Source: an uncultured Pelagibacteraceae bacterium (lineage in GTDB: Bacteria > Pseudomonadota > Alphaproteobacteria > Pelagibacterales > Pelagibacteraceae). Taken from it: a DNA stretch of 55,782 nucleotides. Positions 1 to 55,782 of this stretch are shown here, piece after piece. Under the pieces are notes generated by a model. That model was not told the origin of the DNA and ran no database searches. It saw nothing but the letters and a program-made list of their open reading frames with translations. The translations under genes were made by a program, and so were the position numbers. The number at the start of each line of letters is the position of its first letter. The first letter of the stretch is position 1. The stretch is taken from assembly GCA_902566945.1 (NCBI GenBank), contig CACFKZ010000006.1, forward strand, positions 1-55,782, given 5' to 3'.

Positions 1-2361
1 TCTGTCCATTTTAGACATAGTTAGAGCATGATGTGTTATAATTATAAATTTTGTATTAGTGATCTTTGTCAAGTCATCAAGTAGTCCACAAAATCTTGTT
101 ACATTTGCATCGTCTAAAGGTGCATCTACTTCGTCAAGAACACATATTGGAGATGGGTTTACTAGAAAAACTGCAAAAATTAGTGATAAAGCAGTTAATG
201 CCTGTTCACCACCAGAAAGTAATGTAATTGACTGAAGTCTTTTTCCAGGAGGGGAGACAAACATCTCTAAACCAGCTTCCAGTGGATCATCCGAGTCGAC
301 TAGCTCAATTTTTGCTGTACCACCATTAAAGAGTTTTGTATAAACTTCATTAAATTTTCTATTCACCTTTGTGTAGGCATCTAATAATCTTTCTCTACCT
401 TTTTGATTCAATTCTTCAATGCTAGTTTTTAACTTAACTATAGCTGAATAGAGATCAGCTCTATCGTCCTCCATCTTTTTTATTTCAGTTTCATATTTTT
501 TAGTTTCCTCGTCTGCTCTAAGATTTACAGATCCGAGAGATTCTCTTTCTTTTTTTGTATTTTCAATTTTTTTAGTTTGTTCGTCAATTGATGGAAAATT
601 TTGCTCATCTAATGAGCTTAAGTCTGATTGTGGTAATATAGAGGATTCACTATCTATATTTAGCTCATTTTTAAGAGAATATAAAAAATCTTTCTTTCTG
701 TTTTCAATACCCTCAATAGTTGCTTCATTTCTTGCTTTGTTTTCTTTAAGCCCAGTAAGCTTTAATTGAATTTCTCTTAAGTTTTCATTAATTGATCTAT
801 ATTTTTTTTCAGCTTCAATCAATTCATTTTCAATTTCCTCGTTTCTTTTTTTAATGTTTTCAAGATTTTGTAAATTTTGTCCTTTTGATGTAGCTATCCT
901 TTCAGGGTTTTTCCGATTTTCGCTGATTTCTAATTGAACTTTATTTTTTCTATCATTCAATTCATATATCATTTTTTCCGAATTAGTTTTCAAATTTCGC
1001 CAATTCTCTAATTCAACATCGATATTTTTTATTCTTTCTTTTCTTTTAATAGAATCGCTTTCTATAGATTTATTTTTTCCGTATTTTTCTGCATATTCCT
1101 CTTGAGAAAGAGTAATTTTTTTGACCAATTTTTTAAGTTCTTTAAAGTTTTCTTTTGATAGCTTTTTATCTTGTTCAATATCTTTCTCAATTTCGTTTAA
1201 CATTGCATCTAATTGACTCAGCAACTTATCGAGCTCAGCTTTTGATAACTGAAGCTCATTTGAGGAACTTGTTTCTAAATTTAATAATTTATTTTCTGTA
1301 TTTAAAAGGTCTTCTTTTTCTTTCAAAATTCTTTTTTCATTAAGATCTGCATCTAATGAGATACTTTTTTCTCTTTCCAGATCAGAGTCTACCGTTTTAA
1401 TTGATTTCTCAAGTTTTTCTTGAAGAGATTTTACTCTCATTTCTTCCTCTGCGAGGTTTGAAATATCTAAATTTAATTTTTGAAGTGAAGCTGCGCTCTC
1501 TATTTTTTTATCTCTTAAAGGAGCAAGTTTTTTATTTTCCTCCTCTAGCAAGGTATTATTATGATTATAGTCAATATTTGTTGCACTAATCTCATCGTCT
1601 AGCTCGCTTAATTTCTCTTGAATTTGTTTTTTATCTTTTTCTACTTCTCTTATTTTAAGAAAATATAACCCAGCTTCAATTTTTTTAATTTCATTTGAAA
1701 TTTCCTTATATTTAGTGGCTTCCTCGGCTTGTTTTTTGAGATTATCAAGTTGCTTTTGCTGTTGTTTCTTTAGTTCATCAGCTCTCTTTAAATTGTTTTC
1801 AGCTGCATTTAATCTTGTTTCTGCTTCTTGTCTTCTAGCATGAATTCCTGATATTCCTGCAGCTTCCTCAAGAACAGTTTTCCTTTCAATTGGTTTTGCA
1901 GTAACTAATTGACCAATTCTGCCTTGACTTATCAATGATGGAGAATGTGCTCCTGTAGAGAGGTCAGCAAAAAAAGTTTGAACGTCTCTTGCTCTCACTT
2001 CTTTATCATTAATATAATATTTTGAACCTTTGTCTTTTTCAATTTTTCTTTTGATTGAAATTTCATCAAATTCTTTAAATTGAATAGGACCGTTTTTTTC
2101 TCTATTATCTAATAACAAAGCTACTTCAGAAATATTTTTTGAAGGACGATTAGAAGTTCCTGAAAATATTACATCTTCCATTCCTGAACCTCTCATACTT
2201 TTTGCAGAGTTTTCACCCATACACCATCTTAGGGCTTCTACAATATTAGATTTTCCGCATCCATTTGGCCCAACTATTCCAGTAAGTCCTTTTTCAATTA
2301 ATATATTTGTTTTTTCAGAAAAAGATTTGAACCCTGTCATTTCTAAGTTTTTAAATTTCAT
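1..2361 (-). CDS. smc: Chromosome segregation ATPase SMC, truncated by the window edge
   Basis: SMC is the ATPase of the condensin complex that compacts and segregates the chromosome. I translated 787 codons; the frame is still open at base 1, and the last residues read are in the conserved THHALTMSKMDR segment, so only a short C-terminus is missing. The N-terminal head has Walker A GPNGCGKS (residues 31-38) and the typical SMRGSGMEDVIFSGT segment. The C-terminal head has the signature LLSGGEQ (about 714-720), Walker B ICVLDEVDA (739-747) and the D-loop PLDD. Residues about 170-625 are almost continuous Lys/Glu/Leu/Asn-rich coiled coil with very few glycines, and I see no globular hinge. The protein would be only slightly over 800 residues, against roughly 1150 for usual alphaproteobacterial SMC. 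The start codon at 2361 directly abuts the stop of the upstream thioredoxin-fold gene, so the two are probably co-transcribed. Confidence 0.95.
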   Translation of the reverse strand, partial: MKFKNLEMTGFKSFSEKTNILIEKGLTGIVGPNGCGKSNIVEALRWCMGENSAKSMRGSGMEDVIFSGTSNRPSKNISEVALLLDNREKNGPIQFKEFDEISIKRKIEKDKGSKYYINDKEVRARDVQTFFADLSTGAHSPSLISQGRIGQLVTAKPIERKTVLEEAAGISGIHARRQEAETRLNAAENNLKRADELKKQQQKQLDNLKKQAEEATKYKEISNEIKKIEAGLYFLKIREVEKDKKQIQEKLSELDDEISATNIDYNHNNTLLEEENKKLAPLRDKKIESAASLQKLNLDISNLAEEEMRVKSLQEKLEKSIKTVDSDLEREKSISLDADLNEKRILKEKEDLLNTENKLLNLETSSSNELQLSKAELDKLLSQLDAMLNEIEKDIEQDKKLSKENFKELKKLVKKITLSQEEYAEKYGKNKSIESDSIKRKERIKNIDVELENWRNLKTNSEKMIYELNDRKNKVQLEISENRKNPERIATSKGQNLQNLENIKKRNEEIENELIEAEKKYRSINENLREIQLKLTGLKENKARNEATIEGIENRKKDFLYSLKNELNIDSESSILPQSDLSSLDEQNFPSIDEQTKKIENTKKERESLGSVNLRADEETKKYETEIKKMEDDRADLYSAIVKLKTSIEELNQKGRERLLDAYTKVNRKFNEVYTKLFNGGTAKIELVDSDDPLEAGLEMFVSPPGKRLQSITLLSGGEQALTALSLIFAVFLVNPSPICVLDEVDAPLDDANVTRFCGLLDDLTKITNTKFIIITHHALTMSKMDR

Positions 2362-2955
2362 TTATAAATTTTTCTCTATAGCTTTTTTAAATTGTTTGTA
2401 ATCAATTTTTCCATCATATTTTTTTTCATTAATAAGTATAGTGGGAGTCGAGTCTATTTTATATTTTTTTTGAGCTTCAATCCTTTGATTTAAAACATTA
2501 TCTTGCGCTTCCTCACTTTTTAAACACTCATCCATTTTTACATCATCCAAATTTAGCTCTAAGCCAATTTTTTTAATAGATTCATTTATCTTATTTATAT
2601 CAGATCCAACCGCCCATATTTTTTGTTTTTCATACATTTTTCCTAAAAGTTTTATTTTTGTAATATTATTAACATGACATCTCACTATAATTTCTGCATT
2701 TAAAGCTGCTAAATCCAAAGGAAAAGCATGGTGTTCAAATCTAACCTTACCTTTATTAATAAAATCTTTTTCAAGCTTATAAAAAATTTTTGTATGAAAA
2801 TTTGCACAATGAGGACATGTCAAAGATGAAAACACTTTTACAGTTACTTTCGCATCTGATTGACCAACGCTTAATATGCTCCCTTCAGCTTGAGAGGTAA
2901 TTAAAATAAAAAATAAAAATACGAACTTATAAATGATATTACTTATTTCTTTCAT
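2362..2955 (-). CDS. DsbA-family thiol:disulfide oxidoreductase
   Basis: A periplasmic thioredoxin-fold protein that would form or shuffle disulfide bonds in exported proteins. Residues 1-24 form a hydrophobic signal sequence. The redox motif CPHC is at residues 47-50, and the cis-proline loop STPTI lies near residue 168, followed by a short C-terminal helix. At 197 residues it has the usual length for the small DsbA/thioredoxin_4 group of alphaproteobacteria. Its start overlaps the 3' end of the DciA-like gene by 17 bases, and its stop abuts the SMC start, so dciA, this gene and smc look like one transcription unit. It could equally be a DsbC/DsbG-like isomerase; the lack of an N-terminal dimerisation domain favours the DsbA group. 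Confidence 0.85.
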   Translation of the reverse strand: MKEISNIIYKFVFLFFILITSQAEGSILSVGQSDAKVTVKVFSSLTCPHCANFHTKIFYKLEKDFINKGKVRFEHHAFPLDLAALNAEIIVRCHVNNITKIKLLGKMYEKQKIWAVGSDINKINESIKKIGLELNLDDVKMDECLKSEEAQDNVLNQRIEAQKKYKIDSTPTILINEKKYDGKIDYKQFKKAIEKNL

Positions 2956-3421
2956 TGTATGCTTTCAAAAATTTATTAAGCGAATTTTTTAATTGACTGT
3001 TATCTACCTTTTGAATTTTTTTTGTTATTTCATCTATATCTTTTATTTTTGGAAATAATTTTTTTTCTTCAATCTTTTCTTGAATAATCTTTAATGTAAT
3101 ATTTGAAATACAATTATATCCGAAAAAACTATTAATTTTATCGGTTATTGTTTTTTTTTCATACTCAATTTCCACCTCTTTTCCATGCACCACATTTAAC
3201 ACTAACGTACCATCTTTCATTTCTTTCCCCATTTTTATCGTGACAGGATAGCAAGCATCAGAAATTTTCTTATGAACAATTCTAGTCCAGTTATCAACTA
3301 TGTGTGAATAATTATATCCCCCTTTTTTTAAATGTTTCCTCAAGGTTTTAGGAATCGAACTTGAAAAGGGACGAAGTCCTTGTATGAATGTTTGGGATTT
3401 ATTATTATTTTTACTATGCAT
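2939..3421 (-). CDS. dciA: DciA-like protein (DUF721)
   Basis: DciA-type DUF721 proteins interact with the replicative helicase and help load it in bacteria that lack DnaC/DnaI. The 160-residue protein carries the DUF721 core: a basic N-terminus ending around KHLKKGGYNYSHI, then NWTRIVHKKISDACYP, a strand-rich GTLVLNVVHGKEVEIEYEK segment, and a helical FFGYNCISNITLKI segment. The C-terminal third is a charged, probably disordered extension. The ATG lies in the palindromic hexamer ATGCAT (3416-3421) that also holds the ATG of the divergent mutY. No clear Shine-Dalgarno sequence precedes it, so the transcript may be leaderless or start inside mutY. The helicase-loading role is inferred from family membership. 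Confidence 0.8.
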   Translation of the reverse strand: MHSKNNNKSQTFIQGLRPFSSSIPKTLRKHLKKGGYNYSHIVDNWTRIVHKKISDACYPVTIKMGKEMKDGTLVLNVVHGKEVEIEYEKKTITDKINSFFGYNCISNITLKIIQEKIEEKKLFPKIKDIDEITKKIQKVDNSQLKNSLNKFLKAYNERNK

Positions 3422-4417
3422 TTAATTCCAACTTTATCAAAAAAAATTTTAGCTTGGTATGATAATAGCAAGCGTAAATTGCCATGGCGTGTTGGCAAAA
3501 AGTCACCTAAAAAGCTCTATTATCGACTTTTAAGTGAATTTATGTTGCAACAAACTCAAGTAAAAACTGTAATTCCTTATTTTAATAATTTTACAAAAAA
3601 ATTTAAAACGCTTCGCTCTTTATCAAAAAGCAATGAGAAGGAAATTTTAAAAATGTGGGAAGGCCTAGGTTATTATAGAAGAGCAAGAAATTTATTAGCT
3701 TGTTCAAAGGAACTAGTAAATAAATATAATTCACAGCTTCCAAATAAACTTGAGGAATTAAAAAAACTTCCAGGTATTGGAGATTACACAAGCAATGCAT
3801 TATTAGGACTAGTACATAACAAACCTACTTTAGCATTAGATGGTAATGTAAAAAGGGTGTTTTCAAGAATTTTAAATATAGAAGAAAAAAAAATAAATTT
3901 TGATAAATTAATTTATAAAAATAAAGAAAACCTTTTTAATACAAATCGAAACGCCGATTTTGTTGAAGCCTTAATGGAATTTGGTGCAATGAAATGCAAA
4001 CCAAAAGACCCAAATTGTCTTACATGCTGTTTGAATAATTCTTGTAAGTATTTTAAATCTAATAAAAAAGTAAAAAATCTGAGAAAAAAGATGGTTAAAA
4101 ATAAAGATTATGATATTTTTTGTTACATAAATAAAAAAAAACAAATTGCTTTAGCTAAAAATAATCAAATTAGTTTTTTAAAAAATTTTAATATGCCAAA
4201 AATTAAAGAGTCAAATGACTCAATTAGAATTCAAGATTGGAAATTTCTCAAAAGCTATAAAAACTCTATTTCAAATTTAAGATTAAATATCAAAATATAT
4301 TACAAATTTTCTAATAAAATTCCTTCATCATACAGCTGGTATTCTTTAGAAAAAAATAAAGAATTTATTCCAAATTTTACAAAAAAAATATTTAGACAAG
4401 TTTCAACTTTGTTTTAA
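3416..4417 (+). CDS. mutY: A/G-specific adenine DNA glycosylase MutY
   Basis: MutY removes adenine mispaired with 8-oxoguanine as part of the GO repair system. With the start at 3416, the catalytic Glu is E41 in SEFMLQQTQ, the helix-hairpin-helix reads LPGIGDYTSNAL, and the catalytic Asp is D142 in LALDGNVKR. The 4Fe-4S cluster ligands are C194, C201, C204 and C210 with the standard spacing (C-x6-C-x2-C-x5-C). A degenerate C-terminal NUDIX-like domain follows. The frame extends upstream to an ATG at 3380, but the family N-terminus and the shared ATGCAT hexamer favour 3416. The stop TAA overlaps the ATG of the next gene by one base (TAATG), implying translational coupling. Confidence 0.93.
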   Translation: MHLIPTLSKKILAWYDNSKRKLPWRVGKKSPKKLYYRLLSEFMLQQTQVKTVIPYFNNFTKKFKTLRSLSKSNEKEILKMWEGLGYYRRARNLLACSKELVNKYNSQLPNKLEELKKLPGIGDYTSNALLGLVHNKPTLALDGNVKRVFSRILNIEEKKINFDKLIYKNKENLFNTNRNADFVEALMEFGAMKCKPKDPNCLTCCLNNSCKYFKSNKKVKNLRKKMVKNKDYDIFCYINKKKQIALAKNNQISFLKNFNMPKIKESNDSIRIQDWKFLKSYKNSISNLRLNIKIYYKFSNKIPSSYSWYSLEKNKEFIPNFTKKIFRQVSTLF

Positions 4418-5550
4418 TGAAAAAAAAATTAGCTATCATAGGTGCAGGTATAGCGGGTTTAACTCTAGCAAATTTTATTAAAAAATATTCAGATCATGAA
4501 TTTATGGTTTATGAGAGAGAAGAAAGTTTATCTCTTGAGGAAGGTTACGGTATTCAATTAGGAGCTAATGGAGTTAAAATTTTAAATCAAATAAATTTTA
4601 ACAAAATAAATAATGAAAAAATATTTCATCCAAAAATAATTGATTTTTATAATATCCAAAACGAAAAAATATGCGATTTAAATTTATCCAATTTCAACAG
4701 TGCTGAAGCAAAATATACAACCCTTCAAAGATCAACTTTAATTGAATTTTTAAAAGAGGATATTTACACACAACACTTAAGATTTGGAAAAAAAATTAAA
4801 GAAGTTTCTGAACTTAAAGATAAAGTTTTAATAAAATTTGATGACAATACAAATGATCTTGTAGATTTTGTTATTGCTGCTGACGGAATATTTTCTAATA
4901 CTAGATCTTTTTTTGAAAAGAAAAAAATAGAGCCAAAGTTTAAGAAAGCTGTAGCAGTAAGGGTAATATTAAATTCAAGATCTGATTTTAATATTATTGA
5001 GGATAATATTAGTCTCATGCTAGGCAGTAACAGTCATATGGTTATTTATCCGATTAATAAAAAAAAAGAGTTAAATATGGTTTGCATAATCAGATGTAAA
5101 AAATATGAACCAGATAATGTTAAACAGCTAGTTCAAGAAATTATTTTAAAACAAAACTCTAAATTAAAGAACTTTTTTGACAATGAAATAAAAACATGGC
5201 CATTATATTTTTCTCCTAAAATTATTCCTTCTACTAACAAAAAAGTATTTTATATAGGAGACGCTTTTAATGGATTTTTACCAACCCTTGCGCAAGGTGC
5301 AGGACAATCTATTGAAAGCGCCTTTGAAATATTTAATTTATTAAAAAATGATAAGCTTGATAAAGATAACGATTATTTTGAGGTTAGATCAAAAAGGGCA
5401 AAAATTATAAGAAGTAGATCAAACTTTAATTTCTTTACATTCCATTTTTCAAACTCAATCATGCAAAAAGTAAGAAATATATTTCTTAAGTTTTTAGTAA
5501 AGCGCAAATTTTTTGTAAAAAGATATTTAGGTAAAGTTTATTATAATTAG
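4417..5550 (+). CDS. FAD-dependent monooxygenase of the UbiH/salicylate-hydroxylase type
   Basis: A 377-residue flavoprotein aromatic hydroxylase. The N-terminal Rossmann motif GAGIAG (residues 9-14) binds the FAD adenosine. The second FAD motif, GDAFNGFLPTLAQGAGQ, lies near residue 280, and the Ala-Ala-Asp-Gly segment AADGIFSNTR corresponds to the conserved DG region. There is no C-terminal membrane anchor. The substrate cannot be read from sequence: family members hydroxylate ubiquinone precursors (UbiH/UbiF/UbiL type) or small aromatics such as salicylate. The gene is coupled to mutY by a one-base overlap. It converges on ccrM, and the two stop codons share TTAG at 5547-5550. Confidence 0.8.
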   Translation: MKKKLAIIGAGIAGLTLANFIKKYSDHEFMVYEREESLSLEEGYGIQLGANGVKILNQINFNKINNEKIFHPKIIDFYNIQNEKICDLNLSNFNSAEAKYTTLQRSTLIEFLKEDIYTQHLRFGKKIKEVSELKDKVLIKFDDNTNDLVDFVIAADGIFSNTRSFFEKKKIEPKFKKAVAVRVILNSRSDFNIIEDNISLMLGSNSHMVIYPINKKKELNMVCIIRCKKYEPDNVKQLVQEIILKQNSKLKNFFDNEIKTWPLYFSPKIIPSTNKKVFYIGDAFNGFLPTLAQGAGQSIESAFEIFNLLKNDKLDKDNDYFEVRSKRAKIIRSRSNFNFFTFHFSNSIMQKVRNIFLKFLVKRKFFVKRYLGKVYYN

Positions 5551-6620
5551 GCTTTATTTTCGGAAATAAATTTTTGTCTTAAGCTATCTATCAAAACAGT
5601 AGATCCATTTATATTGCAATGCCAATAAGTCCAACCATTATAGCTTTCAGCACCCATAATTGTTGCTGCCACTTTATGAATAGAACCTTCAGACTCTTTA
5701 CATTTAATACTTCCATCAGCCATGATTTTAGCATTAATCTTCATTTTTGGATCAAAGAGGGTAGTGCCAGGTTTTAATATTCCTAATTCAACAAGAGAGC
5801 CAAAAGGAATTCTTGGTTTTGATTTATTGTTTTCTATAGTATCTAAATATTCATCCTCAATTACCCTAGCTTTTTTTATTCGTTCACTAGCAGCTTTAAA
5901 ATATTTTTTATCTCTTTCTATTCCAAAATATTTTCTACCTAATTTTTTAGCAACCACCGCTGTTGTTCCAGTGCCTAAAAAAGGATCAAAGATGGCATCA
6001 CCTTTGTTTGTGGTAGCTAAAATAATTCTATGTAAAAGAGCCTCTGGTTTTTGAGTAGAATGAATTTTTTTCCCATTTTTCTTAAGTCTCTCTTTTCCGT
6101 TACAAATAGGTAATGTCCAGTCCGATCTCATCTGCAAGTCATCATTTAAGCATTTTAGCGATTGATAATTAAAAGTATATTTTGATTTTTTATTTTTTGA
6201 AGCCCAGATTAGAGTTTCATGTGCATTAGTGAATCGCGTACCTCTAAAATTTGGCATTGGATTATTCTTTCTCCAGATGACATCATTTAGCAACCAGAAA
6301 TCTAAATTTTGTAAGTGATAACCTAGACGAAAAATATTATGATAAGATCCTATTACCCAAATACTGCCATTATTTTTTAAAATTCTTTTACATTCATTAA
6401 GCCAAGCAATGCAGAACTCATCGTAATGTTTGAAACTATTAAATTGATCCCACTTATCATTCACACCATTCACTTTGCTTGCATCAGGCCGAGTTAATTT
6501 TTCACCAATCTGCATATTGTATGGAGGGTCAACAAAAACTAAATCAAAGGATTTATCAGGAATCTTTTTTATTTCCTTTAAGCAATCTCCATTAACGATT
6601 TGATTAGAAAATTTTAACAT
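5547..6620 (-). CDS. ccrM: CcrM-type adenine DNA methyltransferase (GANTC)
   Basis: Transfers a methyl group from SAM to adenine in GANTC, the cell-cycle mark of alphaproteobacteria. The catalytic motif DPPYN is at residues 31-35. The SAM-binding motif DPFLGTGTT lies near residues 210-218, followed by the GIERD segment. This order (catalytic motif before SAM motif) is that of beta-class N6-adenine methylases such as M.HinfI. About 90 C-terminal residues (from about 265, including the GWTYWHCN stretch) form the extra domain that separates CcrM from restriction-linked relatives. No restriction endonuclease gene is adjacent, so it looks like an orphan regulatory methylase. I chose the ATG at 6620; a TTG at 6632 would add four residues but lies inside an inverted repeat. 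GANTC specificity is inferred from the family. Confidence 0.9.
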   Translation of the reverse strand: MLKFSNQIVNGDCLKEIKKIPDKSFDLVFVDPPYNMQIGEKLTRPDASKVNGVNDKWDQFNSFKHYDEFCIAWLNECKRILKNNGSIWVIGSYHNIFRLGYHLQNLDFWLLNDVIWRKNNPMPNFRGTRFTNAHETLIWASKNKKSKYTFNYQSLKCLNDDLQMRSDWTLPICNGKERLKKNGKKIHSTQKPEALLHRIILATTNKGDAIFDPFLGTGTTAVVAKKLGRKYFGIERDKKYFKAASERIKKARVIEDEYLDTIENNKSKPRIPFGSLVELGILKPGTTLFDPKMKINAKIMADGSIKCKESEGSIHKVAATIMGAESYNGWTYWHCNINGSTVLIDSLRQKFISENKA

Positions 6621-6624
6621 TTTT

Positions 6625-6696
6625 AGATTCAACTCTAAATTGAATCTGTGGTCAAACTATTTTAAAAAAAAATGAGACTTCTTGTGTTTGAGATTC
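6625..6696 (-). promoter_or_regulatory. ccrM upstream region: GANTC-bearing inverted repeat plus a third GANTC
   Basis: The 76-base gap between rnhB and the ccrM ATG holds a perfect inverted repeat: AGATTCAA at 6625-6632 and TTGAATCT at 6640-6647, 7-base spacer. Each arm contains one GANTC site (6626-6630 and 6642-6646). A third lies at 6692-6696. A TTGACC match to a -35 box occurs on the minus strand at 6648-6653, adjoining the repeat. Methylation-sensitive autoregulation of ccrM through leader GANTC sites is known in Caulobacter; that the same happens here is inference. Confidence 0.6.
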
Positions 6697-7266
6697 CTAA
6701 CTCGACAATATCTTGTGTACTGGTTTAAAACTTTTTCTGTGATGCGCAGTCACCCCAAATTTTTTTAAACCTTCCAAATGCGCTTTGGTACCGTATCCGA
6801 AATTCCTTTCCCAGGAATAATTTGAAAATTTTTCAGATAATTTTATCATTATCTTATCTCTATAAACTTTTGCAATAATAGAAGCAGCGCTAATAGCTTT
6901 TACTTTTTCATCTCCATCTATAATTGTTTTGTATTTTTTAATACCTTCTGGTGCAAAATTCCCGTCAATTAAAGTTATGTCTGGTTTTATTGAAAGTTGA
7001 TTAAGCGCTCTTTTCATTGAAAGAAGCGAAGCTTGTAAAATATTTAATTTAAGAATTTCTTCTACAGAAGCAATCCCGATAGCGAAATAAGAATTTTCTT
7101 TGATGTGCTTTGAAATTTTTTCTCTTTTTTTAAATGAAATTTTTTTTGAATCTTTTAAAAGTTTTAGATTTATACCTTTTTTGAGAACAACAGCTGCAGA
7201 AACAACAGGTCCAGCTAGACATCCCCTTCCAACTTCGTCAACACCTGCTGTAATTAATCTTTTCAA
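6697..7266 (-). CDS. rnhB: Ribonuclease HII
   Basis: RNase HII cuts the RNA strand of RNA-DNA hybrids and removes single ribonucleotides misincorporated in DNA. The N-terminal signature GVDEVGRGCLAGP holds the first two acidic metal ligands (D10, E11). The segments DSKKIS, LIDGN and ASIIAKVYRD supply the other conserved positions, and the C-terminal GYGTKAHLEGLKKFG and HRKSFKPV segments are typical of the family. Length (189 residues) is normal. It starts one base after the stop of the uracil-DNA glycosylase gene on the same strand, so the two form a compact repair pair that probably reads on towards ccrM. Confidence 0.95.
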   Translation of the reverse strand: MKRLITAGVDEVGRGCLAGPVVSAAVVLKKGINLKLLKDSKKISFKKREKISKHIKENSYFAIGIASVEEILKLNILQASLLSMKRALNQLSIKPDITLIDGNFAPEGIKKYKTIIDGDEKVKAISAASIIAKVYRDKIMIKLSEKFSNYSWERNFGYGTKAHLEGLKKFGVTAHHRKSFKPVHKILSS

Positions 7267-7962
7267 TTAAATATTAAGGTTAGATTTTTTATCTCTTATC
7301 ATTTTTAAATCTATCCAAGATAATTTTTTTTGTGCTGGTTGCCTCATTAAAAACGCCGGGTGAAATGTTATTATTACAGAAGTTTTGCAGCTTCCGAATT
7401 CTTTTTCTATCCATTTTCCTCTCATTTTCGATATCACTATCTCTTTTCCTATAAGCGCATTCATTGCAGTACTACCTAAGAGAACTAAAATTTTTGGATT
7501 AATTATTTCAATATGTTTTGTTATAAAAGGTAGATATCTCTTGATTTCTTCATCTGTTGGTCTTCGGTTTTCAGGTGGTCGGAAATTTACTATATTAGAT
7601 ATATAGACTTTTTTTCTATCTAAATTTATTGATGCTAGCATTTTATCTAATAAAATTCCTGCCCTTCCCACAAAAGGTAAGCCCTCTTCATCTTCATTAG
7701 CACCAGGAGCTTCACCTATGAGCATGATTTGTGATTTTGGATTACCATCACAAAATACAACATTTTTTGCAGTTTTTTTTAAATTACAATTTTTTAAATT
7801 AATAATTGATCTTTTTAAAGACTCTAAGTTTTTAGCTTTGTCCTCTGATAATCCATAATTGTCTTTTTTATATCTATTGATTGCCTTATTATTGTAAATT
7901 AAATTGTAGTTAATAAAATTGTAATATTTAATAAGTTTTATAGAGCTATTTTTTTTTAACAT
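7267..7962 (-). CDS. Uracil-DNA glycosylase, family-4-like, lacking most Fe-S cysteines
   Basis: Excises uracil from DNA to start base-excision repair. Motif A is GEAPGANEDEEGLPFVGRAG (from residue 83), and motif B is HPAFLMRQP near the C-terminus; both are diagnostic of the family 4/5 superfamily. Classical family 4 enzymes bind a 4Fe-4S cluster through four cysteines. Here only C59 and C71 remain in the N-terminal part. The later ligand positions are non-cysteine: NIVNFRPPENR has Phe at the usual Cys, and YLPFITKH replaces the last one. A similar cluster-less clade exists in alphaproteobacteria. The first 50 residues are a basic extension of unclear role. The start codon lies 2 bases from the start of the divergent TPR gene. 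Confidence 0.87.
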   Translation of the reverse strand: MLKKNSSIKLIKYYNFINYNLIYNNKAINRYKKDNYGLSEDKAKNLESLKRSIINLKNCNLKKTAKNVVFCDGNPKSQIMLIGEAPGANEDEEGLPFVGRAGILLDKMLASINLDRKKVYISNIVNFRPPENRRPTDEEIKRYLPFITKHIEIINPKILVLLGSTAMNALIGKEIVISKMRGKWIEKEFGSCKTSVIITFHPAFLMRQPAQKKLSWIDLKMIRDKKSNLNI

Positions 7963-7964
7963 TT

Positions 7965-9665
7965 ATGTATATTTTAAAAAGATACTTAAAGATTACAGAA
8001 ATCACTATATTTGTCATTGTTTTTATTTTTTTTTCCACACTGCAAGCTAGAAGCCTAGATAAATATAATAAAGCCAATAACATCGCTGGTTATTTTTCAG
8101 GAATTGTACTTCTAAACGAGAGCAAATATAGTGAGTCATATAAATACCTTAAATCATTGGACGGCCTTGAAAAAATACATTCTACCTTTTCTCTAAAATA
8201 TTTATATTCCTTAATCAATTCTGGAAATTTCAACGAAGCATATAATTTTTCAAAAAAATTGGAGAAAGAAAATAAAAAAAATTTCGAAAGCGATCTTGTA
8301 ATTGGTATTTATTATTTTAAAAATTCCAATTTTGAAACATCAAAAAAATATTTCGCAAGTGCTATAAATAGAAAATCTAGATCGATGTTAGATAGCTATA
8401 TGGCTAGTACTCTTTTTCTTTGGTCAAACATGAATAGCGAAAGACCAGAAGTCTCTATATCAAATCTTGATAAGTTAGATGATAGATTTGAAAATTTAAA
8501 AAGAATTCAGAATGTTTTTTTAAATTGTTTTTACAAAAATTCAAACACAGAAATTTTATTTAAAGATTTATTAATTGATAAAAAAACTGATTTTTCTAGG
8601 TATAATTATTTTTATGCAAAATACCTAAGCAGCATTGGAAAAATTGAAAAGGCAAAGAAAATTTTAAAAGAGTCTTTAATCAAACATCCAAGAAATTTAT
8701 TACTAAATCAATACTTAGTTGATTTAGAAAATTCAAAAAATAGTTTTAATTTTAGTTGTGAAAATGAAAAAGATGTAGTTGCAGAGTTAATGTACATTGC
8801 TGCTAATGCTTTATCATCTCAATCAATTTATCCTTCATCTAATTTCTACTTAAATTTAACGAAATATTTAAATAAAGATTTTCATGCTTACGATACTTTG
8901 CTGGCAGAAAATATGTATAAAATTAATGACTTTAAAAATTCAAAAAAAATTTATAAAAAATTAACTTACCATGGAGATACTTTAAGCTGGTATTCAAATA
9001 AACAAATAGCAAGAATTTTAATAAAAGAAGAAAAAAAAACAGATGCCCTTAATATTTTGAAAGACTCATATAACAAAGTTACTAGTAAAGGTATTTATGA
9101 AACTTTTGATTATGCAGAATTTTTAAAAAATAATGAGGAATTTGAAAAATCAATTATTTATTATTCTCAAATTTTAAATAATATAAATAGCAATCACCCC
9201 CTTTATCCAGATGTGACTGACGGAAGAGGAGTTGCTTATGAGAGAATAGGTAAATGGGATAAAGCCGAAAAAGATCTTTTAGCATCACTTGAGGCAAGCC
9301 CAGATCAAGCTTACGTGATAAATTATCTTGCTTATTCTTGGATTGAGCAAGGTATAAAAATTGAAAAATCTCTAGAAATGCTAGAGAAAGCAAACAAGTT
9401 AAGATCAAACGATCCATATATAATAGACTCACTTGGTTGGGCTTTATTCAAATTGAAAAGATTTAAAGAGTCGAAAGATTACCTTCAACTAGCAGTAAAA
9501 CTAATGCCCGCTGACCCTATAGTTAACGACCATTACGGTGACGTTCTTTGGAAAAACGGAAAAGAATTACAAGCTCGATATTATTGGAGCTACGTTTTAG
9601 GTCTTGAGGAGACCGAAAAAGATTTAAAAGATTTGGTGCAACAAAAATTAATAAAAGGCCTTTGA
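7965..9665 (+). CDS. Tetratricopeptide-repeat protein with N-terminal signal/anchor
   Basis: A 566-residue protein with a hydrophobic N-terminal segment (about residues 12-28) that is either a signal peptide or a membrane anchor, followed by helical repeats. The clearest TPR units are in the C-terminal half: GVAYERIGKWDKAEKDLLAS, NYLAYSWIEQG, IDSLGWALFKLKRFKESKDY and DHYGDVLWKNGKELQARYYW. Such proteins scaffold multiprotein complexes, usually at the envelope in this topology; the partner cannot be told from sequence. The stop is one base before the ispE start, so the two are co-transcribed, a frequent alphaproteobacterial pairing. No catalytic domain is visible. Confidence 0.85.
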   Translation: MYILKRYLKITEITIFVIVFIFFSTLQARSLDKYNKANNIAGYFSGIVLLNESKYSESYKYLKSLDGLEKIHSTFSLKYLYSLINSGNFNEAYNFSKKLEKENKKNFESDLVIGIYYFKNSNFETSKKYFASAINRKSRSMLDSYMASTLFLWSNMNSERPEVSISNLDKLDDRFENLKRIQNVFLNCFYKNSNTEILFKDLLIDKKTDFSRYNYFYAKYLSSIGKIEKAKKILKESLIKHPRNLLLNQYLVDLENSKNSFNFSCENEKDVVAELMYIAANALSSQSIYPSSNFYLNLTKYLNKDFHAYDTLLAENMYKINDFKNSKKIYKKLTYHGDTLSWYSNKQIARILIKEEKKTDALNILKDSYNKVTSKGIYETFDYAEFLKNNEEFEKSIIYYSQILNNINSNHPLYPDVTDGRGVAYERIGKWDKAEKDLLASLEASPDQAYVINYLAYSWIEQGIKIEKSLEMLEKANKLRSNDPYIIDSLGWALFKLKRFKESKDYLQLAVKLMPADPIVNDHYGDVLWKNGKELQARYYWSYVLGLEETEKDLKDLVQQKLIKGL

Positions 9666-9666
9666 A

Positions 9667-10506
9667 ATGGCACTTAAGTCTTTTGCAAAAATTAATCTTA
9701 CTTTGAATGTAAATAAAAAAACAAAAAATGGTTTACACGAAATTCAATCAATTTACTGCTTAGTAAACAAATTTGATACGATTTATATAAAAAAAAACCA
9801 AGATAAAAACTATGATAATATATCTTTTACAGGAACTTATTCAAAATATATTGATCGCTCTAAAAATTCTGTTAAAGCGATTCTGGATATACTAAGAAAT
9901 AACAAATTAATCTCTAATTATTACAATATAAAGATAAATAAAAGAATCCCAGTCTTTGGAGGGTTAGGAGGCGGAACTAGTAATGCGGCGATAATTTTTC
10001 AGCATTTAATTAAAAAAAAGATAAAAAAAGATTTACTTCAAAAAATTTCATCAAAAATTGGATCAGACTTTTTTCTCTTTTTTTACAACCAAGGATTTTT
10101 AAAAGATCTATCCACTGTCACAAAATTTGACCAATATTACCAATTAAATTTTTTGCTGATTTATCCAAAGATAAAATGTTCTACAATGAAAATTTATTCA
10201 AAAGTAAAAAAATATTCCAAAAAAGAAAGAGTTAAAATTGAAAGCTTAAAATCAAAGAAAAAATTTATAGACCACATAATAAAATCCAATAATGATTTAC
10301 AATCCATTGTTGAAAAAGAACACCCAATTATTCGTAGTTTACTCTTGGATATTTACAAAACCAAGGGGTGTTTTTTATCAAGAATGTCAGGATCTGGTTC
10401 GGTTTGTTACGGTTTATTTAATAACAATCGAAGTTCAAAAGCCGCACTTAAAAAGTTAAGAAAAAAATACCCTAAATTTTCATTTTCAATCGCAAAAACT
10501 ATTTAA
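9667..10506 (+). CDS. ispE: 4-diphosphocytidyl-2-C-methyl-D-erythritol kinase IspE
   Basis: IspE phosphorylates CDP-methylerythritol in the non-mevalonate isoprenoid pathway, supplying ubiquinone and undecaprenyl precursors. It is a GHMP kinase. The N-terminal AKINLTLNV segment carries the substrate-binding Lys-Asn pair, the glycine-rich ATP loop is PVFGGLGGGTSNAA (about residues 95-108), and the C-terminal GSGSVCYGLF matches GHMP motif 3. At 279 residues it has normal length. Loops between these motifs are Lys/Asn/Ile-rich, as elsewhere in the window. It lies one base downstream of the TPR gene and 34 bases before tRNA-Gln. Confidence 0.92.
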   Translation: MALKSFAKINLTLNVNKKTKNGLHEIQSIYCLVNKFDTIYIKKNQDKNYDNISFTGTYSKYIDRSKNSVKAILDILRNNKLISNYYNIKINKRIPVFGGLGGGTSNAAIIFQHLIKKKIKKDLLQKISSKIGSDFFLFFYNQGFLKDLSTVTKFDQYYQLNFLLIYPKIKCSTMKIYSKVKKYSKKERVKIESLKSKKKFIDHIIKSNNDLQSIVEKEHPIIRSLLLDIYKTKGCFLSRMSGSGSVCYGLFNNNRSSKAALKKLRKKYPKFSFSIAKTI

Positions 10507-10540
10507 ATTTATTTAATTATGATATATCAGTCATCATAAA

Positions 10541-10614
10541 TGGGGCATAGCCAAGCGGTAAGGCAGCGGTTTTTGATACCGCCATCCTAGGTTCGAATCC
10601 TAGTGCCCCAGCCA
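10541..10614 (+). tRNA. tRNA-Gln (TTG anticodon)
   Basis: A complete cloverleaf can be folded. The acceptor arm TGGGGCA pairs with TGCCCCA. The D-arm is AGCCAAGCGGTAAGGC. The anticodon stem GCGGT/ACCGC encloses the loop TTTTGAT with anticodon TTG, and the T-arm contains GGTTCGAATCC. The discriminator is G, and CCA is encoded (10612-10614). It lies between ispE and the gene for the CCA-adding enzyme, which starts only 8 bases after the tRNA end. Confidence 0.96.
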
Positions 10615-10621
10615 ATGATTT

Positions 10622-11884
10622 ATGCTCAGTTTAAGTTTAAACTTCATCGAAAAAATAAAAAGTACTTTTTTTCCATTCTATAAAAACAAAGAATTAAGAT
10701 TTATTTTTAAAAAATTGGAAGATGGATACTCTGAAGACAAAACAGCTGTGAGATTTGTAGGTGGCTGTGTGAGAAAATATCTTTCTAGGGAAAAGATAGA
10801 TGATATTGATGCAGCAACTATTCTTACATCAGAACAAATCAAGGAAAAATTGAAAAACACTAATCTAAAAATAATTGATACAGGTATTAAACATGGAACA
10901 GTTACTATATTATCAGATACTATAAAGATTGAGCTAACAACACTTCGAAAAGACCTTAAAAGCGACGGAAGGCATGCAGAAATTGAATACACAGACGACT
11001 GGCATTTAGACTCCGAGAGAAGAGATTTTACTATGAATGCAATTTATATGGATATTAATGGTAAAATTTTTGATCCTCAAAATGGAACCATTGATCTAAA
11101 AAATAAGAATGTGAAGTTTATAGGCGATCCACAAAAAAGGATTGAAGAAGATTATTTAAGAATAATAAGATTTATAAGATTCAAAGTAATGTACGATATC
11201 CAAGTAGAAAAAACTACAATTGATACTGTTAAACATAATTTAATCGGAATTAAAAAAATTTCTAAAGAAAGAATTTTAGACGAGCTACTTAAGATTTTGG
11301 AACTCCAAAGTTTTTTTAAAATAAACGAAAGCGAACATTTAAAAGAAATCTTTTTAATGATTTTCCCTGAGTTTTTATATTTAAACAGATTAGAAAGATT
11401 AAAGAAAATATGTAAATATTACAATATAAACAAAGAACTTTTACTAGCAGTTTTGCTTATTGATGATAAAAATAATGACGAATATTTTTCACATAAATAT
11501 AATGTTTCAAGCAAGATTAAAGAGACTTTAAAGAACTTATCTAGCAATCTTATAAAAGTTAAAAAAAATAAGAATTTTTTTGATAAAGACTTAATTAGAA
11601 ATATTTATTTTTATGGTAAAGAGCATTTAATAAGTTTAAGTATAATTAATTTTTCAATAAATTCTAAAATTAAAATAGATGAGTTTTCAAAAACTTTGAA
11701 TTTAGTATTAAAATCTAACATTCCAAAGCTTCATGTAAATGGGGAATATCTCAAGAAAAATGGAATGAAAGAAGGGGAGTCTTTAGGAAAAGTTTTAAAA
11801 AAAATTGAGAGTGAGTGGGTAAATAATAATTTTGAAATATCTAATGAGAGAATTAAAGATTTAATTAAAAATTATTCTTTGTAG
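10622..11884 (+). CDS. cca: CCA tRNA nucleotidyltransferase
   Basis: Adds or repairs the 3' CCA end of tRNAs. The nucleotidyltransferase domain has FVGGCVRKYL (about residues 44-53) followed by the metal-binding DxD in DDIDAAT. TTLRKD and RRDFTMNAIYMD are further conserved family motifs, the latter with the RRDF/TxN template elements of class II enzymes. A neck and tail of helical character follow, including RIIRFIRFKVMY. Length (420) is normal for alphaproteobacterial CCA enzymes, and no HD domain is evident. It follows tRNA-Gln immediately. It converges on greA with 3 bases between the stop codons, leaving no room for an intrinsic terminator. Confidence 0.92.
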   Translation: MLSLSLNFIEKIKSTFFPFYKNKELRFIFKKLEDGYSEDKTAVRFVGGCVRKYLSREKIDDIDAATILTSEQIKEKLKNTNLKIIDTGIKHGTVTILSDTIKIELTTLRKDLKSDGRHAEIEYTDDWHLDSERRDFTMNAIYMDINGKIFDPQNGTIDLKNKNVKFIGDPQKRIEEDYLRIIRFIRFKVMYDIQVEKTTIDTVKHNLIGIKKISKERILDELLKILELQSFFKINESEHLKEIFLMIFPEFLYLNRLERLKKICKYYNINKELLLAVLLIDDKNNDEYFSHKYNVSSKIKETLKNLSSNLIKVKKNKNFFDKDLIRNIYFYGKEHLISLSIINFSINSKIKIDEFSKTLNLVLKSNIPKLHVNGEYLKKNGMKEGESLGKVLKKIESEWVNNNFEISNERIKDLIKNYSL

Positions 11885-11887
11885 ATT

Positions 11888-12364
11888 TTAAATATATTCA
11901 ACTTTTACTATTTCAAAATTTCTTTCCCCAGAAGGGGTATTTACACTTATCATTTCACCCTCGTTCTTACCGATCAAAGCTTTTCCTATTGGACTTTTAA
12001 AAAAAATTAAGTTTTTCTTTATATCCGCCTCATCTTGTCCTACAAGTCTATAAGTAATATCTTTATTATTATCTAAATCTTGAACTTTTACTGTTGAACC
12101 AAAAATAACTTTTCCATCATTATCAATTTTTGTTACATCGATAACATTAGCTCTTGCTATCAAATCATTAATCGCAATTACACGACTTTCAATCAAAGCC
12201 TGTTGTTCTTTTGCGGCATGGTATTCAGCATTTTCTTTCAAGTCACCATGAGATCTTGCTTCAGCAATTGCTTCAACAATTTTTGGTCTTTGAATATTTT
12301 TTAAGTCTTCTAATTCATTTTTTAAATTTTGAAGGCCATTTAAAGTTATAGGTTCTTTTTCCAT
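11888..12364 (-). CDS. greA: Transcription elongation factor GreA
   Basis: GreA enters the secondary channel of backtracked RNA polymerase and stimulates transcript cleavage. The N-terminal coiled coil contains RPKIVEAIAEARSHGDLKENAEYHAAKEQQ, with the acidic tip residues of the Gre family. The C-terminal FKBP-like domain includes SPIGKALIGKNEGE and ends at FEIVKVEYI. With the ATG at 12364 the protein has 158 residues, exactly the E. coli length. An upstream GTG at 12376 would add four residues and overlap hemF, so I prefer the ATG. The stop of hemF lies 2 bases upstream, so the two are probably coupled. Confidence 0.95.
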   Translation of the reverse strand: MEKEPITLNGLQNLKNELEDLKNIQRPKIVEAIAEARSHGDLKENAEYHAAKEQQALIESRVIAINDLIARANVIDVTKIDNDGKVIFGSTVKVQDLDNNKDITYRLVGQDEADIKKNLIFFKSPIGKALIGKNEGEMISVNTPSGERNFEIVKVEYI

Positions 12365-12366
12365 AA

Positions 12367-13191
12367 TTATTTCCACTTAGCTTCAGGTGGTAGAGACATT
12401 AAAATTGAGTCTACGTTTCCTCCTGAATTCAAGCCGAACTTAGTTCCTCTATCATATAAAAGGTTAAACTCAATGTATCTTCCACGTTTAATAAACTGTT
12501 TTTCTTTTTCTTTTTTTGTCCATCTAGTCTTTTTTTTACGATTAATAATTTGTTGAGAGATATTTATAAAAGTTAAACCAAGCTCTCTTACAAATTTAAA
12601 ATTTTTATACCAGTCTCTCATTTCATAATCAAAAAATATGCCTCCTATTCCCCTAGCTTCTTTTCTATGCGGTAAATAAAAATAATTATCACACCATTTT
12701 TTATATTTCTTATAATTTTTTTTATTTTGCTTACAAATTTTTTTTAATTTATCATGAATAATTTTTTTCTCTTTATTGTCATTAAAACTTGGCGTGGCAT
12801 CCATTCCACCACCAAACCATTCTTTTGAAGTAACAATAAATCTCGTATTAAAATGAAGAGCAGGCATTTTTGGATTTCTCATGTGAGCAACGACTGATAC
12901 ACCAGAGGCCCAATACTTACCATTTTTTCCAGCTCCCAAAATATTTTTTCTAAATTGTTTAGGAAAAATTCCTGAAACTGTAGATTTGTTAACTCCAACT
13001 TTATCAAATATTTTTCCTCCTGATAAAATATATGATGTTCCTCCACCTTCCTTTTTATTTTTTTTGTTCCAATCTCTTCTTTTAAACTTAAATTTACTAC
13101 CTTCTATTACTTCAAATTCTTTGCAGATTTGACTTTGTAAATATGAAAACCAACTATCTGTAATTTTTTTTCTAAAATCAGATTTATTCAT
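12367..13191 (-). CDS. hemF: Oxygen-dependent coproporphyrinogen-III oxidase HemF
   Basis: Oxidatively decarboxylates coproporphyrinogen III to protoporphyrinogen IX in haem synthesis, using O2. Family landmarks are EGGGTSYILSGGKIFDKVGVN near the N-terminus, FHPRNP-type HMRNPKMPALHFNTRF, GGGMDATPSF, and KEARGIGGIFFDYE, followed by RGRYIEFNLLYDRGTKFGL. The length (274) fits the family. Use of the oxygen-dependent enzyme fits an obligately aerobic organism, in keeping with petABC nearby. It lies 9 bases downstream of trmL and 2 bases upstream of the greA ATG on the same strand. Confidence 0.95.
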   Translation of the reverse strand: MNKSDFRKKITDSWFSYLQSQICKEFEVIEGSKFKFKRRDWNKKNKKEGGGTSYILSGGKIFDKVGVNKSTVSGIFPKQFRKNILGAGKNGKYWASGVSVVAHMRNPKMPALHFNTRFIVTSKEWFGGGMDATPSFNDNKEKKIIHDKLKKICKQNKKNYKKYKKWCDNYFYLPHRKEARGIGGIFFDYEMRDWYKNFKFVRELGLTFINISQQIINRKKKTRWTKKEKEKQFIKRGRYIEFNLLYDRGTKFGLNSGGNVDSILMSLPPEAKWK

Positions 13192-13200
13192 TTAAAATTT

Positions 13201-13647
13201 TTATAATAAATTATTTTGCCTCAATGCTTCAGAGGCAATGATTGCAACGCTCATCCCTACATTGAGTGATCTAGTTTTTTTGTTCATTGGAATTTTTACT
13301 TTATTTTTTATAGTTTTATGTAAGTTTTCTGGCACACCGGAGCTTTCTCTTCCAAATAAAAGCATGTCATTCTTTTCGAATTTAAAATTATGATATAATT
13401 GTTTAGCCTTTGTTGTCATCAGAATTATTCTAGATTTTTTATATTTTTCTAAAAAGGTTTCGTAGTCATTATATCTAGAAATCCTACTTAAACCCATATA
13501 ATCCATAACCACTCTTTTAAATCTCTTATCACTTAGATTAAACCCACACGGCTCGATTATGTGTACATTCAAGTTTAAACACGCACTTAATCTAATAATC
13601 GCAGCTGTATTTTGAGGGATATCAGGTTTATAAAGAACTATGTGCAT
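13201..13647 (-). CDS. trmL: tRNA (cytidine/uridine-34 2'-O)-methyltransferase TrmL
   Basis: A SPOUT-class methyltransferase that 2'-O-methylates the wobble nucleotide of certain tRNA-Leu species. The knotted fold signatures are visible: IVLYKPDIPQNTAAIIRLSA at the N-terminus, LLFGRESSGVP (motif 2), and KIPMNKKTRSLNVGMSVAI (motif 3) at the C-terminus. The protein is a minimal 148-residue SPOUT domain without extra RNA-binding parts, as is usual for TrmL. It is the first gene of the minus-strand set trmL-hemF-greA and is divergent from petA across an 89-base region that must hold both promoters. Confidence 0.92.
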   Translation of the reverse strand: MHIVLYKPDIPQNTAAIIRLSACLNLNVHIIEPCGFNLSDKRFKRVVMDYMGLSRISRYNDYETFLEKYKKSRIILMTTKAKQLYHNFKFEKNDMLLFGRESSGVPENLHKTIKNKVKIPMNKKTRSLNVGMSVAIIASEALRQNNLL

Positions 13648-13736
13648 TAATTGAGCTTAATTTATGTGTCATTCTGACCCTAGAATTTTTTATGATATGG
13701 TTTTATTTAATAATTACATTATAAGCACTTACATAA

Positions 13737-14258
13737 ATGAGCAAAGAAGAAAAAAAAGTTAATAGAAGAGATTTTTTATTTACTGCGAGTTATACAGTTG
13801 GTGCTGTTGGAATAGGTGCAGTTATCTGGCCAATGATCGATCAAATGAACCCAGATAAAGCTCAACAAGCCCTGGCAACTACAGAAGTGGACATAAGCAG
13901 TATTGAACCAGGCAAATCAATCACTGTATTATGGAGAGGAAAACCAGTTTTTTTAAAAAGAAGGACTCCAGAGGAAATCGCTGAGGCTAGAGCAGTCAAC
14001 TTGGACGATTTGCCCGATCCTCAAAAAGATGAGGAAAGAGTAAAAGAGGGTAAAGATGAATGGTTAGTAATGTTAGGAGTCTGTACTCATCTTGGATGTG
14101 TTCCTTTAAAAGATAAAGGGGATTACAACGGATGGTTCTGTCCTTGTCACGGTTCTCATTATGATGTTTCAGGGAGAATTAGAAAAGGTCCAGCACCTAC
14201 TAACATGGAAATACCAAAATTTGAATTTGTAGACAATAATACAATAAAAATAGGATAA
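13737..14258 (+). CDS. petA: Ubiquinol-cytochrome c reductase Rieske iron-sulfur subunit
   Basis: The 2Fe-2S subunit of the cytochrome bc1 complex, which takes electrons from ubiquinol. It has an N-terminal Tat-type signal anchor: R10 and R11 in [10 protein letters not shown], then a single membrane helix (about 14-32). Cluster ligands are in CTHLGC (C116, H118, with the disulfide cysteine C121) and CPCHGSH (C135, H138, with disulfide cysteine C137). A GPAP turn follows. Length is 173 residues. It is the first gene of petABC, and the 89 bases upstream are the only available promoter region. Five bases separate it from petB. Confidence 0.97.
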
Positions 14259-14263
14259 AAAAA

Positions 14264-15523
14264 ATGAGCGAACACGAATATACACCAAAGTCCAAAGCAG
14301 GTAAATGGTTCAACGATAGACTACCACTACTAACTCTTGGAGCACACCTTACAGATTATCCTACTCCAAAAAATTTAAACTATTGGTGGACATTTGGAGG
14401 AATTTTAACTTTTTGCTTAATCACTCAAATAGTTACAGGAATAGTTTTGGCTATGCATTACGTAGCACATGCAGATTTAGCTTTCGCAAGTGTAGAACAT
14501 ATTATGAGAGACGTAAATTATGGTTGGTTAATCAGATATATCCATAGTAATGGTGCATCCATGTTTTTTCTAGCAGTTTACATCCACATTTTTAGATCTT
14601 TATTTTATGGTTCCTACAAATCACCTAGAGAAGTGATTTGGATTATAGGTCTTTTAATTTATTTATTAATGATGGCAGCAGCTTTTATGGGTTATGTATT
14701 GCCTTGGGGTCAAATGAGTTTTTGGGGAGCAACCGTAATAACAAATTTATTTAGTGCAATTCCATTAGTTGGAGATAGTATCACTACTTGGTTATGGGGT
14801 GCCTATTCAGTTGATAATCCAACTTTAAACAGATTTTTTAGCTTACATTATTTAATCCCATTTTTAATTTTAGGTTTAGTAGTTTTACATATTTGGGCTT
14901 TACATGTTCCAGGTAATAACAACCCTGTAGGAATTGACATAAAGAAACCATCTAAAGATACAGTTCCTTTTCATCCTTATATAACAATTAAGGATGCTTT
15001 TGCTCTTTTAGTTTTTATGATTATTTTTGCAGGTTTCGTTTTCTTTACGCCTAATGTCTTAGGACATTCGGACAATTATATTCCAGCTAATCCCTTAGTA
15101 ACTCCTGCTCACATTGTTCCAGAGTGGTATCTGTTACCGTTTTATGCAATTTTAAGATCTGTGCCAGATAAATTAGGTGGTGTAATTTTAATGTTCAGTG
15201 CAATTTTTATTTTGTTTGTTTTACCTTGGTTAGACACATCAAAAGTTAGATCAGCTGTTTTTAGACCGATCTATAGACAATTTTTTTGGATATTAGTAAT
15301 AGACGTTTTAATGCTTGGTTATGTTGGCGCGATGCCAGCTGAAGGAATTTATTTAGTATTAGCCAGAGTAGGCACTATTTATTACTTCCTACATTTTATA
15401 GTAGTCATGCCTGTTGTCGGTTATTTAGAGAAAACCGATCCAATTCCTATGAGTATCTCTGAGCCAGTATTAACCGGGGTAGCAGAACCATCTATAGCTA
15501 GGAAGGTTAATGATAAAATCTAG
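14264..15523 (+). CDS. petB: Cytochrome b subunit of the bc1 complex
   Basis: The membrane core of complex III carrying hemes bL and bH and both quinone sites. It is a 419-residue polytopic protein of the long (undivided) bacterial/mitochondrial type. Heme-ligand histidines sit in the second and fourth membrane helices (for example [19 protein letters not shown] and [21 protein letters not shown]). The Qo-site motif PEWY is present in [15 protein letters not shown], and [17 protein letters not shown] marks the region near the Qo site. The extra C-terminal helix region ends in a short polar tail. Its 3' end overlaps petC by 14 bases, implying coupled translation. Confidence 0.98.
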
Positions 15524-16292
15524 TTTAAGATTTGTTTTTTTAACCTTTTTATTATACATCTCATTTAAACCTTTAAATAGCGCCGAAATGGTTGATCCAA
15601 TTAAAGTGAATTGGAGCTTTAAAGGTTTAACAGGAACTTTTGATAGAGCATCATTGCAAAGAGGTTTTCAAGTTTATAAAGAAGTTTGCGCTTCCTGCCA
15701 CTCAATGCAATACCTCAGCTACAGAAATCTAGGGGAACCTGGTGGACCCGAGTTTTCAGAACAAGAAGTGAAAGCCATAGCAGCTAGTTTTGAGATAGAG
15801 GATGGGCCAGACTCTCAGGGTGAAATGTTTACTAGACCTGGCAGACCATCAGATAAATTCAAGAGCCCATACCCGAATGTTCAAGCAGCAACAGCCGCGA
15901 ACGGTGGAGCGTACCCACCTGATATGTCAGTTTTAGTTAAAGCAAGAAAAGGTGGAGCAAACTATATTTATTCAGTGCTAGTTGGTTATGAAGATCCACC
16001 ACCAGGTGTAGACCTAGATGATGGTGTTTATTACAATAAGTTCATGGTTGGTAATAAAATTAAAATGCCAAATAATTTAATGGATGGTCTAGTCGAATAT
16101 GCGGATGGAACAAAGTCAACAGTTGACCAAATGGCTAAAGATGTAACAACTTTTTTAGCATGGGCGGCTGAACCTGAACTTGAGGAAAGACACAAAACTG
16201 GAGTAAAGGTGATTATTTATTTGGTACTTTTGACAATCTTAGTTTACCTAAGTATGAAGAAAATATGGTCAAGGGTTGACACGGAAGTATAA
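15510..16292 (+). CDS. petC: Cytochrome c1 subunit of the bc1 complex
   Basis: The c-type heme subunit that passes electrons from the Rieske protein to soluble cytochrome c. A signal peptide covers about residues 1-24. The heme is attached at CASCH (C60, C63, H64), and the segments MQYLSYRNL and [12 protein letters not shown] are family landmarks. The sixth ligand Met is likely in [12 protein letters not shown]-terminal membrane helix ([20 protein letters not shown]) anchors the protein to the periplasmic face. The gene overlaps petB at its start and the convergent ychF by 24 bases at its end (16269-16292). Confidence 0.97.
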
Positions 16293-17339
16293 AACATCTC
16301 CATCTTTCACAATATAATCTTTACCTTCGATTCTTAATTTACCATTTTCCTTACATTTTTCAGCACTGCCAAATTTAATAAAATCTTCACATGAAACCGC
16401 CTCAGCTCTGATAAAATTTTTTTCAAAGTCTGTATGAATCACACCCGCAGCTTTTGGTGCAGGTGTATTTTTCCTAACAGTCCAAGCTCTACTTTCTTCT
16501 GGTCCAGATGTAAAAAAAGTTTCCAATTCTAATAAATCATAACCTTCTTTGATAAGTTTATTAAGACCAGTTTTGTTCAACCCTATATCTTGCATAAAAG
16601 TTTCTTTCTCATTTTTATCTAGACCAGAAAGTTGATCTTCTATATCTGCACAAATATTAATAATTTTTTCATTAGGATACTTATTTTTTATCTGCTCGGT
16701 ATGAGAATTACCTTTAGTCAAATTCTCTTCGTCAACATTGCAAACTATAATTTTTGGTTTTATACTCAGTAAACCTAAATTAGATAGAAATTTCTCCTCT
16801 TCTATATTTTTAATTTTTATCTCTCCACCTTTAGAAAGAGTTGAAAAATTTTCTTCTAAAATCATTTTTTCTTTTTCATTTAGCAATTTTTTTTTACCCT
16901 TTTCCAGTTTTTTTTGAATGATATCTAAATCCGAGAGAATTATTTCAGTCTTAATTGTTTCTAAGTCTTCTGCTGGGTTAATATTTGGATTTACGTGTGT
17001 AATCTTTTCAGAATCAAAACATCTAACTAAATGTAAAATAGAATCAACTTCTCTTATATGTGATAAAAATTTATTACCTAAACCTTCTCCTTTAGAAGCT
17101 CCTTTGACTAAACCAGCAATATCAACAAATGTTATATTAGTATAAATTTTTTTTTTTGATTTCGATAGTTCGGTTAATTTATCAAGTCTTTCATCGATTA
17201 CATCAACAACGCCTACATTTGGATCAATTGTACAAAATGGGAAATTGGCTGCCTCAGCATTTTTAGATGCTGTAAGAGCATTGAATAAAGTTGACTTACC
17301 AACGTTTGGTAGCCCAACTATTCCACATTTAAATCCCAT
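16269..17339 (-). CDS. ychF: Redox-regulated GTPase/ATPase YchF
   Basis: A universally conserved Obg-family P-loop NTPase that prefers ATP (OLA1 type) and binds ribosomes. The G1 motif is GLPNVGKST (residues 8-16), and the G3 motif is FVDIAGLVKGASKGEG. The G4 position reads CNVDE, which differs from the canonical NKxD of true GTPases, as expected for YchF. A coiled-coil insertion lies in the middle, and the C-terminal TGS-like domain includes AWTVRKNTPAPKAAGVIHTDF. At 356 residues the length is normal. Its start overlaps the 3' end of pth by 11 bases. Confidence 0.96.
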   Translation of the reverse strand: MGFKCGIVGLPNVGKSTLFNALTASKNAEAANFPFCTIDPNVGVVDVIDERLDKLTELSKSKKKIYTNITFVDIAGLVKGASKGEGLGNKFLSHIREVDSILHLVRCFDSEKITHVNPNINPAEDLETIKTEIILSDLDIIQKKLEKGKKKLLNEKEKMILEENFSTLSKGGEIKIKNIEEEKFLSNLGLLSIKPKIIVCNVDEENLTKGNSHTEQIKNKYPNEKIINICADIEDQLSGLDKNEKETFMQDIGLNKTGLNKLIKEGYDLLELETFFTSGPEESRAWTVRKNTPAPKAAGVIHTDFEKNFIRAEAVSCEDFIKFGSAEKCKENGKLRIEGKDYIVKDGDVLYFRVNP

Positions 17340-17901
17340 TCAAATTTTGATTAACTTTACTTGAAAATAAATCTATTTTTTTATCAATTAATGTTGGTAT
17401 TTGTCTTACAATATTTTCTGTGATTTCTTTAATTTTTTCTTCTTCATCTTCTTTAAAGTCATCTAAAACGTGATTGTTAACCTTCTTTTTTTGTTTTGGA
17501 TGACCTATACCAATTCTTACCCTTGAGTAATCTTTCCCAATAAATTTATCAATAGACTCTATCCCATTGTGACCAGCACTACTTCCGCCAAATTTTGCTT
17601 TTACTTTACCAAAATCTATATCCATATCATCATGAAAAACTATTACGTCTTTAGCATCTATTTTAAAATAATCGATTAGTTCCTTAATAGCTGTTCCAGA
17701 ATTATTCATAAACGTCAGAGGTTTTATGGCGTAAATTTTTTTCTCCTCAATATTACCAGTGGTGAGAAGGCCTTTAAATTTTGGTTTTTGTTTTGAAAGT
17801 TTAAAATGTAAGTTAATTGCGTCGATTATTTTGAAACCTATATTATGTCTTGTGTTTGTATAATTTGAACCTGGGTTTCCCAAACCAACGAGTAAAAGCA
17901 T
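17329..17901 (-). CDS. pth: Peptidyl-tRNA hydrolase
   Basis: Cleaves peptidyl-tRNAs released by ribosome drop-off and recycles the tRNA. The N-terminal LVGLGNPGSNYTNTRHNIGF contains the catalytic His (H20) and the substrate-contacting Asn (N10). FHDDMD holds the assisting Asp, and GGSSAGHNGIESI is the other conserved loop. The 190-residue length is normal. It lies between rplY, which ends 5 bases upstream, and ychF, which it overlaps by 11 bases. The order prs, rplY, pth, ychF is a widespread bacterial arrangement. Confidence 0.96.
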   Translation of the reverse strand: MLLLVGLGNPGSNYTNTRHNIGFKIIDAINLHFKLSKQKPKFKGLLTTGNIEEKKIYAIKPLTFMNNSGTAIKELIDYFKIDAKDVIVFHDDMDIDFGKVKAKFGGSSAGHNGIESIDKFIGKDYSRVRIGIGHPKQKKKVNNHVLDDFKEDEEEKIKEITENIVRQIPTLIDKKIDLFSSKVNQNLNGI

Positions 17902-17906
17902 ATCAA

Positions 17907-18656
17907 TTATTTCTTATCAGCAGGTTTTTTTTCAGCAGGTTTTTTTTCTTCAGACTTTTTATCAGAAGCTCCATCTTTTCCTTTTTCATCTTTCTTGGCT
18001 GCTTCACCCTCTTTAGCTGCTTCGGCACCCTCTGCCGGTGCTTCACCTTCTGCTCCCTCTGCTGCTGTTTCTTCTGCTGGTTTTTCTGGTTCTTTAATTA
18101 CTGTAGGAGCCGCTACAGTAGCTACTACGAAATCACGATCTGTTATCGTCGGAATGACACTTTCTGGAAGCTTTACTGAAGAAATTTTTATACTTGTGCC
18201 TATGTCGGTTCCAGCTAAGTCAACTATAATTTCATCTGGTATAGTTTCAGCTGGACATTTTAACTCAACCTTTCTTCTGACAATGTTTAAAACACCACCT
18301 CTTTTCAAACCTGGTGAGTCAGGATGATTTATAAATTTTACTGGAATTTCCAAAATTATTTTTTTACCTGAAACTATTCTCATAAAATCTATATGTATTG
18401 GCTCTTCAGAAACTACATTAAAGGCTACATCTCTCGGTATTACTTTTTCTTTTTTTCCATCTATATCAAGTTCCAAAACTTTAGATAAAAAAGTATCTGA
18501 GTTTATAATCATGGAAATTTCTTTTTTGTTTACTGATATATTTTGATTTGGATCTTTACCTCCGTATAGAATTGCAGGTATAGACCCACTTTCTCTTAAT
18601 TTATTGTTCGAGCCTGCTGAAGTATTGTTTCTTTTTGTTGCTTTTAAGTCACTCAT
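17907..18656 (-). CDS. rplY: Large-subunit ribosomal protein L25 (CTC form) with a charged tail
   Basis: Binds 5S rRNA in the 50S subunit. The N-terminal L25 domain (about residues 1-95) includes SGSIPAILYGG and the FDFMR-like IHIDFMRIV. The second, CTC-type beta domain (about 96-185) contains LKRGGVLNIVRRKVELKCPAE. The last 60 or so residues are a low-complexity Ala/Glu/Lys/Pro tail, unusually alanine- and glycine-rich for this Lys/Asn/Ile-biased proteome. Such tails occur in several alphaproteobacterial L25 proteins. The long and repetitive tail at 17907-18100 leaves spurious open frames on the opposite strand. Spacing to pth is 5 bases. Confidence 0.95.
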   Translation of the reverse strand: MSDLKATKRNNTSAGSNNKLRESGSIPAILYGGKDPNQNISVNKKEISMIINSDTFLSKVLELDIDGKKEKVIPRDVAFNVVSEEPIHIDFMRIVSGKKIILEIPVKFINHPDSPGLKRGGVLNIVRRKVELKCPAETIPDEIIVDLAGTDIGTSIKISSVKLPESVIPTITDRDFVVATVAAPTVIKEPEKPAEETAAEGAEGEAPAEGAEAAKEGEAAKKDEKGKDGASDKKSEEKKPAEKKPADKK

Positions 18657-18705
18657 AATTTTATTGAAAAGGGTATATAACCTATGATCTTAATCAAAAC
18701 AAGTA

Positions 18706-19638
18706 TTAATTAAACAAATCTGAAACCGAATTTGAATTAGCTATCCTTTTTATTGCTTCTGACATTAATGAAGAAACAGATAAAACCTCAATTTTGTTGT
18801 TATTATTAATTTTTTTTGAATTATCAATTGTATCAGTTACAATTAATTTCTTTATCTTTGAATTTTGAATTTTTTTTGCCGCATCTCCGCTCAGAACCCC
18901 ATGAGAAATAAAAACATAAACCTCATTAGCTCCATTTTTCTTTAGTGCGTTCACAGCATTTACTATTGTACCTCCACTATCAATTATATCATCAACTATT
19001 ATGCAAGTTTTGTCTTTTACATCTCCCAGGATATTCATAACTTCAGATTTTCCTGGTGCAGGTCTTCTTTTGTCGATGATACCAAGATCAGCTTTAATTC
19101 TATTAGCTAAATCTCTTGTTCTTGCAACTCCACCAACATCTGGTGAAACACAAATTAATTTTTTGCTAGAAAGTTTTTTTTTTATATATTTTGCAAATAA
19201 AGGTGCTGTATATAAATTATCAACCGGCATATCAAAAAAACCTTGGATTTGACCAGCATGCAAATCAACAGTCACAACTCTTGTTGCTCCAGCATTAGTG
19301 ATTAGATTAGCCATTACTTTTGCTGATATTGAAGTCCTAGGTGCAACCTTTCTATCTTGTCTCGCGTAACCAAAATAAGGGATAACAGCAGTAATTGTTT
19401 TAGCTGAAGATCTTTTTAGAGCATCTATAACTAACAACAACTCCATAACATTGTCATTAGCAGGATGAGATGTAGATTGAATTACGAAAACACTATTACC
19501 TCTGATGTTTTCATTAATTTCAATATAAATTTCTCCGTCTGCAAATCTTCTAATATTTGTATTAATTAATTTTAGCTTTAAATTTTTGGCAATGCTCTTA
19601 CTGAGTTTTAAGTTACTTGTTCCAGATAAGATTTTCAT
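18706..19638 (-). CDS. prs: Ribose-phosphate pyrophosphokinase
   Basis: Makes PRPP from ribose-5-phosphate and ATP for purine, pyrimidine, histidine, tryptophan and NAD synthesis. The protein begins MKILSGTSNLKLSK and shows RFADGEIYIEI, the PYFGYARQDRK segment, VVTVDLHAGQIQGFFDMPVDNL, and the PRPP-binding loop IVDDIIDSGGTI. I chose the ATG at 19638, which gives 310 residues and the family N-terminus. The frame extends seven codons further (to 19659), but that extension has no family counterpart. It sits 49 bases upstream of rplY. Confidence 0.96.
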   Translation of the reverse strand: MKILSGTSNLKLSKSIAKNLKLKLINTNIRRFADGEIYIEINENIRGNSVFVIQSTSHPANDNVMELLLVIDALKRSSAKTITAVIPYFGYARQDRKVAPRTSISAKVMANLITNAGATRVVTVDLHAGQIQGFFDMPVDNLYTAPLFAKYIKKKLSSKKLICVSPDVGGVARTRDLANRIKADLGIIDKRRPAPGKSEVMNILGDVKDKTCIIVDDIIDSGGTIVNAVNALKKNGANEVYVFISHGVLSGDAAKKIQNSKIKKLIVTDTIDNSKKINNNNKIEVLSVSSLMSEAIKRIANSNSVSDLFN

Positions 19639-19684
19639 GAAATAAGACCATGTATACAATTATTTAAGATTATTATCAAATTAA

Positions 19685-20440
19685 TTAAATTAAGCTTATA
19701 GAGGAAAGGCATCTACCATAATCCTTTTCCATTAATTGAGAAGACCTCCTATAGCTATAAAAATTCTTTTTTTCCACATAAGTGTCACGATTCACATGAT
19801 CGACTTTCACATTTTGCTCAGAAAGCTTATCTTCTACAAATTTTCTAAGATTAAATAATTTTTTTCCATTTTTTTTATTTGAAAAGTATAGAATATTTTT
19901 TTTAGACTTTTTTATAAATTTTTTATAAAAAAGAAAATCCACCTCATAGCTTTTCCTGCCTATACAAGGACCAATGCTAGCATAAAGTTTGTTTTTTGAA
20001 TTGAGTTTTTTAATCTTTTTTATTGTATTCTCTATAATACCCTTGAAAGCTCCTTTCCAGCCAGCATGAATACATCCTATGATTTTACTTTTTTTATCAT
20101 AAATCAAAATAGGGGCACAGTCCGCGGTCACTACACATAATGCAATGCCTTTTAATTTCGTTATCATTGCATCTGAATAAATCACTTTTCTATGATTATT
20201 TTTTTTTATTTCCACAACTTTTTTGCTATGTGTTTGGTACATCATAATCAACCTATCATTTCTTATGTTCATTTTTTTGGATACAAAACTAAGGTTCTTT
20301 AAAACGTTTTTCTTGCTGTCTCCAGACCCTCTTCCGCAATTTAACCCTGCATAAATACCTTTTGAGAAACCGCCTTTTCTTGAAAAAAAGTAATGATTTA
20401 TCTCATTAAATTTTTTTAATTTACTTGAACGAAACATCAA
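19685..20440 (-). CDS. pgeF: Peptidoglycan editing factor PgeF (laccase-domain family, YfiH)
   Basis: Family members are purine-nucleoside-processing metalloenzymes, and E. coli YfiH/PgeF prevents misincorporation of serine into peptidoglycan. The zinc/copper ligands are recognisable: His in MMYQTHSKKV, Cys in VTADCAPILIYD, and His in IGCIHAGWKGAFKG. The N-terminal NCGRGSGDS and the ASIGPCIGRKSYEV segment are also conserved. Length is 251 residues. The gene overlaps the MidA-like methyltransferase by 4 bases and lies 46 bases before prs. The exact substrate in this organism is not deducible. Confidence 0.88.
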   Translation of the reverse strand: MMFRSSKLKKFNEINHYFFSRKGGFSKGIYAGLNCGRGSGDSKKNVLKNLSFVSKKMNIRNDRLIMMYQTHSKKVVEIKKNNHRKVIYSDAMITKLKGIALCVVTADCAPILIYDKKSKIIGCIHAGWKGAFKGIIENTIKKIKKLNSKNKLYASIGPCIGRKSYEVDFLFYKKFIKKSKKNILYFSNKKNGKKLFNLRKFVEDKLSEQNVKVDHVNRDTYVEKKNFYSYRRSSQLMEKDYGRCLSSISLI

Positions 20441-21501
20441 TTAAATCCAAAAATTTTTTTGTCTTTACTATTGTAAGCTAAAATTACCTTAAACAAATTT
20501 CCCATAGATTTAGAACTTAATAATCTTTTTAATCTAAAGTACAAATTAGATTGATCACTGAATTTCATTTTTTTTGCAATTATTTGAGCTCTTTGAATGA
20601 TGCCCATGTTTTCTAAAAATTCTTTTTGTGTGATAGTCTTTTTTACTTTTATATTATTTTTTTCAAAAAATTCTTTTAAAAGAGAAAAGTTAACATGTGA
20701 AGTTATATCAGCTTTCCCTAAGTTATCCATAATATCATTTTTTTTATGATTAATTACTGATTGTAAAGTATTTTGATTGTTTGGTTTTATATATCCATAA
20801 TCAATTATTAATAAAAACCCTTCAGATCTTGAAATTCTTTTTATAATATTTTTTAGTATTTTCAAACCCGATTTGGGAAATTCAATAAACCTCAAATTTT
20901 TTAATGTTTTAAATGACTCAATTATTTTGATGTCTACTTTGGAGGCTTTCACAAATTTTTCTTTTATCTTTAAATTTTTTTCTAAAATATAATATTTTTC
21001 TAATAAAGAATTATTTTTTCTTTTAAATTGTTTAATTGGAATTGCATCAAAAAATTCGTTGGCAAAAAATATTACAGGACCTTTTTTAATTCCATCAAAA
21101 TTTGAAATCCATTTCACTTTATTATTATTAATATTATTTTTTTGTTTTTTTTTTAAAAAATTGCTTATTTCATATAAATAAATATTTATTGTATTATTAA
21201 ATTCTGGAAATCTATTAAAAACATCTATTAAAACTTTTGTTAAACTTCCATCACCAGGACCTAGTTCAATGAAATTTAGATTTTTTGGTTTACCGATTGC
21301 TTCCCAAGTAGAAATTACCCAAATAGCTATCATTTCTGAAAAAAGTCTAGAAATATTTGGTGCAGTTATATAATCTCCACGTCTTCCAAAAGGTTGTTTT
21401 GAGTTATAGTATCCAATTTTCTTATCGAATAAAACATTTTTAAAAAATTCGTCTGCTGGTAGATTTTGAGAATTTTTAAAAAATTTTAAATTAGATTTCA
21501 T
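20437..21501 (-). CDS. MidA/NDUFAF7-family SAM-dependent methyltransferase
   Basis: Homologous to the DUF185 family whose mitochondrial member NDUFAF7 symmetrically dimethylates an arginine of the complex I 49-kDa subunit. The N-terminal GYYNSKQPFGRRGDYITAPNISRLFSEMIAIW segment is highly diagnostic. The SAM-binding loop is IELGPGDGSLTKVLID, followed by NEFFDAIPIKQF and IDYGYIKP. Length is 354 residues. It overlaps lgt by 11 bases and pgeF by 4 bases, so lgt, this gene and pgeF form a tightly coupled unit. A role in NADH dehydrogenase assembly is inferred from the eukaryotic relative. Confidence 0.88.
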   Translation of the reverse strand: MKSNLKFFKNSQNLPADEFFKNVLFDKKIGYYNSKQPFGRRGDYITAPNISRLFSEMIAIWVISTWEAIGKPKNLNFIELGPGDGSLTKVLIDVFNRFPEFNNTINIYLYEISNFLKKKQKNNINNNKVKWISNFDGIKKGPVIFFANEFFDAIPIKQFKRKNNSLLEKYYILEKNLKIKEKFVKASKVDIKIIESFKTLKNLRFIEFPKSGLKILKNIIKRISRSEGFLLIIDYGYIKPNNQNTLQSVINHKKNDIMDNLGKADITSHVNFSLLKEFFEKNNIKVKKTITQKEFLENMGIIQRAQIIAKKMKFSDQSNLYFRLKRLLSSKSMGNLFKVILAYNSKDKKIFGFN

Positions 21502-22285
21502 TTTTTTTTTTCAAAAAATTAAATATTATCAAACCAAATAAAATCATTATTAAGCTTAATAAAGTTCCCATACTAAATGTATTAAAAAGATATCCAATAT
21601 GGATATCAGGTTCTCTAAAAAACTCTGAGAACACTCTAAAAACACCATAAAAAATTAAAAAAACATAAGAACAAGTTCCAGTTATGTAATTATTTTTATT
21701 GATCACTATTCTTAAAATTACAAATAATATCAATCCTTCCAACAATGCTTCATATAACTGTGATGGATGTCTTGGCATCATATCTATACTTGGAAAAATT
21801 ACACTCCAAGGAACATTACTAATTTTACCAACTAACTCGCCATTAATAAAATTTGCAATACGTCCCAAAAAAATACCTATTGGAGATACACAGGCAATTA
21901 TATCTAATAAAAATAGAGCTGATAAATTTTTCTTAATAGAGAATACATATGTTCCTAATACGATTCCTATCAAAGCTCCATGAAAGGACATCCCTCCCTC
22001 CCAAATTTTAAAAATATCAATTGGACTCGAAATAAAGAATACAGGATTATAAAAAATTACGTAGCCCAATCTTCCTCCAATAATTATAGAAAAAATTATG
22101 TATGTAATTAGGTCGTCAAAATCTTTAGAATTAAATTTTTCACTTTTTATTGAAAACCTACTTTTTATTAGTTTCTTGCCGTACCACCAGCCAAAGAAAA
22201 TTCCAAAAATATAAGCTAACGAGTACCATCTAATAGCTATAAATCCAAAATCAATGAGCACCGGGTCTAAATTGTGAGTAAACAT
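21491..22285 (-). CDS. lgt: Prolipoprotein diacylglyceryl transferase Lgt
   Basis: Transfers diacylglycerol from phosphatidylglycerol to the lipobox cysteine of prolipoproteins, the first step of lipoprotein maturation. The protein has about seven membrane helices. The Lgt signature GRIANFINGELVG contains the essential Arg and Asn, and RHPSQLYEALLEG is the second conserved block. The N-terminal IRWYSLAYIFGIFFGWWYG contains the conserved RWY. Length (264) is usual. It is the first gene of a minus-strand unit and is divergent from ubiK across 51 bases. Confidence 0.96.
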   Translation of the reverse strand: MFTHNLDPVLIDFGFIAIRWYSLAYIFGIFFGWWYGKKLIKSRFSIKSEKFNSKDFDDLITYIIFSIIIGGRLGYVIFYNPVFFISSPIDIFKIWEGGMSFHGALIGIVLGTYVFSIKKNLSALFLLDIIACVSPIGIFLGRIANFINGELVGKISNVPWSVIFPSIDMMPRHPSQLYEALLEGLILFVILRIVINKNNYITGTCSYVFLIFYGVFRVFSEFFREPDIHIGYLFNTFSMGTLLSLIMILFGLIIFNFLKKKNEI

Positions 22286-22336
22286 GATACTTTATATCAT
22301 ATTTGAAATTATTAAGCCTATCAAATAAGATAAGAT

Positions 22337-22579
22337 ATGAGCAATTCAGAGAAAATTTTAAAAACAATATCTAATTTATTAGAAAATGGTATTTTGACTT
22401 CAAAAGATTTACAGAAAGAAATTTCAACTGATTTCAAATTTCAAAAAGATAAAATAATTAATAAACTTCAGCTTGTTTCAAGAGAAGAATTTGAAGTACT
22501 AAAAAAAATCGTACAAAAACAAGACAAGATAATAAAAAAACTTGAAAATAAAAAAACTAATAGGGTAAAGAAATCTTGA
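22337..22579 (+). CDS. ubiK: UbiK/BMFP-family ubiquinone accessory factor
   Basis: A small (80-residue) protein of the BMFP family; members form membrane-active coiled-coil oligomers and, as UbiK, assist aerobic ubiquinone synthesis. The protein has an amphipathic N-terminal helix (SEKILKTISNLLENG), a linker, and a C-terminal coiled coil (REEFEVLKKIVQKQDKIIKKLE) ending in a basic tail. The REEFEVLKKIV segment is the best family match. It stands alone on the plus strand between divergent lgt and the convergent histidine kinase gene, whose 3' end it overlaps by 23 bases. Confidence 0.8.
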   Translation: MSNSEKILKTISNLLENGILTSKDLQKEISTDFKFQKDKIINKLQLVSREEFEVLKKIVQKQDKIIKKLENKKTNRVKKS

Positions 22580-23873
22580 CTGACAAACCGTTCATTTTAC
22601 TTTTGCCCATTTGAATATTACCACCATGAGAATTAATTACATCTTCAACAATAGCTAGGCCCAAACCGACCCCAGATTTATTTAAACTTCTACTTTTATC
22701 TAGTCTAAAAAATGGTTTAAAAACATTTTTATACTGATCTTCAGGGATTCCTGGCCCATCATCTTCAATGAAAACAAAGATACGATTATTACTTTTTTGA
22801 ACTTTGACATTAACACTTTTGCCATAAGTCAAGCCATTTTGTATTACATTTTGAAAAGATCTTTTTAGAGCACCTGGTCGTCCTTTAAAATTAATATCAT
22901 TTTCACATTCTATTTGAAGATTTTTATTATTAATCAAATTTTTTATTTCATTGAATAAGCTATTTAGATCAATTTGATGAGTATTTTCCGTTACCTGATT
23001 TTTTGCAAACTGAAGATAGTCATTTAGCATTTTTTCCATTTCATCTATATCTTTTGACATTTTTTCGGTTAAGTCTTTTTGTTTTATCATTGCTAGTTGA
23101 AGTTTAAGTCGAGTTAGTGGTGTTCTTAAATCATGACTTATTCCTGATAGCATCTCTGATCTTTGATTTAGATGTCGATTTATCCTTTTGGCCATTCTGT
23201 CAAATTCATAAGCAGCTTTTCTAATTTCTTGAGACCCTGATGGACTAAAGTCGTTAACGTAGTCTCCTTTTCCGAATCTTTCAGCTGCTTTGGCTAACCT
23301 TACTAAAGGTTTTGTTTGATTTTTTAAAAATATTAAAGCTATTATTATTAAAACAACCGAAGGTAAAGTTGTCCATAAAACAAATAATCTAACTGATGAA
23401 GTTGTAACCATTTCTTTTGGAACCAAAAATTCAATAATTTCATTTTCAGATCTTATTTTTATTTCTACTGCATTTTTAAATTTTGAAGTGCTAAACCAGT
23501 AATTATTATTTCCAAAAGTTGATTTTAGCTCTCGTCTCAACGACCTGTCCATTGGACTAAATCTTCTTTCACCAGTTGAATTTGGAAAATCTTCTTTAAC
23601 TATACCTATCTCAAAGTTAAAATTATTTTTGTAACTATCTGTTAAAAAATCCAAATTTTTTTTGTCATTTTGATAAACATCTTGAACAGCCTTAAGTTGT
23701 GCAACTAGAGATCTAGTAATGTTTTTATTAGCTTTAATCCATATACTGTCATAAAAAACGATTGTTATGATTAATTGTAATAATATTGTTGGAGCTGCAA
23801 CAATAATCAAAGCTCTATAAAATAATCTTTTTGGTAAAATAATTTTTAAAAATTTGTTAAATCCAGAGAACAT
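22557..23873 (-). CDS. Membrane sensor histidine kinase, EnvZ type
   Basis: A 438-residue sensor kinase. A first membrane helix lies at about residues 18-40, then a small periplasmic sensor domain, a second helix near 167-185 (LWTTLPSVVLIIIALIFL), and a HAMP linker. The H-box GISHDLRTPLTRLKLQ holds the phosphorylated His. The ATPase domain has the N-box (FQNVIQNGLTYG), G1 (FIEDDGPGIP), F-box and G2 (KSGVGLGLAIV) motifs. The short periplasmic part resembles EnvZ rather than a ligand-binding PAS kinase. It overlaps the response regulator gene by 17 bases, so the two are a cognate pair. The signal it senses cannot be inferred. Confidence 0.93.
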   Translation of the reverse strand: MFSGFNKFLKIILPKRLFYRALIIVAAPTILLQLIITIVFYDSIWIKANKNITRSLVAQLKAVQDVYQNDKKNLDFLTDSYKNNFNFEIGIVKEDFPNSTGERRFSPMDRSLRRELKSTFGNNNYWFSTSKFKNAVEIKIRSENEIIEFLVPKEMVTTSSVRLFVLWTTLPSVVLIIIALIFLKNQTKPLVRLAKAAERFGKGDYVNDFSPSGSQEIRKAAYEFDRMAKRINRHLNQRSEMLSGISHDLRTPLTRLKLQLAMIKQKDLTEKMSKDIDEMEKMLNDYLQFAKNQVTENTHQIDLNSLFNEIKNLINNKNLQIECENDINFKGRPGALKRSFQNVIQNGLTYGKSVNVKVQKSNNRIFVFIEDDGPGIPEDQYKNVFKPFFRLDKSRSLNKSGVGLGLAIVEDVINSHGGNIQMGKSKMNGLSVKISLPY

Positions 23874-24531
23874 AACCTGATCCTCTAATTGTTTGTAAAT
23901 ATTTAGGTTTTTTTGGTTCCTTTTCGATTTTTTGTCTCAATCTTGTAATCATCACATCTACTGATCTTTCTTGATTAATACCTGAAATTCTTCCCATATC
24001 CTCTCTAGAAAATGTTTTTCCAGGATTGGCCAACATCTCTAAAAGAACTTTTTTTTCTGTAGGATTAATTCGCTTACGTTTTCCGTCTAAGTTTATTAAC
24101 ATTTTATTTAAATCTATTTCTGCAGATCCAATAAAATGTTTTATGTTCAAATCTATTTTATTTTTAGATTTTATAATATTTTTTATTCTTAGTAACAATT
24201 CCTTTGGTTCAAATGGCTTTCCTAAATAATCATCAGCTCCTAGTTCAAGGCCTAAAATTCTATTTTCAACCTCACTTTTAGCAGTTAGGAGTATAATAGG
24301 TATATTGAAACTCTTTTTAATTTCTTTTGTAAGGTCGTACCCACTCTGACCGGGCATCATTACATCTAGGATAATAATATCAAATTTAAAATATTTAATT
24401 TTGGTTTTTGCTTCATCCGCATTTTCTGCTGTTGATACAAAATAACTATTTGTAGATAAGTAATCTTTTAATAAAGATCTAATTCGATCATCATCATCAA
24501 CTACTAAGATATGTAAATTATTATTTTCCAT
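23857..24531 (-). CDS. OmpR/PetR-type response regulator
   Basis: A 224-residue two-domain transcription factor. The receiver domain has the acidic pocket VVDDDDR, the phosphorylated Asp in IIILDVMMPG, the switch Thr in LLTAKS, and the conserved Lys in LGKPFEPKELL. The C-terminal OmpR-type winged helix includes INPTEKKVLLEMLANPGKTFSRED, RSVDVMITRLRQKIE and the terminal IRGSGYVLWI. It is encoded between a MarR-type gene upstream (11-base overlap) and its kinase downstream (17-base overlap). The MarR-OmpR order matches petP-petR of Rhodobacter capsulatus, which are required for petABC (bc1) expression, and petABC is in this same window. Confidence 0.93.
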   Translation of the reverse strand: MENNNLHILVVDDDDRIRSLLKDYLSTNSYFVSTAENADEAKTKIKYFKFDIIILDVMMPGQSGYDLTKEIKKSFNIPIILLTAKSEVENRILGLELGADDYLGKPFEPKELLLRIKNIIKSKNKIDLNIKHFIGSAEIDLNKMLINLDGKRKRINPTEKKVLLEMLANPGKTFSREDMGRISGINQERSVDVMITRLRQKIEKEPKKPKYLQTIRGSGYVLWI

Positions 24532-24961
24532 TTATAATCTTTTTTAAAACGTTTTTAAATTTTATAACAGAGTCAGAACTTGAGTTTTTGAGAGCGTTAA
24601 AAATTCTTTTTTTTTGAGAATTATAAACCTCTTCAAAGAAAATTCTTCCTTCTTTATCTAAAAATAAATTTTTTTTTCTCGTATCTTCTTCATCTTGAAT
24701 TTGTTTTATCATTTTTGATTTTAATAAATCTCTTAAAACTCTATTCAAACTTTGCTTTGTAATCTTTAATCTAAATATTAATTCTCCTAAATTTATTCCT
24801 GGATTTTGCTCTATAAGATTTAAAGCTCGCAAGTGAGCAGCTCCAAAAAATTTCTTTGATAAAATTTCCTTCGGATCAGAGAAGCTTTCTCTATAAGCAT
24901 AATAGAGAAGCTGTATAAACTCTTTAATTTGTTCATCTTTAAGATAGAGTAAATCTTTCAT
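24521..24961 (-). CDS. MarR-family transcriptional regulator, PetP-like
   Basis: A 146-residue winged-helix regulator. The DNA-binding part reads INLGELIFRLKITKQSLNRVLRDLLKSKMIKQ (helix-turn-helix), followed by the wing around EDTRKKNLFLDKEG. The flanking N- and C-terminal helices make the usual MarR dimer interface. It is the first gene of a three-gene unit with the response regulator and the kinase (overlaps of 11 and 17 bases). It is divergent from ilvE across 76 bases containing a 12-base palindrome that could be its operator. The PetP parallel rests on gene order and family, not on close sequence comparison. Confidence 0.87.
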   Translation of the reverse strand: MKDLLYLKDEQIKEFIQLLYYAYRESFSDPKEILSKKFFGAAHLRALNLIEQNPGINLGELIFRLKITKQSLNRVLRDLLKSKMIKQIQDEEDTRKKNLFLDKEGRIFFEEVYNSQKKRIFNALKNSSSDSVIKFKNVLKKIINGK

Positions 24962-24975
24962 AATGGTAAGTTATA

Positions 24976-25002
24976 TTGACTTATCCTAAATAGGAATATA
25001 CT
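24976..25002 (+). promoter_or_regulatory. ilvE promoter with a palindromic operator candidate
   Basis: TTGACT (24976-24981) and TATACT (24997-25002) match -35 and -10 boxes, but 15 bases apart, slightly short for sigma-70. The palindrome TCCTA-AA-TAGGA (24984-24995) lies exactly between them. Placed between a divergent MarR gene and ilvE, it is a plausible MarR operator. The evidence is positional only. Confidence 0.45.
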
Positions 25003-25037
25003 TTTTTAAAAATAAAAAATCTATATATTTACATTAG

Positions 25038-25925
25038 ATGGAAAGTATACCTTACGACAAGAGATCAGGAAAAATTTGGTTCAACGGTAATACAGTTGAA
25101 TGGAAGGATGCAAATATCCACATTTTGAATCATGGTCTGCATTACGCTAGTTGTGTTTTTGAAGGAGAAAGAGTTTACGATGGTGAAATTTTTAGGTTAG
25201 AAGAGCACACTGAAAGACTTTTTTACTCAGCAAAAAGAATGGGAATAAAAGTTCCTTACTCTCAAAAAGAAATAAATGATGCTTGTAAAAATATTGTTAA
25301 TGTTCAAAAAGTCAAAAATGGATATGTCAGACCTTTAATTTGGAGAGGAAGTGAAATGATGGCTATCTCTGCTCAAAAAAATAAAATTCATGTTGCTATT
25401 GCCACTTGGGAATGGGGATCTTATTTTGATCCAAAACTAAAATTAAAGGGTATCAAATTAAATATTTCTAGCTGGAGGAGACCTGCCCCTAACACAATTC
25501 CTTGGGATACTAAAGCTGCAGGGTTGTACATGATATGTACATTATCTAAACATGAGGCAGAGGCGCAAGGATTTACAGATTCTTTGATGCTTGATCATGA
25601 GGGAAATATTGCAGAGGCAACGGGGGCGAATGTATTTTTTAAAAGTGAATCCGGAGAATTACACACTCCAATTCCAGATTCTTTCTTAGATGGAATTACA
25701 AGGCGTGAAGTAATAAAAATTGCGAAAGCAAAAGGAATTAAAGTAGTTGAAAGAAAAATAAAACCTGAAGAAATGAAAAATTTTGTAGGTTGTTTTTTAA
25801 CAGGAACTGCTGCAGAGGTTACTCCAGTTTCACAAATAAATGATTACGAATTTAAAGTGTGTAATGTTATTTCAGGTTTAAATGACTCCTACCAAAACCT
25901 TGTAAGAAAAGATACTGCTGCTTAG
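25038..25925 (+). CDS. ilvE: Branched-chain amino-acid aminotransferase
   Basis: A fold-type IV PLP enzyme that transfers the amino group between glutamate and the branched-chain 2-oxo acids, the last step of Val, Leu and Ile synthesis. The N-terminal GKIWFNGNTVEWKDANIHILNHGLHYASCVFEGERVYDG region is diagnostic. The PLP Lys is in DTKAAGLYM, the segment EGNIAEATGANVFF precedes the cofactor phosphate site, and FLTGTAAEVTPV is the other conserved loop. Length is 295. The promoter upstream carries a palindrome shared with the divergent MarR gene. Its stop overlaps the stop of the convergent methyltransferase by 4 bases. Confidence 0.95.
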   Translation: MESIPYDKRSGKIWFNGNTVEWKDANIHILNHGLHYASCVFEGERVYDGEIFRLEEHTERLFYSAKRMGIKVPYSQKEINDACKNIVNVQKVKNGYVRPLIWRGSEMMAISAQKNKIHVAIATWEWGSYFDPKLKLKGIKLNISSWRRPAPNTIPWDTKAAGLYMICTLSKHEAEAQGFTDSLMLDHEGNIAEATGANVFFKSESGELHTPIPDSFLDGITRREVIKIAKAKGIKVVERKIKPEEMKNFVGCFLTGTAAEVTPVSQINDYEFKVCNVISGLNDSYQNLVRKDTAA

Positions 25926-26665
25926 GTTTTTTCAGCAATAATTAAAACGGACCAAGCTAGTTTTCTAAATATTCTAAATTTAAATAAATATTGATCCAAT
26001 CCTTTAAGAATTTTAAAAAATTTAGAGTCTTTAGGATTTTTATAAAAAGGAAAAAAAACAAGTGTAAAAAAACCGTAATATTTAATTTCCATTTTTGAAA
26101 ATTTTTTATTTATGTTATCAAAATCTTCTTTTAGAAGTGGATGTTCGTCTTTAGATCTAGAACCAGGAGTAAGGTATCTATAAAAATTAATAAATGGATT
26201 TGTACCTAATGGCTCAATAAATAATAACCTTCCACCTGGTTTTAATACCCTAGATATTTCATTTAAACATTGATTTATCTGTAGGTGATGTAAAATTCCA
26301 GTTCCATAAACTAGATCAAATTCGTTTTCACCAAATTTTGTTTTTTCACAATTATCAACTTTTAATTCCAAATAATCTTTATGACTTCCAATATTGCTGC
26401 GAGCTTTTTCAATTGAAACATCAGAAATATCAATACCTACGATTTTTTTTGGTTCAAACTCAATAACCTTTTTCAAAGAGCTTCCAGTACCACAACCATA
26501 GTCAAGAACTTTAGCATTTTTTGAAAAAATTTTTAATTTATTAAAAAAATCTTCTGTTAAATTGTAAAGTGCTTTATAAAAAATATTTTCAAATCTACCT
26601 TTAGGCTTTGATTGTAGATCATTGTGAAAAATTTTTTCTCTTATATTTTTTTCAGTTAAACTCAT
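25922..26665 (-). CDS. Class I SAM-dependent methyltransferase, substrate unknown
   Basis: A 247-residue Rossmann-fold methyltransferase. Motif I is VLDYGCGTGSSLKKV (about residues 51-65) and motif II is VGIDIS, with post-motif segments VYGTGILHHL and EISRVLKPGGRLLFIEPLG of the Methyltransf_11/UbiE-like group. The C-terminal third has aromatic and basic stretches (FFTLVFFPFYKNP, and a helix near FRKLAWSVLIIAEKT) that may touch the membrane. I cannot assign a substrate: a quinone, lipid or small-molecule acceptor all remain possible. It is 2 bases downstream of pgsA on the same strand. Confidence 0.8.
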   Translation of the reverse strand: MSLTEKNIREKIFHNDLQSKPKGRFENIFYKALYNLTEDFFNKLKIFSKNAKVLDYGCGTGSSLKKVIEFEPKKIVGIDISDVSIEKARSNIGSHKDYLELKVDNCEKTKFGENEFDLVYGTGILHHLQINQCLNEISRVLKPGGRLLFIEPLGTNPFINFYRYLTPGSRSKDEHPLLKEDFDNINKKFSKMEIKYYGFFTLVFFPFYKNPKDSKFFKILKGLDQYLFKFRIFRKLAWSVLIIAEKT

Positions 26666-26667
26666 TT

Positions 26668-27252
26668 TTAGTTCTTTGTATCTTCATTAATTGCATGATC
26701 AATTCCTTTTCTTATATAATCATAACCAGTATACAATGTAAGAAAAGATGATAGCCATAAGAGTATAATTCCGACTGTTTGAGCATTATAATCTTGAAAA
26801 TTAAAGATTTTATTTCCACTTTCACCGGTTAAAAGTATTGCAATCGAAGTCATTTGAATAAATGTTTTTAATTTTGACAAACTTGTTACTTGCATCGTTA
26901 TTTTTCCTTTTGCCAAAAATTCCCTTAAACCAGATATAAGAATTTCTCTAGTTAGTATTATAATTGCTGCTATTACTTCATAATTTTTAATTGTTCCATT
27001 CATCACAAGTAAAATTAATGCCGCTGCAACTAAGATCTTGTCTGCTATTGGATCTAAAAGCTCTCCAAGTTTTGACTCTTCTTTAAATAACCTTGCTAAC
27101 AAGCCATCTAAATAATCAGTAAAACTTGCTAAAACAAATAAAAAGAATGGTATTAAATCCCCAAACAAACCTGGAATAAAGAAAGTGAAAACAAATATTG
27201 GTACAATGATTATTCGACCAATGGTTAAAATATTTGGTATTTTTAATATCAT
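26668..27252 (-). CDS. pgsA: CDP-diacylglycerol-glycerol-3-phosphate 3-phosphatidyltransferase
   Basis: Makes phosphatidylglycerol phosphate, the committed step to phosphatidylglycerol and cardiolipin, in the cytoplasmic membrane. The CDP-alcohol phosphotransferase signature is complete: D and G in DYLDGLLAR, then G and two aspartates in GELLDPIADK. The N-terminal IPNILTIGRIIIVPIF is also typical of PgsA. Several hydrophobic helices follow, giving a 194-residue polytopic protein. It directly abuts uvrC, which lies upstream on the same strand, an arrangement common in proteobacteria. Confidence 0.93.
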   Translation of the reverse strand: MILKIPNILTIGRIIIVPIFVFTFFIPGLFGDLIPFFLFVLASFTDYLDGLLARLFKEESKLGELLDPIADKILVAAALILLVMNGTIKNYEVIAAIIILTREILISGLREFLAKGKITMQVTSLSKLKTFIQMTSIAILLTGESGNKIFNFQDYNAQTVGIILLWLSSFLTLYTGYDYIRKGIDHAINEDTKN

Positions 27253-29091
27253 TTATTCGTGAAAATAATCATATATTTTCTTTGCAATATTGTCTTCTAT
27301 TCCATCGACTGATTTTAAATCATCAAAACTTGCTGATTCCACTGCTCGTGCAGACCCAAAATGATTAAGTAATGCTCTTTTTCTTTGTTTTCCTATTCCT
27401 TGAATTTGGTCTAGTAAAGACTTACTGAGGTTTTTCTTTCTTTTAGCCCTATGAGTGCTAATTGCAAATCTGTGAGCTTCATCCCTTAGTCTTTGAATAA
27501 AAAATAACAGTGGATCATTTTTTTGTAAAATATGCTCTTTATTTTTGTAATAGATTTTCTCTTCCCCAGCATTTCTTCTTTTACCTTTGGCTACTGCTAA
27601 AATTGGTAAGTCATGCAATCCTAGTTCATTAAGAACCTCTCTAGATACAGAATATTGTCCTTTTCCACCGTCTATTATTATTAAATCTGGCAGTGACAAA
27701 GAGCCAGATTTTTCCTTTATAGCTTTAGAAAATCTTCTAAATAAAACTTCTTTCATCATACCATAGTCATCATTTTTTACTTTTTCATCTTTAATATTGA
27801 ATTTCCTGTATCTTTTCTTAACAAAACCTTCATTACCGAAACAAATTAATGATCCGACAGAGTCAGTCCCCTGAATGTGGCTATTATCGTAAACTTCTAT
27901 CAATTCTATATTGTTATTAATATTAAATTTAGATGCTAATTCTTCGATGAGATTATTGTTAGTATCAGATTGTACGAGTTTTTGTTTTAAAGATTGTTTT
28001 GCATTTTTCTCTGCAAGACTAGAAATATTTATCTCATTTTTACTTTTTGCTAGTTTAATAATAATATCTTTTTTATCCTTCTCTGAGAATGTTTTTTCAA
28101 TAAGCTTTTTATCTTTGACTTCACAATTAGTTAATATCAGCCTAGGAATAGTTTTGTTTTCATAAAATTGCGATATAAAAGAACTTATTATATCTTCTAC
28201 ACTGTCATCTGGATCATGTTTCGGGTAGAAAGCCTGATTGCCCCAGTTTTGTTTTGACCTGAAAAAAAACACTTGTACACATGTTTTTCCTGTCTCTTTA
28301 TATATACTGACAACATCAGCTTCTGTTAAATTTGTTTGATTTATTTTTTGAGAGGTTTGTATTTGAGTTAATGCTTTTATTCTATCCCTAGCTATTGCTG
28401 CTCTCTCATAATCCAATTCTTTACTAGCTTTTTCCATTTCTTTCGATAAGTTTTTCTGAATTCTTCTAGATTTACCCGAAATAAAATCAATAGCGTCTGC
28501 AACTGATGAAACGTATTCTTTTTCATTTATGTGTCCAACACATGGAGCAGAGCATCTTTTAATTTGGTATAAGATACAAGGTCTCTCTCTATTTTTGAAA
28601 ACAGTGTCATCACAGACTCTCAAAAGAAAAATTTTTTGTAAAATTTTTATTGTCCAATTAGCAGAACCAATTGATGCGAATGGACCAAAATAATATCCTG
28701 TTTTTGATTTTTTCCCTCTTAACTTTGTAAGTTGTGGCCACTTATCTTTATTACCAATGTAAATATAAGGAAAAGATTTGTCATCTCGCAAAAGTATGTT
28801 GTATCGAGGTTTATGTTTTTTTATTAAATTTGCCTCCAATAGTAGAGCCTCACTTTCATTACTTGTAGTAGTAGTTTCAAGATTATGCGTAAGAGAAAGC
28901 ATTCTCTCAGTTCTAATAGGAAGATTAGACTCAGTGACATAACTTTTGAGCCTATTTGGGATATTTTTAGCTTTACCAATATATAGAATTTCACCAGTGG
29001 AACTAATCATTTTGTAAACACCGGGGTTTTTTGGTACTAGCGGTATTTTTTCTTTAATTACTTTTTTTCCTAACTCTAAACTATTAATCAT
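27253..29091 (-). CDS. uvrC: UvrABC system protein C
   Basis: Makes the 3' and 5' incisions in nucleotide excision repair after UvrB has bound the lesion. The N-terminal GIY-YIG nuclease domain reads [31 protein letters not shown] conserved cysteine region [15 protein letters not shown] follows, then the UvrB-binding UVR motif around [23 protein letters not shown]. The C-terminal RNase H-like nuclease includes [18 protein letters not shown] and LIIDGGKGQ, and the protein ends with paired helix-hairpin-helix motifs ([21 protein letters not shown]). Length is 612. uvrB lies about 1.1 kb upstream on the same strand, so both may share one transcript. Confidence 0.97.
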
Positions 29092-29483
29092 ACTTTTGAT
29101 TTTGATACCTCAATGCCAACAGATTTGGTTTTCTTTAAGATATCTAACTTTTCTATCTTAAGATTAATTTTTTTTACAAGTTTATTTCTAAATATCATAT
29201 TAAAAATATTTTCTGCTAAGTCTTCAAGTAACTCGTGATGTTTTAGGTAAGTAATTTTCTCAATTTTACTAACAATTTCCTCATAATTAAGTATTGAATT
29301 CAAATCTTTGTTATTTGGTGTCACATATGGATTTGTCAAAATTTCAATATTAAATTTTACTCTTTGTCTCTTTTTTTTCTCAAAATTGTGTATTCCTATT
29401 GAAATATTTAAGATTAAATCTTTTATAATTACTTTTCTTTTATATTTAAATTTTTCTTTTTTCTTAAATTTAATTATTTTCAT
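29088..29483 (-). CDS. folB: Dihydroneopterin aldolase-like FolB
   Basis: Cleaves 7,8-dihydroneopterin to 6-hydroxymethyl-dihydropterin in folate synthesis. The tunnelling-fold family start [28 protein letters not shown] is recognisable, with the substrate-binding Glu expected in the LLEDLAENI helix and the catalytic Lys in the C-terminal strand [22 protein letters not shown]. Length is 131 residues, about normal, with a strongly basic N-terminus. It is nested tightly between the upstream SDR gene (4-base overlap) and uvrC (4-base overlap). Confidence 0.82.
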
Positions 29484-30235
29484 TCTTTTGTATTAATAAT
29501 ATCTGGTGTTTGCCATGCCAGTCTTTGCCCACTATCAACATTTATTATCTCTCCTGTTATATTTTTATTTTCAATAAGAAACTTTACTCCATTACATATA
29601 TTTTCTAAATCTACTTTTTTTTTCAAGAGCGTGGATTTCCATTGTTTTTTGAAATGCTTCTCAGATTGTCTTTTGTTTTTTAATGTTGGTCCGGGTGAAA
29701 TACCATTCACTCTAATTTTAGGCGCTAATTTCATAGCTGATGTTTTTGTAAAAGTGGCCAACGAAGATTTACTTAGAGTGTAAGAGAAAAAAAAAGGAGT
29801 TAATTTTTCAACTCTTTGATCAATAATATTAATGATACATCCCTCTTTATTTTTAATTAATCTTTTAAAATTTTGTGTCATTATTGCTGGTGCTTTTAAG
29901 TTGATATTCATATGTTTTGTAAAGGATTTTTCAGAAAAATTTTCAAGATTATCGTTTTCAAAAACAGATGCATTATTAATTAAACAATCTAATCCTTTCA
30001 AAGTTTTATAAGCTTTTTTTATTAAAGTTTGAGTTTGTTTAAGATTATTTAAATCAGCTTTAAATAAGTATGCTTCAGCCCCTAATTCCTCTAGTTCTTT
30101 TTTTAATTTTAAAGCGCTACTTTTAGATTTGTTAAAGTGAATACCTATTTTTGTTTCAAAGCTAACTAAACTTTTAGCGATTGCAGACCCTATTCTAGTA
30201 GCTCCACCAGTGATTATTATTTTTTTGGCTTCCAT
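29480..30235 (-). CDS. SDR oxidoreductase of the pteridine-reductase (FolM/PTR1) type
   Basis: A 251-residue NADPH-dependent short-chain dehydrogenase. The cofactor motif reads TGGATRIG (residues 9-16): an Arg (R14) replaces the second Gly of the usual TGxxxGxG, the substitution characteristic of pteridine reductases. The active site has Asp in CIINIIDQR and the YxxxK motif in [22 protein letters not shown] lies at the usual post-catalytic position. Immediate coupling to folB (4-base overlap) supports a reductive step on dihydrofolate or dihydropterin. It overlaps uvrB by 19 bases. A generic 3-oxoacyl reductase role is less likely given the Arg and the neighbour. Confidence 0.8.
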
Positions 30236-32388
30236 TTTTTTATTGCTTTTCTTGGTTTTGTGCCAGGCATGCCCATAGTCGATCTTCCTTTTGGATAAAC
30301 TTTACTTTTCAAATTATATTGAGATATTTTAGGATTCAAAGTTATTTCAAGTTCACTAGCTTCTAGTTTTCTAATTTCATCTCTTAGTTTAGCAGCCTCT
30401 TCAAATTCTAAATTAGATGCAGCTTCCTTCATTTTTCTATTTAAAGCTTTAAGATGTTTTTTTAAGTTTCCACCTACGTTTGAACCTTCACTGATTTTAA
30501 CGTAATCTTTTTCATAAACAGACTCTAAAATATCACTTATCTCTTTTTTAACTGTCTCAGCAGTTATCCCATTTTTCTTATTATATTCTAATTGTATATT
30601 TCTCCTTCTATCTGTTTCCTTAATTGCATTTTCAATGCTCTTCGTGACTTTATCAGCATATAAAATTACTTTACCATCAACATTTCGCGCTGCTCTTCCA
30701 ATTGTTTGAATTAAAGAAGTTTCAGATCTTAAAAATCCCTCTTTATCAGCATCTAAAATTGCTACTAAAGCACATTCGGGAATATCTAATCCCTCTCTCA
30801 ACAAATTAATTCCTACAAGAATATCAAACACCCCCATCCTTAAATCTCTTATGATCTCTATTCTTTCAAGAGTATCAATATCAGAGTGCATATATCTTAC
30901 TTTAATTCCATTTTCGTGAAGGTACTCAGTTAGATCTTCAGCCATTTTTTTTGTCAACGTTGTAGCAAGAACTCTATATCCTTTTTTAACAATCTCTTTT
31001 GCCTCGTGCATAAGATCGTCAACTTGAGTTTTGGCTGGCCTTATTTCAACCGGTGGGTCTATTAAACCTGTTGGCCTAATGACTTGGTCAATATATTTAT
31101 TGTTTGTTTGTTTTAGTTCCCAAGGTCCTGGGGTAGCAGAGACAAAAACAGTTTGTGTTCTCATTAAATCCCACTCTTCAAATTTTAAAGGTCTATTATC
31201 CATACATGAAGGGAGTCTAAATCCATATTCGGCTAACGTACTTTTTCTTGTACGGTCACCTTTATACATTCCATTTAATTGTGGGACTGTCACGTGGCTT
31301 TCGTCTACAAATATAATTGCATTATCTGGAAAATACTCAAATAGAGTAGGAGGAGGTTCACCAGCTTTTCTTCCTGATAAAAATCTTGAATAATTTTCTA
31401 TCCCTGCACAAGTTCCAGTAGCTTCAATCATTTCTAGATCAAACTTTGTTCGTTCTCTTAATCTTTGTTCTTCTAAAAGTTTATTATTTTCCCTATGTTT
31501 TTTTAAAGTCTCAGCTAACTCAGATTTAATTTGCCTGATTGCTTGCTCGATTGTAGGTTTAGGAGTTATATAATGACTATTAGCGTAAACTTTTATAATT
31601 GAGTAATCATTTGTCTTATCTCCAGTAAGCGGGTCAAATTCCTCAATTTTTTCCAATTTATTTAAATTAAAACTTATTCTCCAAGCTCTATCTTCTAAGT
31701 GTGATGGAAAGATTTCTAAATTTTCTCCTCTTACCCTAAAAGTCCCTCTAAAAAAATTTTGATCATTTCTTTTGTACTGTAAGTTTATAAACGCTCTAAT
31801 TAAATCGTCTCTCTCGTACTCATAATTTTTTTTTAAAGTAATAGTCATTTTTGAGTATGCCTCTACAGAACCTAAACCATAAATACATGATACACTCGCA
31901 ACAATAATCACATCATCTCTTTCCAACAAAGATCTCGTTGCCGAGTGCCTCATACGATCAATTTGCTCATTTATTGAAGCCTCTTTTTCAATATAAGTAT
32001 CAGATCTCGGAACGTATGCTTCTGGAGTATAGTAATCGTAATATGATACAAAATATTCTACAGCATTATCAGGAAAAAAACTTTTAAACTCCCCGTACAA
32101 TTGAGCAGCTAAAGTTTTATTTGGTGCTAGAATTAGAGCTGGTCTATTAGCCTTTTCAATAACTTTTGCCATTGTAAACGTTTTACCTGATCCAGTGACC
32201 CCTAAAAGCACTTGTTCTTGTTTGTTATCTTTTAAGTTTTTTAATATTTGTTTTATGGCTTCTGGTTGGTCACCGCTAGGTTGAAAATCACTTTTGATTT
32301 TAAAGTTAATACCTCCCTCTAACTTCTTAATTTTTTTTGAGTTATTAACTTCTAGATCAGCTAATTTTTCTTGATAAGTATTTTGCAT
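30217..32388 (-). CDS. uvrB: UvrABC system protein B
   Basis: The damage-verifying helicase-like subunit of nucleotide excision repair. Walker A is [14 protein letters not shown], followed by the beta-hairpin region [12 protein letters not shown] that clamps DNA, and Walker B in [10 protein letters not shown]. Helicase motifs V-VI read [17 protein letters not shown] and [12 protein letters not shown]. The C-terminal UVR motif [28 protein letters not shown] binds UvrC. At 723 residues it is about 50 longer than the E. coli protein, from a 25-residue N-terminal extension plus a basic C-terminal tail. It heads the minus-strand unit uvrB-SDR-folB-uvrC-pgsA and is divergent from aatA across 38 bases. 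Confidence 0.97.
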
Positions 32389-32426
32389 TTTGTGTTAATA
32401 ATAAATTAATTATATTATAAATTTCA

Positions 32427-33614
32427 ATGAGCATAGTTTCCAATAGTTTAAAACGTATAAAACCGTCGCCTACAATAGCGGTTACCTCAAAAGCAAGGGA
32501 AATGAGAGCTTCCGGGAAGGATATTATAGGTTTAGGAGCTGGAGAGCCTGATTTTGATACTCCAAACAATATTAAAGAAGCAGCAATAGAAGCGATTAGA
32601 AAAGGGGACACAAAATATACTGCAGTGGATGGAACTCCAGCTCTAAAAAAAGCTATCCAAGCCAAATTTTCCAGAGAAAATAATTTATCATACGAGCTTG
32701 ATCAAATTTCAGTTGGAACTGGTGGAAAGCAAGTTTTATATAACGCTTTTATGGCAACAATAAATAAAGGTGACGAGGTAATTATTCCGGCTCCTTATTG
32801 GGTTTCTTACCCCGATATTGTTCTTTTAGCTGGGGGAAAACCCAAAATAATAAAGTGCGATGAAAAAAATAATTTTAAATTAACACCAGAAAAATTAACA
32901 AAAGCAGTCTCAAAGAAAACAAAGTGGATAATTATAAACTCTCCATCTAATCCTACAGGATCTGGTTATACAAAAGATGAGATAATAGCTTTATCGAAGA
33001 TTTTATTAAAATTTAAAAATTTATATATTTTAAGCGATGATATTTACGAACATATTACTTATGACAATTTTAAATTTTTTACAATTGCGCAAATTGAAAA
33101 ATTAAAAAGCAGAACTCTAACCATGAATGGAGTGAGTAAATCTTACTCAATGACTGGTTGGAGAATAGGTTATGCTGCAGGTCCAAAAGAAATAATTAAA
33201 GCGATGGCTAAAATCCAATCTCAATCGACTAGTAATCCTACATCCATAAGTCAAGCAGCTGCAGTCGAAGCTTTAAATGGAACACAGGACTTTATTTCAG
33301 AAAGATCAAATTCTTTTAAAGAAAGAAGAAATTTTGTTGTTGATAGTTTAAATAGCATAAAAGGTATAAGCTGTTTAAGTCCCGAAGGAGCTTTTTATGT
33401 TTTTCCAAACTGTAAAAAATTACTAAACAAGAAAACAAAACTTAAAACAGATAAAGATTTTGTAGAAAAACTGTTAGAAAAAGCTGAGGTAGCTGTGGTT
33501 CAAGGTTCTGCTTTTGGTTTAGATGGTTACTTTAGGATTTCTTACGCTACCTCAATGGAAAATTTGAAAAAAGCAATGAAAAGAATTAAAACTTTTTGTG
33601 ATAGCCTTAATTAG
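32427..33614 (+). CDS. aatA: Aspartate aminotransferase (class I, Ib subgroup)
   Basis: Interconverts aspartate and oxaloacetate with glutamate and 2-oxoglutarate; some members also act on prephenate. PLP-enzyme landmarks are IGLGAGEPDFDTP near the N-terminus, APYWVSYPDI, the INSPSNPTGSGY loop, SDDIYEHITYD (the cofactor Asp), and the lysine loop NGVSKSYSMTGWRIGYAAG carrying the Schiff-base Lys. The C-terminal substrate Arg is in GYFRISYA. Length is 395. The gene is convergent with trxB, and their stop regions overlap by 8 bases. Confidence 0.93.
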   Translation: MSIVSNSLKRIKPSPTIAVTSKAREMRASGKDIIGLGAGEPDFDTPNNIKEAAIEAIRKGDTKYTAVDGTPALKKAIQAKFSRENNLSYELDQISVGTGGKQVLYNAFMATINKGDEVIIPAPYWVSYPDIVLLAGGKPKIIKCDEKNNFKLTPEKLTKAVSKKTKWIIINSPSNPTGSGYTKDEIIALSKILLKFKNLYILSDDIYEHITYDNFKFFTIAQIEKLKSRTLTMNGVSKSYSMTGWRIGYAAGPKEIIKAMAKIQSQSTSNPTSISQAAAVEALNGTQDFISERSNSFKERRNFVVDSLNSIKGISCLSPEGAFYVFPNCKKLLNKKTKLKTDKDFVEKLLEKAEVAVVQGSAFGLDGYFRISYATSMENLKKAMKRIKTFCDSLN

Positions 33615-34557
33615 ACTCAGAAAGATATTTTTCAGCTTCAAGTGCTGACATACAACCCATTCCAGCAGCAGTAACAGCTTGTCTAAAAATTTTATCCTTT
33701 ACATCTCCTGCAGCAAAAACTCCTGGAATATTTGTTTCAGTAGAGTCAGGTTTTGTAATTAAATAACCCTCTTTATCCATTTTAAGTTGATCTTTAAATA
33801 AAGAGGTTGCTGGATCATGACCTATAGCAATAAATAAACCATCAACTTTAAGATCTTTAACTTTATTATCTTTTACATTTTTAATTTTTAATGCATTAAC
33901 AGTTTTCGGCTCTTTAGTGCCAATAACATCTTCAACTACTGAATCCCAAATAATTTTTATTTTATTATTAGAGTTCAATTTTGCTTGAAGCATTTTTTCT
34001 GCCCTAAGTTCGTTTCTCCTATGTATCAAATAAACCTTTGAAGCAAATTTAGTGAGGAACATTGCTTCCTCAACAGCAGCATTTCCTCCACCAACTACAG
34101 CTACTTCTTTTTCTTTAAAAAAAAATCCGTCACAAGTAGCACATGCCGAAACACCAAATCCTCTAAACTCTTGCTCAGATTTTAGATTTAGCCATCTTGC
34201 TTGTGCTCCTGTTGAAATTATAAAACTATCTGCAGTGTAAATCTGACCACTATCACCTTTTGCTGTAAAAGGTTTTTTTGTTAAGTCTACTTTGCTAATA
34301 TGATCTTGTATCATCTCTGTTCCCACGGCTTCTGCTTGGCCTTTCATTTCATCCATTAGCCATGGTCCTTGAATCACTTTTGAGTACCCAGGGTAATTCT
34401 CAACATCTGTAGTTGTAGTTAGTTGTCCTCCAGGTTGAGAACCATGAATAAGTATTGGTTTAAGCATAGCTCTAGCCGCATAAATAGCTGCTGTATATCC
34501 AGCAGGTCCGGATCCAAGAATTAACACTTTTGTATGTTTTGTTGATTTATTATTCAT
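33607..34557 (-). CDS. trxB: Thioredoxin-disulfide reductase
   Basis: Reduces thioredoxin with NADPH. The FAD dinucleotide motif is GSGPAGYTAAIYAARA (from residue 15), the redox-active CATC lies in SACATCDGFFF, and the NADPH motif is GGGNAAVEEAMFL. The C-terminal flavin segment reads GVFAAGDVKDKIFRQAVTAAGMGC. Length is 316. It faces the ELM1-family gene across 23 bases, and its 3' end overlaps aatA by 8 bases. Confidence 0.96.
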   Translation of the reverse strand: MNNKSTKHTKVLILGSGPAGYTAAIYAARAMLKPILIHGSQPGGQLTTTTDVENYPGYSKVIQGPWLMDEMKGQAEAVGTEMIQDHISKVDLTKKPFTAKGDSGQIYTADSFIISTGAQARWLNLKSEQEFRGFGVSACATCDGFFFKEKEVAVVGGGNAAVEEAMFLTKFASKVYLIHRRNELRAEKMLQAKLNSNNKIKIIWDSVVEDVIGTKEPKTVNALKIKNVKDNKVKDLKVDGLFIAIGHDPATSLFKDQLKMDKEGYLITKPDSTETNIPGVFAAGDVKDKIFRQAVTAAGMGCMSALEAEKYLSESN

Positions 34558-34580
34558 TTAGTAAAGGTATATAATAACTA

Positions 34581-35534
34581 ATGTTAGAATTAAAAGCACT
34601 TCTTTTAACGCAAGGTATGCACGGCATGGTTAGTCAAGTAGAGGGATTAGCTAAAGCTTTGGGTCTAAGTTATAAACACCAGAAAATTGAACTAAAATCT
34701 TTTTGGAATTTTATTCCGCCAAAAATCAGCCCAATATCAGAAAAATTGGTAAAAAATAAATTCGTTTGTGATTGTAAAGTTATTATATCTTGTGGAAGAA
34801 AAAGCGTGATATCGTCAATAGCTTTAAAAAAAAGACTAGGTAATCAAATTTTCAATATTCATATTCAAGATCCTAAAGTTTCTTTTGAACACTTTGATCT
34901 TATAATAAGTCCAGAACACGATAATTTAAAAGGAGAAAATATAATAAATACAACAGGAGCTATTCACTATCTAAATAAAAAAGAAATAAACGATAACTCA
35001 AAATATCTTGGAATTGAGAAAGATAAGAGAAGACAACTAGTTGCATTTATAATTGGAGGACCGAATAAATATTACAAATATTCAGAAAAACAAATTCATG
35101 AACTTTTTAACAAGGTTAAGACTTTATTTACTCCAGATAAATTTAAAATTATTGTTGTTCCTTCTTACAGAACCCCTGAAAATATTTTAAAAATAGCATT
35201 TAACACCTTTAGTATTAATCATCACGTGGTAAAAAGTATTGATAAAAAAGCTTATCTTTCTGCATTAGCGATTTCAAATTATATAATTGTAACATGCGAC
35301 TCCACGTCAATGATTTCAGAAGCTGCAATGACTGGAAAACCTGTTTATATTGCCATGATGAAGTCTTTTAAGCCAACTGGAAGATTTAAAAAATTTTATT
35401 CACAATTGAAAGATTTAGGTATAACAAGAGAGTTAGAAGATAGAGTTGAAAGTTGGAGTTACAATAGTTTAAACGAAGTAAATAGAATTGCTCCAATCGT
35501 AAAAGCAAAAATGAAAAAAAATGGAATTATTTAA
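34581..35534 (+). CDS. ELM1-family protein (DUF1022)
   Basis: A 317-residue member of the family named after plant ELM1, which recruits a dynamin-related protein to mitochondria; bacterial members have no established function. The N-terminal LLTQGMHGMVSQVEGLAKALG segment is the diagnostic block. A second Rossmann-like half begins AFIIGGPNKYYKYSEKQI, and the CDSTSMISEAAMTGKPVYIAMM motif near the C-terminus recalls nucleotide-sugar binding in GT-B glycosyltransferases. That resemblance suggests, but does not prove, a glycosyltransferase-like fold. The last codons overlap the downstream 2OG-Fe(II) oxygenase by 14 bases. Confidence 0.82.
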   Translation: MLELKALLLTQGMHGMVSQVEGLAKALGLSYKHQKIELKSFWNFIPPKISPISEKLVKNKFVCDCKVIISCGRKSVISSIALKKRLGNQIFNIHIQDPKVSFEHFDLIISPEHDNLKGENIINTTGAIHYLNKKEINDNSKYLGIEKDKRRQLVAFIIGGPNKYYKYSEKQIHELFNKVKTLFTPDKFKIIVVPSYRTPENILKIAFNTFSINHHVVKSIDKKAYLSALAISNYIIVTCDSTSMISEAAMTGKPVYIAMMKSFKPTGRFKKFYSQLKDLGITRELEDRVESWSYNSLNEVNRIAPIVKAKMKKNGII

Positions 35535-36186
35535 ATCTTTAGAAACTAGAACAAAATTATATAGTGACCCTTTCAAACATTTTGAAATCAATAAACCATT
35601 AACACAAAATGCAATTGACGAAATATGTAATGCAGAAATAGCTGATCCAAGAAAAGAAAATTTAAAATATGACGGTACTAGAGCTCTTGATGGAGGGGAA
35701 GGTGCCTTCAGAGCCGGAATTAAAGATGGCGGCAAAGCAAAAAAACTCAGATGTTATGTTACCAAAGAAAACTCTACACAATTTCCAAATTTAACAAAAT
35801 TTATTGAAGAATTAAGATCACCTGAAGTTTATAAAAAAATTGGATCATTAATTGGAAAAAATTTAAGCAATTCTTTCGTAAGACTAGAGGTGATTTGCGA
35901 TCGAGAAGGATTTTGGCTTAAACCTCATTGCGATATTGAAGAAAAATTAATGTCTTCAATAGTTTTTGTAAATTTATACAATGAGTCGGAAAATCTAGGA
36001 ACGGATTTTTATGATACAAAATTAAATAAAGTTAAAACAGTTCCTTATAGACATAATTATGGATATTTCTTTACAAGTGGACCAAACACTTGGCATGGAA
36101 TGGAAAAAAAAGAGATTAAAAAAGAAAGAAGATGCATCCAAATAAACTACGTAACTTTCGAGACTGACTGGAAAGTAAAAAGCTAG
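35521..36186 (+). CDS. 2-oxoglutarate/Fe(II)-dependent dioxygenase
   Basis: A 221-residue double-stranded beta-helix oxygenase. The iron triad is H136 and D138 (PHCD) plus H192 (NTWHG), with R203 or R204 positioned to bind 2-oxoglutarate. The conserved strands [23 protein letters not shown] and [13 protein letters not shown] are typical of the family. The substrate is unknown; the short length and the neighbouring ELM1-family protein suggest a surface-glycan or peptide target, but this is conjecture. It overlaps the ELM1-family gene by 14 bases, and its stop shares CTAG with the stop of convergent carB. Confidence 0.82.
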
Positions 36187-39100
36187 ATATCTTGCAAAGA
36201 AGTTACATTAATATCTTTCAATTTCAGAGATTTTATTCCTTCCAGACAAACTTTAGCCGTGGACATATTAGTACAGTAAGGAACCTTGTTAGCTAAAGTA
36301 GCTCTTCTTAAAGCCACAGCATCACTCAACTGTGCTTCACTGTTTCCTCCTCCAGTGTTTATAACCAAAGCTATTTTTTTAGCATTTAAAACATCTACAA
36401 TATGTGGGGAGCCCTGATTAACTTTGTTTATTTTTTTACATTTAATTCCATGCTGGTTTATGTAATCAGCGGTACCGCCAGTTCCACAAAGTTTAAAATC
36501 TAACTTAACTAATTGTTTTGCTAATTGTACACCTTCTTTTTTATGACTATTTTTCAAAGAGATAAAAGCTAAACCTTTTTTAGGAAGGGAGTTTGAGGCC
36601 GCGATTTGACTTTTAGCAAAAGCCATACCAAAATTTTTATCAAAACCCATAACTTCACCTGTTGATTTCATTTCTGGTCCAAGTAAAAGATCGCTGTTCG
36701 GAAATTTATTGAATGGAAAGACCGCCTCTTTTACTGCAAACATATCTTTTGTTTTACTTTTTAAATTGAACTTTGATAATTTTTCACCTGCCATCACTCT
36801 TGAGGCTATCTTAGCAAGAGGTAAATTTTTCGCTTTTGAGACAAACGGAACAGTCCTACTAGCTCTTGGATTGACCTCTATCACATAAATCTCATCTTTT
36901 TTAATTGCATATTGAACATTCATGAAACCTTTAACTTTAAGAGCTAAAGCTAATTTTTTCGTTTGATTTTCAATTTCTTTAATTAAATAGGGTTTTATTG
37001 ATACTGGAGGCAGACTGCATGCAGAGTCACCCGAGTGTATGCCAGCCTCTTCAATGTGCTGCATAATGCCGGCTACAAAAACATTTTTACCATCTGATAT
37101 TGCATCAACGTCAACTTCCATTGCATTATCAATAAACTTATCAATTAAGATTGGATTTTTTTCAGCAACTTTAAATGCTTCTTTTACAAAGTTTTTAAGT
37201 TGGCTTTTTTCATGAACAATCTCCATTGCTCTTCCACCTAATACATAAGATGGTCTTACCATTAAAGGCAAACCAATCTCATCCGCAATTTTTATTGCTT
37301 GAGAAAAAGTTCTAGCTATACCACTTTCAGCTTGTTTTAAATTTAATTTATTTAAAAGATTTCTAAATCTATCTCTATCTTCAGCAAGATCGATCGATGA
37401 ATATTGTGTTCCTAAAATCGGAAGTTTATTTTCATGTAAAAATTTTGCAAGTTTAATTGGAGTTTGTCCTCCGAATTGAGTAATAACACCTTTTACATTA
37501 CCTTTTGATTTTTCTCTTTTTATAATATTGAAAATATATTCATCTATTAAAGGTTCGAAATATAGTCTGTCACTTGTATCGTAATCTGTAGATACAGTTT
37601 CTGGGTTACAATTGACCATGATTGTTTCATATTTAGCTTCCTTAAGAGCAAAGCTAGCTTGGCAACAACAATAATCAAATTCTATTCCTTGACCAATTCT
37701 ATTAGGACCCCCACCTAGAATTATAATTTTATCTCTATCAGAGGGATCAGCCTCACATTCTGAATAAGAGGAGAAACTTCTTTGATATGTAGAATACATA
37801 TATGGAGTGAAAGATTTAAATTCTGCAGCACAAGTATCGACTTTTTTATAAACTGGTAAAACTTTTAAAGCAGTTCTTTTCTTTCTAATTAAAGATTCTG
37901 AAGCATTAGTAAGCTCAGATAATTTTTTGTCAGAAAACCCTATAGACTTTACATAATTAAATTCATTGAAACTTTTAGGAAGACCTTTTTTCTTTATTTT
38001 AATTTCATTATCTATAATTTCTTTTATTTGATTCAAAAACCAAGGATCAATTTTTGAAAGTTTGTTTATATCATTTAAATTTATTTTTTTTCTTATGGCC
38101 TCTCCAACAAGTAAAATTTTATTAGGAATATTTTCTTTAAGTTTTTTTTTAATTTGTTTTATATTTAAATTAAATATTTGGTCTAATCCTGAGAAACCAG
38201 TTTCAAGAGAAACCAAGGCCTTTTGAAGAGACTCTTTAAAATTTCTACCAATAGCCATTGCTTCTCCCACCGATTTCATTGACGTTCCTAAAACTGCAGC
38301 TGAAGAGGAGAATTTTTCAAAAGTAAATCTTGGGATTTTAGTGACTACATAGTCTATTGTGGGCTCAAAAGATGCGGGTGTAACTTTCGTAATTTCATTT
38401 TTTAATTCGTCTAAGGTGTAACCTACAGCTAACTTTGCTGCTACTTTTGCTATTGGAAAACCTGTGGCTTTTGAGGCTAGCGCTGATGATCTTGAAACCC
38501 TAGGGTTCATCTCGATAATTACCATTCTTCCATTTTTTGGATTTATTGCAAATTGAACGTTTGATCCTCCAGTTTCTACACCAATTTTTCTTAAGCAAGC
38601 TATAGAGGCGTTCCTCATAACTTGATACTCTTTGTCTGTCAAAGTTAGTGCTGGAGCTATAGTTACAGAGTCCCCAGTATGAATTCCCATGGGATCTAAA
38701 TTTTCTATTGAGCAAATGATAATGCAATTATCATTTTTATCTCTGACAACCTCCATCTCAAATTCTTTCCAACCTTCTAAACACTCTTCGACTAAGACTT
38801 GACTAACAGGTGACTCGTGAAGCCCATTTTTTATTATCCTATAAAAATCTTTTTTATTTTTTGCGATACCACCTCCTAAACCTCCTAGAGTAAAAGCTGG
38901 TCTTATAATAGCCGGTAGTCCGATTTGTTTTAATACCTTTGAAGATTGGTTGAAGTTATTTACTATTTTTGATTTGGGAAGATCTAGACCAATTTCTATC
39001 ATATTTTTTCTGAACTTTTTTCTATCCTCTGCATTGGATATAGCTTTTGAGTTAGCGCCTATAAGTTCAATTTTGTATTTTTTAAGTATCCCTTTTTTTT

Positions 39101-39407
39101 CAGCCTCCATTGCTAAATTTAAAGCAGTTTGACCACCCATTGTTGGCAAGATAGCATCAGGTTTTTCTTTGATAAGAATTTTTTCGAGAACTTCTATTGT
39201 AATTGGCTCTATATAAGTTTTATCAGCAACATTTGGATCCGTCATAATGGTAGCTGGGTTTGAATTAATTAGAATTACTTTGAACCCCTCATCTTTTAAA
39301 GCTTTACAAGCTTGAGTGCCCGAATAATCAAATTCGCAAGCCTGACCAATAATTATTGGTCCCGCACCAACAACTAAAATTTTTTTAATATCTTTTCTTT
39401 TTGGCAT
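36183..39407 (-). CDS. carB: Carbamoyl-phosphate synthase large subunit
   Basis: Makes carbamoyl phosphate for arginine and pyrimidine synthesis, using ammonia delivered by CarA. The two homologous ATP-grasp halves are present: the first starts [29 protein letters not shown], the second [21 protein letters not shown]. Both carry the dinucleotide and ATP-grasp landmarks (for example [23 protein letters not shown] and [16 protein letters not shown]). The C-terminal MGS-like regulatory domain starts around [15 protein letters not shown]. Length (1074) is normal. Its start overlaps carA by 23 bases, and its stop TAG shares the palindrome CTAG with the oxygenase stop. Confidence 0.98.
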
Positions 39408-40593
39408 TTTTTTTCATACTCTTTACAAATTTATCAAATAAATAAACGCTATCTTGAGGGCCAGGGTTGGACTCTGGGTGATATTGAACTGAGAAAACAG
39501 GTTTATCTTTTAACTCGATACCCTCAATACTGTTGTCAAATAAAGACTCGTGAGTAACTCTTATATTTTTAGGTAAACCTTTTTTAACAACTTCAAATCC
39601 GTGATTCTGGCTTGTAATTTCAACATTGCCTTCAATTAAATTTTTGACCGGATGGTTAGCACCTCTATGGCCTAACTTCATTTTTTCTGTCTTAGCACCA
39701 AGTGCCAAAGCAAGTATTTGATGACCTAAACAGATACCAAATAGTGGCAGCTTTTTTTTGATTAACTTTTGTATTGTCGGTATAGCATATTTTCCAGTTG
39801 CAGCAGGATCCCCTGGACCATTTGATAAAAATATTCCATTAGGTTTAAGTTTAAGAATATCTTTTGCACTTGACTTACAAGGAACGATTGTAACCTTACA
39901 ATTAAAATCTGAGAAATATCTTAAAATGTTTTTCTTAATCCCATAGTCTATAGCAACTATGTGTAATATTTTTTTTTTATTTTTTAAATATCCATTTTCT
40001 TTTTTCCAAGTTTTATAATCTTGCCATAAATAATTTTTCTTTGTTGATACTAATTTTGCTAAATCTAAGTTTTTAAGACCGCTCCATTTATTTGTTATTT
40101 TGATAAGTTTTTTAATATTTAATTTTTTTTTGTTGTAAAAAGATATTGTCCCTTTAGGAGCACCTCTATCTCTAATAAAATTTGTTAAATTTCTAGTATC
40201 AATTCCAGTTATCCCAACTATCTTATTCTTTTTTAACCATTGATCTAAATGTTTTAAAGATCTGTAATTTGATGGACTTGTTATTTCAGTATTTATTATT
40301 ACACCCTTAGTCCAAATTTTATCAGATTCATGATCTTCTTTATTGGTTCCAACATTTCCTACATGAGGAAAAGTAAAATTAATTATCTGATCAGCATACG
40401 AAGGGTCAGAAATTATCTCTTGGTATCCTGTGATTGAGGTATTAAAGCAGACTTCTCCGGTAGCTGTACCTCTATAACCTAAGCCTATTCCTTTAAAAAA
40501 TTGTCCGTTTTGAAGAATTAAAATAGCGGTGGAATCGATCTTCTTAAGATTTTTTTTTGAGTTTATATTTTGACCAATCTTCTTCAAATACAA
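39385..40593 (-). CDS. carA: Carbamoyl-phosphate synthase small (glutaminase) subunit
   Basis: Hydrolyses glutamine and channels ammonia to CarB. The N-terminal domain starts around [40 protein letters not shown]. The class I glutamine amidotransferase triad is Cys in [10 protein letters not shown], plus His and Glu in [10 protein letters not shown]. The oxyanion loop is SNGPGDP. Length is 402 with the TTG start at 40593, and the first 20 residues have no family counterpart, so a later start is possible. A 7-base inverted repeat (40597-40603 and 40613-40619) lies just upstream. The gene is divergent from yqeY. Confidence 0.95.
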
Positions 40594-40714
40594 CTCATAA
40601 GTTAAAGTAAAAAACTTATAAACATGATTTTGGGCAACATATGAAATAGAAACAAAATCGTCAAGAAAGTTCTTTTTATTTTGTATTAGAATTGTGATTA
40701 AAATAGAAACTCAC

Positions 40715-41170
40715 ATGTCTCTAAAAAAACAAATAGATGATAAGCTAAATCAAGCCTTAAAAGCTAAAGATAAAAATACTTATCCAACTTTAAGACTAAT
40801 TGTTTCAGCTATTAAAGACGCTGAAATCGCTGGCCGCTCAAAAGGTCAAAAGGAAATTAAAGACAGTGACATTATCTTACTGCTTAAAAAAATGATAAAA
40901 CAAAGAAACGAGTCTTGCGAAGTGTATCAAAAAGCCGGACGAAATGAGCTTTTAGAAAATGAAAAAAAAGAAATAGAGGTCATAAATCTTTTTTTACCAA
41001 AACAACTTAGTGATGAGGAAACAAAAAAAATATGCCAAGATACAATTAAATCTGTTGGTGCTGCATCAATGAAGGATATGGGTAAAATCATGGGAGTTCT
41101 TAAATCAAAACATGCAGACAGTTTAGATTTTTCAAAAGTAAGTTCCATTTTAAAAGGATTATTAAATTGA
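40715..41170 (+). CDS. yqeY: GatB/YqeY domain protein
   Basis: A 151-residue protein related to the tail domain of the GatB amidotransferase subunit, which binds tRNA. Its cellular role is not established. The helical family pattern is clear: LKKQIDDKLNQALKAKDKNTYPTLRLIVSAIKDAEI, the EIKDSDIILLLKKMIKQRNES segment, and the C-terminal SMKDMGKIMGVLKSKHADSLDFSKVSSILKGLL. I chose the ATG at 40715; a GTG at 40694 would add seven residues without family support. It is followed after 2 bases by dnaG and then rpoD; yqeY-dnaG-rpoD is a known linkage in alphaproteobacteria. Confidence 0.92.
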   Translation: MSLKKQIDDKLNQALKAKDKNTYPTLRLIVSAIKDAEIAGRSKGQKEIKDSDIILLLKKMIKQRNESCEVYQKAGRNELLENEKKEIEVINLFLPKQLSDEETKKICQDTIKSVGAASMKDMGKIMGVLKSKHADSLDFSKVSSILKGLLN

Positions 41171-41172
41171 TA

Positions 41173-42960
41173 ATGAAATATCCTAAAGAGTACTTAGATG
41201 AAATTAAATTAAGACTAAAAGTATCCCAAGTTGTTGGAAAAACCGTTCAACTTAAAAAAAGAGGAAAAGAATTTATAGGTTTATCTCCTTTTAAAAATGA
41301 AAAGACCCCATCCTTTACTGTTAATGATGAGAAAGAATTTTATCATTGTTTTAGTACAGGAGAGCATGGGAATATATTTGATTTTTTGATGAAGACAAAA
41401 TCTGTTGGATTTGGAGAAGCAGTTAAAACTTTAGCTGCAGAGGCTGGAATGCAACCTTATAGATTTTCGAACTTTGATAAAAAAAAAGATTTAAGATTTC
41501 AAAATTATAAAAATATTCATAAAGACTATTCTGATTATTTTCATAAACAGTTATCTGTTCCAAATAATCGGGAGGCATTAGATTATCTCCACAAAAGGGG
41601 ACTAAAAAAAGAAATTATTGAGGAATTTCAGCTAGGTTATGTTCCTTGGAAGAACGATTTTTATAATGTCTTATCAAAAAAATATTCTGAGGAAGAAATT
41701 TCTTTAACAGGTCTTTATTATAAAAGTGACAAAACAGGGGAATTTATTGATCGATTCAATTCTCGCATAATTTTTCCTGTGAATAATATAACAGGCGACA
41801 CGGTAGCTTTTGGTGGAAGAATAATCAAGGATAGTAAATTAGCTAAATATATTAACTCGCCTGAAACAGAATTTTATAAAAAAGGAAATATGATTTTTAA
41901 TCTTGATAAAGCAAAAAACTTAAGGTCAGAAACTGACAATGTTTTAATTGTTGAGGGCTATATGGATGTAGTCAGTGTTTATGCATCTGGTATCAAAAAT
42001 GTGATAGCTAATTCAGGAACTGCTTTTACTGAGAATCAAATAAATCTGGTTTGGAAATTTTTCTCAAACCCAGTCATATGCTTAGATGGAGATGAAAGCG
42101 GTCAAAGAGCTGCTATAAGAATTGCAGAAAGATTGTTTTCATTAATAAATGAAATCAACAGAATTAATTTTATTATAATGCCTGATGGTAAAGACCCCGA
42201 TGATTACATTAGAGAAAATGGTAAAGATGGCTTTCTGAATCTAATTAAACAGAAACAAATAATACAATCTTTTATTTGGAATTATCAACTTGGAAAAATA
42301 AATCAGAATAATCCATATGAAATTTCTAAATTTGAAAAGGATATAAAAAAATTAGCGCTTTCTATTCGAGATGAAACACTAAAAAAATATGTCCTCGAGG
42401 ACTTTCTTGAAAAGTTGAGAAATTTAACTCCCAATCAAACTTTAAACAAGAATTATAAATATTTTCCATTTAGCAAAAAAAAAGATTATAAAATTTTGAA
42501 GGAGACAAAAATTCTACATCAAAAAAATGAAAACTTATCTAAAATACAAATAATTGAGTTTTCAATACTATATATTATTTTAAATTTCATTGATATCGCT
42601 TCAGAAAAATTAGAGGATCTTTCAAATATAGACTTTCTTGATGAAAAAAATGAAACTTTTAAAAGTTTTATTGTAAATTCTTTAATTGAAGGAAATAATA
42701 AAGATTTCATTAACGAAAAAATTAAAGAGCGATATAATCATATTGTAAATGAAATCAACGAAAATTCGACTATACAAATAATTACAAAAAACAAAACTCA
42801 TCAAGATATTTTAGAATTACTTGGCGAGCTTATTAAAGATCACAAAGATCAAAATAATTTAAAAAAAATAGAATCTCTAGAACAGAAATTAATCAACAAC
42901 TTAGATGAAAACTCGTATTCTGAACTAATTAAGCTTAAAAACCAAATAAATAGGGAGTAA
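41173..42960 (+). CDS. dnaG: DNA primase DnaG with degenerate zinc-binding domain
   Basis: Synthesises RNA primers at the replication fork. The N-terminal domain aligns well with E. coli primase (LKKRGKEFIGLSPFKNEKTP, FYHCF), but the four zinc ligands read Ser38, Lys41, Cys59 and Thr62 in place of Cys-His-Cys-Cys. The catalytic core follows, with the EGYMDV motif of the TOPRIM fold and LDGDESGQRAA carrying the metal-binding aspartates (about residues 255-330). The C-terminal helicase-binding domain is long and helical but divergent. I chose the ATG at 41173; a TTG two codons earlier overlaps yqeY. Total length is 595 residues. rpoD follows after 52 bases. Confidence 0.93.
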   Translation: MKYPKEYLDEIKLRLKVSQVVGKTVQLKKRGKEFIGLSPFKNEKTPSFTVNDEKEFYHCFSTGEHGNIFDFLMKTKSVGFGEAVKTLAAEAGMQPYRFSNFDKKKDLRFQNYKNIHKDYSDYFHKQLSVPNNREALDYLHKRGLKKEIIEEFQLGYVPWKNDFYNVLSKKYSEEEISLTGLYYKSDKTGEFIDRFNSRIIFPVNNITGDTVAFGGRIIKDSKLAKYINSPETEFYKKGNMIFNLDKAKNLRSETDNVLIVEGYMDVVSVYASGIKNVIANSGTAFTENQINLVWKFFSNPVICLDGDESGQRAAIRIAERLFSLINEINRINFIIMPDGKDPDDYIRENGKDGFLNLIKQKQIIQSFIWNYQLGKINQNNPYEISKFEKDIKKLALSIRDETLKKYVLEDFLEKLRNLTPNQTLNKNYKYFPFSKKKDYKILKETKILHQKNENLSKIQIIEFSILYIILNFIDIASEKLEDLSNIDFLDEKNETFKSFIVNSLIEGNNKDFINEKIKERYNHIVNEINENSTIQIITKNKTHQDILELLGELIKDHKDQNNLKKIESLEQKLINNLDENSYSELIKLKNQINRE

Positions 42961-43012
42961 AAAAGTATAGATTTTTATCTTTTAGTCATTATATATATCT
43001 TTCACTTTTTCT

Positions 43013-44872
43013 ATGACTCAAAAACTTATAACAAAATCATTCGAAAGACTTTTAGACAAAGGTAAGCACAGAGGTTTTGTGACTTATGAAGAGCTAGGAA
43101 AGTCACTAGGCAAAAGAAGTGGTACTCATGAGAATTTAGAGAGGGCTTTCATCGTTTTAGTTGACGAAAAAATTACTTTAGTTGAAAAGAAATCACAATT
43201 CCAATCAAATAAGAAGAAGGAAACCTCCACTTCAGCCGAGGAAAAAGCTTCAGATAAAAGTGACGATCCAATTAGAATGTATCTGAGAGAAATGGGAGGT
43301 GTGGAATTACTTTCCAGAGAAGGTGAGATAGCCATAGCTAAAAGAATAGAAGCTGGAAAAGATGTGATGATAAATGCACTAACTCAAAGCCCTCTCGTTG
43401 GTAAAAAAATTAAAGAATGGAAAGACCTAATTGAAGCTCAACAACTTTTAGTTAGAGATATAATTGATATTGACTCTACCTATGAGGACTTCGAGACTTC
43501 TGGGGAAGAAGATGAGCTTAAACTTAATAAAAGTTCAAAAACTAAGAGCGCAAAAGAGGATGAAGTTAAAAAAGAAGAAGAAAACAGTTCAAATGATGAA
43601 GATGAATTTAATATTTCACTTGCTAAGATGGAAGAAGAAATTAAACCAAAAATCATTAGTATTTTAGAATCATTAAATAAAAATTATTCAAAACTTCAAA
43701 AGTACCAAATAGAAAAATTAAATTGTTTATTAGCCTCAAAAGAACTTTCAGTATCTAAAAATAAGAATTTCAAAAGAATTCAAGAGGTGCTAGTTGATAA
43801 TTTTAAAAACTTACAATTGGCTCCCCATGTAGTTGAAGAATTGGTACAGTCTCATTACAAAGAAAATAAGAAAATTGTTTCTTTAGAAGGTGTTCTTTTA
43901 AGACTAGCGATGGACAATAAAATTTCAAGAGATGAATTTTTAAAGTATTATTTAGGAAATGAAATCAATCCTAAGTTTGAGACTTTTCTTAAAGAGAACC
44001 AAACATGGAAAGCATTCTTCAAAAAATATAAAAAAGATTTTACAGAAATAAAAGATCGATTAGTAGAATTTAGTAAAAAAATAGGTCTTTCAGTTGGAGA
44101 ATTTAAAAAGCTTGTTAATAGAATTCAAAAAGGTGAAAGAGAGTCGAGAATAGCTAAAAAGGAGATGGTAGAGGCGAATCTAAGGTTAGTTATATCAATC
44201 GCAAAAAAATATACTAATAGAGGATTACAATTTTTAGATCTTATTCAGGAGGGTAACATTGGTTTAATGAAAGCAGTTGATAAATTCGAATATAGAAGGG
44301 GTTATAAATTTTCTACTTATGCAACATGGTGGATAAGACAAGCAATTACACGTTCAATAGCAGATCAAGCTAGAACGATCAGAATACCTGTTCATATGAT
44401 CGAAACAATAAACAAAATTGTAAGAACTCAAAGACAAATCATGAGTGAATTTGGAAGAGAACCAACTCCAGAGGAATTATCAAAGAAATTAGCGATGCCA
44501 TTAGAAAAAGTTCGTAAAGTATTAAAAATAGCGAAAGAGCCTGTTTCACTTGAAACTCCTGTAGGAGACGAAGAAGATAGCAGTTTGGGTGATTTCATTG
44601 AAGACAAAAACGCTCTTCAACCTTTGGACACTGCGATTCAATCAAATTTAAGCGAGTCTACTACAAAAATTTTAGCTTCATTGACTCCAAGAGAAGAAAG
44701 AGTTTTAAGAATGCGATTTGGTATTGGTATGAATACTGACCATACGCTTGAAGAGGTAGGTCTTCAGTTTTCGGTCACTAGAGAGAGAATTAGGCAGATT
44801 GAGGCAAAAGCTTTAAGAAAACTTAAACATCCTAGTAGATCTAAACAACTAAAAAGTTTCCTAGAAAAATAA
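43013..44872 (+). CDS. rpoD: Primary sigma factor RpoD (sigma-70)
   Basis: The housekeeping sigma factor. Region 1.1 occupies the N-terminus. Region 1.2 reads [23 protein letters not shown] long acidic/basic non-conserved insert follows (EDE- and KKEEE-rich, about residues 150-220). Region 2.3-2.4 is complete: [42 protein letters not shown]. Region 3 includes [13 protein letters not shown], and region 4 has [15 protein letters not shown] and the helix-turn-helix [27 protein letters not shown]. Length is 619. It ends the yqeY-dnaG-rpoD cluster and lies 36 bases before a tRNA gene. Confidence 0.97.
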
Positions 44873-44908
44873 TTATTTGTGATATAAAAGAAAAGAGACT
44901 GTTAATGA

Positions 44909-44985
44909 GGGCCTGTAGCTCAGTTGGTTAGAGCAGTACACTCATAATGTATTGGTCCCAGGTTCGAGTCCTGGCGGGCCCACCA
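44909..44985 (+). tRNA. CAT-anticodon tRNA: tRNA-Met by anticodon, tRNA-Ile2 suggested by the acceptor stem
   Basis: A clean cloverleaf. The acceptor GGGCCTG pairs with CGGGCCC, the D-arm is AGCTCAGTTGGTTAGAGC, and the anticodon stem GTACA/TGTAT encloses the loop CTCATAA (anticodon CAT). The T-arm contains GGTTCGAGTCC. The discriminator is A, and CCA is encoded (44983-44985). It is not an initiator tRNA, because base pair 1-72 is a normal G-C. The acceptor pairs C4-G69 and C5-G68 are those by which TilS recognises tRNA-Ile2 in E. coli, so lysidine-modified isoleucine tRNA is the more likely identity. Confidence 0.9.
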
Positions 44986-44990
44986 ATAAT

Positions 44991-45593
44991 CTAATTTTTT
45001 ACAAATTCTTCTAATTTACTTATTAAAATATTTATATCGTTGTTGTTTGAACTAAGAATTGAGGAAAACTCCTCTTTTTGTGTTCTTGCCAAACTTAAAC
45101 CCTCAACTATTAAATCTCTGATTAAAGGTTTTTCAGGATTCTTTGTATAAATTCTCCAATCAATTTTTATCTTTGGGGTTCCATCTTTTGGAATAACTAC
45201 TGAACTTATAATCGTATAATTTGCGCTTTTTTTATCAGAGCTTACTACCTCAAATATACTTGTGGAATAATCACTCAATCTCGATGTTAGACTTTTTAAA
45301 AAGTATTTTTCAAAAACTATTTGATATTTTTTAACGTCCTGTTTTTCAGATGTTTTTCTTAATTCTCCTAGTGTATATAGAGCCAGCGCATCAATATCTA
45401 CATTTTCTAAAGCAATTTTTTCAATAAATTGCTCTTTTTCCACATTTGTTAAATTTTTATCTGCTAATTTACTAATTGCTTCATTCACAAGTTCTGTAAC
45501 GAATTCTTTTGGATCTGAACTATAAGAATGTAAATAAGAATTACTTAAGAATAATAAAAAAAAAGAAATTGATAAAATTCTTAACTTTTTCAT
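44991..45593 (-). CDS. mlaC: MlaC-like phospholipid shuttle protein
   Basis: The periplasmic carrier that moves phospholipids between MlaA in the outer membrane and the MlaFEDB transporter in the inner membrane. The protein has a signal peptide (about residues 1-24) and the helical Ttg2D/MlaC fold. Landmarks are KYQIVFEKYFLKSLTSRLSDYS, the strand region around IISSVVIPKDGTPKIKIDWRIY, and LIRDLIVEGLSLARTQKEEFSSIL. Length is 200. It lies 9 bases downstream of mlaA on the same strand. The remaining Mla genes are not in the window. The 3' end is 5 bases from the convergent tRNA. Confidence 0.88.
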   Translation of the reverse strand: MKKLRILSISFFLLFLSNSYLHSYSSDPKEFVTELVNEAISKLADKNLTNVEKEQFIEKIALENVDIDALALYTLGELRKTSEKQDVKKYQIVFEKYFLKSLTSRLSDYSTSIFEVVSSDKKSANYTIISSVVIPKDGTPKIKIDWRIYTKNPEKPLIRDLIVEGLSLARTQKEEFSSILSSNNNDINILISKLEEFVKN

Positions 45594-45602
45594 TAATATT
45601 TT

Positions 45603-46340
45603 TTATTTATCCAAGCTTCCCCAATCATCATCATTAGAAGTAGTATTTTTAACCTTATTTTCTCTATCTTGTAGATAAATACTTTTAAATGATGAGTATA
45701 GGTCAATTGAGTTTTTTTCTAAACTTTCAAAATTTGTTAAATTATCTGACCTGAAATCCACAGCACTAGTTCCTTTAACCGAATAGTAATCTAAGTGATT
45801 TCCAGAAATACCTAGCAGCTCTTTATCTCTAATCGTTACTTGGGCAAATGGGTCAATAAAACTATCAGCAACAAGACCTAAAGAATCTCTTAAAGTAGTC
45901 GGCCCAAGTATAGGAAGCACGTAATAACATCCCTGACCAATTCCATAACTACCTAAAGTTTGTCCAACATCTTCTTTAGAAGGTTTTAAACCAATCTTTT
46001 CAGCTGGATTGAAAAAGCCTAAAATTCCAACTGTAGAATTGATAAAAACACTTCCTACAGAATGACCAAATTCTCTAAAATTTCCTTGCAAGATTGAATT
46101 TGGTATTGATAAAAGATTTGAGACATTAGAAGTAAAATTACTTGTACCAGTTTTTAAAGGTTTAGGTAATCGACTGTAACCTTTTGCAATTGGTTCTAAT
46201 ATTTTTTCGTCGAAAGCTAAATTAAATTTAAAAATTGACCTACTTACGTTTTCAAAGCATTCTTCTGTAGCTTTTGAATAGGTAGAACTCAAAAAAAAGA
46301 GCATTATAGTGCAGATTATAGAAATGACTTTTTTTAGCAT
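45603..46340 (-). CDS. mlaA: MlaA/VacJ-family protein, apparently without a lipobox
   Basis: MlaA extracts misplaced phospholipids from the outer leaflet of the outer membrane. The family core is clear: RSIFKFNLAFDEKILEPIAKGY, NFTSNVSNLLSIPNSILQG, INSTVGILGFFNPAEKIGL, EDVGQTLGSYGIGQGCYYVLPILGPTTLRD and the VADSFIDPF segment. Residues 1-24 form a signal peptide, but it ends ...STYSKATEEC with no Leu-x-x-Cys lipobox, so lipid anchoring as in E. coli is not expected. The 9-base gap to mlaC marks a two-gene unit. It is divergent from the amidase gene across 101 AT-rich bases. Confidence 0.9.
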   Translation of the reverse strand: MLKKVISIICTIMLFFLSSTYSKATEECFENVSRSIFKFNLAFDEKILEPIAKGYSRLPKPLKTGTSNFTSNVSNLLSIPNSILQGNFREFGHSVGSVFINSTVGILGFFNPAEKIGLKPSKEDVGQTLGSYGIGQGCYYVLPILGPTTLRDSLGLVADSFIDPFAQVTIRDKELLGISGNHLDYYSVKGTSAVDFRSDNLTNFESLEKNSIDLYSSFKSIYLQDRENKVKNTTSNDDDWGSLDK

Positions 46341-46441
46341 TTAATTAAGCTATATATATAATTTTTTCTTATATGCTATAGTAAACTTAATAAAAATAAC
46401 TCTTAATTTTGCCCTAAATTTGATAATAATTTGCATTATTT

Positions 46442-47158
46442 ATGAGGAAAATATTAAATTTATCTCCAAACTTTTCAAAAAAAACTCGAAAATCCAACAA
46501 AATAAAATTCATTATAATTCATTACACCGGAATGCAATCAGAAATTGCATCTATTAAAAGACTTAAAAACAAAAAAGCGAAAGTTAGTTGTCACTATTTG
46601 ATAAATAAGAAAGGAGAGATCATTCAAATGGTTCATGAAAATAAAATAGCTTGGCACGCGGGTATCTCAAGATGGAAAAATTATCGAAATTTAAATATTA
46701 ATTCAATTGGCATCGAACTAGTAAACAAAGGACATAGATTTGGCTACGAAAAATTTAGTGATTTACAAATAAATAAATTAATTGTTTTGTGTAAAAATAT
46801 TAGAAGAAAATATAATATAAATAAAAATAATATTTTGGGTCATTCAGACATTTCACCTTTAAGAAAAATTGATCCTGGTGAAAAATTTCCCTGGGAAAAA
46901 CTCAGCCAATACAAATTAGGTTCTTGGTATAAAAAATTAGGAAATGATAAAAAACAATCAAAAACAGATAAAAATAGAAATCTATTTTTTAAGAATTTAT
47001 TTAAGATTGGTTATAGATATTTTAGTGTAAACGTACCCAAAAAAAGCGATAGGCTTATCATTAGTGCTTTTCAAAGAAGGTATACGCCTAGAAATGTAAC
47101 TGGGGAATTGAATCAAAAAACCCTTTTAATTAGCGATTTTTTGGCTAAGCCACAGTAA
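46442..47158 (+). CDS. N-acetylmuramoyl-L-alanine amidase (Amidase_2, AmiD/AmpD type)
   Basis: A zinc amidase that cleaves the bond between MurNAc and the stem peptide. The zinc ligands are H27 in IIIHYTGM, a second His in ILGHSDISP, and the following acidic/Asp position in the RKIDPGEKFPWEKL block. IAWHAG and NSIGIELVN are the other conserved elements. The C-terminal 70 residues resemble a small peptidoglycan-binding domain. No signal peptide is evident, which would favour a cytoplasmic AmpD-like recycling role, unless the N-terminal basic stretch serves for export. The gene ends 40 bases before rnpB. Confidence 0.87.
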   Translation: MRKILNLSPNFSKKTRKSNKIKFIIIHYTGMQSEIASIKRLKNKKAKVSCHYLINKKGEIIQMVHENKIAWHAGISRWKNYRNLNINSIGIELVNKGHRFGYEKFSDLQINKLIVLCKNIRRKYNINKNNILGHSDISPLRKIDPGEKFPWEKLSQYKLGSWYKKLGNDKKQSKTDKNRNLFFKNLFKIGYRYFSVNVPKKSDRLIISAFQRRYTPRNVTGELNQKTLLISDFLAKPQ

Positions 47159-47198
47159 TTTTCTTGAATTTTAGAGTTTTTTTTATTAAAAGCTTACC

Positions 47199-47555
47199 GC
47201 CAGATAATTGGATTATCGCTATTAATTAATTTAATAGAGGAAAGTCCGGGCTCCATTAAGACACAGTGCCAGTTAACGACTGGCAAAGGTGACTTTAGGG
47301 ATAGTGCCACAGAAAATAAACCGCCTTATCAAGGCAAGGGTGAAACGGCGAGGTAAGAGCTCACCGGTTTTTTGGTAACAAAAAACGCAAGGCAAACCCC
47401 ACTGGGAGCAAGGTTAAATAGAGAAGACACTGCGTTAATGCGCTAAAAACAGTCTTAAGTTAGTCTTCTGGGTTAACCGCTTGAGCTTAAGTGTGAATTT
47501 AAGCCTAGAGAAATGATATCTTCAATGACAGAACCCGGCTTATAGATTATCTGGC
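47199..47555 (+). ncRNA. rnpB: RNase P RNA (class A)
   Basis: The catalytic RNA of ribonuclease P, which matures tRNA 5' ends. The ends pair as helix P1: GCCAGATAAT at 47199-47208 with ATTATCTGGC at 47546-47555. The universally conserved elements are present in order: GAGGAAAGTCCGGGCTCC near 47236, the AAGGGTGAAACGGCGAGG block (about 47336-47353), CAAACCCCACTGGGAGCAAGG (about 47394-47414), and GACAGAACCCGGCTTAT near the 3' end (47527-47543). The length of about 357 nt is typical. The exact 5' and 3' ends are set from P1 only. Confidence 0.96.
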
Positions 47556-47610
47556 TATAAATCTAATAAAATTGTTCTACTTTTGTACTGATTGTGAAAT
47601 TATAAAAATA

Positions 47611-47655
47611 TTGACTATTTCATAAAAACCCATACTATCCCAAATAATCCCATTA
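47611..47655 (+). promoter_or_regulatory. mraZ-ftsZ operon promoter with a three-repeat MraZ box
   Basis: TTGACT (47611-47616) and TACTAT (47633-47638) form a -35/-10 pair with a 16-base spacer. Overlapping it, CCCA occurs at 47629, 47639 and 47649 with an exact 10-base period. Read on the minus strand these are three TGGG units separated by 6 bases, i.e. TGGG[A/T] plus a 5-base spacer, the operator architecture known for MraZ. The first repeat lies between the boxes and the second abuts the -10, so MraZ binding should repress its own operon. Confidence 0.75.
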
Positions 47656-47703
47656 TGGAGGGTAATTTGAAAATTATAAAAAAAAAAGAATTTATAAACA
47701 AAA

Positions 47704-48165
47704 ATGTTTTTATCAAGTTTCGTAAACAAATTAGACAAGAAAGGTCGTGTATCTGTGCCAGCAACATTTAGAGCACATTTAAATACTTTAGGATATAACG
47801 GTTTTATAAGTTATCCTTCATTTAATCATTCAGCTCTTGAGGCATGTTCTCAAGATAGAATTGAAAAACTATCTAACACTATAGACTCACTTAATCCTTT
47901 CGAGGAAAAAAGAGATTACTTTGCCACCTCTGTATTGTCAGAAAGTGAAAACTTACAGTTTGATACTGAGGGTAGAGTTTCAATATCTCAAAAACTTTTA
48001 AATCATGCAAAAATTAAAAATAATGTTTTATTTGTAGGATTAGGAAAAACTTTTCAAATTTGGGAACCTGCAAACTTTGATAAATTTAAAATTTTTGCCA
48101 GAAAAAAAGCTTTTCAAAATAGATCTAATTTAAAATGGGACACTAAACAGAAAGGAGAGTTGTAA
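47704..48165 (+). CDS. mraZ: Transcriptional regulator MraZ
   Basis: A DNA-binding protein of the SpoVT/AbrB type that represses the division and cell-wall operon it heads. The two tandem MraZ repeats are visible: the first with NKLDKKGRVSVPATFRAHL (about residues 9-27), the second with FDTEGRVSISQKLLNHAKI (about 86-104). Length is 153. Its likely operator, three TGGG repeats over its own promoter, lies 50-75 bases upstream. The stop TAA overlaps the ftsZ ATG by one base, with a strong AAAGGAGAG Shine-Dalgarno sequence for ftsZ inside mraZ. Confidence 0.95.
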   Translation: MFLSSFVNKLDKKGRVSVPATFRAHLNTLGYNGFISYPSFNHSALEACSQDRIEKLSNTIDSLNPFEEKRDYFATSVLSESENLQFDTEGRVSISQKLLNHAKIKNNVLFVGLGKTFQIWEPANFDKFKIFARKKAFQNRSNLKWDTKQKGEL

Positions 48166-49670
48166 TGAGTATAAATGTTGGGGGAGGAGAACTGAGAGAA
48201 CTTAAACCTAGGATTTTAGTTATAGGAGTTGGGGGCGCTGGCGGTAACGCAATAAACGCTATGATAGAAGCTGGTATGCAAGGTGTCGAATTCGTAGCTG
48301 TTAATACTGATGCACAGGATCTTAAAATGAGCAAGGCAGATGCAAAAATACAAATAGGAATGAATTTAACAAAAGGCCTTGGTGCTGGCGCTAAACATGA
48401 TATTGGCCAAGCAGCTGCAGATGAATCAATCAACGAAATCGTAAACTATATTCAAGGTAGCAACATGGTTTTTATTGCTTCAGGTATGGGAGGGGGAACT
48501 GGAACTGGAGCATCTCACGTAATTGCTAAAGCTGCGAGAGAAATGAATATTTTAACTGTTGGGGTAACTACATTGCCTTTTGCATATGAAGGTCCAAAAC
48601 GAATGAGAAGAGCTACTGCAGGTCTTGAAGAATTAAAAAGACATTTAGATACTACGATTGTTGTTCCTAATCAAAATCTTTTTAAAATAGCAAATGAGTC
48701 TACTGGCTTTGAGGAGTCTTTCAGTTTGTCCAACGATGTTCTGAAACATGGTGTACAAAGTATTACAGATCTGATGGTAAGACCTGGAATGATAAATTTA
48801 GACTTTGCAGATGTTGAAACTGTGATGAGTTCTAGCGGGAAAGCAATGATGGGAACAGGTGAAGCAGAGGGAGAAAATAGAGCTATGGCTGCTACAGAGT
48901 TGGCTTTAAACAACCCATTAATCGATGAATATACTTTGCAAGGTGCAAAAGGTTTACTTGTAAATATTACAGGTGGAAGTGATATAAAACTTTTTGAAGT
49001 AGATGCAGCAGTTAATAAGATTAGAGCTGAAGTTGATCCCGAAGCAGAATTAATATTTGGTGCGATCAAAGATGAAAATATGAACGGAAAAATTAGAGTT
49101 TCTATAGTAGCAACTTCTTTAAAAGGATCTACAATCACTCCAGATCCTAAACCAGTTTTAAATGTAGTGAGTGGATCTAATGTAAGAAACAGTAATTATT
49201 CTGACAATTTATTTTCCAGAACAAATATTGAGCAAAATATAGTTAATTCTATTGATGGAGCTAATGCTTTAAAGTTAGATGAAAGTTATGAGATAAAAAG
49301 CAACGAAGAACAAAACGCTTTAATAGATAGTTTTGAAAGTAATGAGGAAAATAGCATTGCTGAAGCAACTTTGTCTCAAAATAATTTGACCGAGGAAATT
49401 CCAGCCGGAGTTTCTATTGAAAGTGCATCATATATGGAAAATAACTCAGATACTAAAATTAATGAAGCAGTATCAGCAGATAACAATCAAATCGATAACA
49501 TAGTAGAAGAGGAAAGTACTCCTATGCTCTTCTCAGATGAGCAAACTCAAGAAAATTCAGAGTCAGAAAACTTAGATCAAAACGACGTTTCATTAGATCT
49601 ATTTGATCAAGAAACAAACGAAGACGAAGACTTTGAAATACCTGCTTTTTTAAGAAGACAAAAATTTTAA
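48165..49670 (+). CDS. ftsZ: Cell division GTPase FtsZ
   Basis: The tubulin homologue that assembles the Z-ring. The nucleotide-binding core starts VIGVGGAGGNAINAMIE, the tubulin signature is ASGMGGGTGTGAS (about residues 105-117), and the T7 synergy loop region reads GMINLDFADVETVMS. About 150 residues of acidic, Asn/Glu/Ser-rich linker follow. The protein ends in the conserved C-terminal peptide DFEIPAFLRRQKF (489-501), which binds FtsA and other partners. The position is unusual: it sits directly behind mraZ, sharing one base, and ahead of rsmH, instead of at the far end of the dcw cluster after ftsA. A strong Shine-Dalgarno sequence suggests high translation. Confidence 0.97.
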   Translation: MSINVGGGELRELKPRILVIGVGGAGGNAINAMIEAGMQGVEFVAVNTDAQDLKMSKADAKIQIGMNLTKGLGAGAKHDIGQAAADESINEIVNYIQGSNMVFIASGMGGGTGTGASHVIAKAAREMNILTVGVTTLPFAYEGPKRMRRATAGLEELKRHLDTTIVVPNQNLFKIANESTGFEESFSLSNDVLKHGVQSITDLMVRPGMINLDFADVETVMSSSGKAMMGTGEAEGENRAMAATELALNNPLIDEYTLQGAKGLLVNITGGSDIKLFEVDAAVNKIRAEVDPEAELIFGAIKDENMNGKIRVSIVATSLKGSTITPDPKPVLNVVSGSNVRNSNYSDNLFSRTNIEQNIVNSIDGANALKLDESYEIKSNEEQNALIDSFESNEENSIAEATLSQNNLTEEIPAGVSIESASYMENNSDTKINEAVSADNNQIDNIVEEESTPMLFSDEQTQENSESENLDQNDVSLDLFDQETNEDEDFEIPAFLRRQKF

Positions 49671-49688
49671 TGATCAAAAAAAAAATTA

Positions 49689-50699
49689 ATGAAACCTCAA
49701 ACATCATCACTGGAATTATCCCATTTTCCAGTGATGTTGAATGAAGTCATAAAAGTTTCAACTCCATCAAAAGGAGGTTTTTTTGTGGATTGTACTTTTG
49801 GAGGCGGAGGATACTCAAGTGAATTTCTTAAATTTTCTAAAACAAAAGTAATAGGAATAGATAGAGATCCATCAGTAATTTCAATTGCGAAAAAGATAGA
49901 AAAAAAATTCAAAAAAAGATTTAAATTTTATCAATCAAAATTTAGCCAGATAGATCAAATCGTCAATCATAAAGTTGATACGATCGTTTTCGATCTTGGC
50001 ATTTCATCAATTCAACTTAAGAATTTGAATAGAGGTTTTTCATTTAAGTCTAATAAAAAATTAGATATGACAATGGGTTTATCTGATTTGTCTGCAGAAA
50101 AAGTTATAAATAATTTAAATGAAAATGAATTAAAATTAATAATAAAAATATTAGGGGAAGAAAAAGATGCCTCAAGAATAGCAAGAAATATTGTTAAAAC
50201 AAGATTAGAAAAAAGAATTACAAGGGCAGACGAGTTAGTGAAAATAATTGAAAATAGTAAAAAAAGAAATTTTTCCTCAAAAATAAACCCAAGTACGAAA
50301 ACTTTTCAAGCATTAAGAATTTTCGTAAATAAGGAGATTTCTGAACTTATATACGGAATAATTCAAGCTACAAAAATTTTAAAACCAGGAGGAAAAATTC
50401 TGGTAGTCAGCTTTCATTCAATCGAAGATAAAATTATAAAATTTTTTTTTAGCAATTTTTCAAAAAATAAATCAAGACCTTCTCGGTATCTTCCCGAAAA
50501 TAGTAATGACGATACAGCTTTATTTGAAAAATATTCTAACAAAATAATTAAACCTACAAAAAGTGAAATAGAAAATAATAACCCATCGAGATCAGCAAAA
50601 TTAAGACTTGCTATCAGAAGTCAAAATCAATTTGTTTATCCATCAAATTTAATTAAAAAATTTACTAAATATTTAAATCTAGAGGCTATAAATGTTTAA
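49689..50699 (+). CDS. rsmH: 16S rRNA (cytosine-1402-N4)-methyltransferase RsmH
   Basis: Methylates C1402 in the ribosomal P site (formerly MraW). The family start HFPVMLNEVIKV is followed by the SAM-binding DCTFGGGGYSSEFLKF, VIGIDRDPSVI, and FDLGISSIQLKN-RGFSF blocks. The C-terminal KILVVSFHSIEDKIIKFFF and PSRSAKLRLAIR are further signatures. Length is 336. The first codons (49705-49736) encode a strong RNA hairpin. The ATG lies 19 bases after the ftsZ stop. Its end overlaps ftsL by 8 bases. Confidence 0.96.
   Translation: MKPQTSSLELSHFPVMLNEVIKVSTPSKGGFFVDCTFGGGGYSSEFLKFSKTKVIGIDRDPSVISIAKKIEKKFKKRFKFYQSKFSQIDQIVNHKVDTIVFDLGISSIQLKNLNRGFSFKSNKKLDMTMGLSDLSAEKVINNLNENELKLIIKILGEEKDASRIARNIVKTRLEKRITRADELVKIIENSKKRNFSSKINPSTKTFQALRIFVNKEISELIYGIIQATKILKPGGKILVVSFHSIEDKIIKFFFSNFSKNKSRPSRYLPENSNDDTALFEKYSNKIIKPTKSEIENNNPSRSAKLRLAIRSQNQFVYPSNLIKKFTKYLNLEAINV
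49705..49736 (+). promoter_or_regulatory. 11-base-pair hairpin at the start of rsmH, just after ftsZ
   Basis: A perfect inverted repeat, CATCACTGGAA (49705-49715) and TTCCAGTGATG (49726-49736), encloses a 10-base loop. It begins 16 bases after the rsmH ATG and 35 after the ftsZ stop. No T-run follows, so it is not an ordinary intrinsic terminator. In this AT-rich window it is the most stable short hairpin I noticed outside the RNA genes. A role in mRNA processing or in lowering expression downstream of ftsZ is inference. Confidence 0.55.
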
Positions 50700-51024
50700 A
50701 ATTAAAATTTTCGTATCAGTAATCACTTTTTCAATTTTGTTAATAGTAACCTCAATTATTAAAAACCAAACAAGAGAAACTGAAAAAAAAATCCTTAATT
50801 TAAGCACGATAATTAAAACCAAAGAAAAAGATCTGAATGAGTTGCAATTAGATTTTGTCTACTTATCATCTCCATTGATAATTCATAATAAAATAAAACT
50901 AATTGATAATGAGAAATATGTGACAATGGAATACTCAAAAATTTTTTTGAGCATGTCAAGTTTTCTTGATTTACAAAATAAATTAGCAATCCAAAGAAAT
51001 CAAAATGAAATTAAGAAAAAATAA
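50692..51024 (+). CDS. ftsL: FtsL-like divisome protein
   Basis: A small bitopic membrane protein of the divisome that links with FtsB and FtsQ and activates FtsWI. The 110-residue product has a short cytoplasmic N-terminus, one membrane helix (about residues 5-22, IFVSVITFSILLIVTSII) and a periplasmic coiled coil (TRETEKKILNLSTIIKTKEKDLNELQLDFVYLSSP). Sequence conservation in this family is low, so the call rests on size, topology and position between rsmH (8-base overlap) and ftsI (20-base overlap). Confidence 0.82.
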   Translation: MFKIKIFVSVITFSILLIVTSIIKNQTRETEKKILNLSTIIKTKEKDLNELQLDFVYLSSPLIIHNKIKLIDNEKYVTMEYSKIFLSMSSFLDLQNKLAIQRNQNEIKKK

Positions 51025-52732
51025 AAGTTTAAATAAAAACCAAGGCAGTTTTTACTTTGAAGATTATCTAGAAACGAATAGAAAAAAAAAGTATTTAAAA
51101 AAAAATAGCTTATTTCAAGATCGAATCTATCTATTATTTTTTTTATTTATTTCTCTAATCTTAATATTTAGTATTAGAATTATTCATGTTTCACTGAATA
51201 AAATTGAAATTTTTAACAATATTAATTCACCTCAAAAATTTTCATTACTAAGAAGAGATATTGTTGATAGAAATGGGATATTAATTTCAAGAAATGTAAA
51301 ATCATTTCACGCAGCAATTAACCCACGTCTAGTCACTAATAAAGAGAACCTTCTTATAAAATTGAGACTGAACTTTCCTGAATTTCAAATAGAAAAAATA
51401 AAAACACAAATTAACAACGATAAATATTTTTATCTTAAAAAACGTATTAATCAAAAAGATAGAGAAAAACTCTGGGCTCTTGGAGAAAAGGGGATTATTT
51501 TTGAACCGTTTCAATCAAGAATTTATCCACATGGAAAACTATTTAGCCATATCATTGGTCAGGTTGATTATGACAATTATGGAGTTTCAGGTATAGAAAA
51601 ATTTTTTGATAAAGATTTGAGAAACAAAAATCTGATCAACAAACCTTTAGAATTGACTCTTGATACCAATATTCAATTTTTGATTAAAAAAGAATTAGAT
51701 AAAGCCCTAGAAACCTTTGAAGCAACTGGTGGGGGAGCCTTACTTATGAATGTTGATAATGGAGACATACTATCTTTAGTTTCCCTTCCTGATTTTAATA
51801 TAAATACTAGGGCTAATATTAACGATAAAAAATATATTAACAAAATTACAAAGGGTGTTTATGAATTGGGGTCTATTTTTAAAACTTTTACAATTGCTTT
51901 AGCTTTGGAAAATGATCTTGTTACTCCAAGTTATGTTTTCGAAAATATACCAAAATCAATAAGATGTTCTCGTTATAAAATTTCAGATATTAAAGAATTT
52001 CCAATAAATTTATCTGTAGAAGATATATTAATTAGATCTTCAAATGTTGGAACTTTATTGTTAGCAAGAAAAATTGGTGAAGAAAAATTTAAAAAATTTA
52101 TTGAAGATACTAAATTATTAAAAAATTCAGACATTCAATTAGAGGAAGTTGGTAATCCTATCAATTTTAAATGGAATAAGTGTAAACTAGAGACCATTTC
52201 TTACGGACATGGAATTACTACAACTCCATTACAAGCAACGACTATTTACTCTTCAATATCAAATGGAGGTAAAATTGTAAAACCTAACTTGATAAAAAAA
52301 ATAGAAGAAGAACAGGAAGATCATGGAAGAATAATCTCTAAAAAAACGAGCAATCAAATAAATAAAATTTTAAGGAAAGTAGTTACAGAAAAAGAGGGAA
52401 CAGCTAATCTTGCTGATATTCATGGTTATTTTGTTGGTGGGAAAACTGGAACTTCTCAAAACTATACTAACAAAAATGAAAATTTGAACACTTTTATATC
52501 AATTTTTCCAACTCATGAGCCTAAGTACGCTTTGTTAGTAATGCTAGAAAACCCTCAAGTCGCAAAAGATTTGATATACGACTATAGAGGTATGAAAATT
52601 AAAGCTTTTAGAAACGAAGCAGGATGGAATTCAGTTTATGTTGCAGGCAAAATAATAAAAAGAATTGGACCAATTTTAGCCATAAAGAATAAAGATTTTA
52701 ATGAAAATTATGTTGCTGCAAAAAATAAGTAA
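51005..52732 (+). CDS. ftsI: Septal peptidoglycan transpeptidase FtsI (PBP3)
   Basis: The class B penicillin-binding protein that crosslinks septal peptidoglycan. A membrane anchor lies near residues 39-60. The pedestal domain has LRRDIVDRNGILISRN and GQVDYDNYGVSGIEKFFD. The transpeptidase motifs are complete: SIFK in YELGSIFKTFTIA (catalytic Ser), SSN in RSSNVGT, and KTGTS in GGKTGTSQNY. Length is 575, normal. The 3' end overlaps the murE-murF gene by about 23-32 bases, depending on the latter's start. Confidence 0.95.
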   Translation: MKLRKNKSLNKNQGSFYFEDYLETNRKKKYLKKNSLFQDRIYLLFFLFISLILIFSIRIIHVSLNKIEIFNNINSPQKFSLLRRDIVDRNGILISRNVKSFHAAINPRLVTNKENLLIKLRLNFPEFQIEKIKTQINNDKYFYLKKRINQKDREKLWALGEKGIIFEPFQSRIYPHGKLFSHIIGQVDYDNYGVSGIEKFFDKDLRNKNLINKPLELTLDTNIQFLIKKELDKALETFEATGGGALLMNVDNGDILSLVSLPDFNINTRANINDKKYINKITKGVYELGSIFKTFTIALALENDLVTPSYVFENIPKSIRCSRYKISDIKEFPINLSVEDILIRSSNVGTLLLARKIGEEKFKKFIEDTKLLKNSDIQLEEVGNPINFKWNKCKLETISYGHGITTTPLQATTIYSSISNGGKIVKPNLIKKIEEEQEDHGRIISKKTSNQINKILRKVVTEKEGTANLADIHGYFVGGKTGTSQNYTNKNENLNTFISIFPTHEPKYALLVMLENPQVAKDLIYDYRGMKIKAFRNEAGWNSVYVAGKIIKRIGPILAIKNKDFNENYVAAKNK

Positions 52733-55475
52733 AAATCTTCCGAAAGAAAAAAAAAAATTAAAGATTTACGGAATTTCAAATAATAGTAAAAAAATTAAGA
52801 GAGGCTATGTGTTTTTTGCAATTAAAGGCAAAAACTTTAGTGGCGAAAAATATATTGATGAGGCAATTAAAAAAGGTGCAGTAGCTGTTGTTTGCGCTAA
52901 AAATTGTAAGTATAAGCAAAAAGATATACCGATCATAAAAACTTCAAATACAAGACGTTTTTTGAGTAAAGTCTGTTCCGATTTTTACAAATCGAAGCCA
53001 AAAAATATTATTGCAGTCACTGGCACAAATGGAAAAACTTCAGTAGCTGATTTATTCTATCAAATTTTAGGATTAAATAATGTACCAGTAGCATCTATAG
53101 GAACTTTAGGTATTAAATATAAAAAAAAAATAATTAAATCTAATTTAACATCTCCAGATACTATATTTTTACACGAGGCTCTACAGAAAATAAAAAAAAA
53201 TAATATTAATAATGTTATTATTGAAGCTTCAAGTCATGGTTTATATCAACATAGAATTGATCATTTGGATATTAAAGCTGGCATATTTACAAATTTTAGC
53301 CAAGACCATCTTGATTATCATAAAACTATGCAATCTTATTTTAAAGCTAAAATGATATTATTTAACAATTTACTGGCTAAAAGAAGAACGCTAATTTCCG
53401 ATAGTACAATAAAAGAATTTCCTCATTTAAAAAAAATATCAAAAAGAAAAAAACTACATTTAATTGATATAACCGCTCTTAAAAATAAACTACATAAATA
53501 TGAAAAAATTAATTTTTTAAATGAGTTTCAATTAAAAAATTTATCAATGGCAATTTCAGCTGCTAAATTATGTAATTTGTCTGAAAAAAAGATTTTTAAT
53601 ATTTTAGACAAGTTAAAAGACGTTAAAGGTAGATTGGAGCATGTAAGAACTTTTCCAAATAATATCAAGGTATTTGTGGATTTTGCTCATACTCCAGATG
53701 CTCTTGACAAAACTCTCTTTACTTTAAAGTCTAGATACGGAAACAATATTTCTTTGGTATTTGGATGCGGAGGAGATCGAGATTTTAAGAAAAGATCATT
53801 AATGGGAAAGATAGCAGATAAAAATTGTAAAAAAATATATATTACGGATGACAACCCAAGAAATGAAAGACCAGAAAAAATTAGACAAGAAGTTTTCAAA
53901 CACATAAAAAATATTAATTGCTTCAATATTGCTAACAGGGCGAAAGCAATAAGGGACTCAATAAAAAATGCAAATCCAAATGAAATCATCTTAATCGCCG
54001 GAAAAGGTCATGAAGAAGAACAGATATATAAGAATAAGATTATAAAAGTCTCAGACAGGAAAATTGTTAAAAATTTAAAGATTAAAATTAAAACTCTTGC
54101 AAAAAAAGATCAAAAATTTTTGCAAAACGATAAAATTTTAAAAAATATAATAAATGTAAAAAGATTTAAAAATTTTCATGGAATAGCTATTGATTCAAGA
54201 GTGACTAAAAAAAATAATCTTTTTTTGGCAATTAAAGGTAAAAATAATGATGGCATAAGCTTTATACCGAAAGCATTAAAAAAAGGTGCTAAATACATCA
54301 TCGCTAATAAAAAAATAAAAAAATTTAAAAAAAAAATAATAAAAGTTAACAACGTAATAAATTTTCTAAATGAATTTGCAAAGAAAAAGAGAGAAGACTC
54401 ATCAGCTAAGATTATAGCTATTACTGGAAGTGCTGGAAAAACTTCTTTGAAAAATCTTATCAAAGATTTGCTTCAAAATTTTGGAGATACACTTCATTCC
54501 CCAAAATCTTACAATAATCAATACGGTGTACCCATAAGTTTATCTTTTTTAACACCAAATCATAATTATGGTGTGTTTGAGGTAGGCATGAGTAAAGTAG
54601 GGGAAATAAACTCACTTACAAAACTTATCAAACCTCATATTGGAATCATCACAAATATTGGTGAAGCACATATTGAAAATTTTAAAAATGTAAAAGGTAT
54701 AGCTAGAGCTAAAGGGGAGATAATTAATAATATTCAAAAAAACGGTACAATAATTTTAAATCAAGATGATAAGTTTTTTCATTATTTAAAATCTAGAGCA
54801 AAATTGAAAAATTTGAATATAATTACATTTGGAATGGGCAAAAGGTCAGATATTCATCCAATTTCGATCAAAAAAAATTATAATAAAACAAAAATATTAA
54901 TTAAAATTAAAAAACAAAATTTTAATTTGGTAGTAAAAAATATAAATATTTATAATGTTCTCTCCTCTCTTGCATTATTAAATGTGTTAAATTTAAACAT
55001 TCAAAAAATTATTAAAAAATTTAGCACATATGAGCCAGTCGAAGGACGTGGAAAAATTTATACAATTAAAAGATATAATAAAAAGTTCAAATTGATTGAT
55101 GAAAGCTACAATGCAAATCCACTTTCCGTGAAAAATGCGATTTATAGTTTAAATAACATAAAAAAACAAAATTTTAAAAAATATTTAGTTTTAGGCGATA
55201 TGTTAGAATTAGGAAAAAAATCTACACTTCTCCATAAAGGTTTATCTAAAGTTATTAACAATTCAGATATTGATAAAGTTTTTATTAAAGGCGTTAAAGC
55301 ACTTGGTACCTACAAATATTTAGATATAAATAAAAGGGGCAATATTTTTCAACAAGAAGAAGATGTAGATTTTACTTTAAATAAAATTATATCTAATAAT
55401 GATTACTTAATGATTAAAGGATCTAACGCAACTGGGCTAAACAGTTTAACAAAAAAAATAGTTAAAGGAATCTGA
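52710..55475 (+). CDS. Fused MurE-MurF peptidoglycan precursor ligase
   Basis: One 921-residue protein carries two consecutive Mur ligases. The N-terminal half is MurE, which adds meso-diaminopimelate to UDP-MurNAc-L-Ala-D-Glu. Its ATP loop is AVTGTNGKTS, its DAP-recognition motif is DNPRNE, and IEASSHGL is typical. The C-terminal half, from about residue 465, is MurF, which adds D-Ala-D-Ala. It has its own N-terminal AIDSRVTKKNNLFLAIKG block, ATP loop AITGSAGKTS, NNQYGVP, and the DESYNANP signature. There is no stop or frame change between them. I chose the ATG at 52710; one at 52701 adds three residues. It overlaps ftsI, and its TGA overlaps the mraY start (TGATG). Confidence 0.95.
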   Translation: MLLQKISKNLPKEKKKLKIYGISNNSKKIKRGYVFFAIKGKNFSGEKYIDEAIKKGAVAVVCAKNCKYKQKDIPIIKTSNTRRFLSKVCSDFYKSKPKNIIAVTGTNGKTSVADLFYQILGLNNVPVASIGTLGIKYKKKIIKSNLTSPDTIFLHEALQKIKKNNINNVIIEASSHGLYQHRIDHLDIKAGIFTNFSQDHLDYHKTMQSYFKAKMILFNNLLAKRRTLISDSTIKEFPHLKKISKRKKLHLIDITALKNKLHKYEKINFLNEFQLKNLSMAISAAKLCNLSEKKIFNILDKLKDVKGRLEHVRTFPNNIKVFVDFAHTPDALDKTLFTLKSRYGNNISLVFGCGGDRDFKKRSLMGKIADKNCKKIYITDDNPRNERPEKIRQEVFKHIKNINCFNIANRAKAIRDSIKNANPNEIILIAGKGHEEEQIYKNKIIKVSDRKIVKNLKIKIKTLAKKDQKFLQNDKILKNIINVKRFKNFHGIAIDSRVTKKNNLFLAIKGKNNDGISFIPKALKKGAKYIIANKKIKKFKKKIIKVNNVINFLNEFAKKKREDSSAKIIAITGSAGKTSLKNLIKDLLQNFGDTLHSPKSYNNQYGVPISLSFLTPNHNYGVFEVGMSKVGEINSLTKLIKPHIGIITNIGEAHIENFKNVKGIARAKGEIINNIQKNGTIILNQDDKFFHYLKSRAKLKNLNIITFGMGKRSDIHPISIKKNYNKTKILIKIKKQNFNLVVKNINIYNVLSSLALLNVLNLNIQKIIKKFSTYEPVEGRGKIYTIKRYNKKFKLIDESYNANPLSVKNAIYSLNNIKKQNFKKYLVLGDMLELGKKSTLLHKGLSKVINNSDIDKVFIKGVKALGTYKYLDINKRGNIFQQEEDVDFTLNKIISNNDYLMIKGSNATGLNSLTKKIVKGI

Positions 55476-55782
55476 TGTTATTTCATTTTTTTACATCTCT
55501 AATCGATCAATATTCTTTTTTTAATGTATTCAAATATTTAACTTTCAGAACTGGCCTATCAGTAATCTCTTCTTTAATTGTTGTTTTTGTAATTGGAGCG
55601 CCTTTAATCAAATTATTCTCTGATAAAATGATCACTGGCCCAATAAGACAAGACGGTCCCATAGATCATATTGTCAAAAAAACTGGAACTCCTACTATGG
55701 GAGGAGTAATAATTATAATTGGTATAATTTCGAGCACCTTACTTTGGGCAGATTTAAATAATATTTATGTATGGACATTGAT
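55475..55782 (+). CDS. mraY: Phospho-MurNAc-pentapeptide transferase MraY, N-terminal part
   Basis: MraY moves phospho-MurNAc-pentapeptide onto undecaprenyl phosphate, forming lipid I in the cytoplasmic membrane. About 102 codons are visible before the window ends. They include the first membrane helix (SVISSLIVVFVIGAPLI) and the conserved loop GPIRQDGPIDHIVKKTGTPTMGGVIII, with the K-TGTPTMGG motif. The start overlaps the murEF stop by one base (TGATG). The order murEF-mraY matches the standard dcw cluster. Confidence 0.93.
   Translation, partial: MLFHFFTSLIDQYSFFNVFKYLTFRTGLSVISSLIVVFVIGAPLIKLFSDKMITGPIRQDGPIDHIVKKTGTPTMGGVIIIIGIISSTLLWADLNNIYVWTL

Follow-up and report, generated by a model that had tools for sequence, protein, structure and literature searches.

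The hinge is the central domain of SMC proteins and normally joins two copies of the protein. Can a chromosomal SMC have lost its hinge and, if so, what would hold the complex together? The question is raised by the first gene in a 55,782-nucleotide stretch of DNA from an uncultured Pelagibacteraceae bacterium, hereafter the window; it is the whole of contig C6, and the host genome is an 864 kb draft that is 77% complete. For this smc gene a first-pass annotation had described intact ATPase heads with no visible hinge between them. The frame, 2361..1 on the minus strand in the list of open reading frames, encodes 787 aa and is open at the window edge. A length of exactly 814 aa is found in 56 of 80 fetched relatives, so that the window SMC lacks about 27 residues at the contig edge. 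The relatives come from single-cell and metagenome-assembled Pelagibacteraceae genomes and from the isolate Candidatus Pelagibacter ubique HIMB058, and on this basis we assign the window to SAR11 and its order to the Pelagibacterales. The features of the locus are as follows.

1..2361, minus strand: smc, hinge-less SMC ATPase, C terminus cut by the contig end (open reading frame, TIGR02168, SMC_N)
2248..2271, minus strand: Walker A, residues 31-38 (pattern in 78 of 78 family sequences)
1174..1851, minus strand: N-terminal coiled-coil arm, residues 171-396 (AlphaFold2 of the 814-aa L017, whose numbering is common with the window)
1327..1386, minus strand: arm segment, residues 326-345, still aligning with canonical SMC
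1102..1281, minus strand: variable tip region, residues 361-420, in place of the hinge and hinge-proximal arms (entropy, profile alignment)
1156..1173, minus strand: predicted hairpin-closing turn, residues 397-402 (AlphaFold2)
997..1059, minus strand: arm segment, residues 435-455 (in the window, ESDSIKRKERIKNIDVELENW), facing 326-345 in the hairpin
331..1155, minus strand: C-terminal coiled-coil arm and joint region, residues 403-677 (AlphaFold2)
202..222, minus strand: ABC signature, residues about 714-720 (translation, motif pattern)
103..147, minus strand: Walker B and D-loop, residues about 739-753 (translation, motif pattern)
28..33, minus strand: H-loop His-His, residues 777-778
2362..2955, minus strand: DsbA-like gene directly upstream of smc (named by eye)
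2939..3421, minus strand: DUF721-like gene (named by eye)
3380..4417, plus strand: mutY-like gene (named by eye)
5547..6632, minus strand: CcrM-like DNA methyltransferase gene (named by eye)

Complete frames of more than 780 aa with the same build were present in 77 of the 80 relatives, and these, together with the window SMC, are the 78 family sequences referred to below (L048 and L051 start a few residues inside). The three left aside are L031, which has an in-frame stop, L061, at 761 aa, and L074, which is cut by its contig. In L031, from a single-cell genome, the stop is a single TAG at SMC residue 392, near the predicted hairpin turn, and may reflect either an error of amplification or a gene split in two. 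In L061, from an assembled genome, 53 residues are lost in frame after residue ~152, at the head-arm border, taking the protein from 814 to 761 aa. One internal TAG also occurs in the SMC match at G021:C2:149622-150920.

The head is complete. Walker A (residues 31-38), the signature (about 714-720) and Walker B with the D-loop (about 739-753) all stand where the first-pass annotation had placed them in the window SMC. Across the family, the Walker A, Q-loop and signature patterns occur in all 78 sequences, the Walker B and D-loop pattern in 77 and the H-loop pattern in 74, the misses being single substitutions; the arginine-finger pattern fits 69 of the 78. The patterns travel less well to two other sets, f2, where the Q-loop pattern fits none of 30 sequences, and f25, where those for the signature, Walker B with D-loop, and H-loop fit none of five. 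These misses arise because other letters stand at those positions, not because the motifs have gone.

The protein also scores as an SMC. Against TIGR02168, the equivalog of bacterial SMC, the window SMC reaches 643 bits, above the cut-off of 567, and it falls below the cut-offs of the Rad50, RecN and archaeal SMC-related family profiles (for RecN, 40.8 bits against 407.85). Pfam MukB gave a weak match in three of 44 relatives, with a best E of 0.076, among 25 of 37 families listed. The four upstream neighbors, named by eye from their sequences, recur in G026, G041 and G045, three further genomes of the order, and are kept in three of the four hinged alphaproteobacteria examined (G359, G440 and G376); in the fourth, G245, only the DsbA-like gene is evident upstream of smc. 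On the other side of smc, an F0 ATP synthase a-subunit-like gene, again identified by eye, lies downstream in both Pelagibacterales families and in f25 (L191-L194). By profile score, gene order and the head tree described below, the window gene is the ordinary orthologous chromosomal SMC of the Pelagibacterales. Because its central hinge is missing, we file it as a variant rather than as a canonical member of Smc-ScpAB.

The absence of the hinge was apparent at several levels. The Pfam hinge profile, SMC_hinge (PF06470), had no match in the window SMC at E<=1, and SMC_N was present with 155 bits. PF06470 is weak on alphaproteobacteria, as a Caulobacter control was matched at E<=0.1 and missed at 0.001. 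We therefore built a custom hinge HMM from 19 hinges, drawn from 20 hinged SMC genes belonging to alphaproteobacterial families other than the window's. This profile, at E<=0.01, matched 181 of 289 genomes of the class, a set that includes the profile's own 19, the window's genome and two of its family, and in which only 194 genomes gave an SMC match, no SMC being found in the remainder. With filters off and at E<=10 it matched 40 of 40 hinged proteins (19 of them its own rows) and none of six hinge-less proteins, the window SMC included. Within the window's order, none of 197 genomes matched the custom profile at E<=0.1, and none matched PF06470 at 0.001. The hinge-less state is thus common to the order. 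The idea of a hinge merely hidden from Pfam is rejected, since the alphaproteobacterial profile still finds none. The first-pass annotation had named a hinge-model match as the finding that would tell against it, and neither PF06470 nor the custom HMM produced one.

Alignment and composition agree with the profile searches. Against a profile of 20 full hinged SMCs, the window SMC aligns at positions 1-416 and 744-1123; canonical positions 417-743 are absent, and the hinge sits at about 504-652 of them. Residues 331-450 of the window SMC contain 0.8% Gly and 0% Pro, as against 6.5%-9.4% Gly and 5.3%-7.1% Pro in six canonical hinge regions. The further claim that no zinc hook of the Rad50 type is present also held: CxxC occurs in none of the 78 sequences between residues 251 and 600, and a zinc hook in place of the hinge is rejected on that ground. 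Could the hinge instead be supplied in trans, by another gene? The two profile searches of the 197 genomes speak against such a gene, none was noticed by eye in three scpAB neighborhoods, and nothing was found in its favor; we regard this idea as extremely improbable and reject it. These comparisons of sequence confirm the window SMC as a protein with a complete ATPase head and without a hinge.

Because smc lies at a contig end in a draft genome, the short gene might be suspected of being an assembly or deletion artefact. The 77 relatives with complete frames of the same build, however, come from other records, and genomes assembled as single contigs also carry a short SMC (for example G041, with 809 aa, and G042, with 802 aa). 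More broadly, TIGR02168 finds smc in 180 of the 197 genomes of the order and in 139 of the 149 that are at least 90% complete, with up to three candidates scored per genome; no SMC match at 1e-30 was obtained in 17 of the 197, a group that includes ten genomes at least 90% complete. Among the matches listed, uncut SMC frames of the order span ~798-891 aa, and those of the rest of the class are mostly ~1150-1200 aa. The short length noted at the outset is therefore borne out order-wide (~798-891 aa against mostly ~1150 or more in the class, among the matches listed), and the comparison that the first-pass annotation had proposed, between SAR11 and other alphaproteobacteria, finds the whole order short. 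A short, hinge-less SMC throughout an order is not an assembly error; with the same architecture recurring across it, we reject the artefact, to which we attach next to no probability.

What then closes the far end of the arms? We modeled two relatives with AlphaFold2, using alignments of 44 and 30 of the 78 family sequences. In the model of L017, from the 44-sequence alignment, helices 215-396 and 403-567 are joined by a six-residue turn. Ten-residue blocks across 301-480 have pLDDT values of 76-92, the two blocks that hold the turn being at 76 and 79. The head of this model is poor, with a pTM of 0.38, so only the local helix-turn-helix is trusted. The first-pass annotation had the arms meeting near residues 365-430; the model places the turn at 397-402. 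The accompanying estimate of ~225 residues for each coil half does not hold, as the second arm reaches ~677 and half the inter-head distance is 253.5 aa. Fold searches recovered the heads and arms of SMC and Rad50 proteins and, with the longer variant, a mixture of SMC arms and unrelated long helices; these results are uninformative for the tip.

Conservation is lowest at the predicted tip. Across residues 361-420 the entropy averages 1.76-1.96 bits per 20-residue block, and blocks 361-380 and 381-400 are the highest of the whole protein; block 581-600, in the joint, reaches 1.84 bits, whereas values of 0.1-0.5 prevail in the head. Full proteins range from 798 aa (L088) to 859 aa (L080), varying mostly at the tip. 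Segments ~50-70 residues below it, on both arms, are conserved and align with canonical SMC. In one alignment comparison, L083 and L088 were dropped from 15 chosen sequences, as they were missed by the motif search.

One reading of this hairpin is that it acts as a helical mini-hinge, two tips packing as a small bundle to give a permanent dimer in which the ring stays closed. The model of the longer relative L080 (859 aa) is consistent with this, since it has two added tip helices, 397-419 and 423-445, although its blocks are at pLDDT 56-79 and its pTM is 0.30. RecN of D. radiodurans dimerizes via its coiled coil, according to the account in PMC5128194. Further encouragement comes from the f2 sequences (L097-L126 except L121), in which the middle stretch STLKEVEGYDDTSNW, residues ~416-430, has a mean entropy of 0.58 bits against 1.02 and 1.10 in its flanks; this value is drawn from 29 sequences with an Neff of 7, and the stretch is taken as the tip by position only. 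The arms of f2 align further than those of the window SMC, to ~487 and from ~781, and the hinge positions are missing again. In this conserved middle f2 differs from the window's family, whose tip is variable. Conservation is what one would expect of an interface that keeps a dimer permanently closed, so the high entropy and varying length of the tip in the window's family speak against a fixed mini-hinge there, and we consider it unlikely. The longer tips of other families may leave room for one there.

The arms themselves are shorter than those of hinged relatives. Half the inter-head distance, 253.5 aa in the window SMC, ranges from 245.5 to 276 aa in the 78 family sequences, from 277 to 277.5 aa in 29 f2 sequences and from 247 to 254 aa in the five of f25. 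Measured between the same head end points in 18 of 20 hinged relatives, the arm has a median of 362 aa, a difference of about 108 aa per arm. Natural arm lengths have modes at 238, 341 and 515 aa, in steps of ~100 aa (Burmann et al., 2017, PMC5344682), and the difference of ~108 aa is close to one step between the modes given there. As its methods section describes arms measured from head to hinge, hinge-less proteins would probably have been left out of that survey. An SMC of 880 aa in genome G377 (L226, family f142) has arms of ~220 aa on average and a hinge at 373-516 (E 5e-31); it is the one protein whose arms are quoted from the filters-off hinge run, in which a spurious first domain in some rows makes single-arm values unreliable. 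L226 is a natural counterpart that shares short arms with the SAR11 SMC and keeps its hinge; short arms and hinge loss are therefore separable.

We used trees of the heads, rooted at the midpoint, to place the hinge loss. In these the order forms one clade among hinged alphaproteobacterial SMCs, with support of 99/100 and 100/99, for which a single loss within the order is the simplest reading. Taken simply, then, the sequences suggest that the hinge was lost in an ancestor of the Pelagibacterales. The second tree and the second AU test comprised ten Pelagibacterales, three of the five f25 sequences and 15 of 20 and 19 of 20 hinged sequences, with the truncated L213 excluded.

A second hinge-less group complicates this history. 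Family f25, of another alphaproteobacterial order that might, at a guess, be HIMB59/AEGEAN-169, comprises six genomes, five of which have an SMC (L130, L131, L132, L157 and L158), of 803-817 aa after trimming. Its signature, LSGGEKT, and its H-loop, THNPITM, are unlike those of the Pelagibacterales. L130 had no match to the custom hinge profile with filters off at E<=10, and G240, G371 and G468 were not among the profile's matches in the class search at E<=0.01. Despite one weak PF06470 match in G468, with an E of 0.053 and its location within the genome not shown, the SMCs of f25 look hinge-less too. The head trees set f25, which has a long branch, apart from the Pelagibacterales. A split with the hinged rows on one side appeared in 12% and 0% of 200 bootstrap trees. 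A single clade of Pelagibacterales and f25 is compatible with the AU tests (p 0.4 and 0.298), and the class may have seen one hinge loss or two.

The partners of SMC are present in the order. ScpA was found in 28 of 41 relatives, including 11 of the 14 that are at least 90% complete, and in 16 of 18 chosen genomes, namely all 13 near-complete ones of the order (two of which are already in the count of 41) and three of five from f25. ScpB, whose gene adjoins scpA, was found in 46 of 61 relatives and in 13 of the 16 at least 90% complete. The three scpAB neighborhoods inspected by eye held no added gene of note. ParB is present in 53 of the 61, the window's own genome included. The first-pass annotation had suggested looking for scpA and scpB; both occur across the order, and neither was found in the window's own genome, which is 77% complete. 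The near-complete genomes that lack ScpA are the same ones that lack ScpB (G006, G030 and G032), which fits a missing contig without proving it. With ScpA, ScpB and ParB present in the order, the textbook cycle may survive in large part.

The model that we favor, with rather better than even confidence, is a working Smc-ScpAB condensin in which the kleisin, the ATP-driven engagement of the heads and perhaps also contacts between arms or tips join the subunits, and not a hinge. We infer its mechanism, dimer formation and translocation included, by analogy, the ParB, ScpA and head steps being carried over from known Smc-ScpAB. The Pelagibacterales ancestor would have lost the hinge together with ~108 residues of each arm, and a poorly conserved helical hairpin would now close the arms. 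The SAR11 Smc most likely still functions as a Smc-ScpAB condensin. ParB would deliver Smc to parS, and ScpA would link the two Smc subunits, binding one at its neck and the other at its cap; with ATP the two heads would engage and clamp DNA, and hydrolysis would drive translocation. Without a hinge, the far end would not be permanently closed. If anything keeps the arms together, it would be lateral contacts between them or the tip hairpin, and such contacts would probably be weak or transient. The complex would then be an openable, kleisin-closed tweezer, not a three-interface ring. The earlier suggestion that dimerization and DNA loading must differ from those of textbook condensin is plausible.

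There are precedents for hinge-independent pairing. The Smc of B. subtilis is cited as dimerizing when its hinge is absent or mutated, probably aided by arm contacts (PMC5526789, citing Minnen, 2016), and subcomplexes of hinge-less, hydrolysis-dead Smc5 and Smc6 associate in ATP, via their ATP-bound heads, as reported in PMC8327961. Together with the coiled-coil pairing of RecN, these lead us to favor the tweezer with kleisin and head engagement. Such short arms, at 253.5 aa for half the inter-head distance against a canonical 362, might instead point to a protein that no longer translocates as a condensin and, in cells whose chromosome is very small, clamps or bridges DNA through its link to the kleisin. 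That seems improbable to us, more so than the mini-hinge, because the ATPase motifs, ScpA, ScpB and ParB are all kept. Shortened arms are moreover compatible in themselves with function: PMC5344682 describes a Mini-Smc of B. subtilis that gave colonies with arms of only 253-267 aa, albeit with its hinge present, and places a mode of natural prokaryotic arms at 238 aa, again in proteins with a hinge.

SAR11 is among the most abundant cell groups in the ocean, and the hinge is viewed as one of the three interfaces of the SMC ring, through which DNA might also pass. An entire order that lacks it, some members of which are cultivable, provides a natural experiment on the purpose of the hinge. It would help to separate closed-ring models, with topological entrapment and hinge gating, from models based on head engagement and kleisin. 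We suggest, tentatively and at somewhat less than even confidence, that the SAR11 condensin works fully without a hinge and that hinges were lost more than once, in the Pelagibacterales, f25 and marine Actinomycetes, which are marine or reduced-genome lineages. If this is true, hinge closure is no universal requirement for SMC loading and translocation.

How does the SAR11 protein compare with known systems? With canonical Smc-ScpAB it shares the heads, joint, head-proximal arms and gene neighbors, and ScpA, ScpB and ParB are present in the order; it differs in that canonical Smc has a hinge and hinge-proximal arms, and the window SMC is without positions 417-743. RecN is SMC-like and, in the description of PMC5128194, pairs through its coiled coil; the window SMC lies far under the RecN cut-off. 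Rad50/SbcC and the archaeal ASRP (coalescin, Sph) have arms without an SMC hinge, as does the SAR11 SMC. They carry a zinc hook, according to PMC9389158, whereas the SAR11 family has no CxxC in the residues searched and the window SMC scores below their cut-offs. Among titles and the openings of abstracts, subscription papers being mostly outside this scope, the literature yielded no hinge-less SMC in SAR11. The closest parallel is in uncultured marine Actinomycetes, whose hinge-less SMCs consist of head and arms with no CxxC (Sussfeld et al., 2025, PMC12153180); the main text of that article reports no hinged SMC found in tandem, discusses hinge loss in an unknown lineage and does not contain the words SAR11 or Pelagibacter. 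On that account, the two proteins share a head, coiled-coil arms and the lack of both hinge and CxxC. They differ in position: the hinge-less clade of Actinomycetes is placed near the base of actinobacterial sequences (PMC12153180), whereas SAR11 heads group with alphaproteobacteria in our trees of alphaproteobacterial sequences. A hinge-less SMC has thus been known from marine Actinomycetes since that 2025 report, and the SAR11 protein is an additional variant.
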